From: Leptotrichia buccalis C-1013-b
Lineage (GTDB): Bacteria; Fusobacteriota; Fusobacteriia; Fusobacteriales; Leptotrichiaceae
Assembly (NCBI RefSeq): GCF_000023905.1
Contig: NC_013192.1
Span: 1,364,001-1,428,000 of the forward strand
Reading direction: 5' to 3'
DNA: 64,000 bases
Notes under the pieces: model-generated
Told to the model about the DNA's origin: nothing
The model's database searches: none
The model's input: only the letters and a program-made list of their open reading frames with translations
Shown here: positions 1 through 64,000 of the stretch, in pieces
How positions within the stretch are numbered: position 1 is the first letter of the stretch
Layout of the letters: every line of letters starts with the position of its first letter
Translations under genes and position numbers: made by a program

Positions 1-2
1 GT

Positions 3-170
3 GCTAAATTATTCCTACATGATCCTTCTAATCCATTTGTGCTTACAGGAAGTATCGTGCTTAGTTTAGGAACAGCGTTGTTTTTTGATGCTTTAGTCAA
101 GGAAAAGTATCGTTTAAAATTAAAAATACGTTTTCCACTGAAGATGATTTTTTCAGCATACCCAATTTAA
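3..170 (+). CDS. C-terminal end of a membrane protein (partial)
   Basis: An open frame enters from the left edge and ends at a TAA, leaving 56 codons. The visible part has a small-residue-rich hydrophobic stretch (VLTGSIVLSLGTALFFDAL) followed by a basic tail, as in the last membrane segment and cytoplasmic end of an integral membrane protein. It converges on gltX. The family cannot be named from this fragment. Confidence 0.5.
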   Translation, partial: AKLFLHDPSNPFVLTGSIVLSLGTALFFDALVKEKYRLKLKIRFPLKMIFSAYPI

Positions 171-225
171 ATAATTTTTATTATATTTCTTTATTGAACC
201 ATACTAATTAATCCAATAATAATTT

Positions 226-262
226 TTCTAAAAAAAACAAGGGAGCAGTTTATTCACTCCCT
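226..262 (-). terminator. Rho-independent terminator of gltX
   Basis: On the minus strand AGGGAG and CTCCCT form a 6-bp stem around an 11-nt loop, followed by a T-rich run. It sits just beyond the gltX stop codon. The stem also lies downstream of the plus-strand partial gene, so it may act in both directions. Confidence 0.6.
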
Positions 263-289
263 ATTTTCATATTTTATTTTCAAAATTTC

Positions 290-1795
290 TTATTTATTCA
301 AAATATTATTTATTCTAGCCAACGTTCTTTCTTTACCAATAACCGCAATTACTGTGTACAAATCCGCTCCTCTGGCTTTTCCTGTAATAACCGCTCTAAG
401 TGGCATTAATACTGCCGCTGGCCCTTCTCCAATTTCATCTTGCAATTCGTGCAGAATTTGTTTTGCTTCATCTTCTGAAATTTCTTCATTTAATTTATTG
501 ATTTTTTCGATAAACATTTGAATGGATTTTTTACCAGTTTCTGTTTCAAGTGAAGAAGTTAATCTTTCAATTGATTTTCTTTCCTTTTTGTTCATTCCTT
601 CCTCAATTACTGGCAATTCAAATTTATCTTCAAAGTAAATTGCTGCATTTACTGGCAACTCTTTTAAGGTTTGCGATCCTTCTCTTGTAATTTCTACAAT
701 TCTTTTTAATTTTGCAAATTCTTCATCTGACAAGTTTTCATTTTCATAATAACCAGCTTGCACAAAATATGGAATTGCTAATTTTGTCAATTCATCCAGA
801 TCCTTTAATCTCATGTGATGATTATTTACCCATCCTAATTTAACTAGATCAAATACAGGTCCTCCAAGAGAAATTTTATCAAAAGAGAAATTTTGAATCA
901 TTTCATCAATAGTAAAAATTTCCTTATTTTCTCCAAAGCTCCATCCCATAAGTGCAAGGAAGTTTAACAATCCTTCTTTTAAATAACCTTCTTCTTTATA
1001 ATAGTTTAGTGAAACTGGATTTTTTCTTTTTGAAATTTTAGTTTTGTCAGCATTTCTCAAAAGTGGCATGTGATACCATTTTGGCTCATCCCATCCAAAT
1101 GCTTTGTATAATTGAATATGCTTAGGCGTAGAAGAAATCCACTCTTCTGCTCTTATAACGTGAGTTATTCCCATCAAATGATCATCAACAATATTTGCCA
1201 AATGATAAGTTGGGAATCCATCAGATTTTAATAAAACTTGATCGTCAATTTTACTGTTTTCAAATCTAATTTCTCCTCTTAATCCATCATTTACAACAGT
1301 TTCACCTTCATAAGGCATTTTAAGTCTAATAACATAAGGCTCTCCAGCCGCTAATTTTGCTTCCACTTCTTCTTTTGATAAGTTTCTGCAATGACCGTCG
1401 TATCCTGGTGCCTGTTTCATAGCCGCTTGTCTTTCTCTTAATTTTTGCAATCTTTCAGCAGTACAAAAACAGTAGTACGCTTCCCCTTTTTCCACCAATT
1501 GTTCAGCATAATCCTTATAAATCGAAAATCTTTCTGATTGTCTATAAGGCCCTGCTTCTCCCCCAACATCTGGACCTTCATCATAATTTAGCCCAAGCCA
1601 TTTCATCGCATCAAAAATTTGCTGTTCTGAATCTCCTGAAAATCTCGTTCTATCTGTATCTTCTATTCTTAAAATAAAATCTCCGCTATTATGTTTTGCA
1701 AACGCATAATTAAATAGTCCAATGTAGGCAGTTCCTACGTGCGGATCTCCAGTTGGAGACGGTGCTATTCTAACTCTTACTTTTTTTTCTGACAT
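290..1795 (-). CDS. gltX: Glutamyl-tRNA synthetase
   Basis: Class I aminoacyl-tRNA synthetase that charges tRNA-Glu with glutamate in the cytosol. The N-terminus carries the HIGH-type ATP signature ([11 protein letters not shown], residues ~12-22) and the KMSKS-type loop appears as KISKR near residue 255. The C-terminal third is the helical anticodon-binding region. The length of 501 residues is normal for bacterial GltX. The ATG is preceded by an AGGAGA-type site, and a promoter-like pair lies about 60 bp upstream. It appears monocistronic, with a terminator hairpin after the stop. The sequence does not show whether it is discriminating or also charges tRNA-Gln. Confidence 0.97.
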
Positions 1796-1849
1796 TTTTT
1801 CTTTCGTTCTCCTATTCTATTTATTTTATTTTTTTACAATGATATATTT

Positions 1850-1879
1850 ATTATAATTCTAAACACATATAGTTTCCAA
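1850..1879 (-). promoter_or_regulatory. Putative sigma70 promoter of gltX
   Basis: On the minus strand TTGGAA is separated by 18 nt from a perfect TATAAT, about 55 nt before the gltX start. Confidence 0.5.
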
Positions 1880-1908
1880 ATAAATCTAATATATTTCACA
1901 TTTAAAAT

Positions 1909-2433
1909 TTAGTCTTGTAAATTATTTTCTATGTATTCTACATATTTTTTAGCACTTTCAACAATTTTTTCCTCACTTAAATCAGGCATTACTCCAAATA
2001 ACGAATAAATTGGCAATTCAATTCCTTCAACATAATTTATGCTCAATGAAAACGGTGCCAATACATTTTTTATTGTCAAACCGCTTGTTCCATCATATCT
2101 TGATGCAATTCCTCCTGCCGTTACTGCAACACCAATTTTTTTCCCTTTAAGCACTTTATCTTCATCATAATAAGCTGCTATAAATACTGTATCTATCCAT
2201 TCCTTCAATAATGATGGACAGCTAAACCAGTACAAAGGAAACTGCAGTATCAAAGTTCCAGTTTCAGATAATAATTTTAATTCTTTTTCAACATCAATCT
2301 TTCCATCAGGATATTTTTCATAAATATTATATATTTCTACATTTGATAGTTTCTCAGCTTCTTCTTTAAAAATTTTATTCGCTCTTGAATTTTCCATATT
2401 AGGATGTGCTACAACTATTAATGTTTTTTTCAT
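1909..2433 (-). CDS. Flavodoxin-fold NAD(P)H oxidoreductase
   Basis: Member of the NQO1/KefF/MdaB-like flavodoxin-fold quinone reductase family, which uses FMN or FAD and NAD(P)H for two-electron reductions. The chosen protein begins MKKTLIVVAHPN, the usual first strand and phosphate-binding loop. QFPLYWFSCPSLLKEWID is the characteristic flavin-contact segment, followed by the GKK-strand. I chose the ATG at 2433 because an AGAAGGA site lies upstream; a longer frame reaches 2487 but adds a basic leader untypical of the family. It is a single gene between gltX and yjdF. The substrate is unknown; a role in quinone or electrophile detoxification is inferred from the family. Confidence 0.85.
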   Translation of the reverse strand: MKKTLIVVAHPNMENSRANKIFKEEAEKLSNVEIYNIYEKYPDGKIDVEKELKLLSETGTLILQFPLYWFSCPSLLKEWIDTVFIAAYYDEDKVLKGKKIGVAVTAGGIASRYDGTSGLTIKNVLAPFSLSINYVEGIELPIYSLFGVMPDLSEEKIVESAKKYVEYIENNLQD

Positions 2434-2685
2434 ACTTATTTTTTTCCTTCTTTCTTTCAAATTTTTTATATTGGTTTTATTAATCATTTATTTTCAAAAA
2501 CCATTATAGTTAATTTCAAAATTTTACTAAATTAAATTACTATATTTTAAAAATTCCTTTTTGCATTATATCATACGAAAATTTATATTTCAATCTTTTT
2601 CAAAGTCAAAAAAGAGAACAAATATAACTTTAATATTCTATTTCTTGGCTTTTTTCCAAATTTTTTCAGTCAATTTTAATGACAT

Positions 2686-3102
2686 TTATTTCCCTTTATG
2701 TTTTTGTTTCTTTTTCTCCTGTTTCAATAAAAATTTTCTCTGTTTTTCAAGTTCTTTTTCTTGTTTTGTTTTTACTTTTCGTTCCTTTTTATTCTCTTCA
2801 TATTGTAATTTTAGAATTTCTTCTGATTTTTTCAAAAATTTTTTACTTTGAAGTTCTTTTTTTATTTCTCGTTGTCTCCGTTTTGGATTTTTTGCTTTCT
2901 CCCTAAAATTTGACTTCATTTCATTACTAAATCGAAGATTATAAAACTTTTTTAATATAAAATCATAAATTTCATATTCTTTAGGTTCTGAACCAAAAGT
3001 TACTTTACAAACTGACAAATTATCATTTTCAAAATTTTCAAAAATTCCTACCCAAAACGGATTTTCAAAAAAAACTGTCAACTTTCCTGAAATCTTTTTC
3101 AT
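2686..3102 (-). CDS. yjdF: YjdF-family protein (DUF2992)
   Basis: 138-residue protein matching the YjdF/DUF2992 type: a short N-terminal beta-rich part (GKLTVFFENPFWVGIFE) with conserved SEPKEYEIYDFIL around residues 38-51, then a very basic, Lys/Gln/Glu-rich helical tail from about residue 68. The biochemical role of YjdF is not established. In other bacteria the gene is often controlled by the yjdF riboswitch, which senses azaaromatic compounds, and the leader here looks like that element. The start has an exceptionally strong TAAGGAGG site. A short in-frame piece of a second yjdF copy lies at 4644-4687. Confidence 0.75.
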   Translation of the reverse strand: MKKISGKLTVFFENPFWVGIFENFENDNLSVCKVTFGSEPKEYEIYDFILKKFYNLRFSNEMKSNFREKAKNPKRRQREIKKELQSKKFLKKSEEILKLQYEENKKERKVKTKQEKELEKQRKFLLKQEKKKQKHKGK

Positions 3103-3106
3103 AATT

Positions 3107-3215
3107 TCAGCCTCCTTAAAAAAATTTATAATAAAGAATGGACAACCTAAGGAGGCAGGTTACTTACATTACTGCGTCTGGACTACCAACCAGAACTGTG
3201 TTTTTATCTTTATCA
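3107..3215 (-). promoter_or_regulatory. Structured leader of yjdF, probable yjdF (azaaromatic) riboswitch
   Basis: In the transcript, TCTGG pairs with CCAGA around a TTGGTAG loop, and AACCT pairs with AGGTT (3144-3161) around a loop containing GCCTCCTTA. That loop is perfectly complementary over 9 nt to the yjdF Shine-Dalgarno TAAGGAGGC (complement at 3110-3118). The arrangement implies translational control by masking of the ribosome site. The segment order and the GTAACCTGCC...GGTTGTCC core fit my recollection of the yjdF RNA motif; the ligand class is inferred from that family. Confidence 0.6.
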
Positions 3216-3238
3216 TTCTATATATTATCAAATAAAAC

Positions 3239-3358
3239 TACTCAACAATCTCATAAACTTCCGAAAGTTCTGTTCTAGTTTTCGGAATAATCTCTTCATC
3301 TCTGTATCTAAAACTTATAAGATACGAAATTCTATATTTTTTCAAATCAAACACATCT
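3239..3358 (-). pseudogene. Nitroreductase C-terminal remnant
   Basis: Read on the minus strand, about 39 codons in one open frame match the C-terminus of the intact nitroreductase at 5454-6128 (SYLISFRYRDEEIIPKTR versus SYFVSFGYRDEEITPKTR) and end in TAG. Upstream of this the similarity passes through a 7-A run that shifts the frame and then runs straight into the 3' end of the lipoprotein gene at 3383. It is the scar of a lost third nitroreductase copy. Confidence 0.75.
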
Positions 3359-3382
3359 TTTTTTAGAAAAATATTTTCTATT

Positions 3383-4036
3383 TTAAAATTTTATAGCTCT
3401 CTTATATTTAGAAAAACCTTGTCTTAGTGCATCTTTATATTCTTTATCTTCATATTGAATTTCCAAGAGATGAGAATGGTATGCAGCCTGACTAATTCTT
3501 TTATTTTGAACTTTATCATAAAATTCAACAAAGATAACTTTATATTTTATTCCTTTATTTTCACACCATTCACCAATGGTATCAATAATATCAGGTCTCC
3601 CAAGAGCAACTTCCTTTGCAGTCTGTTCTTTATTTTTTCCATCGGTAATAACTTCTATTATGTAAAATCTGCCATCTTTTGTCGCAGCTGTCAACCCTAT
3701 TCTCTTAAATTTTTTACGTAATACATCCTTTATTTCCTTTACCTCTTTTTCAGTCAATTGCTTAGAATCATTGGTTTTGGACTTATTAAATTCTGGTATT
3801 TTTAATTCCATTAATGCCGTTTCATATTTTGCTTCTGCTTTTTCTAGTTTTTGCAAATATTCTTCCTGTTCTTTTTTACTAAGTTTATCAAAATCAGTTT
3901 TTTCCTCTTGATTTTGTTTCGCTTGCTCAGTAGTTGTATTTTTTTCAATTTTTTTATTTTTATCTACGCTATTTTTATTTTTATTTCCACATGAAAATGC
4001 CATTACTAAAGACATAATTAAAAAAATTTTTTTCAT
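3383..4036 (-). CDS. Small lipoprotein, paralogue family A (217 aa)
   Basis: Signal peptide with a lipobox (MAFSCGN, Cys16), then a Lys/Asn/Glu/Gln-rich linker of about 60 residues and a conserved ~110-residue C-terminal domain. That domain (TKDGRFYI, KNKEQTAKEVA, IDTIGEWCENKGIKYKVIFV) is shared with the lipoproteins at 4138 and 6180. It is predicted to be anchored to a membrane facing the periplasm or surface. This copy differs from its paralogues by the long charged linker. I do not recognise the domain. The gene lies between nitroreductase remnants, so the cluster arose by repeated unequal recombination. Confidence 0.8.
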   Translation of the reverse strand: MKKIFLIMSLVMAFSCGNKNKNSVDKNKKIEKNTTTEQAKQNQEEKTDFDKLSKKEQEEYLQKLEKAEAKYETALMELKIPEFNKSKTNDSKQLTEKEVKEIKDVLRKKFKRIGLTAATKDGRFYIIEVITDGKNKEQTAKEVALGRPDIIDTIGEWCENKGIKYKVIFVEFYDKVQNKRISQAAYHSHLLEIQYEDKEYKDALRQGFSKYKRAIKF

Positions 4037-4087
4037 AAAAATCCTCTTTCTGTCAATAAATTAATTTATAATTACGAAATTTCCTAT

Positions 4088-4137
4088 TTTATTTTTTCAA
4101 ATCAAACACATCTTTTTTTAGAAAAATATTTCCTATT
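4088..4137 (-). pseudogene. Second copy of the nitroreductase scar
   Basis: About 50 bp here are almost identical to 3340-3385: the same fragment of nitroreductase coding DNA, with the same 7-A frameshift, running into the 3' end of a lipoprotein gene. It shows that lipoproteins A and B were duplicated after the nitroreductase had already been truncated. Confidence 0.6.
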
Positions 4138-4641
4138 TTAAAATCTTGTGGCTCTTGCATATTTAGAAAAGCCTTCTTGCAATGCTTTTTTATAATCTTT
4201 ATCTTCATATTCAATTTCTAAAATACGAGAATGATACATTGACTGACTAATTCGTTTATCTTGTTCTTTGTCAAAAAAAGCAACAAAGATAACTTTAAAC
4301 TTTATTCCTTTACTTTTACACCATTCTCCAATAGTATCAGTAATATCGGGTCTTTCTATTGCTACTTCTTTCGCAGTTTGTTCTTTGTTTTTAGGATTAG
4401 TAACGTATTTACTTATAAAAAATCTTCCATCTTTTGTTACAGCTGTTACTCCTAAATTTTTAAAATTTTTTTTAAGAATTTTTTTTATTTCTTTTATATC
4501 ACTTTTATTTAATTGTTTTGAATCATCATATCCATTAATTTTTAAATTCATTAATTCTTCTTCATATATTTTTTCTGTTTTATTTCCGACACATGACACC
4601 GTTAATAATAAAATTAACGCAATTAAAAGTCTTTTTTTCAT
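4138..4641 (-). CDS. Small lipoprotein, paralogue family B (167 aa)
   Basis: Signal peptide with lipobox (LLLTVSCVGN) followed directly by the domain shared with the lipoproteins at 3383 and 6180: a short N-terminal ELMNLKINGYDDSKQL segment, then TKDGRFFISKYVTNPKNKEQ and IGEWCKSKGIKFKVIFVAFF. It lacks the long charged linker of copy A. The ribosome site AAGGAG upstream of its ATG lies inside a leftover piece of yjdF coding sequence. Function unknown; a membrane-anchored periplasmic or surface protein is inferred from the lipobox. Confidence 0.8.
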   Translation of the reverse strand: MKKRLLIALILLLTVSCVGNKTEKIYEEELMNLKINGYDDSKQLNKSDIKEIKKILKKNFKNLGVTAVTKDGRFFISKYVTNPKNKEQTAKEVAIERPDITDTIGEWCKSKGIKFKVIFVAFFDKEQDKRISQSMYHSRILEIEYEDKDYKKALQEGFSKYARATRF

Positions 4642-4643
4642 TC

Positions 4644-4687
4644 AAAGCTCCTTTTTATTTTCTTCATATCGTAATTTTAGAATTTTT
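4644..4687 (-). pseudogene. yjdF coding fragment
   Basis: Minus-strand codons read KILKLRYEENKKEL then stop, matching ILKLQYEENKKER of the intact YjdF (DNA match between 4649-4686 and 2782-2819, about three mismatches). It is evidence that a yjdF copy once sat here. It now supplies the ribosome-binding site of lipoprotein B. Confidence 0.65.
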
Positions 4688-4692
4688 ATAAA

Positions 4693-5352
4693 TTACTCAA
4701 TTATTTCCAAAACTTCTGTAAGCAGCTGTCTTATCTTTTTAGGTTGCTCTTCATCTCTATACCCAAAACTTACCATTACAGAAACTCCGTATTCATCCAA
4801 GTCAAGAAGTTCCATATCTGACAAATATTTTTCGACTTTTTCTTTATTAAATCCTTCAATTGCACAGCTGTCAATTCCCAAATAAGCTGCAACAGTCATC
4901 ATATTTCCAAGTGCAATATAAGTTTGTTTTGAAGCCCAGTCAAAAAGAGTTCTTTCATTTTCCAATAAATTTAAATGAATTTCTTGAAATTTTGTAAACT
5001 TATCTTTCACAGCTTCAAACATCTCATCAGAAACTTTTTTCAAATTTTTCCAATTATCTTCAAAATATTTACTATCCCCAGTAACTCCTTTTCTCGCCAA
5101 GAGTATCACAATTTCAGTCGCTCCATTCAAACTGTTTAAAGCTCCCCAAGCAAATTTTCTAAAATCTTCTCTCATTTTTTCATTTCTCAAAAGCAAAAAT
5201 TTCCAAGGCTCAAGTCCAAAAGAACTTGGCGACAATCTCGCACTTTCTATAATTGTTTTCAAGTCTTCTTCTGCGACTCTTTTTTCTGTACTAAACTTTT
5301 TACAGGCATATCTTTTGTTAAATACTTCCAAGATTTCTTCATTTTTTATCAT
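4693..5352 (-). CDS. Nitroreductase-family NAD(P)H oxidoreductase 1
   Basis: FMN-dependent nitroreductase-fold enzyme of the NfsB/YfkO type. Visible are the N-terminal FMN phosphate site (NKRYACKKF), the SARLSPSSFGLEPWKFLLL segment, and GIDSCAIEGFNKEKVEKYL near the C-terminus with the terminal FGYRDEE. Such enzymes reduce nitroaromatics, quinones and related electrophiles with NAD(P)H as homodimers. The start is the ATG at 5352, 8 nt after GAAAGAAG; an in-frame GTG at 5361 lies too close to that site. It is a tandem paralogue of the gene at 5454, with a MITE remnant in the spacer. Confidence 0.88.
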   Translation of the reverse strand: MIKNEEILEVFNKRYACKKFSTEKRVAEEDLKTIIESARLSPSSFGLEPWKFLLLRNEKMREDFRKFAWGALNSLNGATEIVILLARKGVTGDSKYFEDNWKNLKKVSDEMFEAVKDKFTKFQEIHLNLLENERTLFDWASKQTYIALGNMMTVAAYLGIDSCAIEGFNKEKVEKYLSDMELLDLDEYGVSVMVSFGYRDEEQPKKIRQLLTEVLEIIE

Positions 5353-5388
5353 TTCTATCACTTCTTTCTCTATTATGTCTAATTGTTA

Positions 5389-5436
5389 GAATACATCTGA
5401 AAATTCAAAATTTACGTTATTTTTAATTTTTTTCTC
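5389..5436. repeat. Decayed end of a MITE
   Basis: About 45 bp resemble the left end of the MITE at 42849 (CATCTGAAAATTCAAAATTT versus TGTCTGAAAACTCGAAATCT, both followed by a GTTATTTTTAAT stretch). Only one end is preserved. It lies between the two nitroreductase paralogues, where it may have promoted rearrangement. Confidence 0.45.
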
Positions 5437-5453
5437 TTAAAAATTATAAATTA

Positions 5454-6128
5454 TTACTCAACAACCTCATAAACCTCCGAAAGTTCTCTTCTAGTTTTCG
5501 GAGTAATTTCCTCATCCCTATACCCAAAACTCACAAAATACGAAATTCCATATTCCTTCAAATCAAACACACCTTTTTCAGAGAAGTATTTTTCAGCCAC
5601 TTCTTTATTAAACCCTTCAATCGCACAGCTGTCAATCCCAAGAGCTGCAGCCATATTCATCATATTTACCATTGCAATGTAAGTCTGTTTTGAAGCCCAG
5701 TCAAATAATGCTCTTTCACTTTCCAGCAATTTAAAATGCTCTTTTTGAAATTTTGTAAAAGCTTCTTTTCTAATTTTCAAGTTTTCTTCAGAAATATTTT
5801 TTATTTCTTTCCCAATTTTTTCAAAATACTCACTATCACCAGTAACACCTTTTCTAGCCAGCACCATAATAATATGGCTCGCCCCGTTCAAGCTGTTAAT
5901 CGCTCCCCAAGCAAACTCTCTCATATCATTCAGCATTTCCTCATTTTTCACAAGAATAAATTTCCAAGGCTCAAGCCCGAACGAACTAGGAGAAATTCTA
6001 CCTGCCTCAATAATTGTCATAAAATCTTCGTCTGAAACAACTTTTGTCTTATCATATTTTTTGCACGCATATCTTCTGTTAAATATTTCAAATATTTCCT
6101 TTTTTGTTAATTCTTTATCTTTTTGCAT
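5454..6128 (-). CDS. Nitroreductase-family NAD(P)H oxidoreductase 2
   Basis: Close paralogue of the gene at 4693, sharing FNRRYACKKYDK, GRISPSSFGLEPWKFILV, FDWASKQTYIA and GIDSCAIEGFNKE. It is expected to bind FMN and reduce nitro or quinone substrates with NAD(P)H. ATG 6128 follows a GAAAGAAG site by 8 nt, the same layout as copy 1, so the upstream region was duplicated with the gene; an in-frame GTG lies at 6137. The C-terminal half of this copy is the one represented by the scar at 3239. The lipoprotein gene at 6180 lies directly upstream. Confidence 0.88.
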   Translation of the reverse strand: MQKDKELTKKEIFEIFNRRYACKKYDKTKVVSDEDFMTIIEAGRISPSSFGLEPWKFILVKNEEMLNDMREFAWGAINSLNGASHIIMVLARKGVTGDSEYFEKIGKEIKNISEENLKIRKEAFTKFQKEHFKLLESERALFDWASKQTYIAMVNMMNMAAALGIDSCAIEGFNKEVAEKYFSEKGVFDLKEYGISYFVSFGYRDEEITPKTRRELSEVYEVVE

Positions 6129-6179
6129 TTTTATCACTTCTTTCTATTTTTTTATTTATTCAAGAAATTATTTTCCATT

Positions 6180-6680
6180 TTAAAACTTTGTAGCTCTTGA
6201 ATGTTCAGAAAATCCTTCTTTAAGTGCATTTTTATAATCTTCATCTTCATATTGAATTTGTAAAATATGAGAATAATAAATAGAACGACTAATCTCTTTA
6301 TTCTGTTTTTTATCATAAAATTGATTAATTATAAATTTAAACTCTATACCCTTTTCCTCACACCATTTTCCAATAGTATTAATAATATTCATTCTATCAA
6401 CAGCAACTTCTTTTCCTGTTAATTCTTTATTTTTACTATCGGTTACGTTTTTTCTTATAAAAAATCGTCCATCCTTTGTTATCGCTGTCAATTCCAAATT
6501 ATCAAATTTTTCCCGAAGTATTTTTTTTATCTCCTTTACATCATTCTCGCTAAATTGTTTAGAACTATCATGTCCTCTAACCTCAATATTCATTAATTCT
6601 TTTTCATATATTTTTTCTTCTTTGTTACCGCAGGAAACCAAAAATAATAACAGCAATAAAAATAAGCCTTTTTTTACCAT
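6180..6680 (-). CDS. Small lipoprotein, paralogue family C
   Basis: Starts MVKKGLFLLL with lipobox LFLVSCGN, then the same domain as the lipoproteins at 3383 and 4138 (ELMNIEVRGHDSSKQF, ITKDGRFFIRKNVTDSKNKE, IGKWCEEKGIEFKF). I chose ATG 6680 because AGAAGGGA precedes it by 8 nt; a TTG seven codons earlier would place a ribosome site inside the gene and disturb the signal peptide. It is the most diverged of the three copies. Domain and function unknown. Confidence 0.8.
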   Translation of the reverse strand: MVKKGLFLLLLLFLVSCGNKEEKIYEKELMNIEVRGHDSSKQFSENDVKEIKKILREKFDNLELTAITKDGRFFIRKNVTDSKNKELTGKEVAVDRMNIINTIGKWCEEKGIEFKFIINQFYDKKQNKEISRSIYYSHILQIQYEDEDYKNALKEGFSEHSRATKF

Positions 6681-6713
6681 GCAATAAATCCCTTCTTTCA
6701 AACTTTCAAATTT

Positions 6714-7637
6714 TTATTGATTTTTGATTTTCTCCAGCACACCCTCATCAAACTTCCCAGCTCGCAACATCTCAATCTCAAATTTATACGGCGGAACTTT
6801 TTTAGCTTTTTTATCATCGCTCAAAGCCACATAAGGTGTTTCCAGAATTTTTGGCAAATGAGAAAATTTTTCAAAATGTGCAATTTTATTTAACACTTCA
6901 AAGCCAATGTTTCCAAATCCCAAGTTTTCGTGCCTATCTTTTTTCGCTCCACACACATTTTTACTGTCATTTAAGTGAATTACAGAAATCCTGTCAATTC
7001 CGACAATTTTGTCAAACTGCTCAATAACTCCTTCAAAATCATTTACAATATCATATCCAGCATCATGAACATGGCAAGTATCAAAACAAACTGTCAGTTT
7101 ATCCTTTAATTTTACACCGTCAATAATTTTTGCAATTTCTTCAAAACTTCTTCCACATTCTGTACCTTTTCCAGCCATCGTTTCAAGTGCTACAGTCGTT
7201 TTCTGATCTTTTGTCAAAACTTCATTCAATCCTTCAATAATCTTATTAATCCCAACTTCTTCACCTTCTCCAACGTGAGCACCTGGATGAAGAACTATTC
7301 TTTTCGCTCCAATGGCATCTGTCCTTTCAATCTCCGTTCTCAAAAACTGCACCGCAATCTCAAATGTTTCAGGCTTTACCGCATTCCCAAGATTAATTAT
7401 ATAAGGAGCATGCACAACAATATCATCAATATCAATATTATGCTCCTTCATAAGTTTAAGCCCAGCCTCAATATTCAGCTCATCAATCGGCTTTCTCCGT
7501 GTATTCTGTGGTGCTCCAGTATAAATCATAAAAGTATTTGATCCATAAGAAACCGCTTCTTTTACTGAACCTAAAAACATATCTTTTCCGCTCATTCCCA
7601 CATGTGATCCAATTTTAAAAATTTCTTTTTTCGACAT
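6714..7637 (-). CDS. nfo: Endonuclease IV (AP endonuclease)
   Basis: Zn-dependent class II AP endonuclease that cuts 5' to abasic sites in base-excision repair. The TIM-barrel family motifs are present: [11 protein letters not shown] with an upstream metal-binding His, [36 protein letters not shown] and [11 protein letters not shown], in the right order. At 307 residues it is slightly longer than E. coli Nfo. The ATG has a weak AAGGT-type site. It lies 24 bp downstream of the TfoX-domain gene, so the two may be cotranscribed. Confidence 0.94.
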
Positions 7638-7660
7638 TTCTTTTTTACCTTTCTTTATTT

Positions 7661-7981
7661 CTATTGTTTCTTTTTTCTCTTTAAAACAGGAAGTTCATCA
7701 TACATCGTTTTAAATAATTCCTTCAAAAACTCTTTATTTTCAACATTATCAACCAGCAACATTTCCTTTGCCCCTTCATAAGGAACTTCATGTAAAGCAT
7801 TCGGCATAAGTTCTTTCGCCGATTTTACAGCCTTCACAAGAAACCTGTCATCATAAATTCCGCCAATAACTTTTTCCCTATAATAAAGAATATATTCCCC
7901 CATCATCGCTCTATATCTAACATTTTCCACTTCTGACAACTGTTCCAATACAAAATTCAAATATTCCTTACTTGAAGCCAT
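7661..7981 (-). CDS. TfoX N-terminal domain protein
   Basis: 106-residue stand-alone TfoX/Sxy N-terminal domain: [20 protein letters not shown], the strand [18 protein letters not shown] and a C-terminal DELP before a basic tail. In proteobacteria the full-length protein activates competence genes, but stand-alone domains are widespread and unassigned. It sits upstream of nfo with a 23-bp gap and a GGTGAT-type ribosome site. A DNA-uptake role is not shown here. Confidence 0.8.
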
Positions 7982-8168
7982 ATTTCATCACCTATTTTTA
8001 TTCTAATTTTTAATCAGTTACAATATACAATCAATCCATTACGTTCATTCTTCACAGTTTCACAAAATTGATAATCCAAACAGATTTTGTCTTACTATTC
8101 TTTTAATTCTAAATATTTTCCATATTATATTTTCTTCTAAATCTATTTAACTCTTATAGATTATCTTC

Positions 8169-8792
8169 CTAATTCTTTATTAAGTCTTCCGAAATTTCAT
8201 CATCTGGAACATACTTTGTCATAAATTTAGTTTCTCTTTCTGCCGTTTTAAAAAATCTCTGTAAAACATCTTTTGCAATATTGTCGTATATTTTTATATC
8301 CAGCTTTTCTGATAATTCCTTCTGTAATTCAAAATACGGTGGCATATCGTCTCCATAAGCATCTTCAAATTGCTCTTGTCCTTTAGGTTCTGATTCTTCC
8401 ACCTTTTTTTCAAGGGCTTCAAGATTTTCCAAATATTTCCTGTCTGCATAATTTAACCAGAAATTTGCACAATTCAGCAATAATTCAAACCATTCCACCA
8501 AATTTTCAGCAATTCTCCCACACTCAAGCGGAAAATCAAAGCAAACATATCCAATACTGCCATCTTCCAGCAAAATATAAGCTCCAGCTCCACCATCTTC
8601 GGCCAAAACTTTTCCATCAATATTAAATTCATAATCTGGATATTCCTCTTTTACTGATGTCAATTCTTTAAACTCCAATGCAAATAATGCTTCTGTTTTT
8701 TCTCTCAGTTCATCATTTTCTAAAATCATTTTAAATAACTCATTTTGAGTATATTTTTTATTTCTTGTCAATTTTTCTGTATTATCAAACAT
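8169..8792 (-). CDS. Uncharacterised acidic protein, SMI1/KNR4-like in style
   Basis: About 207 residues, acidic, with no signal peptide or membrane segment. The middle (EDGGAGAYILLEDGSIGYVCF, then AENLVEWFELLLNC) resembles the strand-turn-strand plus helix seen in SUKH/SMI1-type proteins, but I cannot confirm the fold. The start is ATG 8792, 6 nt after GGAGAA; an ATG at 8804 overlaps that site. It begins 14 bp after the stop of the methyltransferase gene, so the two probably form an operon. Confidence 0.6.
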   Translation of the reverse strand: MFDNTEKLTRNKKYTQNELFKMILENDELREKTEALFALEFKELTSVKEEYPDYEFNIDGKVLAEDGGAGAYILLEDGSIGYVCFDFPLECGRIAENLVEWFELLLNCANFWLNYADRKYLENLEALEKKVEESEPKGQEQFEDAYGDDMPPYFELQKELSEKLDIKIYDNIAKDVLQRFFKTAERETKFMTKYVPDDEISEDLIKN

Positions 8793-8805
8793 AAACTTCT
8801 CCATT

Positions 8806-9576
8806 CTACAAACTCTCCAATTTCTCCCTCATCTTATACAAAAATATCCCTGTCGCTACACTCACATTCAATGATTCTATATTCCCATAAATTGGAATAA
8901 TCGCCTTTATATCAGAATTTTCTATCAGATATTCAGACACTCCGCCACCTTCGTGTCCAAAAATAAATGCATTATTTTCCCTCAATTCAATTTTTTCATA
9001 GGAAATTGAATCTTCGTGTAAAGCAGTCGCTATTTTTAAATAATTTTTATTATTCAAAAATTCCACAATTTTTTCAGGTGTTTCATAAATTATGTTTAAC
9101 TTGAAAATTCCGCTCATTGTAGCACGTACTGTCTTTGGATTATAAACATCTACTGAACCCTTTGTCAGAATTAAATTCTGAAAGTTTGCGGCAATCATTG
9201 TTCTAATGATAGTTCCGGCATTTCCTGGATCCTGAATATCATCCAGAATTACAACATCACCCTGTATATCCTCAATTGTATTTAAATTTTTAGAATACAG
9301 GAATATTATTCCCTGACTATTTTCCTGAGTTGAAACTTCATCAAACAGATTATCCTTCAAAATTGTCAAGTTATCATGCTTAGAAATTTTATATTTTTCA
9401 TCAAAATATTCAAATTTCGATTCCTTTACAATAATTTTATTAAAATTAATATTCTCATTTAAAAACTTTTCCCCTTCAGCCTTAAAAATACTGTTTTCAT
9501 CACGATACTTCTTTTTATCCAGCTTTTTTAACAATTTATAAAATTTGTTATCTGGACTTGCTATTACATCTCTCAT
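8806..9576 (-). CDS. SpoU/TrmH-family RNA 2'-O-methyltransferase
   Basis: SPOUT-fold methyltransferase that places 2'-O-methyl groups on rRNA or tRNA using SAM. The N-terminal substrate-binding domain (SPDNKFYKLLKKLDKKKYR) is followed by the catalytic SpoU domain with the three family motifs DDIQDPGNAGTIIRT, FIFGHEGGGVSE and IPIYGNIESLNVSVATGI, which form the trefoil knot. At 256 residues it matches the RlmB/YsgA/TsnR group. The exact target nucleotide cannot be told from sequence. Confidence 0.9.
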   Translation of the reverse strand: MRDVIASPDNKFYKLLKKLDKKKYRDENSIFKAEGEKFLNENINFNKIIVKESKFEYFDEKYKISKHDNLTILKDNLFDEVSTQENSQGIIFLYSKNLNTIEDIQGDVVILDDIQDPGNAGTIIRTMIAANFQNLILTKGSVDVYNPKTVRATMSGIFKLNIIYETPEKIVEFLNNKNYLKIATALHEDSISYEKIELRENNAFIFGHEGGGVSEYLIENSDIKAIIPIYGNIESLNVSVATGIFLYKMREKLESL

Positions 9577-9688
9577 TTTTTATTTTTTCACTTTCTACTT
9601 ATTTAAAAGTACAAAAATCCCAATCTATTCAATTCATAAAGCTCAATTTTAGAGGGATTTCTGTATAATTTAAAATATTTATATTTAA

Positions 9689-11641
9689 TTATTGTTCACA
9701 ACTGTCTGTGTATTTATAAATTTTATTTTTATCTTTTATTATATCTTCACCATCTATAGTAAATGCAGCAAAACTTTCAACGTCTGCACCTTTAACTTCC
9801 TTAGTTCCACAATATACTTTATTTTTATCTTTTGCATAACCTGCCATATATTGTACAAATGATGGAATATCAGCATTTTCAACTTTAGATAAAATATTAT
9901 TTGGAGTTAATTTAGCTAATCCATTAAAATAATAAACTCCATTTTTATCTTGAAAATAACCAGTATAATTTGAATTAATTAATTCATAAAAACCGTTATT
10001 AGAATATTTAAAGGTCTTGCTGTCAAAGTTTAAAGGCATTATTTCATATTTTTCATTTCCAATTTTCCCTTTCAAATAATAAACATTATTTTTATCTTTT
10101 ATGAAAGAAACAAAATCTTCATGATTTTTAAATACAAATTTGTTTCCAACAAACTCCAATCCATCTGGACTTACACCGTTTATTTTATTTCCATAATAAT
10201 AAACATTGTTTTTGTCTTTTGAAAATTCATCATTCAAAACCTTAAAACTGTTTCTATCTGCATCCGCTATTTTTTTCAAGCCCATTTTATACAATTCATT
10301 TTCGTAATACACATTATTTTTATCATGGAAATAATTTTCCCAGTAATCAAATATTTCAAAAGTTTTAGAATCTACTTTAGGATTTTTTACTGCAACTACT
10401 TTTACACTTTTCAGTTTATCAGTTTTTTCATCATATACTGTAACAAGTTTATATATATTTTTACTATCACTCAAAAAATTAAGTGGTATATTTCGTCTAT
10501 TAACAAGCCTTACAACTTTAAAGCCATTTGGGCTTATATCATTTAGTTTTCTTCCTCTATAATAAACATTTTTTTTATCATATGAAAAATCTTCATCTTC
10601 TACAATAGTAAAACTATTTTTATCTACATCTTGTAATTGGATAACATCCATTCTTGTATAATAAATATTATTTTTATCTTTAGAATAATTGCTATCTTTC
10701 ATTACTTCAAAAGTATCTTTATCAGCGTTTTTTATTATAAGATACCCAGTTTCTTTGTATGGTGTTATGGCATATATGTTTTCATTATCTTTTCCATAAA
10801 TAATCGTACTTGAATTACTTGAATTATTTTTTATTATTTCAAATTCTTCAGGATTTTTTATACCTAATTTTTCTCCAGAATAAAATATTTCATTTCCATT
10901 TTTAACCAAATCATTATCCAAAACTTTAAAATCTTTTTCATTTATTTTCCCAAGATTTTTAACATCTCCAAAGTAATAATACAGGTTATTCTTATCTCTG
11001 GCGTAATTTGTTCCAGAAACTTCCTTAAAAGTTTGGGGATCTGCACCTTTTACAATGTCTAATCCAGCATACACATTTTTATCATCTTTGGAATATGATC
11101 CGTCTGAAATCACCTTAAATGTTTTTGGATTCGCACCTTCAATTTTTTCTCCTGAATAATAGACTGCATTTTTGTCTTTTGCATAACTACGGTCTCCTTC
11201 CAGAACCACAAACGAATTTACATCTGCATTTAAAATTTTATCTGAATCATAGAATACATTTTTATCATCTTTTGAATAATATTGACTCAAAACTTTTATT
11301 GTTTTGGGATTTGCCCCGTTTATTTTCCGAATCCATTCGTTAATTGGACTGTAAACATTATTTTTATCTTTTGAATAATTGTTTGGTAGCACTTCAAAAG
11401 TTTTAATGTCCACATCTTCAAATGATTTATTTCCCAGAAAATAAACGCTTTTATTATCTTTTGCATATTTATCATTCAATATTTTAAATGTATTCAAATC
11501 CACATTTTCAACTTTAAATCCTGTTTCATCTTCTTTAGAAAATTTATAATAAATTTCATTATCCTTTTTCACATATTCTGCCATTCCTAAATTAGCTAAA
11601 ATAAACACCCCTAATAAAACTTTAAAAAATTTTCTTTTCAT
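9689..11641 (-). CDS. Secreted DKNYY-repeat protein 1
   Basis: Signal peptide (MKRKFFKVLLGVFILANLG) followed by some fifteen repeats of about 40 residues built around YSKDKNNVYY-type cores alternating with ADxxTFxVL segments, the hallmark of the DKNYY family (known only as repeats of unknown function). The repeats run to the end, with two C-terminal cysteines in this copy. The chosen ATG lies 6 nt after GGAGGA; an in-frame ATG at 11680 would put the signal sequence internal. It is the first of three tandem paralogues and is probably periplasmic or surface exposed. Confidence 0.88.
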   Translation of the reverse strand: MKRKFFKVLLGVFILANLGMAEYVKKDNEIYYKFSKEDETGFKVENVDLNTFKILNDKYAKDNKSVYFLGNKSFEDVDIKTFEVLPNNYSKDKNNVYSPINEWIRKINGANPKTIKVLSQYYSKDDKNVFYDSDKILNADVNSFVVLEGDRSYAKDKNAVYYSGEKIEGANPKTFKVISDGSYSKDDKNVYAGLDIVKGADPQTFKEVSGTNYARDKNNLYYYFGDVKNLGKINEKDFKVLDNDLVKNGNEIFYSGEKLGIKNPEEFEIIKNNSSNSSTIIYGKDNENIYAITPYKETGYLIIKNADKDTFEVMKDSNYSKDKNNIYYTRMDVIQLQDVDKNSFTIVEDEDFSYDKKNVYYRGRKLNDISPNGFKVVRLVNRRNIPLNFLSDSKNIYKLVTVYDEKTDKLKSVKVVAVKNPKVDSKTFEIFDYWENYFHDKNNVYYENELYKMGLKKIADADRNSFKVLNDEFSKDKNNVYYYGNKINGVSPDGLEFVGNKFVFKNHEDFVSFIKDKNNVYYLKGKIGNEKYEIMPLNFDSKTFKYSNNGFYELINSNYTGYFQDKNGVYYFNGLAKLTPNNILSKVENADIPSFVQYMAGYAKDKNKVYCGTKEVKGADVESFAAFTIDGEDIIKDKNKIYKYTDSCEQ

Positions 11642-11816
11642 AAAAATTCCTCCAAATCTTTTTACAAATAATTTATTCAATAAATGTTTAAAAATATTTA
11701 AAACTCTTCAAAATTGAACTAGATAATTAAAAAGAATTTTAGTAGAATAATTATGATTTCTAAATTCTTTTTCAAAGCAGTTTTATCAAAATATAAATCA
11801 AAATAATTTTAATTTT

Positions 11817-14024
11817 TTATTCACAACCATTTTCATAAATTCTATTCTTATCTTTAACTACAATTCTATCATCCGTATAAAATATAACAAAACTTTCTGC
11901 ATCCGCCTCTTCAATTTCCTTATTTTTACAATACACCCTATTCTTATCTTTTGAATAACCAAATTGAAGTTCCCTGAATGTCGGAATATCTACGCCTTCT
12001 ATTTTAAAAAACAGTTTATTTTGAATATTCTCATTTTTCTTTGTGTCCAATGTTTCCAAATTTGAATAATCAAAATAATAGATTCCATTTTTATCTTTAA
12101 AATATCCGCTACGTTTATGAACAGGCTTAAAGGAACTGCTGTCAAAATTTAAAGGTATAAGTTTATATTTTTTTTCTTCATTTTTAGCTTTCAAGAAATA
12201 AACATTATTTTTATTTTTAAAAATTATAGCATTTTCATCTAAAATTTCAAATCCATCAGAATTTACGCCTTCCAATTTATTTCCATTATAAAAAACATTC
12301 TTATTATCTTTTCCAAAATTTGCTTCAAGACTTATAAAACTATTCCTATCTGTACCTTCTAACCTTTTTAGCGCCTTGTAATCTGCATCATAATAATAAA
12401 TATTACTTTTATCCCTATAATAATTTGTAAAAAACTTTTTCACTGATTCAAAACTTGTAATATCTACTTTTGGATTTTTCACAGCAACCAGTTTAGTTTT
12501 TACAATTTCATCAGTATCTTCATCAAAAATAGTAATCAACTTATATAAATTTTTATTATCAGCCAAAAAATAAAAGGATTCATTTTGATTATTCAAATTT
12601 ATAATTTTAAATCCATCAGAATTTATCCCATTTATTTTCTTTCCCCTAAAATAAACATTATTCTTGTCATAAGAAAAGTCAACTTCTTCCGTAATTATAA
12701 CAAAACTACCCTTATCAGCACCTTCTAGCTTTATAATATTATCCCTTGTAAAATAAATATTATTTTTATCTTTTGTATACATGCTGTTTTCCATTACTTC
12801 AAAAGAATTTACGTCTGCATTTTTTATTACTTTACTTGAATAAGTTTTATCAAATTTTGAAATTGCATATACATTTTTATCATCTTTTCCGTAAATTAAA
12901 TTTGGGAAGTTATAATATTTGCTCAAAATTATTTCAAAAGTTTCTGGACTTTTTATATTTAATTTTTTCCCTTCTGCAAAAATTTTATTCCCATTTTTTA
13001 TCAAGTCAACTCCATCAGAATACAAAATTTTAAGATTTTTATTATCAATTTTATCAATTTTCACTTCCTGATAGTAAAGATTATTTTTATCCTTTGAATA
13101 ATAATCTGTTCCAGAAAGCCTTTCAAAAGTTTTCAAATCAGCCTCTTTTATTTTCCGTCCTCCTATAAAGACACTGTTTCTATCTTTTGAATACATCTGA
13201 ACAAGATTGTTAGGCTCTAAAATTATTTCAAAAGATTTTGCATCAGCTCCCTTTAGTTTTTCGCCAAGATAGTAGACATTATTTTTATCTTTTCCATAAG
13301 ATGCATTTTCTTCCATCACTTCAAAAGTAGTCGCATCGGCATTTTCTATTTTTTGACCAAAATTCAGAAATACATTTTTATCATCCTTCAAATAAACCTG
13401 ATTTAATATTTTTATCGTATCAGGATTCGCATCTTTTATTTTATCAGAGCCACTGTACACATTATTCTTGTCTTTTGCGTAATAATCAGGCATTATTATC
13501 TGAAATGTACTTTTATCAACATCATATATCGGCGTTCCAGCATAATAGATATTATACTTGTCCTTTGAATAACCTTGATCAATTACCTCAAAACTATTCA
13601 AATCCTGAACATACTCAACTTCAAAAAAACTTCCTCCAATATACAATTTGCCATTATTTCTGAAATACAAAAGTTTGTCCTTATTTTTATAAAGTTTGAA
13701 ATCTTTCGGATTTATCTCCATTTTTTCATCATACTTATAAATATATTTTTTATCTTTTCCATTAACTTCCCCAATTACCTGAAAAGTCTTAACATCAGCA
13801 CCTTCTAACTTCTTATCAAAATAAAAAACACTTTTCCCATCTTTCCCATAAACATCATTTAATTTTACGAATGTCTTAAAATCCGCATTTTCTACTTTTC
13901 TCTCATCAGCCTGCTCCGTTTCATCCTTATAGTAAACAGCATTATCTTTTTTTATATATTCAGCCATTCCCAGATTTGCCACAAGAAAGACAAGCATTAC
14001 AATTTTAGAAAGTTTACTTTTCAT
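11817..14024 (-). CDS. Secreted DKNYY-repeat protein 2
   Basis: 735 residues from the ATG that follows GGAGGA. Signal peptide (MKSKLSKIVMLVFLVANLG), then about sixteen DKNYY units such as YSKDKYNIYYAG, YAKDKNNVYS and YGKDKNNVYYLG. The first 70 and last 60 residues are very close to those of protein 3, and the spacer after the stop is also conserved, so the whole transcription unit was duplicated. An internal LLYFRNNGKLYIGG unit departs from the consensus. The pattern suggests a repetitive beta-solenoid or propeller-like surface protein; this is inference. Confidence 0.88.
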   Translation of the reverse strand: MKSKLSKIVMLVFLVANLGMAEYIKKDNAVYYKDETEQADERKVENADFKTFVKLNDVYGKDGKSVFYFDKKLEGADVKTFQVIGEVNGKDKKYIYKYDEKMEINPKDFKLYKNKDKLLYFRNNGKLYIGGSFFEVEYVQDLNSFEVIDQGYSKDKYNIYYAGTPIYDVDKSTFQIIMPDYYAKDKNNVYSGSDKIKDANPDTIKILNQVYLKDDKNVFLNFGQKIENADATTFEVMEENASYGKDKNNVYYLGEKLKGADAKSFEIILEPNNLVQMYSKDRNSVFIGGRKIKEADLKTFERLSGTDYYSKDKNNLYYQEVKIDKIDNKNLKILYSDGVDLIKNGNKIFAEGKKLNIKSPETFEIILSKYYNFPNLIYGKDDKNVYAISKFDKTYSSKVIKNADVNSFEVMENSMYTKDKNNIYFTRDNIIKLEGADKGSFVIITEEVDFSYDKNNVYFRGKKINGINSDGFKIINLNNQNESFYFLADNKNLYKLITIFDEDTDEIVKTKLVAVKNPKVDITSFESVKKFFTNYYRDKSNIYYYDADYKALKRLEGTDRNSFISLEANFGKDNKNVFYNGNKLEGVNSDGFEILDENAIIFKNKNNVYFLKAKNEEKKYKLIPLNFDSSSFKPVHKRSGYFKDKNGIYYFDYSNLETLDTKKNENIQNKLFFKIEGVDIPTFRELQFGYSKDKNRVYCKNKEIEEADAESFVIFYTDDRIVVKDKNRIYENGCE

Positions 14025-14198
14025 AAAATTTCCTCCAAATCCTTTTACAAATAATTTATTCGACAAACACTTAGAAATATTTAAAACTCTTCAAATTTGA
14101 ATCAGATAATTAAAAAGAATTTTAGAAAGATAATTATGATTTCTAAATTCTGTTTTAAAGTAATCTTACTAAAATATAAATAAAATAATTTTTACTTG

Positions 14199-16385
14199 TC
14201 ACTCACAATCATTTTCATAAGTCCTATTTTTATCCTTAACTACAACTCCCTCATCTTCCAGCACGACAGTAAAGCTTGGTACATCCACCCCTTTAAATTC
14301 CTTATCTTCACAATAAACTCTATTCTTATCTTTTGAATAACCATATCCAAATGCTTTAAATGTTGGAATATCAGCTCCTTCGAGTTTAATAAAAGCATTT
14401 TGCACATTCTTCGATTCCGAATTTAACAGTTTGCCATAATCAAGATAATAAATTCCATTTTTATCTTTAAAATAATTACTTGTATCCTTATTCGCTATAT
14501 CAAATGAAGCACTGTCAAAATTTAAAGGTACTATCTCATAATCTCCTTCTCCAGTTTCATCTTTCAAAAAATATACACCATTTTTATTTTTTGCAATATC
14601 TGGACCAACAAATTTAAATCCTTCTGAGCTGATATTTCTAATTTGCTTCCCAAGATAATAGACATTTTTATTATCTTTTGCGAAAAAATTATCCATTTCA
14701 ACAAAGCTGTTTCTATCACCACCATCGACCTTTCTCAGTTCTTTTTTATTCATATCATAATAAAAAACGCTGTCCTTGTCTTTATAATAACTTCCCGTAT
14801 CTTCTTTAACAATCTCAAAACTCGGAGCATCTACTTTTACATTCGTTACAATAACCAATTTTGTATTTTTCAATTTATACGTTTCAGGATCAAATTCATA
14901 AATAAATTTATATAAATTTTTACTATCTGTCAATAGTGCAAATGTTACAGAATCCCCAGAATTAACAGCTAAATCAATTATTTTAAATCCTTTTGGACTT
15001 ATTCCATCTATCTTTTTCCCATAAAAATACACACTGTTCTTATCGTATGAAAAGCCATTTTTTCCGATAGTAAAACTGTCTTTATCTACATCTTTTATTT
15101 TTACAACATCAGAATGGGTAAAATAAATATTATTTTTATCTCGTGAATATGCACCTATTTCCATTATTTCAAAAGAGTTTATATCCGCATCTTTTATTAC
15201 TTTACTACGAATTTTTTGTCCATTTCCTATAATTACATATATATTTTTGTCATTTTTTCCATAAATTATATTTGGATTATTGTAATAATCATTTTTTATT
15301 ATTTTAAAATTTTCTGGATTTTCTATATCAAGCCTATTTCCATTAGCATAAATTCTGTTTCCATTTATTATAATACCAAAGATTCCTGCACTCATAATTT
15401 TTAAGTTATCTTTAATTTCATCAATTTTCTTCCCAGAATAATATAAATGCTTTTTATCCTTTGAATAAGACGGTTTTTCTTTTATAATTTCAAAAGTCTC
15501 TGGATTAGCTCCCTCTATAATGTATGTTTCCAAATAAACATTATTCTTATCTTTTGAGTAATGATTAAAAAATTCTTCTGAAATTACCTGAAAAGTTTTT
15601 ACATCGGCTTTTTTTATTTTTTCTCCCATTAAATACACATTGTTTTTATCTTTTCCGTAGTATTGTCCTAATGCTTCAAAAGACTTAACATCCGCATTTT
15701 TAAGTGTATTACTAAAAGAAAAATTTGAAAAAACAGTTTTATCGTCTTTTACATATGCAATATTCAAAACTTTTATTGTTTTGGGATTTGCTCCTTTAAT
15801 TTTTTTATGTCCTGAATACACGCTATTTTTATCTTTAGCGTAGTAATTTGGCATTATTATCTGAAAAGTATCCATATCCACATCAGACAAAGTTACGCCA
15901 CCATAATAAATATTATGTTTATCTTTTGAATATTCATCATCCAGTATTTCAAAAGTATCTAAATCTTCCACAGTAGTATTTTCTAAAAATGTACCTGCCT
16001 CGTATAATTTCCCGTTATTTCTAAAATATCTTATTTTATCTTTATTTTTATAAAGTTGAAAATCTTTCGGATTTACTTCCATTTTTTCATCATACCGATA
16101 AATATATTTCTTATCTTTTCCCAATTCATCGCTAATCGCTTGAAACGTCTTAACATCAGCATTATCTAGTTTTCTATCCTCATAAAAAACATTTTTACTA
16201 TCTTTTCCATAAATCTTATTCAGCTCTACAAATGTCTTAAAATCGGCATCATTTACCTTTTTCTCATCAGATTGCCATATTTCATCCTTATAGTAAACAG
16301 CATTATTTTTTTTTATATATTCAGCCATTCCCAGATTTGCCACAAGAAAGACAAAAATTACAATTTTAGAAAGTCTGCTTTTCAT
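14199..16385 (-). CDS. Secreted DKNYY-repeat protein 3
   Basis: 728 residues starting MKSRLSKIVIFVFLVANLG with a GGAGGA site 5-6 nt before the ATG. DKNYY units fill the rest (YAKDKNSVYSGHKK, YGKDKNNVYLMGEK, YSRDKNNIYFTHSD, FSYDKNSVYFYGKK). It is closest to protein 2, with which it shares KYIYRYDEKME and the RYFRNNGKLY unit. It begins 36 bp after the HIT-protein gene and is the promoter-proximal member of the three. The family is uncharacterised; a fourth, decayed copy lies at 24755. Confidence 0.88.
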   Translation of the reverse strand: MKSRLSKIVIFVFLVANLGMAEYIKKNNAVYYKDEIWQSDEKKVNDADFKTFVELNKIYGKDSKNVFYEDRKLDNADVKTFQAISDELGKDKKYIYRYDEKMEVNPKDFQLYKNKDKIRYFRNNGKLYEAGTFLENTTVEDLDTFEILDDEYSKDKHNIYYGGVTLSDVDMDTFQIIMPNYYAKDKNSVYSGHKKIKGANPKTIKVLNIAYVKDDKTVFSNFSFSNTLKNADVKSFEALGQYYGKDKNNVYLMGEKIKKADVKTFQVISEEFFNHYSKDKNNVYLETYIIEGANPETFEIIKEKPSYSKDKKHLYYSGKKIDEIKDNLKIMSAGIFGIIINGNRIYANGNRLDIENPENFKIIKNDYYNNPNIIYGKNDKNIYVIIGNGQKIRSKVIKDADINSFEIMEIGAYSRDKNNIYFTHSDVVKIKDVDKDSFTIGKNGFSYDKNSVYFYGKKIDGISPKGFKIIDLAVNSGDSVTFALLTDSKNLYKFIYEFDPETYKLKNTKLVIVTNVKVDAPSFEIVKEDTGSYYKDKDSVFYYDMNKKELRKVDGGDRNSFVEMDNFFAKDNKNVYYLGKQIRNISSEGFKFVGPDIAKNKNGVYFLKDETGEGDYEIVPLNFDSASFDIANKDTSNYFKDKNGIYYLDYGKLLNSESKNVQNAFIKLEGADIPTFKAFGYGYSKDKNRVYCEDKEFKGVDVPSFTVVLEDEGVVVKDKNRTYENDCE

Positions 16386-16421
16386 GCACTTCCTCCATAA
16401 TTTTAGAAAATTTTACTATTT

Positions 16422-16763
16422 TTATTTCAATGTAACTGGCAATTTTTCTCCACCTAAAATATGGTAATGAATATGATAAACTTCCTGTCCGCCATTGTCC
16501 CCAATGTTAGTTATAACTCTATATCCATCTTTATCTAATTCCAAAATTCTAGCCACTTTAGCCACAGTCAGCTGCAATTTACCAAGCAGTAAAGCATCTT
16601 CCTCAGTTGCCGCATCTAAATTTTTAATTTCCTTTTTTGGAATTACAAGCACGTGAACTTTTGCTGCTGGATTTATATCATGAAAAGCCAAGAACTCATC
16701 ATCTTCATATACAATATTTGCTGGTATTTCCTTATCTATTATCTTTTTAAAAATTGTTGACAT
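16422..16763 (-). CDS. HIT-family nucleotide hydrolase
   Basis: 113-residue histidine-triad protein of the Hint branch, which hydrolyses nucleoside phosphoramidates such as AMP-lysine. The triad is HIHYHILGG near the C-terminus; N-terminal features are STIFKKIIDKEIPANIVYED and DINPAAKVHVLVIPK. The start is ATG 16763 with AAGGAAG upstream; a GTG three codons earlier overlaps the ribosome site. Usual family length. Confidence 0.93.
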   Translation of the reverse strand: MSTIFKKIIDKEIPANIVYEDDEFLAFHDINPAAKVHVLVIPKKEIKNLDAATEEDALLLGKLQLTVAKVARILELDKDGYRVITNIGDNGGQEVYHIHYHILGGEKLPVTLK

Positions 16764-16853
16764 AAAAATCACTTCCTTATTTTATTTTTTAAATATTTTT
16801 TTTAATAGATGTATTCAAAAACTCAATGTTTTTTTATTTTAATAAGGGGTCAA

Positions 16854-16871
16854 GACCCCTTGCTTCATAAT
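16854..16871. repeat. Perfect GC-rich palindrome
   Basis: AAGGGGTC, a 2-nt loop, GACCCCTT: an 8-bp perfect stem in a very AT-rich spacer between the HIT gene and rpiB. There is no adjoining T-run, so it is not a classical intrinsic terminator; it could be a terminator-like or processing hairpin. Confidence 0.6.
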
Positions 16872-16967
16872 ATTTGTTTTGTTTTATTAAATTCTAATAA
16901 TTTCCGAACAAGTCTAATAAATATTTAGTAATAAATTTAATTAGAATTTTTTAAGATATTTTATAAA

Positions 16968-17396
16968 TTACAATTCTATTTTTCCGACTCTTTTAGCATG
17001 TCTGCCACCTTCAAATTCTGTATTTACAAATGCTTCAACACAAGCCAGCCCTAAATCTTCACCTAAAACTCTCGCTCCTAACGCTATAATATTTGCATCA
17101 TTGTGAAGTCTTGAAAGTTTTGCTGTATATTCATTGTGGCAAAGAGCCGCACGAATTCCCTTTATTTTATTTGCAGCAATAGAAATTCCTATTCCAGTTC
17201 CACAAATCAAAATTCCAAATTTTGCTTCTCCATTAAGTACTTTTTCACTAACTTTTTTCGCAATATCAGGATAATCCACCGAATCTAATGTATCAGTTCC
17301 TACATTCATAATTTCATACCCTTTGCTTCTCAATTCTTCCATAAGTTTATTTTTAAATTCTACTCCCGCATGGTCATTTCCAATTGCTATTTTCAC
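16968..17396 (-). CDS. rpiB: Ribose-5-phosphate isomerase B
   Basis: Interconverts ribose-5-phosphate and ribulose-5-phosphate in the non-oxidative pentose phosphate pathway. RpiB/LacAB family features: GNDHAGVEFK at the N-terminus, CGTGIGISIAANK with the catalytic cysteine and phosphate loop, and AALCHNEYTAKLSRLHNDANI with the acid-base His. The length of 142 residues is typical. It starts with GTG, 8 nt after AGAGG. The gap to the upstream thioesterase gene is 24 bp, so the two are probably one operon. Confidence 0.94.
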   Translation of the reverse strand: MKIAIGNDHAGVEFKNKLMEELRSKGYEIMNVGTDTLDSVDYPDIAKKVSEKVLNGEAKFGILICGTGIGISIAANKIKGIRAALCHNEYTAKLSRLHNDANIIALGARVLGEDLGLACVEAFVNTEFEGGRHAKRVGKIEL

Positions 17397-17420
17397 TTGT
17401 AAAACCTCTTTTCTTTTTTA

Positions 17421-17828
17421 TTATTTAGTAATTTTTTTCAGCAATTCATTTGAAATTCTTTTTAATTTCCCGTTTTCATCCACAAAAACATTTACAGTTT
17501 CAGCTTTTGCCTTTAAAACATTTTCCAAATTATACATTTCATACGAAAATTTGATTTTAATATTATTAATTTCTTCAATTTTCACAAAAATTTCGATTTC
17601 CTCATCATACTGTGCCGAATTAACATATTCAATATTTAAAGTTTTTACTGGCAATATAAAACCCATATCTTCCATATTCTTATATGGAAAAACATCTCTA
17701 AAATATTCAGTTCGTGCCATTTCCATCCATTTCAGATAATTTGAATGATAAACAACTCCCATTTTATCAGTATCATAATAATAAACTCTAAGTTTAAAGC
17801 TCTTCTTTTTCAAATTGGAAGTTTTCAT
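17421..17828 (-). CDS. YbgC/FadM-family acyl-CoA thioesterase
   Basis: Hot-dog fold 4-hydroxybenzoyl-CoA thioesterase family member, 135 residues. The active-site region YYYDTDKMGVVYHSNYLKWM contains the catalytic Asp (DTDKMGVVYH) typical of YbgC; MEMARTEYF follows. It hydrolyses acyl-CoA thioesters; in proteobacteria YbgC associates with the Tol-Pal locus, which is not seen here. It is clustered with rpiB and khpA. Confidence 0.88.
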   Translation of the reverse strand: MKTSNLKKKSFKLRVYYYDTDKMGVVYHSNYLKWMEMARTEYFRDVFPYKNMEDMGFILPVKTLNIEYVNSAQYDEEIEIFVKIEEINNIKIKFSYEMYNLENVLKAKAETVNVFVDENGKLKRISNELLKKITK

Positions 17829-17883
17829 AAATTTACTCCTTATTTTGTCAAAATTATTCTAAAAATAATAAAAATTTACCAAC

Positions 17884-18126
17884 TTACATTTCCTTAACTT
17901 CAATTTTTACACTTTTTCTGTCTTTTTTTCCAATTGAAGACATAAGAACTCTAAGAGCAGTGATAATTCTCCCATTTTTACCAATAATTTTCCCCATATC
18001 ATCTCTCATTACATTAATCGTAATGTCCACAAATTTTCCTTTTTCATTACTCTCAACTGTATAATTTTCAGTCGAATCCAACAGATTCTCAACCCAAAAA
18101 TCTACTGTTTCAAAATATTTACTCAT
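17884..18126 (-). CDS. khpA: KhpA, KH-domain RNA-binding protein
   Basis: 80-residue single type II KH domain with the GXXG loop in IIGKNGRIITALR (residues ~48-60) and the closing strand KSVKIEVKEM. KhpA forms a heterodimer with KhpB/Jag and binds many RNAs, affecting cell size and division in several bacteria. ATG 18126 follows GGAGGG by about 10 nt; a longer frame reaches 18195 but lacks a site and adds a basic tail not found in the family. It is divergent from the ttcA-like gene. Confidence 0.87.
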   Translation of the reverse strand: MSKYFETVDFWVENLLDSTENYTVESNEKGKFVDITINVMRDDMGKIIGKNGRIITALRVLMSSIGKKDRKSVKIEVKEM

Positions 18127-18219
18127 TCTAATTTTTCCCTCCATAATTTTTTGATTTCTTATACTAATTATACCATATTTCAATCTTCTTACCAAATTTT
18201 GTTTTTAAATTTTTTACAC

Positions 18220-18248
18220 TTGACAATCCCCAAAAAACTTGATACAGT
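18220..18248 (+). promoter_or_regulatory. Putative promoter of the ttcA-like gene 1
   Basis: Perfect -35 TTGACA, 17-nt spacer, weaker -10 TACAGT, 36 nt before the ATG. Confidence 0.5.
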
Positions 18249-18284
18249 CTATAAAGATACAAATTTAAAAAGGAGTTACAAATA

Positions 18285-19223
18285 ATGGATTTAGAAACTA
18301 TCGAAAATCATTTCGATAACGATAACAAAAAAAATATTAATAATGAAACAAACATTGATACAGTCGCTTCCACTTCTCTTGGAAGTGCAGTTTGTGAAAC
18401 AATTTTGCCATCTGTTCCGCTTCAATCGCTGGAGACTATTGAAAAAAGCATTCAGAAAAAATATCGTTCAGCACTTTGGACACCATTTGTAAAAGCATTA
18501 AAAGAATTTGAAATGGTTAAGGATGGGGATAGAATTGCAGTGGCTATTTCTGGGGGAAAAGATAGCCTTTTACTGTCAAAATTATTTCAGGAATTGAAAA
18601 GAGCCAGCAGAACTAATTTTGAAGTTGTATTCATTTCAATGAATCCCGGCTTTAATACTGCAAACTTAAATAATTTGAAAAAAAATCTGAAACATCTGAA
18701 TATTCCATGTGAAATTTACGATGACAATATTTTTGAAGTTGCTGAAAAAATTGCAAAAGACTACCCCTGCTACATGTGTGCTAAAATGCGGCGTGGTAGC
18801 CTTTACACGAAAGCGACTTCACTTGGTTGTAACAAACTTGCACTTGGACACCATTTTGACGATGTTATCGAAACCACTCTAATGAGTATGTTTTATATGG
18901 GAAAATTTGAAACAATGTTACCAAAATTAAAGTCCGATAATTATGATATAGAATTAATCCGTCCTCTATTCTACGTTGAAGAAAAAGCCATTATAAAATG
19001 GGTACGAAACAACGGAATCCTGCCAATGAACTGCGGCTGCACTGTAGCTGCCGAAAAAACTTCCAGCAAACGCCGTGAAACTAAAGATTTAATTGCACAG
19101 CTTGTAAAAAGTAATCCAGACATAAAAAAACGTATAATTCAATCAACACAAAATGTAAATTTAGAAAAAATATTAGGCTGGAAAGATTCAGATGGAAAAT
19201 ATTCTTATTTGGACAAATTTTAA
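18285..19223 (+). CDS. ttcA: TtcA-like tRNA thiolation ATPase 1
   Basis: PP-loop ATPase of the TtcA/Ncs6 superfamily; TtcA makes 2-thiocytidine at tRNA position 32 using a [4Fe-4S] cluster. The PP-loop is AVAISGGKDSLLL (residues ~86-98), the cluster cysteines are CYMCAKMRRG and the later NCGCTVA, and GHHFDDVIETTLMSMFY is a further family motif. It has a ~40-residue low-complexity N-terminal extension that the paralogue at 43077 lacks. It is followed closely by a DUF4911 gene, probably in one operon that ends in a strong terminator. The exact modified base cannot be determined from sequence. Confidence 0.82.
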   Translation: MDLETIENHFDNDNKKNINNETNIDTVASTSLGSAVCETILPSVPLQSLETIEKSIQKKYRSALWTPFVKALKEFEMVKDGDRIAVAISGGKDSLLLSKLFQELKRASRTNFEVVFISMNPGFNTANLNNLKKNLKHLNIPCEIYDDNIFEVAEKIAKDYPCYMCAKMRRGSLYTKATSLGCNKLALGHHFDDVIETTLMSMFYMGKFETMLPKLKSDNYDIELIRPLFYVEEKAIIKWVRNNGILPMNCGCTVAAEKTSSKRRETKDLIAQLVKSNPDIKKRIIQSTQNVNLEKILGWKDSDGKYSYLDKF

Positions 19224-19241
19224 AAAGAAAGGCTGAAAAAT

Positions 19242-19502
19242 ATGGAAAATAATCAAAAAGAAATGAAAAGCTGGGAATACATCATTCAAACAAAAAAAGA
19301 ACACATTGATTTTATTAACAAAATTATAGAAGCATACGATGGCTTAGGAAATGTGAGAACTCTTGACAATCAAAACGGATTAATAAAAATTCTCACAAAT
19401 TCATATCTTTTAGATGATATGGACAAGGCAATAGAAACATTAAGACAAAAAAATATTGAAATGGAAATTCTGGAAAGAAGAGAATGGCTTGGAGTATTAT
19501 AA
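19242..19502 (+). CDS. DUF4911-like small protein
   Basis: 86 residues with no signal peptide. The pattern YIIQTKKEHIDFINKIIEAY, then GNVRTLD and a C-terminal RREWLGVL, resembles DUF4911 proteins found in Fusobacteria and clostridia; I name it from memory of the pattern. It begins 18 bp after the ttcA-like gene with an AAAGGCTG site. Its last codons form part of the terminator stem. A link to tRNA modification is inferred only from position. Confidence 0.65.
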   Translation: MENNQKEMKSWEYIIQTKKEHIDFINKIIEAYDGLGNVRTLDNQNGLIKILTNSYLLDDMDKAIETLRQKNIEMEILERREWLGVL

Positions 19503-19518
19503 TTCCAAGCCTTTTTTG
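19486..19518 (+). terminator. Rho-independent terminator overlapping a stop codon
   Basis: GGCTTGGA and TCCAAGCC form an 8-bp stem with a 10-nt loop, followed by TTTTTT. The left arm lies inside the last codons of the DUF4911-like gene. Confidence 0.85.
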
Positions 19519-19541
19519 CTTATAAATTTTTCAATAATAAT

Positions 19542-19578
19542 TTGACTTTCCTTTTATATTAGTATATACTGTATATAC
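19542..19578 (+). promoter_or_regulatory. Promoter with palindromic operator of the toxin-antitoxin operon
   Basis: TTGACT, 17-nt spacer, TATACT form a good sigma70 promoter. The -10 lies inside two adjacent GTATATAC boxes (19562-19569 and 19571-19578), each itself a palindrome, together a 17-bp dyad. This is the expected arrangement for autorepression by a ribbon-helix-helix antitoxin, which binds tandem short palindromes. Confidence 0.7.
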
Positions 19579-19615
19579 AAAATGATAATTATTTTTTATA
19601 GAAAGAAGGAAAAAT

Positions 19616-19879
19616 ATGAAAGCTATAAGTTTAAGATTAGATGAAGATATGTTAGATGAAATAAGAGAAGTTTCAAAAATTTATAATATTACTGCAACAG
19701 AATTGATAAGAGAAGGAATAAAAAATATTCTTACTAATAAAAAAAATGATATTTATTTCAAATTGATTACCAATAAGACTGAATGTGATGAAAAAGAAAG
19801 TGCAGAAATAATGTCAAAAATTAATAATTTATCTGAAGAAGATTTGACAGTTACAAGAGAAGAGATATTCGAAATTTAA
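19616..19879 (+). CDS. RHH-type antitoxin
   Basis: 87 residues. The N-terminal MKAISLRLDEDMLDEIREVSKI is a ribbon-helix-helix DNA-binding strand and helix, continued by ITATELIREGIKNIL; the acidic C-terminal half (SEEDLTVTREEIFEI) would wrap the toxin. It is followed after 31 bp by a RelE/ParE-fold gene, so this is a type II toxin-antitoxin operon. It is likely autoregulated through the two GTATATAC boxes over its -10. The site GAAGGA precedes the ATG. I cannot assign it to RelB, ParD or CopG with certainty. Confidence 0.82.
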   Translation: MKAISLRLDEDMLDEIREVSKIYNITATELIREGIKNILTNKKNDIYFKLITNKTECDEKESAEIMSKINNLSEEDLTVTREEIFEI

Positions 19880-19910
19880 AATTTATAAATTAATTAGAGG
19901 AGTTTTTTTT

Positions 19911-20183
19911 GTGTTAAAATTAAAAATAAAATTTATTTACAGAAAAAAAGCAGATAAATTTTTTAATAAACATCAAGATATAGAAGAAAAATTTAAAAAA
20001 AATATAATCTCGGATTTAAAAGGAAATACAAATATTGATATAAAAATATTAAAAGGTTACACAAATTTATTGCGAATGAGAATAAATTCATACAGAATTA
20101 TTTATCACGTATATAAAAATGAGATTATAATAATCGATGTGATTGATGCTGGTTCAAGAGGACAAATTTATAAAAATAAATAA
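19911..20183 (+). CDS. RelE/ParE-superfamily toxin
   Basis: 90 residues, basic (IKFIYRKKADKFFNKHQ), with the RelE-fold strand pair LLRMRINSYRIIYHVYKNEI and the closing strand IIIIDVIDAGSRGQIY. In the RelE branch such proteins cut mRNA on ribosomes; ParE types inhibit gyrase. The RMRINSYRIIYHV pattern fits the RelE branch better. The start is GTG, 8-9 nt after TAGAGGAG. It is encoded directly after its antitoxin and ends at a hairpin terminator. Confidence 0.82.
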   Translation: MLKLKIKFIYRKKADKFFNKHQDIEEKFKKNIISDLKGNTNIDIKILKGYTNLLRMRINSYRIIYHVYKNEIIIIDVIDAGSRGQIYKNK

Positions 20184-20194
20184 TTTTAGAAAGT

Positions 20195-20222
20195 AAAAGC
20201 CCTCAATATGAGAGCTTTTTCA
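20195..20222. terminator. Bidirectional terminator between toxin gene and rsmA
   Basis: AAAGCCCTC, a 5-nt loop, GAGAGCTTT with one mismatch, with A-run and T-run on either side, between convergent genes. Confidence 0.7.
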
Positions 20223-20233
20223 ATATTAAAAAC

Positions 20234-21097
20234 TTAACTTTCCAAAATTCCAATAAAATCAATAAATTCCTGAACAGAAAATTCCTCAGTCCGTGCAAGC
20301 CGTGTCTTTCCAACTTTTTCTAACGCATTTCCTACTACATCCTTTGAAAATCCTAATTTCATTAAATTATTAGCAATGCTTTTTCTCTTATTAGAAAAGG
20401 CTTCCTTTAAATATTTAAAATATTTTTCTTCTGAAATCTGGCTTTCGTATCTTTTATCTTTCAAAATTTTTATTCCTAAAAATGCTGAATCAACTTTTGG
20501 AACAGGATCAAATTTTTCTTTTGGCACAGTAAATAAATACTCTGTTTCAGCATAAAACTGGACAGCGTGTGTAAGTAAACTCATATTTTTGCTATGAGGC
20601 TGTGAGGCAATCCGCTCTGCCACTTCCTTTTGCACCATCAAATAAATTTCATCAATATTCTCACGATATTCTAGCAATTTATTAATAATTGGCGAAGTTA
20701 TATAATACGGAATATTTGCCACAACTTTCACATTTTTTTTACTTTTATTTTCTTCGTTTTCAAAAAATTCTTTCAAATCCACTTCCATAAAATCCTGATG
20801 AATCAACTTAAAATTTTCCTTTTTTTGAAATTTTTTATTCAAAAATGGTATCAAATCATCATCTATCTCAAAAGCAGTCAAAAATTTAGAATTTTCAATC
20901 AATTTTTCTGTCAAAAATCCCAAACCTGGTCCAATTTCAAGTACTTCTGTTTTTTCATCAATATTTGCCACATCCAAAATGTCATCCGATAAATTGCTGT
21001 CATTTAAAAAATTTTGACCATATTTTTTCTTAGCCTTATGATTTTCATTTTCAATATTTTTATTTTTTTTCTGATATTTTTCTTTTTTTCTTTTCAA
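20234..21097 (-). CDS. rsmA: 16S rRNA m6(2)A dimethyltransferase
   Basis: RsmA/KsgA dimethylates two adjacent adenines in helix 45 of 16S rRNA late in 30S maturation. Motifs: KKYGQNFLND, SAM motif I VLEIGPGLGFLTEKL, catalytic NIPYYITSPI, and the C-terminal SNKRKSIANNLMKLG. There is no ATG before the conserved core; a TTG at 21097 has a GGAG site 5 nt upstream and gives 287 residues with a Lys-rich extension of about 25 residues. It begins 9 bp after hpt stops, so the two are cotranscribed. Confidence 0.95.
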   Translation of the reverse strand: MKRKKEKYQKKNKNIENENHKAKKKYGQNFLNDSNLSDDILDVANIDEKTEVLEIGPGLGFLTEKLIENSKFLTAFEIDDDLIPFLNKKFQKKENFKLIHQDFMEVDLKEFFENEENKSKKNVKVVANIPYYITSPIINKLLEYRENIDEIYLMVQKEVAERIASQPHSKNMSLLTHAVQFYAETEYLFTVPKEKFDPVPKVDSAFLGIKILKDKRYESQISEEKYFKYLKEAFSNKRKSIANNLMKLGFSKDVVGNALEKVGKTRLARTEEFSVQEFIDFIGILES

Positions 21098-21106
21098 TAT
21101 TTCTCC

Positions 21107-21661
21107 TTATTCAAACAATGATGGCTCAGCAATTCCAACATATTCAAGATTTCTGTAATTTTCATTGAAATCAAGTCCGTATCCTACAACAAATTCATTT
21201 GGAATTTCAAACCCAATATACTGAACATCAACTTCCACTTCTCTTCTTTCAGGTTTATCCAATAGTGTACATAATGACACTTTCTTAGGATTTCTGCTTC
21301 CTAAAAGCTGTAACACCTTTTTCAATGTAAATCCTGAATCAATAATATCTTCCACAACTAAAACATTTTTCCCGCTAATCGTACTTCTTAAATCTTTCAA
21401 GATTTTAACTTCTCTTGAAGTTTGAGTTCCTTCCCCATAACTTGATGCCTCTAAAAAATCAATCTCAAGAGGTAATTTTATCTGCCTAATTAAATCAGCC
21501 ATAAATACCATAGAACCTTTTAAAAGACCTACTACTATTAACGGCTCATTTTCATTTTTAAAATCTTCAGTAATTTTTTCCCCTAGTTCCTTTACTTTTT
21601 TTTCAAGTTCTTCCTTTGTTATTAACTGTTTTTTTATTCCAAATTCAAAATCTTTTGCCAT
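21107..21661 (-). CDS. hpt: Hypoxanthine phosphoribosyltransferase
   Basis: Purine salvage enzyme forming IMP or GMP from hypoxanthine or guanine and PRPP. The PRPP-binding motif is VLVVEDIIDSGFTLKKV, the flexible loop is ASSYGEGTQTSREVKI, and LLKGSMVFMADLIRQI holds the pyrophosphate site. At 184 residues it has the usual length. The AAGGAGAAAAAATGG start is clear. It is followed closely by rsmA. Confidence 0.94.
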   Translation of the reverse strand: MAKDFEFGIKKQLITKEELEKKVKELGEKITEDFKNENEPLIVVGLLKGSMVFMADLIRQIKLPLEIDFLEASSYGEGTQTSREVKILKDLRSTISGKNVLVVEDIIDSGFTLKKVLQLLGSRNPKKVSLCTLLDKPERREVEVDVQYIGFEIPNEFVVGYGLDFNENYRNLEYVGIAEPSLFE

Positions 21662-21802
21662 TTTTTCTCCTTATTTTTTTATAATTTTCTCAATTTTCTA
21701 AAGTTAAAACTACTTTAATTAAGTTTCCATAAAGCTGATATTATAATTTAAAGTCGAATATTTCGATATTTTATTTAAATTAAATTTTTTAATTTTAACT
21801 AT

Positions 21803-21829
21803 TGACTTTTTTAACTTTTATGCTATAAT
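21803..21829 (+). promoter_or_regulatory. Extended -10 promoter of the candidate small RNA
   Basis: TTGACT, 15-nt spacer, and TGCTATAAT (extended -10 with a perfect TATAAT). No protein-coding gene follows on this strand for about 2 kb. Confidence 0.6.
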
Positions 21830-21835
21830 ATTATT

Positions 21836-22047
21836 GTTAAAGGTTAGTTAAATTTATTTAGCAAACTTTTAGCTATATAGGGAAAATTTTTAATAAGTAA
21901 GACCATTTTATGAGATAGCCCAAAAAAACATTATTTATTTAATTTCCCTATATAACGGGGCTATCTCATAACTCAACAATTTTTCTGTTAAAAAAATTTA
22001 TAAGTATAGCTTTTCTAATCAAATCTAATTTATTTAGATTTTTTTTT
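21836..22047 (+). ncRNA. Candidate ~210-nt small RNA with interleaved long helices
   Basis: It is bounded by an extended -10 promoter and a hairpin with T-run. Inside, helix A pairs TATATAGGGAAA (21874-21885) with TTTCCCTATATA (21943-21954), and helix B pairs TTATGAGATAGCCC (21908-21921) with GGGCTATCTCATAA (21958-21971). The order A-B-A'-B' means a pseudoknot or two competing folds. Flanks may close the molecule: GGTTAG (21842-21847) with CTAATC (22015-22020), and AGCTATA (21871-21877) with TATAGCT (22005-22011). No reading frame of note is present. I cannot match it to 6S, tmRNA, SRP RNA or RNase P RNA. Confidence 0.5.
22021..22047 (+). terminator. Terminator of the candidate small RNA
   Basis: AAATCTAA, 5-nt loop, TTAGATTT running into a T-run. 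Confidence 0.6.
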
Positions 22048-22073
22048 ATTCAAAAATAATTTTTAATAAAATT

Positions 22074-22120
22074 AATACTCAAACAGTCGTTTTTTATTTA
22101 AAAATCACCATTTGAGTATT
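22074..22120 (-). terminator. Hairpin after rplT
   Basis: AATACTCAAA pairs with TTTGAGTATT over 10 bp around a 27-nt loop, 16 bp after the rplT stop. The following minus-strand sequence is AT-rich but without a long uninterrupted T-run. Confidence 0.55.
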
Positions 22121-22135
22121 ACTTGTTATTTATTT

Positions 22136-22480
22136 TTATTTAACTTTTTCTACTAATTTTGCAAATTCAGCAGGGTTATTTAATGCTAAGTCTGCTAAAA
22201 CTTTTCTGTCAAGTTCAATCCCAGCTTTTTTAAGTCCGTTCATTAATCTTGAATAAGAAATTCCATTTAATCTTGCAGCAGCGTTAATTCTGATAATCCA
22301 TAATTCACGCATTTTTCTTTTTTTCAATTTTCTATGTTCAGTTGCATAAGCCATAGCTTTTTTAACTGCTTCATTAGCTTTTTTATAATTTGTTTTTATA
22401 GCTCCTCTATAACCTTTTGCTTCTTTTAAAACTTTTTTATGTCTTTTTCTTCTAACTATTCCTGTTTTTACTCTTGGCAT
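22136..22480 (-). CDS. rplT: 50S ribosomal protein L20
   Basis: 114 residues, strongly basic N-terminal half ([20 protein letters not shown]) that threads into 23S rRNA, then the globular RNA-binding part with [18 protein letters not shown]. It is essential early in 50S assembly and in many bacteria represses its own operon through a leader. It is the last gene of infC-rpmI-rplT; the 207-bp gap to rpmI is unusually long and may hold regulatory structure. Confidence 0.98.
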
Positions 22481-22687
22481 ATTCTTTCCTCCTTAAATTT
22501 TAGCCGTTTTTTGTTCTTTATATTTAATATTTAGAACTAACTTCTGTCAATTTTTAATTTTGATTTTTTAAATAAAAAGCTGTTAAGTCTTGTTTTAAAC
22601 TGCTTTTTTTTAACTTCACTTTTAAATAAAAGTCGTAAATTTTGTTAAATTGCTTCTTTAAAAATAAGTTTAAAGAAATTATTTAGA

Positions 22688-22894
22688 CTATCTTCCTTCT
22701 TGTCCAGCCAATGCTTTTTTGATTTTTCTTTCAGCACCTTTTGGAGCGATTGCGTCTTGTCCTAGACGTTTTTTTCTTTTATGAGTCTTTTTAGTCAAGA
22801 TATGGCTCTTTCCTGAGTGTCTTAAAGAAATTTTTCCACTTCCTGTAACTTTAACTCTTTTTTTTGTTCCTTTATGTGTTTTCATTTTTGGCAT
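22688..22894 (-). CDS. rpmI: 50S ribosomal protein L35
   Basis: 68 residues with the L35 signature: [20 protein letters not shown] followed by [14 protein letters not shown]. It has a strong AGGAGG site and lies 37 bp after infC. Confidence 0.97.
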
Positions 22895-22931
22895 TTTTTT
22901 TCCTCCTAAATCACTTTTTTAAATTCATTGC

Positions 22932-23456
22932 CTATTTTTTAGGCGATAATAAAATAAATTTTTGAACCTGTTCTCTTCCGTATTTTTTCTCAACAGTTGC
23001 AATTTCTTCAAAATGGCTTGCAAACTCGTCTAATACTTTAATAGCAGATTCTGCGTGTAATCTTTCTCTACCTGTAAGTCTTAAGCTAACTTTTACTTTA
23101 TGCTCCTTGGCTATAAATTTTTCAATTTGAGAAATTTTTGTTTCCTTGTCGTGTTCATCAATATGAGGTTTTATTCTTATTTCTTTAACAACAACATTTT
23201 TTTGTTTTTTCTTATTTTCTTTGTCTTTTTTCGTTTTCTCATACTTGAATTTTCCATAGTCCATAATTTTACATACAGGCGGTGTTGCATTTGGTGAAAT
23301 TTCAACTAAATCCAATTCTTTTTCAGTCGCAAGTGCCAACGCATCTCTAGCCGACATAATTCCAAATTGTTCGCCATCATCACCAATGACTCTTATCTCT
23401 CTTGCTCTAATTCGTCCATTTATTCTTGGTTCATTAGATTTGTTATTTCCTCTTAT
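22932..23456 (-). CDS. infC: Translation initiation factor IF-3
   Basis: IF-3 binds the 30S subunit and checks start-codon pairing. IF3-N is NEPRINGRIRAREIRVIGDDGEQ (from residue ~8) and IF3-C starts near KEIRIKPHIDEHDKETK. No ATG, GTG or TTG is well placed: the GTG at 23465 overlaps the AGGAGG site. An ATA at 23456 lies 8 nt after it and gives 174 residues. infC genes classically use rare start codons (ATT in E. coli) that IF-3 itself rejects, giving autoregulation, so AUA is the best choice. First gene of infC-rpmI-rplT. Confidence 0.95.
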   Translation of the reverse strand: MRGNNKSNEPRINGRIRAREIRVIGDDGEQFGIMSARDALALATEKELDLVEISPNATPPVCKIMDYGKFKYEKTKKDKENKKKQKNVVVKEIRIKPHIDEHDKETKISQIEKFIAKEHKVKVSLRLTGRERLHAESAIKVLDEFASHFEEIATVEKKYGREQVQKFILLSPKK

Positions 23457-23688
23457 AAAAAACACCTCCTAATTTTTTTACAATAAAAAAACAAGATATA
23501 AGAAACCTTGCTCAATAGTTATATAAATAATTTTCACAACAAAATAAGGTATAAAAAACCTACTTTAATGCACAAAATAAAAATAACTAATACCCAACTC
23601 ATCTTGACAAATAAAATTAATTACTTTATTTTTTAATAAAAATTGATGGAAAGGTGAGAAACAATGTTTCTACTTCTAATTTAATTAC
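23457..23688 (-). promoter_or_regulatory. infC leader with terminator-like attenuator
   Basis: About 230 nt of leader. Near its 5' end, GAAAC pairs with GTTTC around ATT. Further on are two hairpins of similar sequence: AGGT-loop-ACCT near 23540-23558, and CAAGGT-7 nt-ATCTTG followed by seven T just before the ribosome site (about 23484-23510). The latter looks like an intrinsic attenuator, as in L20 leaders of Firmicutes. The L20-leader assignment is inferred from position, not from a matched consensus. Confidence 0.5.
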
Positions 23689-23694
23689 CTAAAT

Positions 23695-23723
23695 AGTTTA
23701 TCATATTTTATTTTATTTTGCAA
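23695..23723 (-). promoter_or_regulatory. Putative infC operon promoter
   Basis: On the minus strand TTGCAA, 17-nt spacer, then TAAACT preceded by TGA (extended -10 TGnTAAACT). It lies about 40 bp from the IS630 element's left end. Confidence 0.45.
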
Positions 23724-23808
23724 GGAAATTTTTTTTATTATTTACTTCAAAAAGAATATATAGTGAAACTTATACAAAACCGACCTAAAAATAGGGTATA
23801 ATAACTTT

Positions 23809-24162
23809 ATGGCATATGAAAAAGATTATAGGAAAAGAATTTTAAATTTTTATTACGAAAATGGAAAAACAAAAACATTATTTCAGTTCAACATAAGTTC
23901 CAACACATTGTACGGATGGATAAAACTTAAGAAGGAAACAGGAGATCTTTCATCAAGAACACGGAAAAGAAAATTTAAGGTGTTAGATCCTGAAAAACTT
24001 GACGAATATATGAAAAATCCAAAGAATGCAGATAAATACATCCGTGAAATATCAAAAGATTTTGGCTGTGGAAAGGAGACAGTGAGAGCAGCACTGAAAA
24101 AATTAGGATACACAGGAAAAAAAAACAGACAAAATACAGGGAGCAGGATGAGAAAAAAGTAA
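23809..24162 (+). CDS. IS630 transposase, N-terminal frame (OrfA)
   Basis: 117 residues: a paired-type helix-turn-helix region (KDYRKRILNFYYENGKTKT, SNTLYGWIKLKKETGDL) and a second DNA-binding segment (IREISKDFGCGKETVRAALK). These bind the terminal inverted repeats. The frame ends 36 nt after the run of nine A, where ribosomes can slip back one base into OrfB. A TATAAT at 23797-23802 lies very close to the ATG, so the mRNA leader may be very short. Confidence 0.88.
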   Translation: MAYEKDYRKRILNFYYENGKTKTLFQFNISSNTLYGWIKLKKETGDLSSRTRKRKFKVLDPEKLDEYMKNPKNADKYIREISKDFGCGKETVRAALKKLGYTGKKNRQNTGSRMRKK

Positions 24163-24683
24163 ATAGATATTTAAAAAAATTATTAGAAGCAGGTTCAGGC
24201 AGGGAAATAATCTATATTGATGAAACAGGCTTTGACGAATATTACTACCGTGAATACGGCTGGAGTAAAAGGGGAATATCTATTGAAGGGAAGAAAAGAG
24301 GATTAAGATATTCAAGAATAAATCTGGTTGCTGGAAAAATAGGGAATGCACTGATAGGAAGTATGATATACAGGGAAACAATGGAAAGTGAATTTTTTGA
24401 AGAATGGTTCAGGGAAATACTTTTAAGAGATATTGAAAAATTAGGGAAGAGAGTTCTAATAGTGATGGATAATGCCAGATTTCATAGAAAGAATATGTTA
24501 GAAAAGATAATTAAGGAAACGGGTCATTGTCTATTATTTCTTCCGCCATATTCGCCGGATTTAAATCCAATAGAAAAATTATGGGCTAATATGAAGAAAA
24601 AATTAAAAGACATAGCCCATAATTTTAATACACTAGAAGAAGCTGTTACTTCTGTTTTATTTAATAAATTAGTTCAGTTTTAA
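24117..24683 (+). CDS. IS630 transposase, catalytic frame (OrfB, by -1 frameshift)
   Basis: Open in the -1 frame from the A9 run to a TAA with no internal stop. The DDE catalytic residues are visible: IIYIDETGF (first Asp), LIVMDNARFH (second Asp) and SPDLNPIEKLW (Glu), with the FLPPYSPDLNP signature of the family. Joined to OrfA this makes one transposase of about 290 residues. There is no good start codon near its beginning; the first ATG is at 24363, inside the catalytic domain, which supports expression by frameshifting. Confidence 0.85.
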   Translation, partial: KKKQTKYREQDEKKVNRYLKKLLEAGSGREIIYIDETGFDEYYYREYGWSKRGISIEGKKRGLRYSRINLVAGKIGNALIGSMIYRETMESEFFEEWFREILLRDIEKLGKRVLIVMDNARFHRKNMLEKIIKETGHCLLFLPPYSPDLNPIEKLWANMKKKLKDIAHNFNTLEEAVTSVLFNKLVQF

Positions 24684-24754
24684 ATAGGTTTTACTATAAT
24701 ATTAAAAAAATTAGATTAACGAGGTATAATAAATATAGAAGAAAAGAGTTAAAG

Positions 24755-24922
24755 AATAACAACTTATATTGGAGTCAAAAAGAAGAACCAATAAAAGAAG
24801 TTGATTTAAAAACTTTAACAATAATTTAAGGAGTTAATCCTAAAACTTTTGAAACAACTGGCTATATTGAATCTAAAGATAAAAATCACAAATATCGTTA
24901 CGGGAAAATAATAACTGACTAA
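24755..24922 (+). pseudogene. Decayed DKNYY-repeat gene
   Basis: A 56-codon frame with one internal TAA reads ...NNLYWSQKEEPIKEVDLKTL, stop, GVNPKTFETTGYIESKDKNH... and a final TAA. The VDLKTL, NPKTFE and SKDKN pieces match the DKNYY repeats at 9689-16385. It lies directly beside the IS630 element, on the opposite strand from the intact DKNYY genes. No start codon or signal peptide remains. Confidence 0.6.
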
Positions 24923-24997
24923 ATATTATAACAATTTACTAATCTTAAAAACTGGTAAAAATTAAACAATTTTAATATTTTTTATGCTAAAAAAATG

Positions 24998-25042
24998 ATA
25001 ATGGGAAACTCTATATCATTAAGATTAAAAATTTCCCATTAT
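24998..25042. terminator. Terminator hairpin downstream of lon
   Basis: ATAATGGGAAA pairs perfectly with TTTCCCATTAT (11 bp, 23-nt loop), with T-runs on both sides, 30 bp after the lon stop codon. Confidence 0.75.
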
Positions 25043-25071
25043 TTTTTAAGAAAATTACAAGCTAAATAAGT

Positions 25072-27468
25072 TTATTGTTGAATATTTTCTTCTTTACTTG
25101 AATTTTTTTCCATTGTTTTTTTAACAACTTTTTTTACTTTTTTTGTATCTTTATTCACAAAAACAACCTTTTTTACATCATCATAAGTTTTTGCAAAGTA
25201 GAATTTCATCTGATCTGCAATCTCCTTTGGCAATTCCTCAGTATCAACTTTATTATCAAAAGGAAGTACAACGTCTCTTATACCAACTCTATGGGCTCCG
25301 ATTACCTTCTCCTTAATTCCACCAACTGCCAGAACCTCTCCAGTAATCGTAATTTCTCCAGTCATTGCTACATCCTGCCTAACTTCCTTATTAGTCAATA
25401 CTGAAATTATTGCTGTTGTAATCGTAATACCTGCCGATGGTCCATCTTTTGGAACTGCTCCTTCAGGAAAGTGTAAATGGACATCTGTTATTTCATTGAA
25501 TTTTTCCTTTATTCCAAGTTCATTTTTTATGTGCCTTACGTAAGAATATGCCACTCTAGCTGATTCTTGCATCACATCGCCCAATTTTCCTGTAAGCTGT
25601 AAAATTCCTTTTCCTTCCATTTTTACTGCTTGAACTTCTAGAGTCGTGCCTCCGACAGCTGTCCACGCAAGTCCATTTACAACACCGATTTTACCTTCTT
25701 TTTCCTTAACTTTATCTACTCTAAATTTAGCATTTCCTAAATATTTTTTGATTTTTGCTTCAGAAACAGAGATTTTTTTGCTGTCAGATTTTGATACAAG
25801 TATCTCTTTAGCTATTTTTCTGAATAATTTACCAATTTCTCTTCGTAAATTTCTAACTCCAGCTTCTCTTGTGTATTCGTTTATAATTTTCATAATCGCT
25901 TTATCAGAAAATGAAATTTTAAATTCTTTTAATCCGTTTTCTTCTTGTGTTTGCGGTATTAAATACCTTTTTGCGATATTTAATTTTTCAAACTCTGTGT
26001 ATGATTCGATTGAAATAATTTCCATTCTGTCACGAAGCGGTCCTGGAATTCCTCCCAAATCATTTGCTGTACAAATAAAGAATACATTTGACAAGTCAAA
26101 AGTATGATCAATATAGTGATCTTCAAATGAGTTATTTTGTGCAGGATCTAAAACTTCCAGCATTGCTGAAGCAGGATCTCCTCTAAAGTCAGAAGCCATT
26201 TTATCAATTTCATCAAATAGCATTACTGGATTATTTACTCCAACTTGTTTCAATGAATTTATAATTCTTCCTGGCATTGCTCCCACATAAGTTCTTCTAT
26301 GCCCACGAATTTCAGCCTCATCTCTTACTCCACCAAGTGAGATTCTTGTGAATTTTCTATTCATCGAACGTGCCACCGAATGTGCAAGCGATGTTTTTCC
26401 GACACCTGGAGGTCCCACAAGACAGATAATTGAACCTTTCAATGTATTATTTAATTTCTTAATTGCCAAAAATTCCAAAATTCTTTCCTTAACTTCTTCC
26501 AGCCCGTAATGATCCTCATTTAGAATTTTTTCAGCTTTTTCAATATCAATTTCATCATTTGAAGAAACTTCCCATGGCAATTCGAGTACAGTCTCAAGAT
26601 ATGTTCTAATTACTGAAGATTCTGCAGAAAAGTCCGGCATTTTTTTCATTCTAGAAAGTTCTTTTACCAATTTATCCTTCAAATCTTGTGGAACTCTAGC
26701 ATCTTGAACCCTTTGATCCAGCTCTTCCAATTCTTCTTCAGAATCGCTTCCTTCTCCCATTTCTTCACGCATTACCTTTATTTTTTCACGCAAATAATAA
26801 TTTTTCTGAACTTCTGCCATTTGCTCTTTTACACGATTTTCAATTTCTCGCTCAAGTATAAAAATCTCAATTTCTCTTTCAAGAATACCCAAAATTTTAT
26901 ACGCCCTTGCTTCCACATCAAGCGTTTCAAGCAACTCCTGTTTCGTTTCGACTGCAATCATCAAGTTTGTACAAATCAAATCAAAAACCTTGTCAATATT
27001 ACTAATTTCTTTTATATTGTAAATAATATCAGGCAATACTTTATTAGTTTTTTGTGCATAATTTGAAAATTCATCGATAACCCTACGTTTTAGAGCTTCT
27101 GCTTTACTTTCGTCAATTGGTTTTGAAAAAATTTCTTCATATTCAGCATAAACAACGCCTTTATCATCTTTTGGAAATTGATTGATTAAAACCCTATGTT
27201 TTGCCTCAACTAGAACTTTTACATTTCCATTTGGCATTTTTACAGTCTGTATTACATGAACCAGTACTCCTGTTTCATACACATCTTCTGGAAATTTTGG
27301 CTCTTCTACATTTGCATCTTTTTGTGCTGAAAGAATTAGCTTGTTGTCAAATCTTTCGATTGCTTTTTCAAGACTTTTCAGACTTAACTGCCTACCGATA
27401 AAAATCGGAGTTACAACACCTGGAAATACAACTAATTCTCTTGTAGCTATAAATGGTTTGTTTTGCAT
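25072..27468 (-). CDS. lon: ATP-dependent protease Lon
   Basis: Hexameric AAA+ serine protease that removes misfolded and regulatory proteins. Order: N-terminal substrate domain (TRELVVFPGVVTPIFIGR), coiled coil, Walker A GPPGVGKTSLAHSV, Walker B MLFDEIDKM, and a C-terminal peptidase with catalytic Ser in PKDGPSAGITITTA and Lys in GGIKEKVIGAHR. The length of 798 residues is typical. ATG 27468 follows AAAGGGGA; an ATG five codons earlier has no site. A Lys/Glu-rich tail of about 30 residues ends the protein. It is cotranscribed with clpX (21-36 bp gap) and downstream of clpP. Confidence 0.97.
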   Translation of the reverse strand: MQNKPFIATRELVVFPGVVTPIFIGRQLSLKSLEKAIERFDNKLILSAQKDANVEEPKFPEDVYETGVLVHVIQTVKMPNGNVKVLVEAKHRVLINQFPKDDKGVVYAEYEEIFSKPIDESKAEALKRRVIDEFSNYAQKTNKVLPDIIYNIKEISNIDKVFDLICTNLMIAVETKQELLETLDVEARAYKILGILEREIEIFILEREIENRVKEQMAEVQKNYYLREKIKVMREEMGEGSDSEEELEELDQRVQDARVPQDLKDKLVKELSRMKKMPDFSAESSVIRTYLETVLELPWEVSSNDEIDIEKAEKILNEDHYGLEEVKERILEFLAIKKLNNTLKGSIICLVGPPGVGKTSLAHSVARSMNRKFTRISLGGVRDEAEIRGHRRTYVGAMPGRIINSLKQVGVNNPVMLFDEIDKMASDFRGDPASAMLEVLDPAQNNSFEDHYIDHTFDLSNVFFICTANDLGGIPGPLRDRMEIISIESYTEFEKLNIAKRYLIPQTQEENGLKEFKISFSDKAIMKIINEYTREAGVRNLRREIGKLFRKIAKEILVSKSDSKKISVSEAKIKKYLGNAKFRVDKVKEKEGKIGVVNGLAWTAVGGTTLEVQAVKMEGKGILQLTGKLGDVMQESARVAYSYVRHIKNELGIKEKFNEITDVHLHFPEGAVPKDGPSAGITITTAIISVLTNKEVRQDVAMTGEITITGEVLAVGGIKEKVIGAHRVGIRDVVLPFDNKVDTEELPKEIADQMKFYFAKTYDDVKKVVFVNKDTKKVKKVVKKTMEKNSSKEENIQQ

Positions 27469-27504
27469 AATTTCCCCTTTCATACTTTTGTATTAATTTA
27501 ATCA

Positions 27505-28734
27505 TTATTCAACAATTACTTTCTCTTTATCAGTAACTGCTTCTTTAGTAATTATTACTTTTTTAACATTATCTTTTGATGGAATTTCGTACATTAAATC
27601 AGTCATAACACTTTCGATAATGGAACGAAGCCCCCTCGCCCCAATTTTTCTTTTCAGTGCCAATTGTGCAATTTCTGTAATCGCATCCTTCTCAAATTCC
27701 AAATCCACATTTTCCATCTCAAAATATTTTTTATATTGCTTAACAAGCGAGTTTTTAGGCTCTGTTAATATTTTAATCATAGCTTCCTCGTCAAGCCCAT
27801 GAAGTGCTGTGATTACTGGTAACCGCCCAATTAATTCAGGAATTAGCCCAAATTTTATTAAATCTTCGGGCAATACATTTTCAAATAAAGTCAAATCGTC
27901 CAATTTCGTATTATTTGTTTCAAGTCCGAACCCAACTCTCTTTTCATTAACTCTGTCTTTAACTTTAGCTTCCAGTCCTTCAAATGCTCCACCAACAATA
28001 AATAAAATATCCTTTGTATTAATTTCAATCATTTCCTGATTTGGATGTTTTCTTCCACCTTGTGGAGGCACGCTCGCAACAGTACCTTCAATAATCTTAA
28101 GTAACGCCTGCTGAACTCCTTCTCCAGAAACATCCCTTGTAATTGACATATTTTCCGATTTTCTAGCAATTTTATCAATTTCATCAATATAAATTATTCC
28201 ATGCTCTGCTGCTTCAATATCATAATCAGCCGCTTTTATCAGTTTTAAAAGTACATTCTCAACATCATCCCCAACATATCCAGCTTCCGTCAATGTCGTT
28301 GCATCTGCAATCGCCAAAGGCACATTCAATGTTTTCGCCAGTGTCTGTGCAAGCAAGGTTTTTCCACTTCCAGTAGGCCCTACTAGCAGTACATTTGATT
28401 TTTGAAGCTCCACATCATTATCTACATTTTTCTGTTTGTGCATTATTCTCTTAAAATGATTATAAACCGCCACAGACAACACCTTTTTAGGCTGTTCCTG
28501 TCCGATAATATATTCATCAAGTTTTGCCTTTATTTCTTTAGGCTTTAACAGCGTGATTTCCCTGTTGTGTTCATTTTCATCATATTCCCTAAAACTGTCC
28601 AGCAATTCAGCACTATCTTCTATACATTCATTACAGATAAACACACCATCCTCTTCAGGACTTTGTATCAACCGTTCCACTTCATGCTCTTCCCTGCCAC
28701 AAAATGAACAGTAATTTTTTTTCTTATTTGCCAA
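27505..28734 (-). CDS. clpX: ClpX, ATPase subunit of ClpXP
   Basis: AAA+ unfoldase that feeds proteins to ClpP. An N-terminal four-Cys zinc-binding domain ([12 protein letters not shown] and VFICNECIE) is followed by Walker [16 protein letters not shown], Walker [12 protein letters not shown], and the [10 protein letters not shown] sensor-2 region. The ClpP-contacting loop is RLPVITAL (an IGF-type tripeptide is replaced by the local IGRLP context). It starts with TTG, 8 nt after GAGGTG. 409 residues. It lies between clpP and lon. Confidence 0.97.
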
Positions 28735-28917
28735 TATTTTTCACCTCATTTTTTCTTTATATCTAATTTACTATTAACAATAAATTTATTTAGCAACTTC
28801 ATCAAGATGTTATACTTTCAAAAAATTAAATACAATCTTTAAATATTTATGTAAATGATTTTTCTTTAGATTTTACAAATTGAATTATATTATATAGATA
28901 TTTTTTCTTTTTTCTAC

Positions 28918-29019
28918 GTAAAGGGGATCAATCGCCATCCCCTTTACAATCCCCGCTCGTCTAAGCATTTTTTGAAAATAAAAATTAAACTCACTTCGTT
29001 CAGACAGAAATTTTTATTT
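28918..29019. other. Two strong inverted repeats in the clpP-clpX spacer
   Basis: The 390-bp spacer holds no gene. GTAAAGGGGAT (28918-28928) pairs perfectly with ATCCCCTTTAC (28937-28947) across an 8-nt loop. AAATAAAAATT (28976-28986) pairs with AATTTTTATTT (29009-29019) across a 22-nt loop containing ACTCACTTCGTTCAGAC. No uninterrupted T-run adjoins the first. It may be a terminator, a processing signal or a mobile palindromic repeat. Confidence 0.55.
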
Positions 29020-29124
29020 CCAAAAAATCACGACATTTTTAATCCAATTATAAAAACCTTTATAAGAAATACTTAACGATAAATTTTTAATTTAAGAACT
29101 GTTTTTAAAGTTACCAAATAAGTT

Positions 29125-29700
29125 TTACAATATTTTATCTATCAATCCGTAATTTACAGCTTCCTCTGGTGACATAAAATTATCTCTTTCAGTATCTGCA
29201 TAAATTTCTTCTACTGATTTTCCAGTTGCTTCTGATAAAATTTTGCTTGTTATTTCCTTCATTCTTTCAATTTCTTTTGCTTGAATCTGAATGTCTGTTG
29301 CTTGACCTCTTGCTCCACCTAGTGGCTGGTGAATCATTATTCTTGAATTTGGTAATGAGTATCTTTTTCCTTTTGCTCCAGCTGACAATAATACTGCTCC
29401 CATACTTGCTGCTTGTCCCACACAGACTGTAGAAACATCGCTTTTAATGTGACGCATTGTGTCGTAAATTGCAAGTCCCGCGGTAATTACTCCACCTGGA
29501 CTGTTTATATACATAACTATATCTTTTTCATTATCCTGTGCATCTAAAAATAACAATTGAGCGACAATTGCATTTGCCATTCCATCCTCAACTTCTCCAC
29601 TTACAAAAATTATTCTATCCTTTAAAAGTCTCGAATAAATATCATAGCTTCTTTCCCCACGTCCATCATTTTCAATAACTACTGGACTATATACTGACAT
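29125..29700 (-). CDS. clpP: ClpP, proteolytic subunit
   Basis: Serine protease that forms two stacked heptamers. The catalytic triad lies in [15 protein letters not shown] (Ser), [10 protein letters not shown] (His) and the later Asp of [22 protein letters not shown] is the usual start and ATG 29700 follows GGAGG by 6 nt; an upstream in-frame ATG at 29736 is not needed. 191 residues. It is downstream of tig and upstream of clpX, the usual tig-clpP-clpX-lon order. Confidence 0.96.
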
Positions 29701-29893
29701 ATTATTTCCTCCTCTTTCTGTCAATTTTTCTTTCATTTTCTTATTTTTCTCATTATTGTAAAACTATCGTAAAATTATTTTAAAATTTTACAGCTTTAAA
29801 TATAGAGAAAAAGAATTTCGCAATAAATTATTTTATCACAAAATTCTTCTAAAATCAAAATATTCTTTTTATTTCGTAATTTTCTCGAAATTA

Positions 29894-31180
29894 CTATTTA
29901 ACTTTTGCTTCATTTACTAATAAATCAATTGTTTTTTGATTTACTAATCTGTAGTTTGTTTCATCAATGAATCTTTCATAGTTTCCATTTTTTCTTACAT
30001 CAGAAAGTAATGTTTCCTTGTCAATTCCATACATTGCAGCTAATGTTTCAATTTCTTTTGTTATTTCGTCGTCAGTTGTCTTGATTTCTTCAGCTTTAGC
30101 GATTTCAGCTAATACTAGTTCTGTTTTTACAGCTCTTTCAGCATTTTCTTTTGCACTTTCTCTCATTGTTTCTAATGTTTGTCCAGTCATTTGGAAATAT
30201 TGCTCCAATTTCATTCCTTGCATTTGTAATTGTTGTGCGAATCTATTGATTTGGTAGTCAATTTCTCTTTGAACTAATGCTTCTGGAACATCAAATGTAA
30301 TTGCATCTACAACAGCTTCTACAACTTTGTTCTTAAAGTCATTTTCAGCTCTTGCTTCTTCTCTTTTTGTAATATTTTCTCTAGTTTTATTTGTCATATC
30401 TTCAACCGAGTCAAATCCTAATTCTTTTGCCAAGTCGTCATTTAATTCAGCTTCTTCTTTTCTCTTGATTGAATTTACTTTTACTTTGAATAAAGCTGGT
30501 TTTCCTTTTAAGTTTTCAGCGTGATATTCTTCTGGGAATGTAACATTTACGTCAAATTCGTCACCTTTTTTGTGTCCTACGATTTGATCTTCAAAAGTGT
30601 CAATAAAGCTGTGAGAACCTAATGTCAAGTCATACCCTTCAGCTTTTCCGCCATCAAATGCTTCTCCATCTATAAATCCTTCAAAGTTAATGTTTACAAC
30701 ATCATCATTTTTAGCTTCTTCATTTTCTTCAACTTCTTTTAATTTTGCTGCATTTTCTCTTAATTTTTCAATTTCTTCGTTTACTTTTTCGTCAGTAATT
30801 TCAACATTTTCCTTTTCTACTTCCACACCTTTATATTGCCCTAATTCAAATGAAGGTAATACAGGTATTGTAAATACTACTTCAACTTTATCATCGTTAA
30901 GTTCATATTTTTCAAGTTTAATATCAGCGATTGGTCTTAATTCATTTTCTGCAACCGCTTTTCTATATTCATCAGAAATGATATGATTTAAGATTTCTCC
31001 TTCGATTTCTTTTTTAAATTTATTTTCAATTACTTTCGCAGGTACGTGTCCTGGACGGAAACCATCTACTTTTGCATCTTTAAAATGTACTAAAACATGT
31101 TCTTTTAAATGTTTTAATTCTTCCCCTTCCCTAACTGCTGATACTTCATAAGTAGACTCGTTTAATTTTTTTACTGCCAT
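29894..31180 (-). CDS. tig: Trigger factor
   Basis: Ribosome-associated chaperone and prolyl isomerase at the nascent-chain exit. The ribosome-binding tail is in the N-terminal domain (GFRPGHVPAKVIENKF is the signature loop), followed by the FKBP-like domain (NINFEGFIDGEAFDGGKAEG, then LTLGSHSFIDTFEDQIVG) and the helical C-terminal domain rich in Glu/Lys. The length of 428 residues is normal, with a GGAGG site. First gene of the chaperone-protease block. Confidence 0.95.
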   Translation of the reverse strand: MAVKKLNESTYEVSAVREGEELKHLKEHVLVHFKDAKVDGFRPGHVPAKVIENKFKKEIEGEILNHIISDEYRKAVAENELRPIADIKLEKYELNDDKVEVVFTIPVLPSFELGQYKGVEVEKENVEITDEKVNEEIEKLRENAAKLKEVEENEEAKNDDVVNINFEGFIDGEAFDGGKAEGYDLTLGSHSFIDTFEDQIVGHKKGDEFDVNVTFPEEYHAENLKGKPALFKVKVNSIKRKEEAELNDDLAKELGFDSVEDMTNKTRENITKREEARAENDFKNKVVEAVVDAITFDVPEALVQREIDYQINRFAQQLQMQGMKLEQYFQMTGQTLETMRESAKENAERAVKTELVLAEIAKAEEIKTTDDEITKEIETLAAMYGIDKETLLSDVRKNGNYERFIDETNYRLVNQKTIDLLVNEAKVK

Positions 31181-31240
31181 TTCCTTAATTCCTCCTAAAA
31201 ATTTTTATTATTTATAATTTAATTAATTAACTTAGTTATT

Positions 31241-32920
31241 TTACTTAAAATCTTTTATTTTCAGCTCAATAAACAAATCTGAATGAACAGACTTAAATAT
31301 TGGTGTATAAACTATTTTAAATTTTTTCTTATAAAAATTATTCATCTTTAATTTATGTCCTAAATTATATCCAATTACTGAAATAATCCGATTATTTTTT
31401 CTGACAAATCCTTTGAAATGCCGATTATTTATCCCAAATTTTGTTAAATTAAAAAAATTCACATCAGAATCCATAAAATTAGGTTCCTGATTATCCAATC
31501 CAAAAGGGGAAAGCCTGTTTATTTCATGTAATTTTCGCTTGTTTAAATTCTCGATATTCAGCCAGGCATCCACGTACAATGTTTTTTGGACATTTTCCCT
31601 GTTTTTTCTTGCCAGTTTTTGCCGCAAATGTTTTTCAATTTCGCCTAAATATTTTTCCGAAACAAGAAATCCAGCTGCCAAGTCATGCCCTCCAAACCGC
31701 TCCAGCTTGTCCGACACACTTTTTAAAATATCAAAAATATTGATTCCTTCGATACTTCTGCAAGATGCCTTTCCATATCCGTTTTTTATTGAAATAAGAA
31801 TCACTGGAATATTATACTTTATGGAAATTCTTGAACAAACTACACCAATTACGCCAGAATGCCATTTTCGACTTTTCATAAAAATGTATTTTGGACGTTC
31901 CAGACGCTGTATTTTTTCCTCCAGCTCGCTGTAAATCTCATTTTCCAGATACCGTCTGATTTTATTCGCACGTTTCATTTCCTCAATTATTGAGAAAAGC
32001 TTAAAATCATCTTCCTGAATAAAGAAATTTACAACAATTTTAGAATTATCAATTCTTCCAAGTGCATTAAAAATTGGTGCAATGAAAAATCCTATATCGC
32101 TCGTCGTTATATTTCTCGGATTTATTTTCAAATAGTTAATAATATACTTCAAACCTTTTATTTTGGTTTTTTTTAGATTATTTAACCCTTTTTTTATAAT
32201 AAATCTGTTTTCATCTGTCATCGGCACAACATCTGCAACCGTCCCAATCATTATTATATCCAGATAATCATATAATATTTTTTTATTTGCACCATATCTT
32301 TCATAAACTGCGTCGGCAAGTTTAAATGCTACTCCTGAACCTGACAAAAACTTATTTGGATAAGTTTTACTAGTTTTTGGATTTATTGTAAGAATATCCA
32401 TTTCTTCACAAACTTCGACTTGTCTATGATGATCTGTTATAATTATATCAATGCCGTTATTTCTCAACATTAATATTTCTTCCCGATTATTAATCGAAGT
32501 ATCGACTGTTATAAACAATTTTGCTTCCCTTTTTTCCAGAAAAGTCACAAGATGCTTATTTATCTCAATTCCTTCATGAACACGATTTGGGATATAATAA
32601 TCCACATTTAGTCCCAATTTTCGTAACATTATTACTAGATATGCCACTCCAGAAATTCCATCTACGTCATAATCTCCATAAACTACGATTTTTTCCTTGT
32701 TTTCCCCAGCCTGCTGTATTCTTTTCACAACTTTTTCCATATTTTCAAATAAAAATGGATTATGAATATCTTTTTTATCTGAATTTAAAAATTTAGAAAC
32801 TTTTTCTTTTGTATTAATTCCACGATTCAAAAGAAGTCTTGAAATTAATTTACTTTCACCAAATTCAAAACTTTTAGATGCCAGATATTTTTCATCATAG
32901 TTTTTTATTTCCCATTTCAT
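31241..32920 (-). CDS. recJ: Single-stranded-DNA exonuclease RecJ
   Basis: 5'-3' ssDNA exonuclease in recombination and mismatch repair. The DHH phosphoesterase motifs are KIVVYGDYDVDGISG, LFITVDTSINN and IIITDHHRQ (the DHH), followed by a DHHA1 domain with FGGHDLAAGF. I chose ATG 32920 (MKWEIKNYDEKYL), the usual RecJ beginning; a TTG at 32980 adds 20 residues and is possible. About 560 residues, the usual core length. It is the last gene of the rimP-nusA-infB-rbfA block. Confidence 0.93.
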   Translation of the reverse strand: MKWEIKNYDEKYLASKSFEFGESKLISRLLLNRGINTKEKVSKFLNSDKKDIHNPFLFENMEKVVKRIQQAGENKEKIVVYGDYDVDGISGVAYLVIMLRKLGLNVDYYIPNRVHEGIEINKHLVTFLEKREAKLFITVDTSINNREEILMLRNNGIDIIITDHHRQVEVCEEMDILTINPKTSKTYPNKFLSGSGVAFKLADAVYERYGANKKILYDYLDIIMIGTVADVVPMTDENRFIIKKGLNNLKKTKIKGLKYIINYLKINPRNITTSDIGFFIAPIFNALGRIDNSKIVVNFFIQEDDFKLFSIIEEMKRANKIRRYLENEIYSELEEKIQRLERPKYIFMKSRKWHSGVIGVVCSRISIKYNIPVILISIKNGYGKASCRSIEGINIFDILKSVSDKLERFGGHDLAAGFLVSEKYLGEIEKHLRQKLARKNRENVQKTLYVDAWLNIENLNKRKLHEINRLSPFGLDNQEPNFMDSDVNFFNLTKFGINNRHFKGFVRKNNRIISVIGYNLGHKLKMNNFYKKKFKIVYTPIFKSVHSDLFIELKIKDFK

Positions 32921-33040
32921 TGCAAGATTAATCGCTTTCTTTTTGTATAGTTGAATTGCCTTAAAATCTAAACTAAACAATTTTCCAAAATATTTTTAAT
33001 AAATTTAGAAATTTTTGATTTCAAAGCAATTCTATTTATG

Positions 33041-33409
33041 CTATTCGATACTATCGTTTTCCTTTTTTATTTCATTCAATATCGACGCAATCTTTACTCC
33101 ATATTCAACACTGTCATCCAAATGAATTCTAACTTCTGGAACAAATCTTATTGACAGCTGCGAACCAATCTGTTTTCTAAAAAAACCTTTTAACTTATTC
33201 AAATCTTCAGCGATTTTCTCTCTATTTACGTTATCTTTTAAATCCAGTATTGAAAAAGTCAAGTCAAGATACCGTCCGTCTTTTGTCAATTCAACCTTGT
33301 GAATAGATACAAGATTTTTTATTTTATCATTTTTTACCTCTGTCAAAAGCGTCATTCCGACAATTCTTGATATTTCCTTTTCCAATCCCTTTTTTCTTCT
33401 ATCATTCAT
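33041..33409 (-). CDS. rbfA: Ribosome-binding factor A
   Basis: Small KH-fold protein needed for 30S maturation. It shows RRKKGLEKEISRIVGMTLL at the N-terminus, HKVELTKDGRYLDLTFSIL in the middle and the conserved IRFVPEVRIHLDDSVEYG near the C-terminus. The start is ATG 33409 after AGGTGATA; a GTG four codons earlier overlaps that site. It follows infB by 23 bp. Confidence 0.94.
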   Translation of the reverse strand: MNDRRKKGLEKEISRIVGMTLLTEVKNDKIKNLVSIHKVELTKDGRYLDLTFSILDLKDNVNREKIAEDLNKLKGFFRKQIGSQLSIRFVPEVRIHLDDSVEYGVKIASILNEIKKENDSIE

Positions 33410-33432
33410 AACAATTATCACCTATCTATCCG

Positions 33433-36400
33433 TTATCTTGGGATTTCTTCCATAATATACGATTCGATAATATCTCCAGCCTTAATGTCATTAAAGTCCT
33501 GAATACCGATTCCACATTCTTGTCCCATTACAACTTCCTTAACATCATCCTTAAACCGTTTCAATGAACCTAATTCACCGTCAAAAATAATAATTCCATC
33601 ACGAATTACACGAATTTTCGAATCTTTCGTAACTTTTCCGTCAACAACAACTGCTCCTGCGATATTTCCAACATTTGATACTTTAAACACTTGCTTAACT
33701 TCAATTCTTCCGTAGTAAACTTCCTTAAATTCTGGATCAAGCATTCCTTTCATCGCTTTTTCAATTTCTTCAGTTGCGTGGTAAATTACGTTGTAGTTTC
33801 TAATTTCTACTCCAGTTTTTTCGGCAATAATTCTGGCTGGTGTTGTTGGACGCACGTTAAATGCGATTATAATTGCATTTGATGCTTCTGCAAGTTTTAC
33901 GTCCCCTTCCGTTACAGCTCCTGCACTTCCCTGAATTATATTAATTACAACTTTTTCTGTATTTAATTTTTCAAGCGATTCCCTCAATGCTTCAACTGAT
34001 CCTTTTGAATCGGCTCTTATGATACATTTCAATTCTTTTAATTCTTGCTCTTCCAGTTCTTGAGATAAACTTTCCAGTGAAATATGTTTTTTCTTGTTTT
34101 GTTCGTTTACTTTTCTTTCTCTGATAAAATCTTCAACAATTTTCTTAGCCTGTTTATCACTTTCTACACCATACAAAATATCTCCCGCATTTGGAACGAC
34201 ATTAAATCCTGTAATTTCAACTGGCTGTGAAACAATAGCCTTGTTTATTTTTTTACCTCTGTCATCAAGCATTGAACGGACTCTACCATGAGATTCCCCT
34301 GCTACGAACACATCTCCAATTTTAAGCGTTCCTTCTTGCACAAGCACATCGGCAACTGCTCCCATTTTTGGATCCAGTCTTGATTCTACAACAACTGCTT
34401 TAGGACGTTTGTTTGGATTAGCTTTTAATTCTTCAAGTTCCGCTGTAATTAATATTGTTTCAAGAAGTTCTTCCAAATTAATTTTCTTTTTGGCAGAAAT
34501 TTCAACAAATTCAGTAGTTCCTCCCCATTCAGGCGACATCAAGCCATATTCAGTCAATTCAGTCCTAACTTTCATAGTATCCGCACCTGGTTTATCAATT
34601 TTGTTAATTGCAACAATTATAGGAACGTTGGCTTCCTTAGCATGAGAAATAGCTTCCACAGTTTGAGGTTTTACCCCATCATCAGCGGCTACAATCAGAA
34701 TCGAAATATCCGTAATATTCGCTCCTCTTGCTCTCATTTCAGTAAACGCCTCATGCCCTGGAGTATCAATGAATGTAATTCTCTGCCCCTTCCAGTTTAC
34801 TTGGTAAGCCCCGATTTTTTGCGTAATTCCTCCAGCTTCATCACTCATAATATTTGTATGTCTAAGTGCATCAAGCAATGAAGTTTTCCCGTGGTCAACG
34901 TGTCCCATTATTGTAATTACAGGTGCTCTTGTAACAAGTTCAGCTTCCTTATCTTCTTGCTCAAGATGATATTTTTCACCATAACTAACTTCTTCAATTA
35001 CTTCCTTTTCCACAATTACTTCATAGTCAAGTGCCACTTCTTCAGCTTCCTCAAATGATAAAATTGCATTCGCAGTAAGCAGTTTCCCTTCCATAAAGAA
35101 TTTCTTAATTATGTCAGATACATTGATTCCCAATTTTTCAGCTAGGTCTTTAATAACAATTTCTTCTCCAATTGTTATCATTCCTATGCTCTCTCCTTCA
35201 ATTCTGACAATTTCATCTTTGACAGCCTTTTCCTGTTTCTTGTTTTTCTTTTTCTTTTTGTCATCTTTTCTAAAGTCAGAACGAAGTTCTTTTTCCTGCT
35301 GTTCTCTGTCTCTTCTATTTTTCTCGTATTTTTTCTTATCGAATTTTCCTTTTCCTTTTCCGCCAGCTCTTCCTTTTTCAGCCACTGTAGATGCTGGAAT
35401 TTCCGATTGTGTCTCTTTTTTATTTGAAAAGTTTCGGTTGTCTCGTCTAAAGTCATCTCTATCCCTGTTAAATCCACCTCTATCAGAAAAATTACGGTTG
35501 TCTTGTCTGTCTCTAAAGTTTCTTCCACCACTTTGATTATCTCTATCTCTGTTTTGGAATCCTCTATTATCTCGATTCTCTCTATTGTCCCGAGATTGAT
35601 TATTTCCATCTTTATTAAAATTTCTATTATCTCGTCTGAAATTATCTCTTCCATCTTTTCTAAAGTTATCTCTATTTCGGTTATCTCGTCCTTGATTATC
35701 CCGATTTTGGAAGTTTCTTCCACTATTTTCTCTGTTATCTCGATTATTGTTATCTCTATCTCTGTTAAAATTACGGTTATCTCGATTATCTCGAGATTGA
35801 TTGTTTCCATCTTTATTAAAGTTTCGGTTGTCTCGTCTGAAATTATCTCTTCCATCTTTTCTAAAGTTATCTCTGTTTCGGTTGTCTCGTCCTTGATTAT
35901 CCCTGTTTTGGTAATTTCTTCCGCTGTTTTCACGATTATCTCTGTTTTCTCTATTTTGAAAATTTTGCTTTTCTTTGTTTACATCATTCATTTTATTATT
36001 TTGACTACTCAAATTAGCTTTCATCTCCATTTTCTTTTGATTTTCTTTTTTATCAAATTTATTTGACTGTTCAAATTTTTGATTTTGCTTATTATCTAAA
36101 TTTTTTTCTGAATTTAGTTTACTATTTTTGTTTAATGGCTGTTTTGCATTTTTTTTGTAATTTTCATTATTTTTATTTTGTTTAGCATTATTTTTTTGAA
36201 TGTTTGAATGGTTGCTTACCTTCGGTGTACTATTTTCCTTGGTTTTCATTTCATTTTTATTCAAATTTTCAGGTTTGCTTTTATTACTGTTATTTTGATT
36301 ACTTTGGATATTTTTTTGAAGATTTTTTCTAATTAAAGATTCTTCTTCGCTGCTTAATACATTCATATGATGTTTTTTACCTTTTACACCGATTTTAGCA

Positions 36401-36465
36401 ATATCCTCAATAAACTTAGCAGTTCCGCTATAACCTAATTCTTTTGCCAATTCATGTATTTTCAT
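33433..36465 (-). CDS. infB: Translation initiation factor IF-2 with an expanded Asn/Arg/Asp-rich region
   Basis: GTPase that brings initiator tRNA to the 30S subunit. It starts with an IF2-N fold (MKIHELAKELGYSGTAKFIE), then an Asn/Lys-rich stretch (about 50-165) and an Arg/Asp/Asn/Gly-rich stretch (about 165-360) containing a 67-residue tandem repeat. A second IF2-N follows near 430-475, then the G domain (ITIMGHVDHGKTSLLDAL, IDTPGHEAF, INKIDKPGA) and domains to the end. At 1010 residues it is longer than many IF-2s because of the low-complexity insert. The ATG overlaps the upstream gene's end, implying translational coupling. Confidence 0.98.
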   Translation of the reverse strand: MKIHELAKELGYSGTAKFIEDIAKIGVKGKKHHMNVLSSEEESLIRKNLQKNIQSNQNNSNKSKPENLNKNEMKTKENSTPKVSNHSNIQKNNAKQNKNNENYKKNAKQPLNKNSKLNSEKNLDNKQNQKFEQSNKFDKKENQKKMEMKANLSSQNNKMNDVNKEKQNFQNRENRDNRENSGRNYQNRDNQGRDNRNRDNFRKDGRDNFRRDNRNFNKDGNNQSRDNRDNRNFNRDRDNNNRDNRENSGRNFQNRDNQGRDNRNRDNFRKDGRDNFRRDNRNFNKDGNNQSRDNRENRDNRGFQNRDRDNQSGGRNFRDRQDNRNFSDRGGFNRDRDDFRRDNRNFSNKKETQSEIPASTVAEKGRAGGKGKGKFDKKKYEKNRRDREQQEKELRSDFRKDDKKKKKNKKQEKAVKDEIVRIEGESIGMITIGEEIVIKDLAEKLGINVSDIIKKFFMEGKLLTANAILSFEEAEEVALDYEVIVEKEVIEEVSYGEKYHLEQEDKEAELVTRAPVITIMGHVDHGKTSLLDALRHTNIMSDEAGGITQKIGAYQVNWKGQRITFIDTPGHEAFTEMRARGANITDISILIVAADDGVKPQTVEAISHAKEANVPIIVAINKIDKPGADTMKVRTELTEYGLMSPEWGGTTEFVEISAKKKINLEELLETILITAELEELKANPNKRPKAVVVESRLDPKMGAVADVLVQEGTLKIGDVFVAGESHGRVRSMLDDRGKKINKAIVSQPVEITGFNVVPNAGDILYGVESDKQAKKIVEDFIRERKVNEQNKKKHISLESLSQELEEQELKELKCIIRADSKGSVEALRESLEKLNTEKVVINIIQGSAGAVTEGDVKLAEASNAIIIAFNVRPTTPARIIAEKTGVEIRNYNVIYHATEEIEKAMKGMLDPEFKEVYYGRIEVKQVFKVSNVGNIAGAVVVDGKVTKDSKIRVIRDGIIIFDGELGSLKRFKDDVKEVVMGQECGIGIQDFNDIKAGDIIESYIMEEIPR
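35591..35945. repeat. 201-bp tandem repeat inside infB
   Basis: The segment starting at 35591 recurs at 35792 (period 201 bp, 67 codons) with few differences over at least 150 bp. Both copies encode the same RDNFRKDGRDNFRRDNRNFN core. Length is preserved in multiples of three, so copy-number change would keep infB in frame. Confidence 0.75.
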
Positions 36466-37025
36466 CCATTCATCACCTCCACTTTGCTTAATATTCCTTT
36501 TATTACTTTCTTGTCAAAAATACCGACAACGTTTACATCTCTTGAAAAAAGTTCTATTAATTCAGCTTTTTTTTCAATAAATACAATTTTAAAATTAAAT
36601 TTCTCACTTAATTTTTTAAATTCTTCAATATATTTGGACTTTATATCTTTTGGAATAACTACAAGTTTTATCTTTTCCCGTTTTATTCCATCAATAGTCT
36701 CATCTATTCCAAAAACAAAATATTCAGAATTTTTCATCGGCTTTAAAATATCAATTATATTTTTCTTTTGCTTTTTCATTTCCTCTAGCATTTTCACAAG
36801 ATGTTCCATCTCAATGTTGTATTTCTTATGTTTTGACAACTTTTCAATACATTGAACCGTTTTACATACGTAAAATCCTCTTGCCTGTATTTTCATTTCC
36901 TTATCAAAGACATATTTCCCATCTCGCTCAGCTACACGGAAAAATTCAGGCTTTTCACCTTTTTTTCGACAGCAAATACACATTCTTTCAGGTATTTTCA
37001 TTTCTTTATCTTTTAATGTATCCAA
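36462..37025 (-). CDS. YlxR (DUF448) fused to an L7Ae-like domain
   Basis: The N-terminal ~80 residues carry the YlxR/RnpM pattern ERMCICCRKKGEKPEFFRVAE and ARGFYVCKTVQCIEKLSKHK. The rest (VKMLEEMKKQKKNIID, VVIPKDIKSKYIEEFKKLSE, FSRDVNVVGIFDKKVIKGIL) looks like the L7Ae-type YlxQ partner. In Bacillus these are two adjacent genes between nusA and infB; here they are one polypeptide of 187 residues. RnpM modulates RNase P; L7Ae-like proteins bind kink-turn RNA. The frame starts with TTG, 13 nt after AAGGAG; an ATG at 37001 is an alternative. It overlaps infB by 4 bp. Confidence 0.85.
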   Translation of the reverse strand: MDTLKDKEMKIPERMCICCRKKGEKPEFFRVAERDGKYVFDKEMKIQARGFYVCKTVQCIEKLSKHKKYNIEMEHLVKMLEEMKKQKKNIIDILKPMKNSEYFVFGIDETIDGIKREKIKLVVIPKDIKSKYIEEFKKLSEKFNFKIVFIEKKAELIELFSRDVNVVGIFDKKVIKGILSKVEVMNG

Positions 37026-37109
37026 ACTCTCTAATCATCTCCTTGTTCGATACAATCTGAATTTCAAAAATTACTTTTATTTTAAAATTATTTTTGTTTT
37101 CAGAATTTT

Positions 37110-38354
37110 CTAATAATCTTCATTTTTATTAAGTCCAGCAAATGCACTTTCCTCTTCATAATCTTCATCCGTTTCATCAGAAATTTCGGCTTCATCAGCA
37201 TTGTCGATATTTTCAAATTCAGATTCTTCTAAATCACTTTCAACTGAATTATGAAATGCAGTTTCTTCTTCCAATTCATATTCATCATTTTGCTCTATTT
37301 CAAAAGGCTCTGTATGAATGTCAATTTTCACTCCACAAAGTCTTGCTGCAAGTCTTGAATTTTGACCTTTTTTACCTATCGCAAGTGATAACTGGTTTTC
37401 AGCAACTAAAACTTTTGCTATTTTTGTATTTTCCTCTTCTCCTTCAACAATTTCCACAAGCAAAACTTCTGCAGGATTTAAAGCATTTTTTACAAATTCC
37501 CTTATATCTTCGTTCCAAAGCACAATGTCAATTTTTTCTCCACGCAGCTCGTCAATAATATTCTGTATTCTCATTCCATTACGTCCGATACACGCACCTT
37601 TTACATCCAGATTTTCATCTTCCGAATAAACTGCCACTTTTGCACGGCTTCCAGCTTCCCTTGCTATATTTTTTATTTCAATTATTTTTTCTTCAATTTC
37701 AGGAACTTCCAATTCCAGCAAGCCACGAAGCAATTCTTCAGATTTTCTTGAAACAAAAGTTTTTGTAAACTTAGTTGATTCCTCCACATTTCCAACGTAA
37801 ATTTTAACTCTTTCATTTTGTACAAAATTATCCGTTGGCGATAATTCCTTAAATGGCACAATCGCTTCAAGCCCGTTTATATCAATATATAAATTCCCCT
37901 TTTCATCGGTTTTTCTAACATTTGCTGATACAATTGAATTTTCAATTTCCTTAAATTTGTTAAAAATATTTCTTTTTTCACATTCCCTAACTTTCTGCAC
38001 AACAATCTGTTTTGCATTCTGAATTGCATTTCTCTTAAAACTTTCTGCATTAATTTCTAAATCCAGAATATCTCCCAGCTTAGCACGTTTTTTCACAGAA
38101 ATTGCATCTTCTAGGCTAATTTCCTCATCTGGATTTTCCACATTTTCTACAATTAGTCTTTGTGAAAATACTTTTACATCTCCACTGTTCCTATTAATCG
38201 TTACTTTTACATTGTCCTTTTCGCCATAGTTTTTTTTATATGCCGCAAGCAATGCAGTTTCTATAGTTTCAAGCAATTCTTCCTTTAATATTCCTTTTTC
38301 TTTTTCAAGCTCATCAAGTGCTTCCAAAAAAATTTTCTGATCTCTTCCTCTCAT
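37110..38354 (-). CDS. nusA: Transcription termination/antitermination factor NusA
   Basis: RNA polymerase-binding factor for pausing, termination and antitermination. The N-terminal domain (FLEALDELEKEKGILKEELLETIETALLAAYKKNYGE) is split by an S1 domain (AIVPFKELSPTDNF, KIYVGNVEE) and two KH domains (RSKVAVYSEDENLDVKGACIGRNGMRI style; KGQNSRLAARLCG). It ends with an acidic tail from residue ~365. 414 residues with no long C-terminal repeats. The ATG overlaps the rimP stop. Confidence 0.97.
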   Translation of the reverse strand: MRGRDQKIFLEALDELEKEKGILKEELLETIETALLAAYKKNYGEKDNVKVTINRNSGDVKVFSQRLIVENVENPDEEISLEDAISVKKRAKLGDILDLEINAESFKRNAIQNAKQIVVQKVRECEKRNIFNKFKEIENSIVSANVRKTDEKGNLYIDINGLEAIVPFKELSPTDNFVQNERVKIYVGNVEESTKFTKTFVSRKSEELLRGLLELEVPEIEEKIIEIKNIAREAGSRAKVAVYSEDENLDVKGACIGRNGMRIQNIIDELRGEKIDIVLWNEDIREFVKNALNPAEVLLVEIVEGEEENTKIAKVLVAENQLSLAIGKKGQNSRLAARLCGVKIDIHTEPFEIEQNDEYELEEETAFHNSVESDLEESEFENIDNADEAEISDETDEDYEEESAFAGLNKNEDY

Positions 38355-38845
38355 TAGTTCTCCTCACCGTTTAATACACCATTTGGTATTTCATATATCA
38401 AATTCGCCTTCTTTAATTTCAAAAGCGGTATTTCCACAACTTTCCCCAAATTCTCATCCAAAAGGAAAATCGTATCATTTTCAAATTTTTCAAGTTTTCC
38501 TAAAAATTTCTTTGCCCCATCAATATTGCTTTTTGCCTGAACATTGATTTTCTCCCCCAAGAATCTCAAAAAATCTTTAGGCTTCTTCAATCTACGCTCA
38601 ACCCCTGGAGTAGAAACCTCCAAAAAAAACTTCTCATCTATCAGGTCATCAGCAACCCCGTCAATCTCACGACTAAAATCAATACAATCATCAAGTGTAG
38701 TCGTACTTCCATCTTCCTTTTCCACATACACTCTCAAATAATTATACCCGCCATCCCTGACATATTCCAAATCCGCCAATTCCAGCTTCATCTCTTTTAA
38801 ATGCAATTCGATTCTCTTTTCAAACTCATTTAAAATCTGCTCCAT
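38354..38845 (-). CDS. rimP: Ribosome maturation factor RimP
   Basis: 30S assembly factor of 163 residues. The N-terminal domain has the LADLEYVRDGGYNYLRVYVE strand pair and TLDDCIDFSREIDG; FFLEVSTPGVERRLKKPKDF is the family signature; the C-terminal Sm-like barrel follows. ATG 38845 has GAGGTG upstream; an ATG fifteen nucleotides earlier does not. First gene of the rimP-nusA-ylxR/L7Ae-infB-rbfA-recJ block. Confidence 0.95.
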   Translation of the reverse strand: MEQILNEFEKRIELHLKEMKLELADLEYVRDGGYNYLRVYVEKEDGSTTTLDDCIDFSREIDGVADDLIDEKFFLEVSTPGVERRLKKPKDFLRFLGEKINVQAKSNIDGAKKFLGKLEKFENDTIFLLDENLGKVVEIPLLKLKKANLIYEIPNGVLNGEEN

Positions 38846-38872
38846 AAAATTACACCTCATATCTAAAACTAA

Positions 38873-38892
38873 AGAGTGGGCTAACCCACTCT
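38873..38892. repeat. Perfect palindrome in the rimP leader
   Basis: AGAGTGGG, CTAA, CCCACTCT: an 8-bp perfect stem and 4-nt loop, 27 bp before the rimP ATG, with no following T-run on the minus strand. It may be a leader hairpin affecting operon expression. Confidence 0.6.
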
Positions 38893-38963
38893 CTACCTAA
38901 AATTATTTTCTGTAACTATAATAACACATTTTCGCTTTTTTTTCAACCCCCTATTTTTTTTAT

Positions 38964-38995
38964 AACAAAAAAAACAACCTTATACAAAAGTTGTT
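38964..38995 (-). terminator. Terminator at the distal end of the CRISPR array
   Basis: On the minus strand AACAAC, 11-nt loop, GTTGTT and then eight T. It follows the degenerate last repeat directly, supporting minus-strand transcription of the array. Confidence 0.65.
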
Positions 38996-38997
38996 GT

Positions 38998-39634
38998 TTT
39001 TTAAACCTTATTTTAATGGATAAATTACTTTAACTTTAGTAGGACCTAGTGGCTCAGGAAAATCCACTATTGTTTCAATCCTTGTTTTAATGGATAACTT
39101 ACTTTAACTAAAAGATCCTGATGAGCTTCTAATTGGATTAGATATGTTTCAATCCTTGTTTTAATGGATAACTTACTTTAACTTTTAATTTAGACTCCTC
39201 TTCTTTCTTGTCTTCATTTGTTTCAATCCTTGTTTTAATGGATAACTTACTTTAACAATTGAGAAAAGAGGTGTACACAGGTGTAAATCAACGTTTCAAT
39301 CCTTGTTTTAATGGATAACTTACTTTAACTTTTTTCAAGGAGAAAATAAAATGAATAAGTACAAGCAAGTTTCAATCCTTGTTTTAATGGATAACTTACT
39401 TTAACCGAAGGTGTAAATGGAGAAAGATATTCTGATTTAATAAAGTTTCAATCCTTGTTTTAATGGATAACTTACTTTAACGTTATTCCGAACATGTCGG
39501 AGTGTAGGTTGTTCGGGGACGGTTTCAATCCTTGTTTTAATGGATAACTTACTTTAACAACTCTTCATTAGTGAAGAAAGGAGTAGGGCTAAAAACAGTT
39601 TCAATCCTTGTTTTAATGGATAACTTACTTTAAC
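38998..39634 (-). CRISPR. CRISPR array, 9 repeats and 8 spacers
   Basis: The 37-bp repeats start at 38998, 39072, 39146, 39220, 39293, 39369, 39445, 39522 and 39598; eight are identical and the one at 38998 is degenerate. Spacers are 36-40 bp. Read on the minus strand the repeat begins GTTAAAGTAAG and ends GGATTGAAAC, giving an ATTGAAAC 5' handle as in type I and III systems, not the type VI repeat known from Leptotrichia. The degenerate repeat marks the leader-distal end. No cas gene is in the window. Confidence 0.97.
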
Positions 39635-39841
39635 CCGTACTTTTGAGAAAACCCTTTATTTATCGGTGTTATAGAATTTTTTTCAGACATTAAAATCGTA
39701 TTTTTTTGCTTGATTTTTATCATTTTTTGCTGTTTTTTTGGCATTTTCCGTAACTCCTAACGTGCATTTTTATTGGCTTTAAATGGATTTTTCTCTGCTT
39801 TTTTAATTTTTAGTAGTGGTAGGAATTTTTACTACGAACTT

Positions 39842-39869
39842 ATTGTACCACATTTTTTTAATTTTTCAA
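39842..39869 (-). promoter_or_regulatory. Putative CRISPR leader promoter
   Basis: On the minus strand TTGAAA, 16-nt spacer, TACAAT, placing a start about 200 nt before the first repeat. The intervening 39635-39840 is AT-rich and gene-free, consistent with a CRISPR leader. Confidence 0.5.
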
Positions 39870-39993
39870 AATTTTTTTTAAATTATAATGATAAATGTAT
39901 GAATATTTTAAGCCGTAAAAGACAAGTTTGTTGTTTTTTTATAGTATCTATGATAAAATGAAAAATGAGATGAAATAGCAGGAAGGTAGTAAA

Positions 39994-40533
39994 ATGAAAG
40001 TATATTTAGAATTGTTTTGGATCTTTTTTAAGATAGGTACATTTACTCTTGGTGGAGGATATGCTATGGTTCCGCTAATACAGAATGAAATTGTGAATAA
40101 GAAAAAATGGATTGAGGAAGAGGAATTTGTAAAACTTTTAGCACTTGCTCAATCTTCACCAGGCGCATTGGCTGTAAATGTTTCAGTTTTTGTGGGATAT
40201 AAGATGAAAAGGATGTTAGGGCTTATAACCACAGTTTTGGGAGCGACATTACCGTCATTCATAATTATTCTTATTATAGCTTCATTATTTAGCAACATAC
40301 AGGACAATATATATGTGATAAAGGCTTTTAAGGCAATAAGGCCGATGGTGGTTGCGTTAATTGCGGCAAGTGTTTATACAATTGGGAAATCGGCTAAAAT
40401 TAATAAAAAAACGTTATGGATTGTTATTTTAGTGGCAGCAATGGTGGCTTTTCTTAAATTTCCGCCTATTGTTATGATTATTTTAGGTGCTTTTTTAGGA
40501 AATGCTTGGATGATTTGGAGGAAAAATAAATGA
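39994..40533 (+). CDS. Chromate transporter, first half-size subunit
   Basis: Short-chain ChrA-type protein (179 residues, one CHR domain). The conserved start FKIGTFTLGGGYAMVPLIQNE and the LALAQSSPGALAVNVSVFVG segment are diagnostic, with about five to six membrane segments. It pairs with the next gene to form the equivalent of full-length ChrA, an inner-membrane exporter of chromate in characterised cases; other anions are possible. GGAAGGT precedes the ATG. Its end overlaps the next gene by 4 bp (ATGA), so translation is coupled. Confidence 0.88.
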   Translation: MKVYLELFWIFFKIGTFTLGGGYAMVPLIQNEIVNKKKWIEEEEFVKLLALAQSSPGALAVNVSVFVGYKMKRMLGLITTVLGATLPSFIIILIIASLFSNIQDNIYVIKAFKAIRPMVVALIAASVYTIGKSAKINKKTLWIVILVAAMVAFLKFPPIVMIILGAFLGNAWMIWRKNK

Positions 40534-41081
40534 ATTTAGCAATATTATTGATATTATTTTTTGTATTTTTTAAAATAGGGCTATTCAGTTTTGGCGGCGG
40601 ATATGCAATTTTACCGCTTATTCAGGCTGATGTTGTAGATTTACATAAATGGGTGAATGTACAGCAATTTACAGATATTGTGGCAATTTCACAAGTAACG
40701 CCGGGGCCAATTTCATTGAATGCCGCAACTTATGTGGGTTATCTGATTGGCAATAAGGCAGGATTCTGGGACGCGTTTATAATGGGCACAGCCGCAACAT
40801 TGGGATTAATTCTCCCATCAGTTATTATAATGACAATTTTTAGTAAATTTTATTTAAAATTTCAAGACAACAAATATATGGACAATGCGTTTACAGGTTT
40901 AAAAATTGTTGTTGTCGGACTGATTCTAGCGGCTGCGATAATGCTAGTGGATAAAAACAACTTTATAGACTGGAAAAGTGCAGTGATATTTGTTGTTTCA
41001 GTGGCACTTGTGCTGAAATGGAAAGTAAGTCCAATATTACTCACAGTAATTGCGGCAATTGCGGGAATAATAATTTATTAA
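40530..41081 (+). CDS. Chromate transporter, second half-size subunit
   Basis: 183 residues with the CHR-domain signatures FKIGLFSFGGGYAILPLIQA and VAISQVTPGPISLNAATYVG and about six membrane segments. It is homologous to the preceding gene, as expected for split ChrA pairs whose two halves insert with opposite topology. The function is inferred from the family; nothing else nearby points to chromate. Confidence 0.88.
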   Translation: MNLAILLILFFVFFKIGLFSFGGGYAILPLIQADVVDLHKWVNVQQFTDIVAISQVTPGPISLNAATYVGYLIGNKAGFWDAFIMGTAATLGLILPSVIIMTIFSKFYLKFQDNKYMDNAFTGLKIVVVGLILAAAIMLVDKNNFIDWKSAVIFVVSVALVLKWKVSPILLTVIAAIAGIIIY

Positions 41082-41104
41082 ATAAATTTACTTTTGGAAA
41101 AAAA

Positions 41105-41132
41105 TTACTTGAATAAATGTTTGTGATAAAAT
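41105..41132 (+). promoter_or_regulatory. Putative promoter of the Sel1 lipoprotein gene
   Basis: TTACTT, 16-nt spacer, extended -10 TGATAAAAT. The same TGATAAAAT occurs before the chromate transporter genes (39951) and the TPR gene (41963). Confidence 0.4.
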
Positions 41133-41162
41133 ACAAGATTGTAGAAGGAAAAGAGGAAAATT

Positions 41163-41894
41163 ATGAAAAAAAAATACATTATTGTAATGCTAATACTAAT
41201 TTTAATATTTAGTTGTGGAAAAAAGAAGAAAAGAAATAATGATGTAAAATCTAAAGCGACAATTGAACAAAAGGAAAATAACAGAATAAAGGAATTGACA
41301 GAAAAGGCTCGAAAAGGAGATGTGGAAGCGCAAACTCAACTTGGAGAAGCCTATCTTCATGGAATTGATACAAAAATTGATTACAAAAAAGCTATGGAAT
41401 GGAGCAAAAAAGCCGCTGCAAAAGGAAGTTCTCGTGCAATGACGAATGTTGGAATTCTTTATTTTGAAGGATTTGGCGTAAAAAAAGATTATAAACAAGC
41501 ATACAAATTATTTTCAGATGGAGTAGATGGTGGAGATATGAAAGCTCTAAAATATTTAGGGACAATGTATGAAAAAGGATTGGGAGTAGAAAAAAGTTTT
41601 GACAGCGCTGCATTTTACTATGAAATGGCAGATAGTAGCGGTGATTTAACTGTACGGTACAATTTGGGAAAAATTTACGAAATGGCAGGAGATTATGCAA
41701 AAGCGGTGGAACTTTATCAAAAAACTGATGGCAGAATGGATCAAGTTACAGCTCCAATGTATGAAGCATTAGGAGACTTATACGTAAATGGTAAAGGTGT
41801 CAAAAAAAATCTAAAGGAAGCTAGTGAATGGTATGAAAAAGCATCAAAATCTGGAAGTCAGCAAGCTAAAAATAAACTGGATAAATTAAAATAA
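41163..41894 (+). CDS. Sel1-repeat lipoprotein
   Basis: Lipobox LIFSCGKK (Cys ~19) and then about five Sel1-like helical repeats: AQTQLGEAYLHG, AMTNVGILYFEGFGVKKDYK, ALKYLGTMYEKGLGVEKS, VRYNLGKIYEMAGDY and YEALGDLYVNGKGVKKN. Such repeats form an alpha-solenoid scaffold for protein contacts. It is anchored by lipid on the outer face of a membrane. The partner is unknown. 243 residues, with an AGAGGA site. Confidence 0.87.
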   Translation: MKKKYIIVMLILILIFSCGKKKKRNNDVKSKATIEQKENNRIKELTEKARKGDVEAQTQLGEAYLHGIDTKIDYKKAMEWSKKAAAKGSSRAMTNVGILYFEGFGVKKDYKQAYKLFSDGVDGGDMKALKYLGTMYEKGLGVEKSFDSAAFYYEMADSSGDLTVRYNLGKIYEMAGDYAKAVELYQKTDGRMDQVTAPMYEALGDLYVNGKGVKKNLKEASEWYEKASKSGSQQAKNKLDKLK

Positions 41895-41942
41895 ATTTAA
41901 AATTATGAAATTTTTTATGGATAAATTTTCTAAAGAATACTG

Positions 41943-41971
41943 TTTACTAAACTTATTATTTATGATAAAAT
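41943..41971 (+). promoter_or_regulatory. Putative promoter of the TPR gene
   Basis: TTTACT, 17-nt spacer, TAAAAT preceded by TGA (extended -10), leaving an untranslated leader of about 130 nt. Confidence 0.45.
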
Positions 41972-42065
41972 AAATTAAGAAAAATAAGTGTAGAATTTGG
42001 GAATTTTTTTAATGAAAATAGAGAAAGGAGAAAGCTACTTGTAAAACAGTCTAAAAGTGGAAAAT

Positions 42066-42134
42066 ATGACTGTCGGTTTAATTGAAAGAAGCCTAGTAGC
42101 AGTGGGAAATAATGTTAGAAACATTAATTTTTAG
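42066..42134 (+). CDS. Possible 22-residue leader peptide overlapping the TPR gene
   Basis: ATG to TAG frame encoding MTVGLIERSLVAVGNNVRNI plus two residues, overlapping the first 23 nt of the TPR gene in another frame. Its only ribosome site is a weak GTGGA. It could couple or repress translation of the downstream gene, or be accidental. Confidence 0.25.
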   Translation: MTVGLIERSLVAVGNNVRNINF

Positions 42135-42729
42135 AGAAATAAGATATAATGGGAATAATGAGCAGCTTTTAAAAGAAAATTTATCTAAAATCAAAGATAA
42201 TCCTGATGATACAGAAGTATTACAAACGCTGGCATCTATTTACCATGCATTAAAAGAAAATGACAAAGCAATTGAAATTTATGAAAAATTGGTAAAATTA
42301 GAACCTGAAAAAAGTGAAAATTGGGCATTTTTAGGTTATTTATATTATGAAAACGAAGATCTTGAAAAAGCTGAAGAAAATTTCAATAGAGCGTTGGATG
42401 ACAATATGGATGAGCCGTTTGTGTTATTTCTTTTAGGAAATATATATTCGAGAAAAGGTAGAATAGCTGAAGCGGTTAATTGTTATGATCTTGCAATATT
42501 TTTAGATTTTGACATGTATATCGCACATATTGATTTTGCTAGAAAATACGAGCATATGGGACGTCATGAAAAAGCGCTTGAAGAATACAGGGCTGCCTTT
42601 AGAATTGATCCAAGAGACGAAGGGCTTATCGAAAAAATAGACTATATTGAGAATAAATGTAAAAATAAGAAAGAAAAGAAAAAAAATGGAAATTTAAATT
42701 TTGCAACAGCAAATTTAGGAATTGTCTAA
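42112..42729 (+). CDS. TPR-repeat protein
   Basis: 205 residues, no signal peptide, four to five tetratricopeptide repeats: EVLQTLASIYHALKENDKAI, ENWAFLGYLYYENEDLEKAE, PFVLFLLGNIYSRKGRIAEA and AHIDFARKYEHMGRHEKALE. A Lys-rich segment precedes the C-terminus. It is probably a cytosolic scaffold protein. The ATG has only a poor GTGGGA site. A strong hairpin follows the gene. Confidence 0.82.
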   Translation: MLETLIFREIRYNGNNEQLLKENLSKIKDNPDDTEVLQTLASIYHALKENDKAIEIYEKLVKLEPEKSENWAFLGYLYYENEDLEKAEENFNRALDDNMDEPFVLFLLGNIYSRKGRIAEAVNCYDLAIFLDFDMYIAHIDFARKYEHMGRHEKALEEYRAAFRIDPRDEGLIEKIDYIENKCKNKKEKKKNGNLNFATANLGIV

Positions 42730-42771
42730 AATTAAACTAAATATTTATAATTTAAAATACAATTTTATTTT

Positions 42772-42821
42772 AGAAAGTTGTCTTAAAATAAGTAAAGAAT
42801 TTCTTATTATAGCAACTTTCT
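42772..42821 (+). terminator. Hairpin after the TPR gene
   Basis: AGAAAGTTG pairs with CAACTTTCT, with an inner AATAAG/CTTATT pair, followed by an AT-rich, T-biased stretch. Confidence 0.6.
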
Positions 42822-42846
42822 ATTATTTTATTTTTAAATATTTAAC

Positions 42847-43000
42847 TAGGCTGTGTCTGAAAACTCGAAATCTATGTTATTTTTAATGTTTTTTTATTTT
42901 ATAAATTATACAAATCACGATAAAATCAGTGTTTATTATTTTTGATTTTGGAAAAATTTGTTAAAAATTCATCATTTCGATAGTTTTCAGACACGCCCTA
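42847..43000. mobile_element. MITE copy 1 (about 150 bp)
   Basis: Bounded by TA dinucleotides. The terminal inverted repeats are GGCTGTGTCTGAAAACT on the left and, read inward from the right, GGGCGTGTCTGAAAACT. There is no coding capacity. It matches copy 2 at 47622-47777 over its whole length in the opposite orientation. TA target duplication and short inverted repeats point to mobilisation by an IS630/Tc1-type transposase, but the ends differ from those of the IS630 element in this window. Confidence 0.85.
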
Positions 43001-43076
43001 AGTCATTTTCTAAATTTTTATTTTAGACTTTTTTGTTAATAATTTAAAATAAAAAATATTAAGAAAGAGAGAAAAA

Positions 43077-43904
43077 ATGGTAAATTTAGTATGTGAAGCA
43101 ATTCTTCCAGATTGTCCAATGAAAGATGTGGAAGAAATTGAGAAAAGTATAGTGACAACTTATAAAAAAAGTATATGGTCAAAATTTTTAAAGGCAATTA
43201 ATGATTTTGATATGATACAGGATGGAGATAAAATAGCGATTGGAGTTTCTGGTGGAAAGGATAGCTTACTTTTGGTGAAGTTGTTTCAGGAATTGAAGAA
43301 AGATAGACGAAAAAATTTTGACTTTAAAGCAGTTAGCTTAAATCCTGGTTTTAGAAATTCTGATTTGGATAATTTTAAAAATAATTTGGATAAATTAAAT
43401 ATTGACTGTGAGATTATTGATACAAATATTTGGGAGATTGCGAATGAAAAGGCAAAAGACTATCCATGCTTTTTATGTGCTAAAATGCGACGTGGAATTT
43501 TGTACACGCAAGTGGAGGAACTGGGATTTAATAAATTAACGCTGGGACATCATTTTGACGATGTAATTGAAACAACTTTGATAAATATGTTTTATGCTGG
43601 TACAATGAAAACAATGACCCCAAAAGTTCCTTCAACTTCTGGAAAACTGGAATTAATCCGTCCACTAATTTATGTAAAAGAAGCTGATATAATTGATTAC
43701 ACAAAAACAAATGGAATACGTGCAATGAACTGCGGATGTACAATCGAAGCTGGAAAAACTTCGAGCAAACGTAAAGAAGTAAAAGACTTGCTTGCTGCAC
43801 TTGAGGAAAAAAATCCTGGAATTAAACAAAGTGTGTTTAATTCGATGAAAAATATAAATTTGGATTATGTGTTTGGGTATACAGGTGGCAAAGAAGTTAA
43901 ATAA
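43077..43904 (+). CDS. TtcA-like tRNA thiolation ATPase 2
   Basis: 275 residues; paralogue of the gene at 18285. PP-loop IGVSGGKDSLLLVKLFQEL, cluster cysteines CFLCAKMRRGI and NCGCTIEAGKTSSK, and LGHHFDDVIETTLINMFY are all kept, so it should be active. It lacks the N-terminal extension of copy 1. One copy may thiolate C32 of tRNA and the other another position; this is inference. First gene of the MITE-bracketed module, followed by its own terminator. Confidence 0.82.
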   Translation: MVNLVCEAILPDCPMKDVEEIEKSIVTTYKKSIWSKFLKAINDFDMIQDGDKIAIGVSGGKDSLLLVKLFQELKKDRRKNFDFKAVSLNPGFRNSDLDNFKNNLDKLNIDCEIIDTNIWEIANEKAKDYPCFLCAKMRRGILYTQVEELGFNKLTLGHHFDDVIETTLINMFYAGTMKTMTPKVPSTSGKLELIRPLIYVKEADIIDYTKTNGIRAMNCGCTIEAGKTSSKRKEVKDLLAALEEKNPGIKQSVFNSMKNINLDYVFGYTGGKEVK

Positions 43905-43909
43905 ATGCT

Positions 43910-43935
43910 AGAGTAGTCAATGACTGCTCTTTTTA
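43910..43935 (+). terminator. Rho-independent terminator after the second ttcA-like gene
   Basis: AGAGTAGTC, 3-nt loop, GACTGCTCT (9 bp including one wobble) followed by TTTTT. Confidence 0.8.
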
Positions 43936-43971
43936 TATATATGATTTTTTAAGTAACAGGTAAAAATTCGG

Positions 43972-44000
43972 TTGTATATATGGAAATAATAGAGTATAAT
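43972..44000 (+). promoter_or_regulatory. Promoter of the trehalose-6-phosphate hydrolase gene
   Basis: TTGTAT, 17-nt spacer and perfect TATAAT, 46 nt before the ATG. Confidence 0.6.
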
Positions 44001-44046
44001 TATAAAAGAAGTTGTAAAATAAATAAAAGTTTAGGAGCGATGGATT

Positions 44047-45741
44047 ATGAAAAAAATTTTTGAACCAAAATGGTGGCATAAATCAGTGGTTTATCAAATT
44101 TATCCAAAAAGCTTTAATGATACGACAGGAAGTGGAGAAGGAGATATAAAGGGAATTATTGAGAAATTGGATTATTTGAAGGAACTTGGAATAGAAGTAA
44201 TTTGGATTACTCCGATGTATAAATCTCCGCAAAATGACAATGGATATGATATAAGCGACTATTATGATATTGATCCTAATTACGGAACAATGGCGGATTT
44301 TGAAAAAATGTTATCTGAATCACATAAAAGAGGGTTAAAAATAGTAATGGATATTGTTGTGAATCATTCTTCCACTGAAAATGAGTGGTTTAAAAAATCT
44401 GAAGCTGGAGATCCTGAATATAAAGATTTTTATATTTGGAAAGATGCAGTTGATGGGAAGGAGCCTACAAACTGGGAGTCAAAATTTGGAGGGAATGCCT
44501 GGAAATATTCGGAAAAGAGAGGGCAATACTATTTACATTTGTTTGATGTGACGCAAGCTGACTTGAACTGGGAAAATGAAAATGTGAGAAAAAAAGTTTA
44601 TGAAATGATAAAATTCTGGCTGAATAAAGGTGTTGACGGATTTAGGCTAGATGTCATCAATCTTATATCAAAAGATCAGAGATTTTTGAGTGACGACGGG
44701 ACTGATACGAGATTTGTCCCTGATGGAAGAAGATTTTATACAGATGGACCTAGAATCCATGAATTTTTGAAGGAAATGAACAGAGAAGCCTTTGGAGGAG
44801 GAGAACTTATCACAGTTGGAGAAATGTCTTCTACAAGCCTTGAAAACTGTATTAAATATTCAAATCCTGATGAAAAGGAATTATCAATGGCATTTTCGTT
44901 CCATCATTTGAAAGTTGACTATCCAAATGGAGAAAAATGGGTAAAAGCTCCGTTTGACTTTGTACAATTAAAAAAAATATTCTCTAAATGGCAAATTGGA
45001 ATGTATGAAGGGAACGGATGGAATGCGACTTTCTGGAACAACCACGACCAGCCAAGAGCTTTGTCAAGATTTGGAAATGACAAGGAATATCATAATGAAT
45101 CAGCTAAAATGCTTGCCACAGTTCTTCATGGACTGCAGGGGACACCTTACATTTATCAGGGAGAAGAATTTGGAATGACAAATCCGTATTTTGATAATAT
45201 CAGTAAATATCGTGATGTTGAATCAACTAATAATTATAAAATTTTGTTGGATAAAGGATATTCTGAAGAAGAAGCTATTGAAATTTTAATGCAAAAATCT
45301 AGGGATAATTCCAGAACACCTGTTCAATGGGATGATTCTGAAAATGCAGGATTTACAACTGGAACTCCTTGGATTGGAATACCTGAAAATTATAAAAAAA
45401 TCAATGCTGAAGCAGCTTTAAAAGATAAAAACTCGGTATTTCATCATTATAAAAAATTAATTGATTTAAGAAGAAATGAAGAATTAATGATAACAGGAAG
45501 ATATGAAGATATTGATTTGGAAAACAAAAATGTTTATGCATACAAACGTGTTGGAGAAAATGGGGAATTAGTTGTAATCAGTAATTTCTATGAACCTGAA
45601 GTGGAATTTGAGCTGGAAGGAAACAGAGTTATAGGACTGGAAAATGCTCAAGTTTTATTATCAAACTATGAAACAGCTCCTGAAATTCGAGATGGAAAAA
45701 TTATTTTGAAACCTTATGAATCAATTATTTTTAAAAAATAA
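44047..45741 (+). CDS. treC: Trehalose-6-phosphate hydrolase (GH13)
   Basis: Splits trehalose-6-phosphate, made by a trehalose PTS, into glucose and glucose-6-phosphate. GH13 regions: DIVVNHSSTENEWF, GFRLDVINLISK (nucleophile Asp), TVGEMSSTS (acid Glu) and WNNHDQPRALSRFG. The stretches FSFHHLKVDYPNGEKW, WQIGMYEGNGWNATFW and SRDNSRTPVQWDDSENAGF are those of TreA/TreC rather than oligo-1,6-glucosidase. 564 residues, complete, with the C-terminal beta domain ending in YESIIFKK. No treB or treR is adjacent, so the gene is separated from the usual operon. MalL-type activity is the alternative. Confidence 0.88.
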   Translation: MKKIFEPKWWHKSVVYQIYPKSFNDTTGSGEGDIKGIIEKLDYLKELGIEVIWITPMYKSPQNDNGYDISDYYDIDPNYGTMADFEKMLSESHKRGLKIVMDIVVNHSSTENEWFKKSEAGDPEYKDFYIWKDAVDGKEPTNWESKFGGNAWKYSEKRGQYYLHLFDVTQADLNWENENVRKKVYEMIKFWLNKGVDGFRLDVINLISKDQRFLSDDGTDTRFVPDGRRFYTDGPRIHEFLKEMNREAFGGGELITVGEMSSTSLENCIKYSNPDEKELSMAFSFHHLKVDYPNGEKWVKAPFDFVQLKKIFSKWQIGMYEGNGWNATFWNNHDQPRALSRFGNDKEYHNESAKMLATVLHGLQGTPYIYQGEEFGMTNPYFDNISKYRDVESTNNYKILLDKGYSEEEAIEILMQKSRDNSRTPVQWDDSENAGFTTGTPWIGIPENYKKINAEAALKDKNSVFHHYKKLIDLRRNEELMITGRYEDIDLENKNVYAYKRVGENGELVVISNFYEPEVEFELEGNRVIGLENAQVLLSNYETAPEIRDGKIILKPYESIIFKK

Positions 45742-45772
45742 TGAAAATTATGAATAACAAAAAATAAACTTT

Positions 45773-45814
45773 ACCGTTAAATAGGATTCTCATTTTTGAA
45801 ACTTATTTGGCGGT
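45773..45814 (+). terminator. Hairpin after treC
   Basis: ACCGTTAAATA pairs with TATTTGGCGGT (11 bp including two wobbles), then a short AT-rich tail; a probable terminator. Confidence 0.5.
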
Positions 45815-45846
45815 ATTTTAAATAAAAAATGAAGAAGGAAATTAAA

Positions 45847-46617
45847 ATGAAGACAGAAATTATATGTGTTGGAACAGAATTATTAGTTGGAGATATTGTA
45901 AATACGAACGCACAGTATATTTCAGCAAAGCTCACAAATATTGGAATTGATTTGTATTATCAGACTACGGTTGGAGATAATTACGGACGGCTTATGGAGT
46001 GTCTGAAAAATGCTTTTAAAAGAGTGGATTTGGTGATTACTACTGGGGGACTTGGGCCTACAGTTGATGATATTACAAAAGAAGTTGTGGCTGATTATTT
46101 TGGGGAAGAGCTGGAAATGATTGAGCGGTATTATGATTTGATTGTGAAAAAATATAATGCGAGAGGCTTTGGGGAAGTGGCTTCTGGTGGAAAAAAGGAA
46201 GCATCTATTTTAAAAAATTCAAAATTACTGGAAAATGAAGTTGGGCTTGCACCAGGATTTTTTTATGAAAAGGATAATAAAAAAATAATAGTATTGCCAG
46301 GACCTCCAAGAGAAATGACGTGGATGGTGGATAATCAAGTTTTACCATTTTTAAAGCAATATTCAAATGATATTTTGCTAATGAAAACTCTTGAAATAAA
46401 AGGAGTTCCAGAAGGGAAAATTGACGATAGACTAAAAGATTATTTTGAAATGTCTAATCCAACTGTTGCTCCTTATGCAAAGGAAGGCTGTGTTCACGTA
46501 AGAATTGCAATGAAAGGCGATAGAGGGAGTACAGATTATCTGATTGCTGAAATTGATAAAATTGCGAGTGAAATTATTGAAATTTATCCGCAAGCAGTGG
46601 AAATTAAGGAAGATTAG
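45847..46617 (+). CDS. CinA N-domain (MoaB/Mog-like) protein without the amidase half
   Basis: About 256 residues from ATG 45847, which follows AAGGA by 7 nt (an ATG at 45829 has no site). Visible are IICVGTELLVGDIVNTNAQY, TTGGLGPTVDDITKE and IIVLPGPPREMTWM, typical of the CinA N-terminal COG1058 domain (ADP-ribose pyrophosphatase type in some bacteria). Full CinA proteins have about 410 residues with a C-terminal nicotinamide-nucleotide amidase; here translation stops cleanly after KED and no remnant of the amidase follows. It is 33 bp from the FtsZ-like gene, probably in an operon. Confidence 0.87.
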   Translation: MKTEIICVGTELLVGDIVNTNAQYISAKLTNIGIDLYYQTTVGDNYGRLMECLKNAFKRVDLVITTGGLGPTVDDITKEVVADYFGEELEMIERYYDLIVKKYNARGFGEVASGGKKEASILKNSKLLENEVGLAPGFFYEKDNKKIIVLPGPPREMTWMVDNQVLPFLKQYSNDILLMKTLEIKGVPEGKIDDRLKDYFEMSNPTVAPYAKEGCVHVRIAMKGDRGSTDYLIAEIDKIASEIIEIYPQAVEIKED

Positions 46618-46650
46618 TTACAAAAATTTAAAAAATAAAGGAGAAAAAAT

Positions 46651-47457
46651 ATGGATAATGCTGTAATAAAAGTCGTCGGTATTGGTACAGCGGGAAATGA
46701 GGTTTTGAATAAAATTGCCCACAGAAAAATTTCAGGGGTTGAGATTGCGAGAATTGATACAAATCAGGAAAATTTCAATAAAGAAGTTGAAGTTGTATTA
46801 CAAAATTCAGATTTAGTGTTTATTTTGATGGAAATGTCGGAAAAGAAGAATAACGAGATTACCGGTATTGTTGCACAAACTGCAAAAACGAAGGGAATAT
46901 TGACAATAACTGTAGCTGTTACATCAGTTAATTCAAATGGAGAAACTGAAGAAATTGAAAAATTGAAAGAAGTTTCTGACACAGTTATAGTTTTACCACT
47001 TAAAAAATTAGCTGAAGCAGATCCTAGTACAACTTTTGACAAAATATTTGAGAAAAGAGATGAAAGTTTTATAAAAAATGTAGAGTTTATTGCAAATGTG
47101 ATAAATAAACAAGGGGTAGTAAATCTTGATCTTGATGATGTAAAAAAAATGTTAAAAGATTCCAAAACTGCTGTAACGGTATTTGGTAAAGGTGAGGGGC
47201 AGGATAGGATAAAACTTATTTTAGAACAACTATCAAATTATCCTTTTTCGAAAAATCTTTCTAAAAAAGCTAGAAAAATAATGATAAATATTGTGGGTGG
47301 AGCGGATATTGGATTGCAGGAAATACAGGAAATAGTTCAGAAAACATTTCAAAAATTCGGAAGTGATAAAACAGGTGTATTATGGGGATATAATATGAAT
47401 CCTGAAGTTGAAGAAGAAATTGAAGTGGGCATATTAATGACAGACTTCTCTGATTAA
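46651..47457 (+). CDS. FtsZ-derived protein lacking the GTP-binding signature
   Basis: 268 residues aligning by eye with FtsZ throughout: IKVVGIGTAGNEVLNKI (T1 loop), GVEIARIDTNQENF, ILTITVAVT, VIVLPLKKLAE, VVNLDLDDVKKMLKD (T7 loop, keeping NxDxxD), GKGEGQDRI, INIVGGADIGLQEIQEI and a final EIEVGILMTDF. The tubulin/FtsZ signature GGGTGTG is absent: MEMSEKKNNEI stands in its place, and roughly 40 residues around T2-T4 are missing. The C-terminal tail that binds FtsA is also missing. It probably does not bind GTP as FtsZ does. A divergent scaffold or FtsZ-filament regulator is inference. It has a clear AAAGGAG site. Confidence 0.8.
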   Translation: MDNAVIKVVGIGTAGNEVLNKIAHRKISGVEIARIDTNQENFNKEVEVVLQNSDLVFILMEMSEKKNNEITGIVAQTAKTKGILTITVAVTSVNSNGETEEIEKLKEVSDTVIVLPLKKLAEADPSTTFDKIFEKRDESFIKNVEFIANVINKQGVVNLDLDDVKKMLKDSKTAVTVFGKGEGQDRIKLILEQLSNYPFSKNLSKKARKIMINIVGGADIGLQEIQEIVQKTFQKFGSDKTGVLWGYNMNPEVEEEIEVGILMTDFSD

Positions 47458-47471
47458 GATAATCTAAAAGG

Positions 47472-47621
47472 GTCCCAAATACAATAAAAGAATTAAAGTC
47501 GGAAACTGAAATAGTTTATACAAAAAGATTTGAAAAAATAAACAAGGAAATTTAAAAATTTCAAAAGAAAATTAAACAGTTAAAAACTGAAAAAAGAGGA
47601 AGAAAATTATTATTATTATAA
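47472..47621 (+). pseudogene. Possible decayed coding fragment
   Basis: A Lys/Glu-rich frame (PNTIKELKSETEIVYTKRFE, then one internal stop, then KFQKKIKQLKTEKRGRKLL) fills the gap between the FtsZ-like gene and MITE copy 2. It looks like the coiled remains of a gene but has no start or recognisable family; low-complexity AT-rich DNA could mimic this. Confidence 0.25.
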
Positions 47622-47777
47622 TAGGGCGTGTCTAAAAACTCTCAAAATCATGAATCTTTAACAAATCTTTTCAGAATCAGAAATATATAAATACTGATTT
47701 TATCGTGATTTGTACAATTTATGAAATCAAAAAAACATTAAAAATAACATAGATTCTGAGCTTTCAGACACAGCCTA
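47622..47777. mobile_element. MITE copy 2 (about 152 bp)
   Basis: Flanked by TA, with inverted ends GGGCGTGTCTAAAAACTC and, read inward from the right, GGCTGTGTCTGAAAGCTC. Over its whole length it matches the reverse complement of copy 1 (for example the shared block CTGATTTTATCGTGATTTGT). The two copies face each other around the 43.08-47.46 kb genes. Confidence 0.85.
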
Positions 47778-47805
47778 TTAAAAAAATTCTATTCTTCTGA
47801 ATTAA

Positions 47806-48093
47806 TTACCGAATGTAGTCAAAAGTTTCCAAAGTCAAATTTCTGTTCCCATTTCCATAGAAATATACTTTAAATATTGTTCCTTTTGAGAATTTATAAT
47901 AAGTCTGGTCAACAAGTCCTGTAAAATTAAATGTTTTTCCTGACTGAAGGCTAATGCAGTTTGCGAATCTTTTACCATCTTTTGTTGTACCTTTTGAAGT
48001 TACACGACATTTTTCTACTGTTCTTAAAGTTTTTTGTGCTGCAAAATTATAGACATTTCCTAATATTAAAAATGTAAAAATAATTTTTTTCAT
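47806..48093 (-). CDS. Small secreted protein (95 aa)
   Basis: Signal peptide MKKIIFTFLILGNVYNFAAQ, then about 75 residues with two cysteines (VEKCRVTSKG and FANCISLQS) that could form a disulfide. The pattern KRFANCISLQSGKTFNF suggests a small beta-rich fold. I do not recognise a family. Last gene of the minus-strand accessory island. Confidence 0.65.
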   Translation of the reverse strand: MKKIIFTFLILGNVYNFAAQKTLRTVEKCRVTSKGTTKDGKRFANCISLQSGKTFNFTGLVDQTYYKFSKGTIFKVYFYGNGNRNLTLETFDYIR

Positions 48094-48189
48094 AATAAAT
48101 CATCCCCTATTATTATAATCTTTAATCATTCATAAAAATCTATATATATTTCTTTACTTCCATTTCTTTTAATTTTTCAGTTTTTATAT

Positions 48190-48792
48190 TTATCTGATGT
48201 TCCATGATGATGTTACTATTTCCAGTAATTTTGTAATGTTGTTTGGCTTTGCAATTACTGCTACATAATATACTTCATTTTCAGCATCTATAAATATCAT
48301 TGAAGCCTGAAGATTATTATTATTCACTGTTTCAGAAAATATCAGATAAGCCTGATGGCCATTTATACTGTTCTGATATAGTTTCAGGTTTTCTTTTTTT
48401 TGACCCTGATTTACTAGCTCCGCTATCATTTGTGTTGCTGCTTTTCCTGCATTTACTCTTTCTTCAGATGGTACTTTATCCAGGATAATCATTTCATTCT
48501 CATCATTTTTTATTCCAGCACTTGTAGAATTTGTATTATTCTGGATTTCATTCCAGTTTCCCTTTGGATAATTCATAAATCCTACTGTTTCATTTCCAAA
48601 TCTACCGTTATTTGTGTCCTGTATAACATCACTTTTCTGAAAACTGTTATTTTCTGGTACCTGCTGCACAGAACTGTTTTTATTTTCAGAAATTTCATTT
48701 TCAGGATTTTCATTATTTTTCTGATTGTCACTCTTCATGGCACACGATAAAAACATCAATATTGTTAAAAATATAAACAGAACTTTTTTCAT
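48190..48792 (-). CDS. Lipoprotein (200 aa)
   Basis: Lipobox LMFLSCAMKS, then an Asn/Glu/Ser-rich linker and a C-terminal domain (VGFMNYPKGNWNEI, AYLIFSETVNNNNLQASMIF, YYVAVIAKPNNITKLLEIV). The closing part resembles small periplasmic domains that cap with a helix after two strands. Family not identified. It has a strong GGAGG site and follows the 372-residue lipoprotein closely. Confidence 0.7.
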   Translation of the reverse strand: MKKVLFIFLTILMFLSCAMKSDNQKNNENPENEISENKNSSVQQVPENNSFQKSDVIQDTNNGRFGNETVGFMNYPKGNWNEIQNNTNSTSAGIKNDENEMIILDKVPSEERVNAGKAATQMIAELVNQGQKKENLKLYQNSINGHQAYLIFSETVNNNNLQASMIFIDAENEVYYVAVIAKPNNITKLLEIVTSSWNIR

Positions 48793-48830
48793 TTGTAACC
48801 TCCTCTTTTCCCTTTAAAACTCTATATTTA

Positions 48831-49949
48831 TTACCATATTACTCCCAGCCTTTTTGCAAGTTGTACATAATTTGCAGGAGGCATCCAGTATTTAATAATT
48901 TTTTTATTTTTATTGAATACATCCAGTGCTTTTTCTTTTTCGCCTTTTTTCAGATAAACATCTATCATAATTCTGAACAGTTCATTCATCGGATGATTTC
49001 TACTACTTTCATAAACAAAGTCTGGATATTTTTTTGTATCGACATTTTTATATGCTTCAATTCCTTTTTGTGCATAATTTAATATTTCTGAATAATTATC
49101 AGGATAATTATGATAAATAAAATCTGTCATAATACGGTATCCTTCCGGATAATCAGGGAAATTTTCTATTAATTTTTGCGATATTCTTTTAAAATTGATG
49201 TTATCAGGATTTTTTACCGGTGAGTAAAGTATTAGAAGCATTTTATAATCATCAATTTTTGCTGTTTTATTTTTTATTTTTTCCTCTTTTTCACTGATTA
49301 AAAGTTTTCTATCATCATCATTTCCCGGCGTTCTTACAATTTCTCCTATGGTTTTATCCATTCCTTTTATTTTATAGCTGTCAAGTGAAAGAATATTTAT
49401 AAACTCTATATTCTCATCATAAGGAATTTTCCATTTTTTAAGCGGATAGAAGTACTCAAATTTTACAATCATTTCTTTTTCGATATATTTTGTGTCATTT
49501 TTCTTTAATTCATTTTTCAAAAAAGAAGAGATTTCCTGTTCTATTATTTCTAGCTGTGTAGATCTGCTTTTTCCTCTTACCAACGAATTAAAGTCTTTGT
49601 TTTTATAAAATTTAGACATTGTATAGTTTAAATCGGGATATTTTAGTGACACATTTACATAAGCCAGCTTTATGTCCCTTCCGTTTCCATTTTTCTGCTT
49701 TGTTAGTTCAATTTTATTTATTTTATAAGTAAGATATTTATAACTTTCTTGTGAAGTACGCCAGATATTAAACCACATTAAATGATATTCACTAACTTTT
49801 TTTGTATCTTCATTTTTTGCTGCATTGATATAATCTTCAAAAGCCGCTATTACAGCCTTTTTATCATCATTCTCTTCAGCACTTTGGCTAATTCCGCAGC
49901 TTGTTATAAACATAATTGCCAGTAAAATAAATGATATAATTCTTTTCAT
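48831..49949 (-). CDS. Lipoprotein with C-terminal helical repeats (372 aa)
   Basis: Lipobox FITSCGISQS. Residues 30-180 form a domain beginning KKAVIAAFEDYINAAKNEDT, like NTF2/SnoaL-type or lumazine-binding repeats; the C-terminal part (NFPDYPEGYRIMTDFIYHNY, MIDVYLKKGEKEKALDVFNK) reads as TPR-like helices. The same PDYxYGYRVM/PEGYRIM motif occurs in the TPR lipoprotein at 52916, hinting at common ancestry. Function unknown. Confidence 0.7.
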   Translation of the reverse strand: MKRIISFILLAIMFITSCGISQSAEENDDKKAVIAAFEDYINAAKNEDTKKVSEYHLMWFNIWRTSQESYKYLTYKINKIELTKQKNGNGRDIKLAYVNVSLKYPDLNYTMSKFYKNKDFNSLVRGKSRSTQLEIIEQEISSFLKNELKKNDTKYIEKEMIVKFEYFYPLKKWKIPYDENIEFINILSLDSYKIKGMDKTIGEIVRTPGNDDDRKLLISEKEEKIKNKTAKIDDYKMLLILYSPVKNPDNINFKRISQKLIENFPDYPEGYRIMTDFIYHNYPDNYSEILNYAQKGIEAYKNVDTKKYPDFVYESSRNHPMNELFRIMIDVYLKKGEKEKALDVFNKNKKIIKYWMPPANYVQLAKRLGVIW

Positions 49950-50033
49950 GATTCCTCCTGATTTTTCTAATAATAAATTTTCCTGGTTACACTAAAAATG
50001 CTATTTTTTTTAACTTTTTAATCAAAAAATAAA

Positions 50034-50459
50034 CTATTTTTTCATATTTTCTGAAGTAGATGCCATATCTTTGGAAAATGTCATTGAAATTCCTGTATCC
50101 TGATTATACTGCACTTTTCCATTTTTTACAATAATTTCATCTGATTCCTTGCCGTTTCCCACAAGAATGTATCTCCCGTTGCCCTTACTTTGCATGTCAT
50201 AAGTTCCTGCCTTTGTTATACAGTTCCCATTAACTACATTGTTAAGGCTTATATAGGCAATATTTCCTTTTATTTCAAAATAAGAATTTTCAAAACATTC
50301 CTGACCTGCCACCTTTACAGTCTGCCCTTTTGTAGTCAGCGTTTCCACATTATATTTTCCTGAAATACTGCTTTGGGAAGCTTTCCCCTTTGCTTCACAT
50401 CCCATACTCATTAAAATCATTCCTGCCATCATAGCTAGATTTATTTTTTTATTTTTCAT
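50034..50459 (-). CDS. Small lipoprotein, lipocalin/META-like (141 aa)
   Basis: Signal peptide ending LMSMGCEAKG, then a beta-rich domain: ISGKYNVETLTTKGQTVKV, YFEIKGNIAYISLNN and AGTYDMQSKGNGRYILVG. The alternation of strands and two Cys (ECFENS, GNCITK) fits a small META- or lipocalin-like barrel that often binds hydrophobic ligands or acts as a periplasmic inhibitor; this is only by appearance. Confidence 0.65.
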   Translation of the reverse strand: MKNKKINLAMMAGMILMSMGCEAKGKASQSSISGKYNVETLTTKGQTVKVAGQECFENSYFEIKGNIAYISLNNVVNGNCITKAGTYDMQSKGNGRYILVGNGKESDEIIVKNGKVQYNQDTGISMTFSKDMASTSENMKK

Positions 50460-50518
50460 TTTTTCACCTCTGTCTGTATTTAACTATTCAAAATTCCATC
50501 AGCTATTTTCTTATCCTA

Positions 50519-51298
50519 TTAAAATAAATGTATATGTGCTTTACTTCCATATAGTAAAACGAATGTCATAATTGGCATAAAAGGTATAAAAAGAAGCATA
50601 CTCTGCATTATCTTCATTTTAAAAAGCCTAAATTTTACTTTTGGAATCTGCTTTTTCTGAATTATGTCTATCATGTTGTCCACAATTTCTGAGATTCTGC
50701 TATTTTCTATCATTATATCTGTTTGCGAAGATCCTCCTTTTAAGTTTTTCTCAGGCACAAAACAGATTTCCTTTTTTCCATCAAGAAGATAGATGTGAGA
50801 TTTATATCTGATTATTCGAGTGCCAAATAGAGGAAATAACTCAGTACCCCAGTTATAGCCTTTAATATCTAGTAATTTTCCATTTAAATAAAAATCTTCA
50901 TTTATTATTTCAAGTGTATCTTTTGTTTTTTCTTTTGGATAATAATATTTGTTCCCATATGTTATACTTATTACAGCACAGCTAAGTAAAAGCAGTATTC
51001 CAATTTTTATTCCAGAAAACATTAATATTTCTGTTATGGTAAAGCAGATAATATTTAGAAGAACTGCTTTTTTCAGATTTTCAGACACTTCATAAAATAC
51101 CGTTCCTGTTTCTGTTCTTTCACGGTAAACTGTATCAGCTGATAAAATTCCAAGTTTTATTTCCTCTTTAACCTCATCCTCATACCTTTGAATAATCTTA
51201 TGTAAATTTTTTTTGATTTTTCTATTTTTCATATCAAAAATAATTATTATACCCAAAACTGCAAAATATATTAATGCAAAAACTAAACTATACAGCAT
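50519..51298 (-). CDS. Four-TM island protein, copy 1
   Basis: 259 residues: one N-terminal TM, a charged cytosolic segment with VYRERTETGTVFYEV, two central TMs (residues ~75-115), a soluble domain (LEIINEDFYLNGKLLDIKGY, HIYLLDGKKEICFVPEK) and a C-terminal TM. The layout resembles YcxB-type membrane proteins. About 70 percent of residues match copy 2 at 51436. Between the copies lies a DUF6683-like remnant, so gene pairs were duplicated together. Confidence 0.7.
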   Translation of the reverse strand: MLYSLVFALIYFAVLGIIIIFDMKNRKIKKNLHKIIQRYEDEVKEEIKLGILSADTVYRERTETGTVFYEVSENLKKAVLLNIICFTITEILMFSGIKIGILLLLSCAVISITYGNKYYYPKEKTKDTLEIINEDFYLNGKLLDIKGYNWGTELFPLFGTRIIRYKSHIYLLDGKKEICFVPEKNLKGGSSQTDIMIENSRISEIVDNMIDIIQKKQIPKVKFRLFKMKIMQSMLLFIPFMPIMTFVLLYGSKAHIHLF

Positions 51299-51313
51299 TT
51301 TAGACTCCCTGAA

Positions 51314-51428
51314 TTAATAAGATATTCCTTGCAATGTTATATGAATTCTGTCAGCATCCACTTTTAAAATTGTTTTCAGTACCTGTTTTTACAAAGATAA
51401 TATTGTTATACACCATATATGCTACCAT
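51314..51428 (-). pseudogene. Internally deleted DUF6683-like remnant
   Basis: Minus-strand codons QVLKTILKVDADRIHITLQG, then ISY and stop match the C-terminus of the gene at 52220, and VAYMVYNN just upstream matches its AGAYMAYNN motif; the ~210 bp between these are missing and the frame is lost. It shows that each four-TM gene once had its own DUF6683-like partner upstream. Confidence 0.7.
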
Positions 51429-51435
51429 TATTTTA

Positions 51436-52203
51436 CTAAAATAAATACATATATGCTTTGCTTTTATACAAAAAAACAAGTATCACAATTGATATAAAAA
51501 GTAAAAAAAGAAGTATGCTCTGCATTTTTTTCATTTTAAAAAGTTTGAATTTTACTTTTGGAATCTGTTTTTTCTGGATTACATCAATAATATCATCTAT
51601 AATTTTAGAAATTCTGTCATCTTCTATTATTATATCTATTCGAGATCTTTTTAACTGTCTTTCAGGTACAAAACAGATTTCTTTTTTGCCATCAAGAAGA
51701 TAAATATGGGATTTAGAGTATATTATTTTAGTTCCAAATAGGGGAAGTAATTCAGTACCCCAGTTGTAGCCCTTAATATCCAACAATTTTCCATTTAAGT
51801 AAAAGTCTTCATTTATTATTTCAAGTGTATTTTTTGTTTTTTCTTTTGAATAATAATATTTATATCCATATATCATACTTATTACAGCACAGACTATTAA
51901 AAGCAATATTCCAAGTTTTATTCCTAAAAATATTAATATTAGCATTATGACAAAGCAAATAAGATTTAGAATAACTGCTTTTTTCAGATTTTCAGGCACT
52001 TCATAAAATACTCTTCCTGTTTCTGTTCTTTCACGGTAAACTGTATCAGCTGATAAAATTCCAAGTTTTATTTTCTCTTTAACCTCATCTTCCTGTTTTT
52101 GATTAATTTTACGAAGATTTTTTCTGTTTTTTATTTGTTTCACACCAAAAACGATTAATATAACAGCAACTGAAAGATATACTAATGCAATAATTGAATT
52201 CAT
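51436..52203 (-). CDS. Four-TM island protein, copy 2
   Basis: 255 residues with the same plan as copy 1: N-terminal TM (IIALVYLSVAVILIVFGV), VYRERTETGRVFYEV, paired TMs, the FYLNGKLLDIKGYNWGTELL segment, a HIYLLDGKKEICFVPE strand pair and a C-terminal TM. It begins 16 bp after the DUF6683-like gene at 52220, so the two are cotranscribed and perhaps work together. Family unknown. Confidence 0.72.
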   Translation of the reverse strand: MNSIIALVYLSVAVILIVFGVKQIKNRKNLRKINQKQEDEVKEKIKLGILSADTVYRERTETGRVFYEVPENLKKAVILNLICFVIMLILIFLGIKLGILLLIVCAVISMIYGYKYYYSKEKTKNTLEIINEDFYLNGKLLDIKGYNWGTELLPLFGTKIIYSKSHIYLLDGKKEICFVPERQLKRSRIDIIIEDDRISKIIDDIIDVIQKKQIPKVKFKLFKMKKMQSILLFLLFISIVILVFLYKSKAYMYLF

Positions 52204-52219
52204 TTCAGTCCCCTCCGTA

Positions 52220-52882
52220 TTAATAAGATATTCCTTGAGCTGTTATACGGACTCTGTCAGCATCCACTTTTAAAATAGCTTCAAGTATTTGTTTTCCTGC
52301 CTCCCTTAATTGAGCTGTAGTCTGTGAATTAGGATTGCTCTGATTTAAGGACTGTCCCACAGCCAAAGTCATTCCAACCATAACCATCTGGTCGTACATA
52401 CTTTTTTTCTCCCTGTTGCTCATTCCGTCAAAAAATCCGCTGTTTTCAAGATGAGCCTTGAACTGATTTGCCATAGGTTTCACATAATCGTCATTAAGAC
52501 TGACATTGTTATATGCCATGTATGCTCCTGCTATTACGGCCGCTACTGCTGAAGACAAATCATTTGTCGGTATTCCTACAGAACGTGCTACCTGTGGAAA
52601 AGCCTCATACAGCTGTTTTAATGATGCCCTTACTTCTTTATGTTGACTTTTTGGATAACTTGCAACTAATGTTTCCAGTCCATCAGTACTTCCGTCCTGT
52701 GTGAAAGTAAGTGATGATTTTCCGTAAGATTTACCTTGTGAAGATGAAGTTGTATTTAAAAGTTCCTGCATTATTTCATTTTTAAACATATCACTATAAT
52801 CAGCATGAGCTTGTCCTGAAATTCCAAGTCCTAGTGCTAAAACGCTTAAAAGAAATATTTTTTTCATAAATTTTGTTTTCAT
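52220..52882 (-). CDS. Secreted DUF6683-like protein, copy 1
   Basis: Signal peptide MKKIFLLSVLALGLGISGQA, a short variable linker, and a conserved ~150-residue domain: SFPQVARSVGIPTNDLSS-type motif (residues ~90-108), AGAYMAYNNVSLNDDYVKP, MYDQMVMVGMTLAV and a terminal DADRVRITAQGISY. Two paralogues follow upstream (54570, 55449), plus a remnant at 51314. I associate the motif with DUF6683 from memory. Helical, probably periplasmic or surface; function unknown. Confidence 0.75.
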   Translation of the reverse strand: MKTKFMKKIFLLSVLALGLGISGQAHADYSDMFKNEIMQELLNTTSSSQGKSYGKSSLTFTQDGSTDGLETLVASYPKSQHKEVRASLKQLYEAFPQVARSVGIPTNDLSSAVAAVIAGAYMAYNNVSLNDDYVKPMANQFKAHLENSGFFDGMSNREKKSMYDQMVMVGMTLAVGQSLNQSNPNSQTTAQLREAGKQILEAILKVDADRVRITAQGISY

Positions 52883-52915
52883 AGCTTTTCCTCCTATAAT
52901 TTTTTTACTTTATTG

Positions 52916-53641
52916 TTAATTTAAATTAGATAATATTTTCTTGTTTTCCTTATATTTTTTACTGTTGGAAGATTTTAGCGTTTCATTATCTTTTTTGGCA
53001 TTATTTAATGCTATATTATACAAAAGAGGGTTATAATTTTCCTTCAGAAATTTTTGATTAATTATAAAAGTTTCTACTGCTTTTTCATTATTTCCTGATA
53101 ATCTGTAAGCCTGTATCAAATTTTTTTCAATTATCTCTGAAAGTACATTATTTAATACTTTAATATCCTTGTATTCCGCATAACTCTGTTTACCATGTTT
53201 TAAAAGTCCTATTGCTTTTTCATAATATTCAGCACTTTTCTTATATTTTTTTTCATAAAGGAGAATATCTGCCATTACTCTATAACCATAGGAATAATCA
53301 GGAGAATTTTTTAAAAATATTTCTGTAATTTCCTTTGTTCTTTTAAATTCACGGTTTTGATAAAATGCCACAGTTACATAATTACGGTATTTCTCAAGAT
53401 TTTTGCTGTCCTTTAAAAATTCCTCTTCCGCTTTTTTTATAGCTTCTTCTGATGAAACTTCCTTCTGTTTTTCTATTTCAGAACTATCTTTTTCTACTTT
53501 TTCTTTATTTTCTTCAGTTTTGTTTTTATCACTCTGGCTTATATCAATATTATTACTTTTTTTTGTTTTATTTTGTTCCTGTTTCTTATTGCAGCTAAAA
53601 ACAACAAAAACTATCATAGCTATTATTAAAATTTTTTTCAA
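52916..53641 (-). CDS. TPR lipoprotein
   Basis: Lipobox FVVFSCNKK, then a Lys/Glu/Ser-rich linker of about 50 residues and TPR-like helices (EEFLKDSKNLEKYRNYVTVA, PDYSYGYRVMADILLYEKKY, NNEKAVETFIINQKFLKEN). The most probable start is a TTG at 53641, 10 nt after GGGGA; a GTG at 53650 overlaps that site. It shares the PDYxxGYRxM motif with the lipoprotein at 48831. Confidence 0.7.
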   Translation of the reverse strand: MKKILIIAMIVFVVFSCNKKQEQNKTKKSNNIDISQSDKNKTEENKEKVEKDSSEIEKQKEVSSEEAIKKAEEEFLKDSKNLEKYRNYVTVAFYQNREFKRTKEITEIFLKNSPDYSYGYRVMADILLYEKKYKKSAEYYEKAIGLLKHGKQSYAEYKDIKVLNNVLSEIIEKNLIQAYRLSGNNEKAVETFIINQKFLKENYNPLLYNIALNNAKKDNETLKSSNSKKYKENKKILSNLN

Positions 53642-53735
53642 TTTTATCACTTCCCCAATGGATATAGAATTTTTTATGTTTTTTATTTACTTAACAGTTC
53701 TTCTTAAATTTTTGCTTTGTAAATATTGGCTTCAT

Positions 53736-54548
53736 TTAATTTCCATAATTCTTACCTATCAAAGAAATCAGATATATCATGAAAGAAATATAAATCGCCA
53801 CTATCATTAAAAGATGCAATGGATAAAAGAAATAAAACATATATTTTGTAAATCTGTTATGAATACCTTGTTTCCCATTATAAAGCCATATTATCGGCAG
53901 TGAGAATATCGTAAATATCTGTGTTTTTATAAATATCTCATTTCCAAAAAAGCTAAACGGAAATTCAAGTCCAGGCATAATAAATACGTTTAGAAACACC
54001 ATTAATACAGCCTGAAATATTATATTCCTGTAATCTTTCCCCCTGAAAAAATAGAATATCAGAATAATTGCAATCCCATATCCTAAATAATCACTTCTTG
54101 CAAAATGTGCAATTACGATGGTTAAAATACTTATAGCAGCTTTTGCAAAAAATTTTATTATTTTATTCAGATTTTCTGATTTTTCTGTCTTTTCCAGTAA
54201 ATTCATTCCACATAAGGCAATTCCGAAAGTCCATAATACATTGTTATATGGATAAAATACCATTACTTCTCCTCTTAATGCCAGACTTGCAAAAAGATTG
54301 AACGGAATTTCCGAAATAGCTGCAAAAATAAAAATACGTATTAAATATTTTTTTCTGTTTTTAGTCCTGTAAAATCCTTCCGTAAGCATAAAGGCAAAAA
54401 TAGGAAAGGCAAGTCTTCCAAGCACATTTAACCATATCTGATTAGGAAAAAATATATTCCACAGATGATCTGCCACCATAAATGTCATTGCTAGAATATG
54501 CAGTGTAAAAGAATTTATCCCTTTAGAAAATATAACTTTTTTATCCAT
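53736..54548 (-). CDS. TraX-family membrane protein
   Basis: About 270 residues with eight or so TMs. It contains the TraX pattern: KGINSFTLHILAMTFMVADH near the start, LGRLAFPIFAFMLTEGFYRT, FLIRIF/SEIPFNL and a final YPLHLLMI. F-plasmid TraX acetylates pilin; chromosomal TraX-like proteins are acyltransferase-like membrane enzymes of unknown target. ATG 54548 follows AGGAG. Its place among lipoproteins suggests acylation or acetylation of an island component, which is inference. Confidence 0.83.
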   Translation of the reverse strand: MDKKVIFSKGINSFTLHILAMTFMVADHLWNIFFPNQIWLNVLGRLAFPIFAFMLTEGFYRTKNRKKYLIRIFIFAAISEIPFNLFASLALRGEVMVFYPYNNVLWTFGIALCGMNLLEKTEKSENLNKIIKFFAKAAISILTIVIAHFARSDYLGYGIAIILIFYFFRGKDYRNIIFQAVLMVFLNVFIMPGLEFPFSFFGNEIFIKTQIFTIFSLPIIWLYNGKQGIHNRFTKYMFYFFYPLHLLMIVAIYISFMIYLISLIGKNYGN

Positions 54549-54569
54549 TTTCACTCCTATTCTATTATT

Positions 54570-55349
54570 TTAATAAGAAAGTCCTGATGCCGTTATTCTC
54601 ACTTTGCTTGCACTTACTCCAAGAAGTCCCTCAAGCACCTTTTTACCAGCCTGTCTTAATTGAGCCGTAGTTTTTGCATTTGGACTTTGCTGATTTTCGG
54701 ACTGACTTACAGCCAAAGTCATCCCTATTATTACCATTTGATCATAAATATATTTTTTTTGACTGTCGCTCATTTTATCAAATTCAGAAACACTTTGCAT
54801 AGCTTCTTTAAACTGATTTGCAATAGGTTTCATATAACTGTCATTCAAACTGACATTGTTATAAGCCATATATGCTCCTGCTACAACAGCTGCCATTCCT
54901 GTTGATAAATCATTTGTAGGTATTCCTACAGAACGTGCTACTTGAGGGAATGAATCCTGTAATTTTTTCAATATAGGTTTCACTTGGGCTCTTTTATTTG
55001 AAGGATATTGAAGAACTAAATCATCTAATCCTTTTGTATTTCCATCAGGTTTAAATGTTATTTTAGCTTTTTTTGTAGAAGTAGCTGTCTTAGCACTTGT
55101 CGATGAAGATGTATTTTTTTTATTCGACGATGTTTTTTTTGACATTAAATTATTATATTCGTCTTCTCCATACATTTCCTCATATCTTTCTCTATTTCTT
55201 TTTTCCTGTTCTCTTGCATTTTTGAGCCCTTGATTAGCCATCCATTGTGCATTATAATCAATAAAAAAACCGTAAGCCTGATTTGAAATTCCAAAACTTA
55301 ATGCTGCTATTACTGTTAAAAATATTTTTTTTATTTGCTTAACTTTCAT
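54570..55349 (-). CDS. Secreted DUF6683-like protein, copy 2
   Basis: 259 residues. Signal peptide (KKIFLTVIAALSFGISNQAYG), a polar region with Ser/Thr/Lys-rich TSSNKKNTSSSTSAKTATS, the ITFKPDGNTKGLDDLVLQYP segment, and the shared domain SFPQVARSVGIPTNDLSTGM, AGAYMAYNNVSLNDSYMKP, YIYDQMVIIGMTLAV, ASKVRITASGLSY. The Ser/Thr-rich segment resembles a cell-surface stalk. It starts 16 bp before the TraX-like gene on the same strand. Confidence 0.75.
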   Translation of the reverse strand: MKVKQIKKIFLTVIAALSFGISNQAYGFFIDYNAQWMANQGLKNAREQEKRNRERYEEMYGEDEYNNLMSKKTSSNKKNTSSSTSAKTATSTKKAKITFKPDGNTKGLDDLVLQYPSNKRAQVKPILKKLQDSFPQVARSVGIPTNDLSTGMAAVVAGAYMAYNNVSLNDSYMKPIANQFKEAMQSVSEFDKMSDSQKKYIYDQMVIIGMTLAVSQSENQQSPNAKTTAQLRQAGKKVLEGLLGVSASKVRITASGLSY

Positions 55350-55448
55350 AATTTCTCCTCCCGAATTAAATTATATATTTTCATATTTTTTGTTTTTTAT
55401 TATCACTATATACTATAATAAAACTTCTTATTTTTGCAATTATTTATT

Positions 55449-56225
55449 TTAAAAAGAAAGTCCTGATGCCGTTATTCTCACTTTACTTGCATTTACTCCG
55501 AGAAGTCCCTCAAGTACCTGTTTACCTGCATTTCTTAACTGAGCGGTAACTTTTGCATTTGGATTTTGCTGATTTTGGTACTGATTTACGGCTAAAGTCA
55601 TTCCTATTATTACCAATTGATCGTAAATGTATTTTTTATCACTGTTACTCATTTTATCAAAGTCATCTACACCTTGAAGTACTGTTTTTAACTGATTTTG
55701 CATAGGTTTCATATAATCATCATTCAGACTTACATTGTTATATGCCATATATGCTCCTGCTATTGCAGCTGCCAGTCCTGAAGACAGGTCATTTGTAGGT
55801 ATTCCTACTGAACGTGCTACCTGCGGGAAAGAATCCTGCATTTTTTTCAGATATGTTCTTGCTTCCCCTCTCTGTTTTGACGGATAGTTATTAACAAAAT
55901 AATCAAGTCCTCTTGTATTTCCATCCGATTTAAAAGTAATATTTGCTTTTGTTGTTTTTGGGGCTGTAGTTGAAGTTGCTGAACTTCCCGTTGTTTTTGT
56001 AGTTGTTTTTTTAGAATTTGATTTTTTCTTTGAAGAATAATCTCCTTTTTTAATGTGGCTTATTACTTCACTACCAAGTAAATAATTTCTTGTACTATTT
56101 ATCACATTGTTTGTATAGTTAAAACTGTCTGACATATCATAATAAAATGCCTGTGCAGGCTGTGATACAAATATTCCCACTCCAATAACTGCTGTAACAA
56201 ATAGTTTTTTCAAATTTATTTTCAT
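55449..56225 (-). CDS. Secreted DUF6683-like protein, copy 3
   Basis: 258 residues with signal peptide LKKLFVTAVIGVGIFVSQPA, a YTNNVINSTRNYLLGSEVI segment, a Lys/Ser/Thr-rich linker, and the same domain ending NASKVRITASGLSF. Its N-terminal 60 residues recur in the short protein at 59030, which keeps the signal peptide but lacks the domain. It has a strong GGAGG site. A 25-bp element lies upstream at 56286 and recurs before the gene at 59674. Confidence 0.75.
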   Translation of the reverse strand: MKINLKKLFVTAVIGVGIFVSQPAQAFYYDMSDSFNYTNNVINSTRNYLLGSEVISHIKKGDYSSKKKSNSKKTTTKTTGSSATSTTAPKTTKANITFKSDGNTRGLDYFVNNYPSKQRGEARTYLKKMQDSFPQVARSVGIPTNDLSSGLAAAIAGAYMAYNNVSLNDDYMKPMQNQLKTVLQGVDDFDKMSNSDKKYIYDQLVIIGMTLAVNQYQNQQNPNAKVTAQLRNAGKQVLEGLLGVNASKVRITASGLSF

Positions 56226-56285
56226 AATTATTCCTCCTAAAATTTTATTTTTTTATGATTTCTATTATTTGATTATACTGTATAT

Positions 56286-56310
56286 TTTTTAGATTAAAAG
56301 AACATTAGAG
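56286..56310. repeat. 25-bp element, copy 1
   Basis: TTTTTAGATTAAAAGAACAT plus TAGAG; 23 of 25 positions match 60276-60300. It lies 60-85 bp before the start of the DUF6683-like gene at 55449 and near a minus-strand TATAAT. Possibly a shared regulatory site. Confidence 0.4.
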
Positions 56311-56321
56311 CTTTTTCCTTT

Positions 56322-57152
56322 CTATTTATTTTTTGATGTTTTTTTAAATATGAGATTACTCTCAGGAACTCCGATATAAAGAATTTGCTCATTATCCATA
56401 AACGTTATTACATCGGCATTACTTAAATCATATAAAAAATCTTTATCACTGTCGCTCAGTTCACTCTCTTTTTTCAGCAGATTGTTCAAATTATCTATTT
56501 CAAAAGAAATCCTGTGATTTTTTAAGAAATATTTTCCCGAATATTTTTTTCCATTTTTTCCTATTATGACAACATTTCCTTTATCAAGTTTTATTGAAAT
56601 TTTACTGTTTTTAAGTTCAAGCCCTGCAATATTCACAAGTGTCCATTCATTAGCCATTATTTTTTTCTCAAAATCTTCAATATTACTAAAAAATGAAAAT
56701 CTTTCTTTATATTTTTCTTTAGAATATTTTTCCATATTATTTAACATAAAGCTATCCCCTTTTTCAAAGCTGTTTTTCAAAAAATCGGGAGTATCCTTTC
56801 TGTATATGAGATATACAGTTTCATAATTTTTGTTATCCACATAGACAGGATAATAGCCGTAATCAGAATTTCCTAATGACAGCATAGGCGAAAGGATTGC
56901 TTTAACTGTTCCATTTTTGAGATTCTGCACCATAATATCATTGTCCTTATATTCAGTCGCTTTGAAAATAGTATAAGTGGGAGAATGCTCCATTTTTCCG
57001 GCAAATTCCCTGTCAATCTCATTGGATACACCTACTTCTAGTATATATCCCTTGTCTATTATGTCTTTTTTTGAAGGTTTTCCACAGGAAATAAATATCA
57101 TTCCAAAAATTAGAAAAATCATAAATCCTGTCAATTTTTTAATTTTTATCAT
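56322..57152 (-). CDS. META-domain-like lipoprotein (276 aa)
   Basis: Lipobox GMIFISCGKPS. The N-terminal half has strands (YILEVGVSNEIDREF, YTIFKATEYKDNDIMVQNL); the second half starts NEWTLVNIAGLELKNSKI, the entry pattern of META/HslJ domains, and runs GNVVIIGKNGKKYSGKYFLK to VPESNLIFKK. META proteins are outer-membrane or periplasmic and mostly unassigned. The start codon overlaps the stop of the small frameshifted gene upstream. Confidence 0.72.
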   Translation of the reverse strand: MIKIKKLTGFMIFLIFGMIFISCGKPSKKDIIDKGYILEVGVSNEIDREFAGKMEHSPTYTIFKATEYKDNDIMVQNLKNGTVKAILSPMLSLGNSDYGYYPVYVDNKNYETVYLIYRKDTPDFLKNSFEKGDSFMLNNMEKYSKEKYKERFSFFSNIEDFEKKIMANEWTLVNIAGLELKNSKISIKLDKGNVVIIGKNGKKYSGKYFLKNHRISFEIDNLNNLLKKESELSDSDKDFLYDLSNADVITFMDNEQILYIGVPESNLIFKKTSKNK

Positions 57153-57322
57153 GCTGTTTTCTCCTTCCTATCAATAAATTTACACCAAGCCCCACAAGAA
57201 ATATTACATCCAATAAACCTATGGCAAAATAACCATAATAAGTTGGTAAAAATTCTTCATCTCCTGCTGATGAAACTAAATATTTATACGATATTAAAAA
57301 TATTAGTATTTTTAATATTCAT
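57139..57322 (-). pseudogene. Frameshifted small membrane-protein gene
   Basis: ATG 57320-57322 begins MNIKNTNIF, then the frame breaks at a T/A run; one base later an open frame reads ISYKYLVSSAGDEEFLPTYY and GYFAIGLLDVIFLVGLGVNL to LIGRRKQHDKN and stop. The total of 184 nt is one over a multiple of three. The downstream part is a clear TM segment with basic tail. Its stop overlaps the start of the META-like lipoprotein. It could be a real disruption, a programmed shift or a sequencing error in the homopolymer. Confidence 0.5.
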
Positions 57323-57353
57323 TAAACATCAATATTTTCAACAGTTTTAAAAA

Positions 57354-58157
57354 CTATTCTTCTCCATAAAGTTTCTTTTTATTATCTGAAAAAACATTTA
57401 AAATTAATATTATTGTAAATATTACAACAACAGATGATGTTAAATAAAAATAATAATTAAACACTACTTCCTGCATATTTGCATTTTGCATTATTTCTCT
57501 TATAAATCCAGAGAGCGTTTTCATTTTCCAGCCTTGACTTGTTTGAAACAGATATAAATCCAAAAATAGTCCAACAAAATAAAAAATTATCATTAGAATT
57601 ATTGAACTTACGCCAGCAAAAATTATTGCAAATAGACTTTTTTTCTTATTATTCTCGTAAACTTTAATCGAAAATAAACACATTGTCAACAAAAATCCAA
57701 TTAACTGCATCCCTTTTATTCCTTCTAAAATTCCTGTTTTAAAAAATATAGTAATTTTATCACTCAAAGAAATACTTCCAATATTTTTAATTATCGAATT
57801 TATCATCGAAAAAGTCACTCCAAGTGCAAATAAAACAATAGTTATCACGATTATAACAAACGTCCAGAATTTTATTTTATTCAAATTCTCCTTACTAAAT
57901 CTAGTCTTCATCATTTTTATAAAAATAACACTCAATATAATCAATACAACAAGTCTAAATAACGTCTGAATAAGTGTTACTATTTCTCCAGCTTTCAAAT
58001 TTCCTGTTTTTGCCACACTATTGAAATAATAACTGCCAAAAATACCTCTTTGAAAAATTAAAACACTCCACGTAAAAATCATTATTCCAACTATTTTAAC
58101 AGCTCCCAATAAAATATCAGTAAAATTCCTATTTTCTATTTTTTCAAAATTTCTCAT
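57354..58157 (-). CDS. Polytopic membrane protein (267 aa)
   Basis: Six predicted TM segments (ILLGAVKIVGIMIFTWSVLI, TLFRLVVLIILSVIFIKMM, FVIIVITIVLFALGVTF, LIGFLLTMCLFSI, IFAGVSSIILMIIFYFVGLF, SSVVVIFTIILILNV) with a short basic C-terminus. I do not recognise the family. It sits next to the small frameshifted membrane gene in the island. Confidence 0.65.
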   Translation of the reverse strand: MRNFEKIENRNFTDILLGAVKIVGIMIFTWSVLIFQRGIFGSYYFNSVAKTGNLKAGEIVTLIQTLFRLVVLIILSVIFIKMMKTRFSKENLNKIKFWTFVIIVITIVLFALGVTFSMINSIIKNIGSISLSDKITIFFKTGILEGIKGMQLIGFLLTMCLFSIKVYENNKKKSLFAIIFAGVSSIILMIIFYFVGLFLDLYLFQTSQGWKMKTLSGFIREIMQNANMQEVVFNYYFYLTSSVVVIFTIILILNVFSDNKKKLYGEE

Positions 58158-58261
58158 AAAAACCTCTATTATATTTTAAATTTTTGCAAATCAACGTTTA
58201 TAATTTTAAGTATGATTTATTTCACTTAGAAACTGTAATCTTTATAATCAAACCAGGCATA

Positions 58262-58700
58262 CTACAGTATTTTTTCTTTCTGATTAGGATATTTCCCAAT
58301 AAGTTCTGTTGCTATTGCCAATTCTTTTATTACTTCACTAAGCCACATATCTTCATCAGCTTCATTATAATAAATTTCATATTTCTCCATTTTCTCTCTC
58401 GTTAGGTAATCACCAATTTTCAAATCTTCTGCTAGAAAATACTTCTCATCTTTTATATCAATCTTTATAATTTTTCCAGTTCTTGGATTTGAAAATAATG
58501 AATATTTCTGTCCCTTGTCTTCATACAACAAATACTGATAATATTTTTTTAGATTTCTTTTCTCTGATGCAGAAATTATTTTTTCAATGTGATTTCTTAA
58601 TTTTATTCCGCTATATTTACGGTTAATTTTAATATTTTCATCTAGTTTGACTTCAATTTTCCCAGTATCGAAATATCTCTTTAAGATTTTTTCAATTAAT
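58262..58700 (-). pseudogene. Gene lacking a normal start, possibly 5'-truncated
   Basis: A minus-strand frame is open from about 58775 and reads through ELTLIEKILKRYFDTGKIEV, HIEKIISASEKRNLKKYYQY, YSLFSNPRTGKIIKIDIKDE and ends ELIGKYPNQKEKIL. The composition is protein-like throughout, but there is no ATG or GTG; the first TTG at 58531 leaves only 89 residues. The true beginning seems to have been replaced by the end of the gene at 58702, which overlaps in another frame. Family unknown. Confidence 0.45.
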
Positions 58701-58701
58701 G

Positions 58702-58944
58702 TTAATTCATTACACCAATTATTGTTAAAATTATCAAAGCCTTTTTTCCTATTCCTACTTTTACATAAAAATATGATAAAAATATATTAAGCAAAATTAA
58801 TATAAGATTGTCCGAGTATATACCTCCAATCATTTTCAAATTACTTAAAACTGATACTTCTAATACAGCCAGAAAAAATAGTACCAGAATATTAAAACAG
58901 AGCAGATGAATAAAATATAGGCTTCCAAAAAATATTTTTTTCAT
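58702..58944 (-). CDS. Small membrane protein (80 aa)
   Basis: Three hydrophobic segments (IFFGSLYFIHLLCFNILVLF, NLILILLNIFLSYFYV, ALIILTIIGVMN) with short loops. ATG 58944 follows GGGAGG by 5-6 nt. Its last codons overlap the upstream part of the startless frame at 58262, consistent with a recombination joint. No family assignment. Confidence 0.55.
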   Translation of the reverse strand: MKKIFFGSLYFIHLLCFNILVLFFLAVLEVSVLSNLKMIGGIYSDNLILILLNIFLSYFYVKVGIGKKALIILTIIGVMN

Positions 58945-59029
58945 TTTTACCTCCCTGTTCAAACACTAATTCATCAGTTATTTTTCAATTTTATGATATG
59001 TAATACAGATTAAAATAAAATGAGAGCTT

Positions 59030-59293
59030 CTACTTTACTTTTTTCTTTCTATAGATATAAAACCAGGCTGCAAGAAATATAATTGATGGCAGTAATGACA
59101 TAGTATAATTCCCTTTTCCAGTGTGCCCTATTACTTCACTACCAAGTATATAATTTCTTGTACTGTTTATCAGATTGTTTGTATAGTTAACATTGTCTGA
59201 CGTATCATAATAAAATGCTTTTGCAGGCTGTGATACAAATACTCCTGCTCCGATAATTGTTGCAATAAATAGTTTTTTCAAGTTTACTTTCAT
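59030..59293 (-). CDS. Truncated DUF6683-like protein with a C-terminal membrane tail
   Basis: 87 residues. The N-terminus MKVNLKKLFIATIIGAGVFV with QPAKAFYYDTSDNVNYTNN and INSTRNYILGSEV is nearly the same as copy 3 at 55449, but after about residue 62 it switches to MSLLPSIIFLAAWFYIYRKK plus KVK, a TM with basic end. The same tail ends the next protein (59368). The original domain is gone. It could be a membrane-tethered signal-peptide fragment, or a recombination product. Confidence 0.65.
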   Translation of the reverse strand: MKVNLKKLFIATIIGAGVFVSQPAKAFYYDTSDNVNYTNNLINSTRNYILGSEVIGHTGKGNYTMSLLPSIIFLAAWFYIYRKKKVK

Positions 59294-59367
59294 AATTTTT
59301 ACTCCTTGCTTAAAGTTATTTTTTAATTTTGTGATATGTAATTCTAATTAAAATAAAATGAAAGTTT

Positions 59368-59646
59368 CTACTTCACTTTTTTCCTTTCATAGATATAAAA
59401 CCAGGCTGCAAGAAATATAATTGAAGGCAGTAATGACATATTGCCGTTTGTTTTATTGCTATTATTAAAAACTTTGTTATGATTATCAAAAGTTTGCTGC
59501 AAAAGATTTTCCCGTAACGTATCGCTTGGCAAATTTGTAGGATCCATATAATAATCATACCCCATAAATGCGTGTGATTGTTGTGATATAAAAATCCCTG
59601 CTCCAATAATTGCTATAACAAATAATTTTTTAAAATTTAATTTCAT
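59368..59646 (-). CDS. Small exported protein with the same membrane tail
   Basis: 92 residues: signal peptide LKKLFVIAIIGAGIFISQQS-type (KLNFKKLFVIAIIGAGIFIS), a middle of about 45 residues (YDYYMDPTNLPSDTLRENLL, NHNKVFNNSNKTNG) unlike the neighbour, then MSLLPSIIFLAAWFYIYERK plus KVK. The last ~75 bp of both genes are nearly identical at the DNA level. The layout suggests a short sorting or anchoring tail. Confidence 0.65.
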   Translation of the reverse strand: MKLNFKKLFVIAIIGAGIFISQQSHAFMGYDYYMDPTNLPSDTLRENLLQQTFDNHNKVFNNSNKTNGNMSLLPSIIFLAAWFYIYERKKVK

Positions 59647-59673
59647 AGTTCTTTCCTCCTAAAATTTGATTTT

Positions 59674-60207
59674 CTACATTTTCTGTCTTTTAATAAAACT
59701 TATTACAAAAAAAACTATTCCTACAGCTAAAAGAGGAGTATTTTTTATTAAAATTCCAATAGCCAGAGCGTATGTTCCTCCCCATGCAAATTTTTTAACA
59801 AAGCCATGTTCCTCTATCTTTCTATCAATTTTCGCTTCCATTTCTTTTAGCTTCAAAACCATATTATCAACCTTTTCTGCCATTTCCTTTTTATTTTCCC
59901 AAAGTATCTCGTCATCTTTTGTTGCAAATCCCCAGCCACTTTTCAAAAGCATATTAATATAAATCCTATTATATAAAAAACTAAATACCACCAATATCAA
60001 AAACATTAGTAAAGGCAACATCATATGGGATATAACCATTATTGTCAAAAGCATCCAGCCGGTATTCCAGTCTTTCCTATAAAACGGAACAAGAAAACCG
60101 AAAAAGAAAGTTACCCAGGAAAATCCAATTTTCACTATCTTTATCTCCTCTTCTTTGCTCAATGTTATCTCTTTCTTGAAGTACCTATTTCTACTATTCA
60201 TTTCCAT
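59674..60207 (-). CDS. DUF2628/HrgC-like membrane protein
   Basis: 177 residues. It begins with a cytosolic KKEITLSKEEEIKIVKIG segment, then TMs FSWVTFFFGFLVPFYRKDW and LLTIMVISHMMLPLLMFLIL, the pattern FLYNRIYINMLLKSGWGF of DUF2628-type proteins, a coiled segment (KKEMAEKVDNMVLKLKEMEA) and a last TM before KRQKM. It has a GGAGG site. A 25-bp element shared with the gene at 55449 lies upstream. First gene of the island on this strand. Confidence 0.68.
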   Translation of the reverse strand: MEMNSRNRYFKKEITLSKEEEIKIVKIGFSWVTFFFGFLVPFYRKDWNTGWMLLTIMVISHMMLPLLMFLILVVFSFLYNRIYINMLLKSGWGFATKDDEILWENKKEMAEKVDNMVLKLKEMEAKIDRKIEEHGFVKKFAWGGTYALAIGILIKNTPLLAVGIVFFVISFIKRQKM

Positions 60208-60275
60208 ATCTAAAATCCTCCCATCATGTTTTTTTATATAGAATTTAAAAATCTTATTTCACTTTAACAATATGC

Positions 60276-60300
60276 TTTTTAGATTAAAGGAATATTAGAG
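60276..60300. repeat. 25-bp element, copy 2
   Basis: Matches 56286-56310 at 23 of 25 positions, about 70-95 bp before the start of the DUF2628-like gene. Confidence 0.4.
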
Positions 60301-60451
60301 GAAAAAATTATTTTTATTTTTTGAATAACAAGATTTGTAATTTTCTGAATGTGAAATGCAATAAAAAAATGTTTAATAAGATTATACAAAAAAAATGAGA
60401 AAATTAAATACAGGGATTTACGAAAATGAATAATCCCTGCAAAAATAAAAA

Positions 60452-60970
60452 TTAATAGACTACTTTCAATCCTTCTTCCTCCAGTTCCTGCTGTCTTATT
60501 TCCAGAAACTGAACATTTATCATATAGAGAATTTGAAAAAGTTCATCATTTGTGCTGATTGAATTATCTATAAAATCTCCAATAAATAACATATCCTGAA
60601 AAGCGAGCGCCTTATTTGTCGGAAGTTCCAGTAAATAATAGTCTCCTTCTTCTTTATTTATTGTCTGTTTTGTAAGATATTCGACTGCATAGTCTGAAGC
60701 TGTTATATAACGGTACATATCGCCATCATATTTACACCTCATTTGAAATACGACAAGCCTTCTTTCCTTTAATGCTTTAACAATTTCAGGATTTGCCACT
60801 TCAGGCGGTATTTCCTCATCTTTATATTTTTCTGTATCTTCATAAATTAATCTTGCTTTACTGTTTGTTTTTAGCTCCTTAGGAATATAGCACATGATTT
60901 TTTCAATCTGTTTCGCAGAGAAACTTAAACTAGAAAATATAAATGCCAGTATAACAATAATTTTTTTCAT
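60452..60970 (-). CDS. Secreted protein of unknown family (172 aa)
   Basis: Signal peptide MKKIIVILAFIFSSLSFSAK; mature part with IEKIMCYIPKELKTNSKARL, ALKERRLVVFQMRCKYDGDM and a C-terminal helix IRQQELEEEGLKVV. Two Cys (IMCYI, MRCKY) may pair. ATG 60970 has AAAGGAA upstream; a longer frame reaches 61060 but would bury the signal peptide. No family recognised. Confidence 0.7.
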   Translation of the reverse strand: MKKIIVILAFIFSSLSFSAKQIEKIMCYIPKELKTNSKARLIYEDTEKYKDEEIPPEVANPEIVKALKERRLVVFQMRCKYDGDMYRYITASDYAVEYLTKQTINKEEGDYYLLELPTNKALAFQDMLFIGDFIDNSISTNDELFQILYMINVQFLEIRQQELEEEGLKVVY

Positions 60971-61203
60971 TTTATTTCCTTTCATATATGCAACATAAAG
61001 TAAAAATTTGATTTTAAAGTTATTTAAATACATTATATAACAGAAAAAGGTTTTTCTCAAATAAAATCTTTAAAAATGGCTAAAAGTTACTTTACTACAA
61101 AATAAAATAAATAAAAATAGAAGTAAAATATCTCTCATTTTATTTTAATATCTTAATGATAATATATTTTACAAGAAAAATTTAGGAAAGGGGAACAATC
61201 AAA

Positions 61204-61800
61204 ATGGAAAAAAATATTAATAAATTTAAAATGGAAGAATTGGGACTGCTGATATTAAATACAGCCTGCTACTCAGCATTAGTTATCACATCTGTAATAA
61301 TTTTGCTGACAGTTTTAAGTTCTTTGTTATCAAAAAAGATAATTCTTGCCGATTATTCAAAACAGTCTTTTGAAGTTAATGAACTGCTTAAATTTTTAGT
61401 ATTTTACCCTATTGGGGAAGAGCTCTTATTGAGAGGACTAATACTTCAATTTTTAAAGAAAAAGACAAAATATGCCAATTTAATTCAGGCTGTAATTTTT
61501 GGAATACTTCACCTGAATCCAATTAAGATTATATACACAACAATATCAGGTATCTTTTTCGGAAATGTGCGACTAAGACCCAGTCCAATCTGGTGGACAA
61601 TTTTACTGCATTCAACATTCAATCTTGTTTCAATATTTCTATATAAGCCTTTTATAATTACAATTGAAAAGATATTTTATCTTCAAAATATGCCAATAAT
61701 AACATTAATTATTGTATTTATTCCACCTTTATTTATATTTGATTATACTCTTAAACAACTTAAAAATAAATTTAATTATGAAAAACTTTACAAAGCATAA
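61204..61800 (+). CDS. CPBP-family intramembrane protease
   Basis: 198 residues with about five to six TMs. The Abi/CPBP motifs are present: GEELLLRGLIL (Glu-Glu and Arg), FGILHL (His) and a later LLHSTFNL (His, Asn). These glutamic-type or metallo-type intramembrane proteases cleave prenylated or membrane substrates; in Gram-positive bacteria many sit beside bacteriocin or surface-peptide loci. Alone on the plus strand with an AAAGGGG site, it separates the secreted island from the two-component operon. Confidence 0.85.
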   Translation: MEKNINKFKMEELGLLILNTACYSALVITSVIILLTVLSSLLSKKIILADYSKQSFEVNELLKFLVFYPIGEELLLRGLILQFLKKKTKYANLIQAVIFGILHLNPIKIIYTTISGIFFGNVRLRPSPIWWTILLHSTFNLVSIFLYKPFIITIEKIFYLQNMPIITLIIVFIPPLFIFDYTLKQLKNKFNYEKLYKA

Positions 61801-61814
61801 TTTTTTAACAAAAA

Positions 61815-61851
61815 AATATCCTCTTCAGTATATTAAACTTTAGAGGATATT
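61815..61851. terminator. Bidirectional terminator
   Basis: AATATCCTCT pairs with AGAGGATATT (10 bp, 17-nt loop), with A-rich and T-rich flanks, between the convergent CPBP and PepSY genes. Confidence 0.7.
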
Positions 61852-61859
61852 TTACTTTA

Positions 61860-62471
61860 CTAATGTTCATTTACTTCCCATTTTATTACTTCACCTGTTA
61901 TAGCATCAATGTCAAACTTATACTCTGTATTTTTATATACAATTCTTCCTTCATAAATCTTTCTTCCTTTTTCACTATCCAGCTGAATATTTGTAACATT
62001 GATTTTTTTTGCACCAGTAATCCGTGCAACTGCTATTTCTTTCGCTTTTTCAATTCCAATATATTTTGGTGTTTTTCTTATTTCTGTATCGCTTCCATTT
62101 GTATTAATGATTTTACCATTATCTCTTATTGTTGTTGAAGCCGATATTCGGTCTTTTTGACTGTAACTCAGAACTTTTCCTGTATTTGCATCAATATTGT
62201 ATTTATATTTTTTTCGTTCTGTATAAAATTCTATTTCATAAATAAATTTTCTATTTTCTTTATCTAAACGAATTTTAGTCATTTTTGCAGAATTTTTTGC
62301 CACTTTTGAATGATTTAACGCAAGCTGCTTTGCCTGTTCAATCGAAATTTTCACATCAACATTCAAAACTCTTACTGTTTTAGTCTTTTTACCTGTATTT
62401 CCATTTGCAAAAACTCCTGTCATTATGATAAAAAATACTATAAGTAGTTTTTTTAAAAAATTATTTTTCAT
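61860..62471 (-). CDS. Secreted protein with two PepSY domains
   Basis: Signal peptide (LLIVFFIIMTGVFANG), then two PepSY units: ISIEQAKQLALNHSKVAKNS to YKYNIDANTGKVLSYSQKD, and IEKAKEIAVARITGAKKINV to YKFDIDAITGEVIKWEV. PepSY domains are extracytoplasmic regulators or inhibitors. It overlaps the histidine kinase by 4 bp (ATGA), so it belongs to the same operon and may tune the sensor; that link is inferred from position. Confidence 0.88.
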   Translation of the reverse strand: MKNNFLKKLLIVFFIIMTGVFANGNTGKKTKTVRVLNVDVKISIEQAKQLALNHSKVAKNSAKMTKIRLDKENRKFIYEIEFYTERKKYKYNIDANTGKVLSYSQKDRISASTTIRDNGKIINTNGSDTEIRKTPKYIGIEKAKEIAVARITGAKKINVTNIQLDSEKGRKIYEGRIVYKNTEYKFDIDAITGEVIKWEVNEH

Positions 62472-63832
62472 TTTCTCTCCTTCTTTAACTTAAATATAAA
62501 CGAACTTCCTTTTCCAATTTCACTTTCTGCATAAATTTCTCCTTTGTGTGCCTCTATAATCCATTTTACCATTGATAATCCAAGCCCTAGATTTTCTGTC
62601 GTTCTGGAACTTTCAACCTGATAAAACCGTCCCCAGATTTTAGGTATATTTTCTTTTTCTATACCGATTCCATCATCAATAACTTTACATATTGCAAAAT
62701 CTTTATCCTGCGTTAATTTTATCCATATATTACCGTTTTCGCGGCCATAGTTAATTGCATTTGAAATTAAATTTACAAAAATTCTCATAATCATCGTCTC
62801 ATCACCAACAATAAAAATATTTTCCTCTATTTCAGAATGAATTTTTATATTTTTACTGTCTGCATTATGTTGCTGGCTGTCAGCAATAAGATGTGTCATT
62901 TCACTAATATTTATTTTTTCAAAATTAAGTTTCTGATTACCTCTGTCCATTCTTGATAAAGTTAGAAGCTGTGAGATTAATTTTGACATTTTTTTAGTTT
63001 CATCCAATACAGAAGAAATTGTATCTTTTGCATTTTCTATTGAAGTTAGATTTTCAAGACCGTATTCACATTCAGAAATAATAATTGCTACAGGTGTACG
63101 CAACTCGTGTGAAACATCTGATGTAAACTGCGCTTCTCTTTCAAAGGAGTTTTGCAGCCTGTCAAACATTGTATCAAATGTATTTGCCAAAGTATAAATT
63201 TCATCATTTCCTTCTCCAATGTTAATTCTTTGTGTCAAATCGTTTCCTTCATTGATTTTTTCCACTGCTTCCCTTATTTTTTCTATTGGTTTAAATGCTT
63301 TCTTTGTTATAAAGTATCCGCTTATTGCCGAAAATACAAGGAAAAACGGTAATACAATCAAAGAAATCAAAACAATTGTTTCAATAACATTTTCCACTTC
63401 TGTTGCAGGAGCAATTCCACGAATATGAATAATGCCATAGCCTGAAAAATTCTTTTTACTGTCAAAAATATACCATTTTTTATTTTTATGTTTTATAATT
63501 CTCACATCATTTTTATCGGAAAAAGTTTCATCATATTCAAAATCCAGCGGAATATCCCCATAAATAAATCCTGTTTCATCATCATAAACCGACAAATGGA
63601 CATTATTGTTAAAAATAATAAAATCATTGTCAATCGTAAGTTCACCATCATAAACTTCAATTTCGTCGAATGCCGAAACTACAGAACTTTTTAAATTTTT
63701 ATAAGCGTCTGCACGTACAAGATTTTCACTGATATAAATTATTGTTATAAGAAATATGACTATAAGACTTATCATAAGACCGATATACCAGAAAGTTATT
63801 TTGGACTTTATAGAAAGTTTATTCATTTTCAT
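62468..63832 (-). CDS. Sensor histidine kinase
   Basis: About 454 residues: N-terminal TM (ITFWYIGLMISLIVIFLITI), an extracytoplasmic sensor region of about 130 residues, a second TM (LISLIVLPFFLVFSAISGYF), a HAMP linker, the HisKA box FTSDVSHELRTPVAII (phospho-His), and HATPase motifs NLISNAINYG, IDDGIGIEKENI and GLGLSMVKWIIEAH. ATG 63832 follows GAGGG by 6 nt and overlaps the end of the response regulator. With the PepSY gene it forms one operon. The stimulus is unknown. Confidence 0.93.
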   Translation of the reverse strand: MKMNKLSIKSKITFWYIGLMISLIVIFLITIIYISENLVRADAYKNLKSSVVSAFDEIEVYDGELTIDNDFIIFNNNVHLSVYDDETGFIYGDIPLDFEYDETFSDKNDVRIIKHKNKKWYIFDSKKNFSGYGIIHIRGIAPATEVENVIETIVLISLIVLPFFLVFSAISGYFITKKAFKPIEKIREAVEKINEGNDLTQRINIGEGNDEIYTLANTFDTMFDRLQNSFEREAQFTSDVSHELRTPVAIIISECEYGLENLTSIENAKDTISSVLDETKKMSKLISQLLTLSRMDRGNQKLNFEKINISEMTHLIADSQQHNADSKNIKIHSEIEENIFIVGDETMIMRIFVNLISNAINYGRENGNIWIKLTQDKDFAICKVIDDGIGIEKENIPKIWGRFYQVESSRTTENLGLGLSMVKWIIEAHKGEIYAESEIGKGSSFIFKLKKERK

Positions 63833-64000
63833 TATCAACCCTCAGGACATAACCCAATCCACGAATGGTATGAATAAGTTTTGGAGTATAGCTGTCATCA
63901 ATTTTTTTCCTCAAATATCTGATGTAAACATCTATAACGTTGGTTCCACCTTCGTATTCATAATTCCATATATGGTCTTCTATTCGTTCTCTTGGTAAAA
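63819..64000 (-). CDS. OmpR-type response regulator, C-terminal part (partial)
   Basis: The last 60 codons of a response regulator that continues past the right edge: LPRERIEDHIWNYEYEGGTN and VIDVYIRYLRKKIDD, then IHTIRGLGYVLR, the wHTH trans_reg_C recognition helix and wing. Its stop overlaps the kinase start. The receiver domain is outside the window. Confidence 0.92.
   Translation of the reverse strand, partial: LPRERIEDHIWNYEYEGGTNVIDVYIRYLRKKIDDSYTPKLIHTIRGLGYVLRVDNENE

Follow-up and report, generated by a model that had tools for sequence, protein, structure and literature searches.

Several FtsZ homologues are known that have departed from the canonical cell division protein. The FtsZ of the archaeon Nitrosopumilus maritimus, Nmar_1262, has lost the GTP motif and does not polymerise; its T7 loop is also absent, and it is described as that archaeon's FtsZ with a probable loss of function (PMC3684127). 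FtsZl-1 and FtsZl-2 are FtsZ-like side families that were found through their GGGTG(S/T)G loop, and in the same paper FtsZ paralogues without functional motifs were noted, especially in archaea (PMC2875224). Tubulin_2 (PF13809) is a domain of divergent FtsZ-like proteins (PMC9871819). In FtsZ itself, subunits touch through H10, S9, H8 and T7 of the upper subunit and the H6-H7 loop, T5, T3 and H1/H2 of the lower one, and MciZ belongs to a class of proteins that block one FtsZ face (PMC8936486).

Here we describe a further FtsZ-derived protein, hereafter D, encoded in a 64,000-nucleotide stretch of Leptotrichia buccalis C-1013-b DNA (the window), whose genome is a single contig of 2.47 Mb. It resembles Nmar_1262 in being an FtsZ homologue that lacks the GTP motif, but T7 is retained and the genome has a normal FtsZ as well. 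Like FtsZl-1 and FtsZl-2 it forms an FtsZ-like side family, but the GGGTG(S/T)G loop is absent, which bears out the suggestion of an earlier note on this DNA that its lineage is separate from theirs. Tubulin_2, which we take to be a mark of these two families, did not match the window D at E<=1 and gave a D orthologue 15.3 bits against a cut-off of 27. MciZ, a capping inhibitor, attaches to the T7 face of FtsZ at its bottom surface (PMC8936486); D, an FtsZ relative itself, would instead attach to the GTP face on the other side. What is new relative to the known cases is that the D family keeps T7 and its surface, coexists with normal FtsZ and belongs to a graded series of paralogues. An open-access literature search found no paper on these Leptotrichia paralogues.

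The earlier note had placed an FtsZ-derived reading frame at 46651-47457, which is correct (Table 1), and had read it as FtsZ-like from the first strand to the end of the C-terminal domain. Profile, PDB and structural comparisons agree. D is homologous to FtsZ along its full length (NCBIfam TIGR00065, E 6e-34), with a score below the equivalog cut-off (117.9 vs 295.2 bits); it passes the cut-off of Pfam FtsZ_C (PF12327; 44 vs 27 bits) and does not reach that of the Pfam Tubulin GTPase domain (PF00091; 13.3 vs 33 bits), and FtsZ structures match it at 1e-23 in a PDB sequence search. An AlphaFold2 model has the FtsZ fold with a pLDDT of 89, although its input alignment included FtsZ rows and the model is not independent; it was superposed on 8h1o with VIA-align (Z 33.9, rmsd 1.9 over 266 residues).

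Table 1. Coordinates of D, its parts and neighbours, and of related genes (plain numbers, window positions; L numbers, other loci)
Feature	Position	Strand	Remarks
D-type FtsZ-derived putative pseudo-GTPase gene	46651..47457	+	268 aa, ATG start, intact ORF; D type in relatives 281-284 aa
Shine-Dalgarno AAAGGAG of D	46637..46643	+	7 nt 5' of ATG; read from sequence
Former T4 loop of D	46828..46863	+	FtsZ AGMGGGTGTGAS replaced by D MEMSEKKNNEIT
T7 loop of D, NLDLDD	47122..47139	+	residues 158-163
FtsZ_C domain (PF12327) of D	47170..47448	+	score above curated cut-off
H10 of D, part of kept bottom contact surface	47299-47358	+	inside FtsZ_C
S9 of D, part of kept bottom contact surface	47374-47397	+	inside FtsZ_C
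CinA N-terminal/KH protein gene	45829..46617	+	ends 33 bp upstream of D
Dispersed short repeat, MITE-like	47621..47785	.	imperfect terminal inverted repeats; 163 bp downstream of D
B type	L034:2783-3727; orthologues L052, L066, L079 and others		302-322 aa; GTP box close to GG[AS]TGSG
C type			311-325 aa; box degraded, e.g. EMGEKTGT
E type	L038:2122-2829, L042:1670-2377, L046:2208-2894, L048:7121-7828, L053:2417-3124, L056:2329-3036, L067:1982-2689, L071:2251-2958, L080:2780-3487		228-235 aa; most reduced
ToxN-family gene between C and D	L036:4301-4840; also L051, L058, L061, L072

The canonical ftsZ of the same genome (L033, C1:216300) encodes 377 aa and exceeds the Tubulin cut-off. Aligned to this protein, D shows 30% identity and 42 gap positions, in line with the roughly 40 residues said in the earlier note to be missing; the loss of the GTP signature and the retention of T7, both claimed there, are likewise seen. 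The tubulin signature GGGTGTG is replaced by SEKKNNE at T4, loop T3 is deleted, T5 is partly deleted, T1, T2, T5 and T6 are altered (the T6 Asn is Leu in D), and on the GTP side N25, D46 and Q48, besides T3 and T5, are changed or deleted. The NxDxxD of the T7 synergy loop is kept as NLDLDD; N158, D160 and D163 correspond to N208, D210 and D213 of Staphylococcus aureus FtsZ, the roles of which have been described (PMC8936486). D terminates right after S10, its residue 268 aligning with residue 310 of the genome's own FtsZ, and the conserved C-terminal tail for FtsA/ZipA-type partners is missing, as the earlier note had held for the FtsA-binding tail; the own FtsZ ends in FVLPPFFEE. Thus D shares with FtsZ (TIGR00065) the fold, the FtsZ_C domain, the T7 loop and the H8/H10/S9 contact surface, but differs in lacking the tubulin signature, T3 and the tail. 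Judged by its sequence, it is an FtsZ-derived protein without the signature of a nucleotide pocket.

Identity to the own FtsZ was then calculated per contact surface, the elements being set by alignment and model secondary structure with boundaries of our own choosing. The window D is 26% identical in the top surface, 55% in the bottom surface and 30% elsewhere, and across the D proteins these values are 26-30%, 52-66% and 30-39%. True FtsZs of related genera (L078, L083, L084) give 84-89%, 68% and 79-81%, and a divergent true FtsZ (L082) gives 67, 48 and 44%. With residues treated as independent, bottom exceeds top in D at a Fisher P of 0.003 (window) and 1e-4 (consensus of the others), and bottom exceeds other at P 0.011 and 0.004, respectively. 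Since the bottom identity of D comes close to that of true FtsZs and the top identity does not, the alignment indicates that the bottom (T7) surface is preserved nearly to the degree seen between functional FtsZs and that the top (GTP) surface is abandoned. The orthologue at L040 has lost the first T7 aspartate (NLVFDD).

The family was read in all 13 genomes of the genus, and the phylum survey covered 98 genomes. Orthologues of D with 60-64% identity occur in 9 of the 12 other Leptotrichia genomes, so that D is intact in 10 of 13; it is absent in G004 and G006 and a fragment in G010. Neither D nor C types were seen outside the genus among the 98 phylum genomes; of the conservation across Leptotrichia and Fusobacterium that the earlier note had raised, the Leptotrichia half therefore stands and the Fusobacterium half does not. 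A scan of a genome contig collection with the window protein gave no match, and one with the D alignment gave two Leptotrichia records, both D1 (the D of the ancestral site); orthologues are present in L. hongkongensis and Leptotrichia sp. oral taxon 879. No relative was found in viral contigs. D had no match at 0.01 in PHROGs, phage families searched for TubZ/PhuZ tubulins, a result that does not exclude a relationship, and among the plasmid matches listed there were only FtsZ-like ones of about 25-29% identity.

Four non-canonical FtsZ types, B, C, D and E, occur in the 13 genomes (Table 1). Pfam Tubulin scores are graded, from 164 bits for FtsZ through 90 for B, 77 for C and 23.5 for a C-like protein of the window genome to 13-17 for D. 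The B type of the window genome (C1:1282046) has a near-normal GTP box and exceeds the Tubulin cut-off. This type is a tail-less second FtsZ present throughout the 13 genomes of the genus and in G022, from the same family; some further genera of the order likewise have a short second FtsZ (L085, L087, L088). The tree groups D with C and the own C-like protein in a single clade (support 100/99) adjoining the Leptotrichiaceae FtsZ (95/88 for the join), and the E type is a separate long branch of unsure placement. By this tree, D and its sister paralogue C are derived from Leptotrichia FtsZ, and the C+D clade is Leptotrichia-specific.

The ancestral D locus, found in most relatives, comprises msr/ccdA-like genes, C, variable cargo, D, variable cargo, a cytidylyltransferase gene and two more genes read from their sequences as tsaE and tsaB. 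In five genomes, C and D have a gene for a ToxN-family toxin (type III toxin-antitoxin) between them; in G003 (L044:3865-8072), the C-D gap contains several small genes and one for a P-type ATPase in place of ToxN. The gap looks like an insertion hotspot. At the ancestral place in the window genome are a divergent C-like pseudo-FtsZ of 274 aa (L035:4498-5322) and a decayed D copy, interrupted by stop codons and a frameshift (L035 about 10700-11223; L035:10888-11223), and the window D is a second copy sited after cinA; in G012 (L075) D has also moved away from the ancestral place. The window D is about equally far from all other Ds, its own decayed sister included (pS 0.36-0.45), against a mean pS of 0.12 among the others and values of 0.12-0.18 between the decayed copy and them. 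The D1 value of 0.12 is far below that of FtsZ (0.46), which could indicate recent horizontal transfer of D1 or low divergence of the whole locus; since the neighbouring msr is also low (0.17), the low value may be a locus feature. The CinA N-domain gene reported in the earlier note does adjoin D on the same strand, but the arrangement, read there as a probable operon, has no functional weight: cinA is present in 13 of 13 genomes, D stands beside it only in the window genome, and the other 12 carry cinA without D behind it. On synteny across the genus, we reject a co-function with CinA. The MITE-like repeat downstream of D has close to 30 long copies genome-wide, with 79-91% identity.

Between the window D and its relatives, omega is 0.40-0.44 (95% interval 0.28-0.64), significantly below 1; among the relatives' Ds it is 0.44. 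FtsZ has an omega of 0.08, B one of 0.13 and C one of 0.20, so that the D value is about five times that of FtsZ. The reading frame has stayed intact through substantial divergence (pS 0.38, pN 0.20). By these rates, D is constrained, if loosely, by purifying selection. That it might be a decaying duplicate of the species' own ftsZ, an outcome the earlier note had allowed for, is contradicted by the intact frame, by the purifying selection (omega about 0.4) and by the genus-wide orthologues.

We tentatively favour, at somewhat less than an even chance, the reading of D as a genus-specific pseudo-GTPase with one face left, by which it docks on the GTP side of FtsZ. D probably acts on FtsZ or FtsZ binders and not by forming filaments of its own. 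T7, H8, H10 and S9, the elements of its bottom surface, would contact the GTP face of FtsZ, or that of paralogue C. With no other contact surface left, D could act as an upper subunit on FtsZ-GTP and could not receive one, and hence would be able to dock yet unable to build filaments. A docked D would cover the surface by which GTP-FtsZ monomers join filaments; by engaging monomers, or the slow top end of a filament, it would lower or time FtsZ assembly, and its T7 aspartates, supplied to FtsZ, might trigger GTP hydrolysis in trans. As the C-terminal tail is missing, D would not be tethered to the membrane through FtsA. The earlier note had proposed that the protein could cap filaments at one end or act as a regulator. 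Capping of the growing end is unlikely: growth is tentatively assigned to the T7-exposed (bottom) filament end, a T7-only subunit would bind the top face, and D resembles top-interface mutants, which are reported to be non-toxic, unlike bottom-interface mutants (PMC8936486), so that strong capping there is not expected. Against docking, the lack of toxicity of such mutants means that a partner broken in its top face may bind FtsZ only weakly, and docking through T7 does not explain the conserved T4 replacement. The L040 sequence implies that catalysis in trans is not needed everywhere. D is also dispensable, given its absence or fragmentation in three genomes and the decay of the ancestral-site copy in the window genome.

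That D is instead an ordinary paralogue under relaxed constraint, heading for loss and without a specific role related to FtsZ, seems distinctly unlikely; its high omega relative to FtsZ, its patchy loss and the decayed D1 are what such a protein would show, but the frame remains open at the divergence given above with omega significantly below 1, the bottom surface is preferentially kept, the T4 replacement is near-invariant and the gene persists in 10 of 13 genomes. The T4 replacement itself has been considered as a sign that D binds nucleotide or another ligand through the altered loop and polymerises. Residues 57-70 (FILMEMSEKKNNEI) are exactly the former signature loop, and 13 of their 14 positions are identical among all ten D proteins, making EMSEKKNNEI the best-conserved block of the family (permutation P 0.015). 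Synonymous divergence of the segment is also low (pS 0.24), its codons being nearly unchanged; local recombination, as distinct from constraint, may contribute to the near-invariance, which weakens the block as proof of a new active site. With T3, T5 and the T6 asparagine gone too, ligand binding of this kind is highly improbable. Quite improbable as well is that D is specialised to complete the site of C and not that of FtsZ. The two are sister paralogues co-located in eight genomes, and C, in which the top face is better kept, scores above the Pfam Tubulin cut-off (77 vs 33 bits) and has a T7 almost unchanged from FtsZ (15/16), but GGGTGTG is lost in C too (EMGEKTGTF), D occurs without C in G012, and C occurs without intact D in G004 and G010.

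The rival with the most appeal, though in itself unlikely, makes D an FtsZ decoy or immune sensor, which would absorb FtsZ inhibitors, or set off a defence module next to it by pairing with them, and so spare FtsZ in phage attack. SulA, an FtsZ inhibitor, binds the bottom face of FtsZ. The same surface, which D has kept, is bound by MciZ (PMC8936486), and there is a precedent in Gp0.4 of phage T7, whose complex with FtsZ switches on the defence protein CapRel (PMC13423816). The ToxN gene between C and D and the E cassette lean towards the same explanation, with no direct bearing on the window copy: in all nine loci read, the E gene lies directly 3' of a WYL regulator and is adjoined by varying PD-(D/E)XK or Mrr-like nuclease genes. 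The E protein has a predicted FtsZ fold and no GTP box, the upstream regulator being of the HTH-WYL kind. The E sequences of several species and of a second genus are close to identical, and a search of phage records with the E type gave no match. The E loci suggest a cassette that is mobile and possibly defence-related. Weighing against a decoy, the window D has no defence neighbour, the C-D loci L040 and L064 lack ToxN, and no credible defence-family (PADLOC) match was obtained for D, the best (6e-4, to a Cas10-like model) being likely due to chance. We know of no FtsZ inhibitor of Leptotrichia phages. The wider proposal that Leptotrichia has repeatedly derived from FtsZ decoys with a dead GTPase (C, D and the mobile E), which show the T7 face to phage or other inhibitors and report to adjacent toxin or nuclease modules, is decidedly doubtful.

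FtsZ subunits normally need both faces, and D is a natural protein with the T7 face only that is under selection. It would therefore be a ready-made tool for asking whether a one-faced subunit regulates FtsZ, at which filament end it does so, and whether T7 alone triggers GTP hydrolysis in trans. If the decoy explanation were true, these bacteria would guard FtsZ with a copy of itself.
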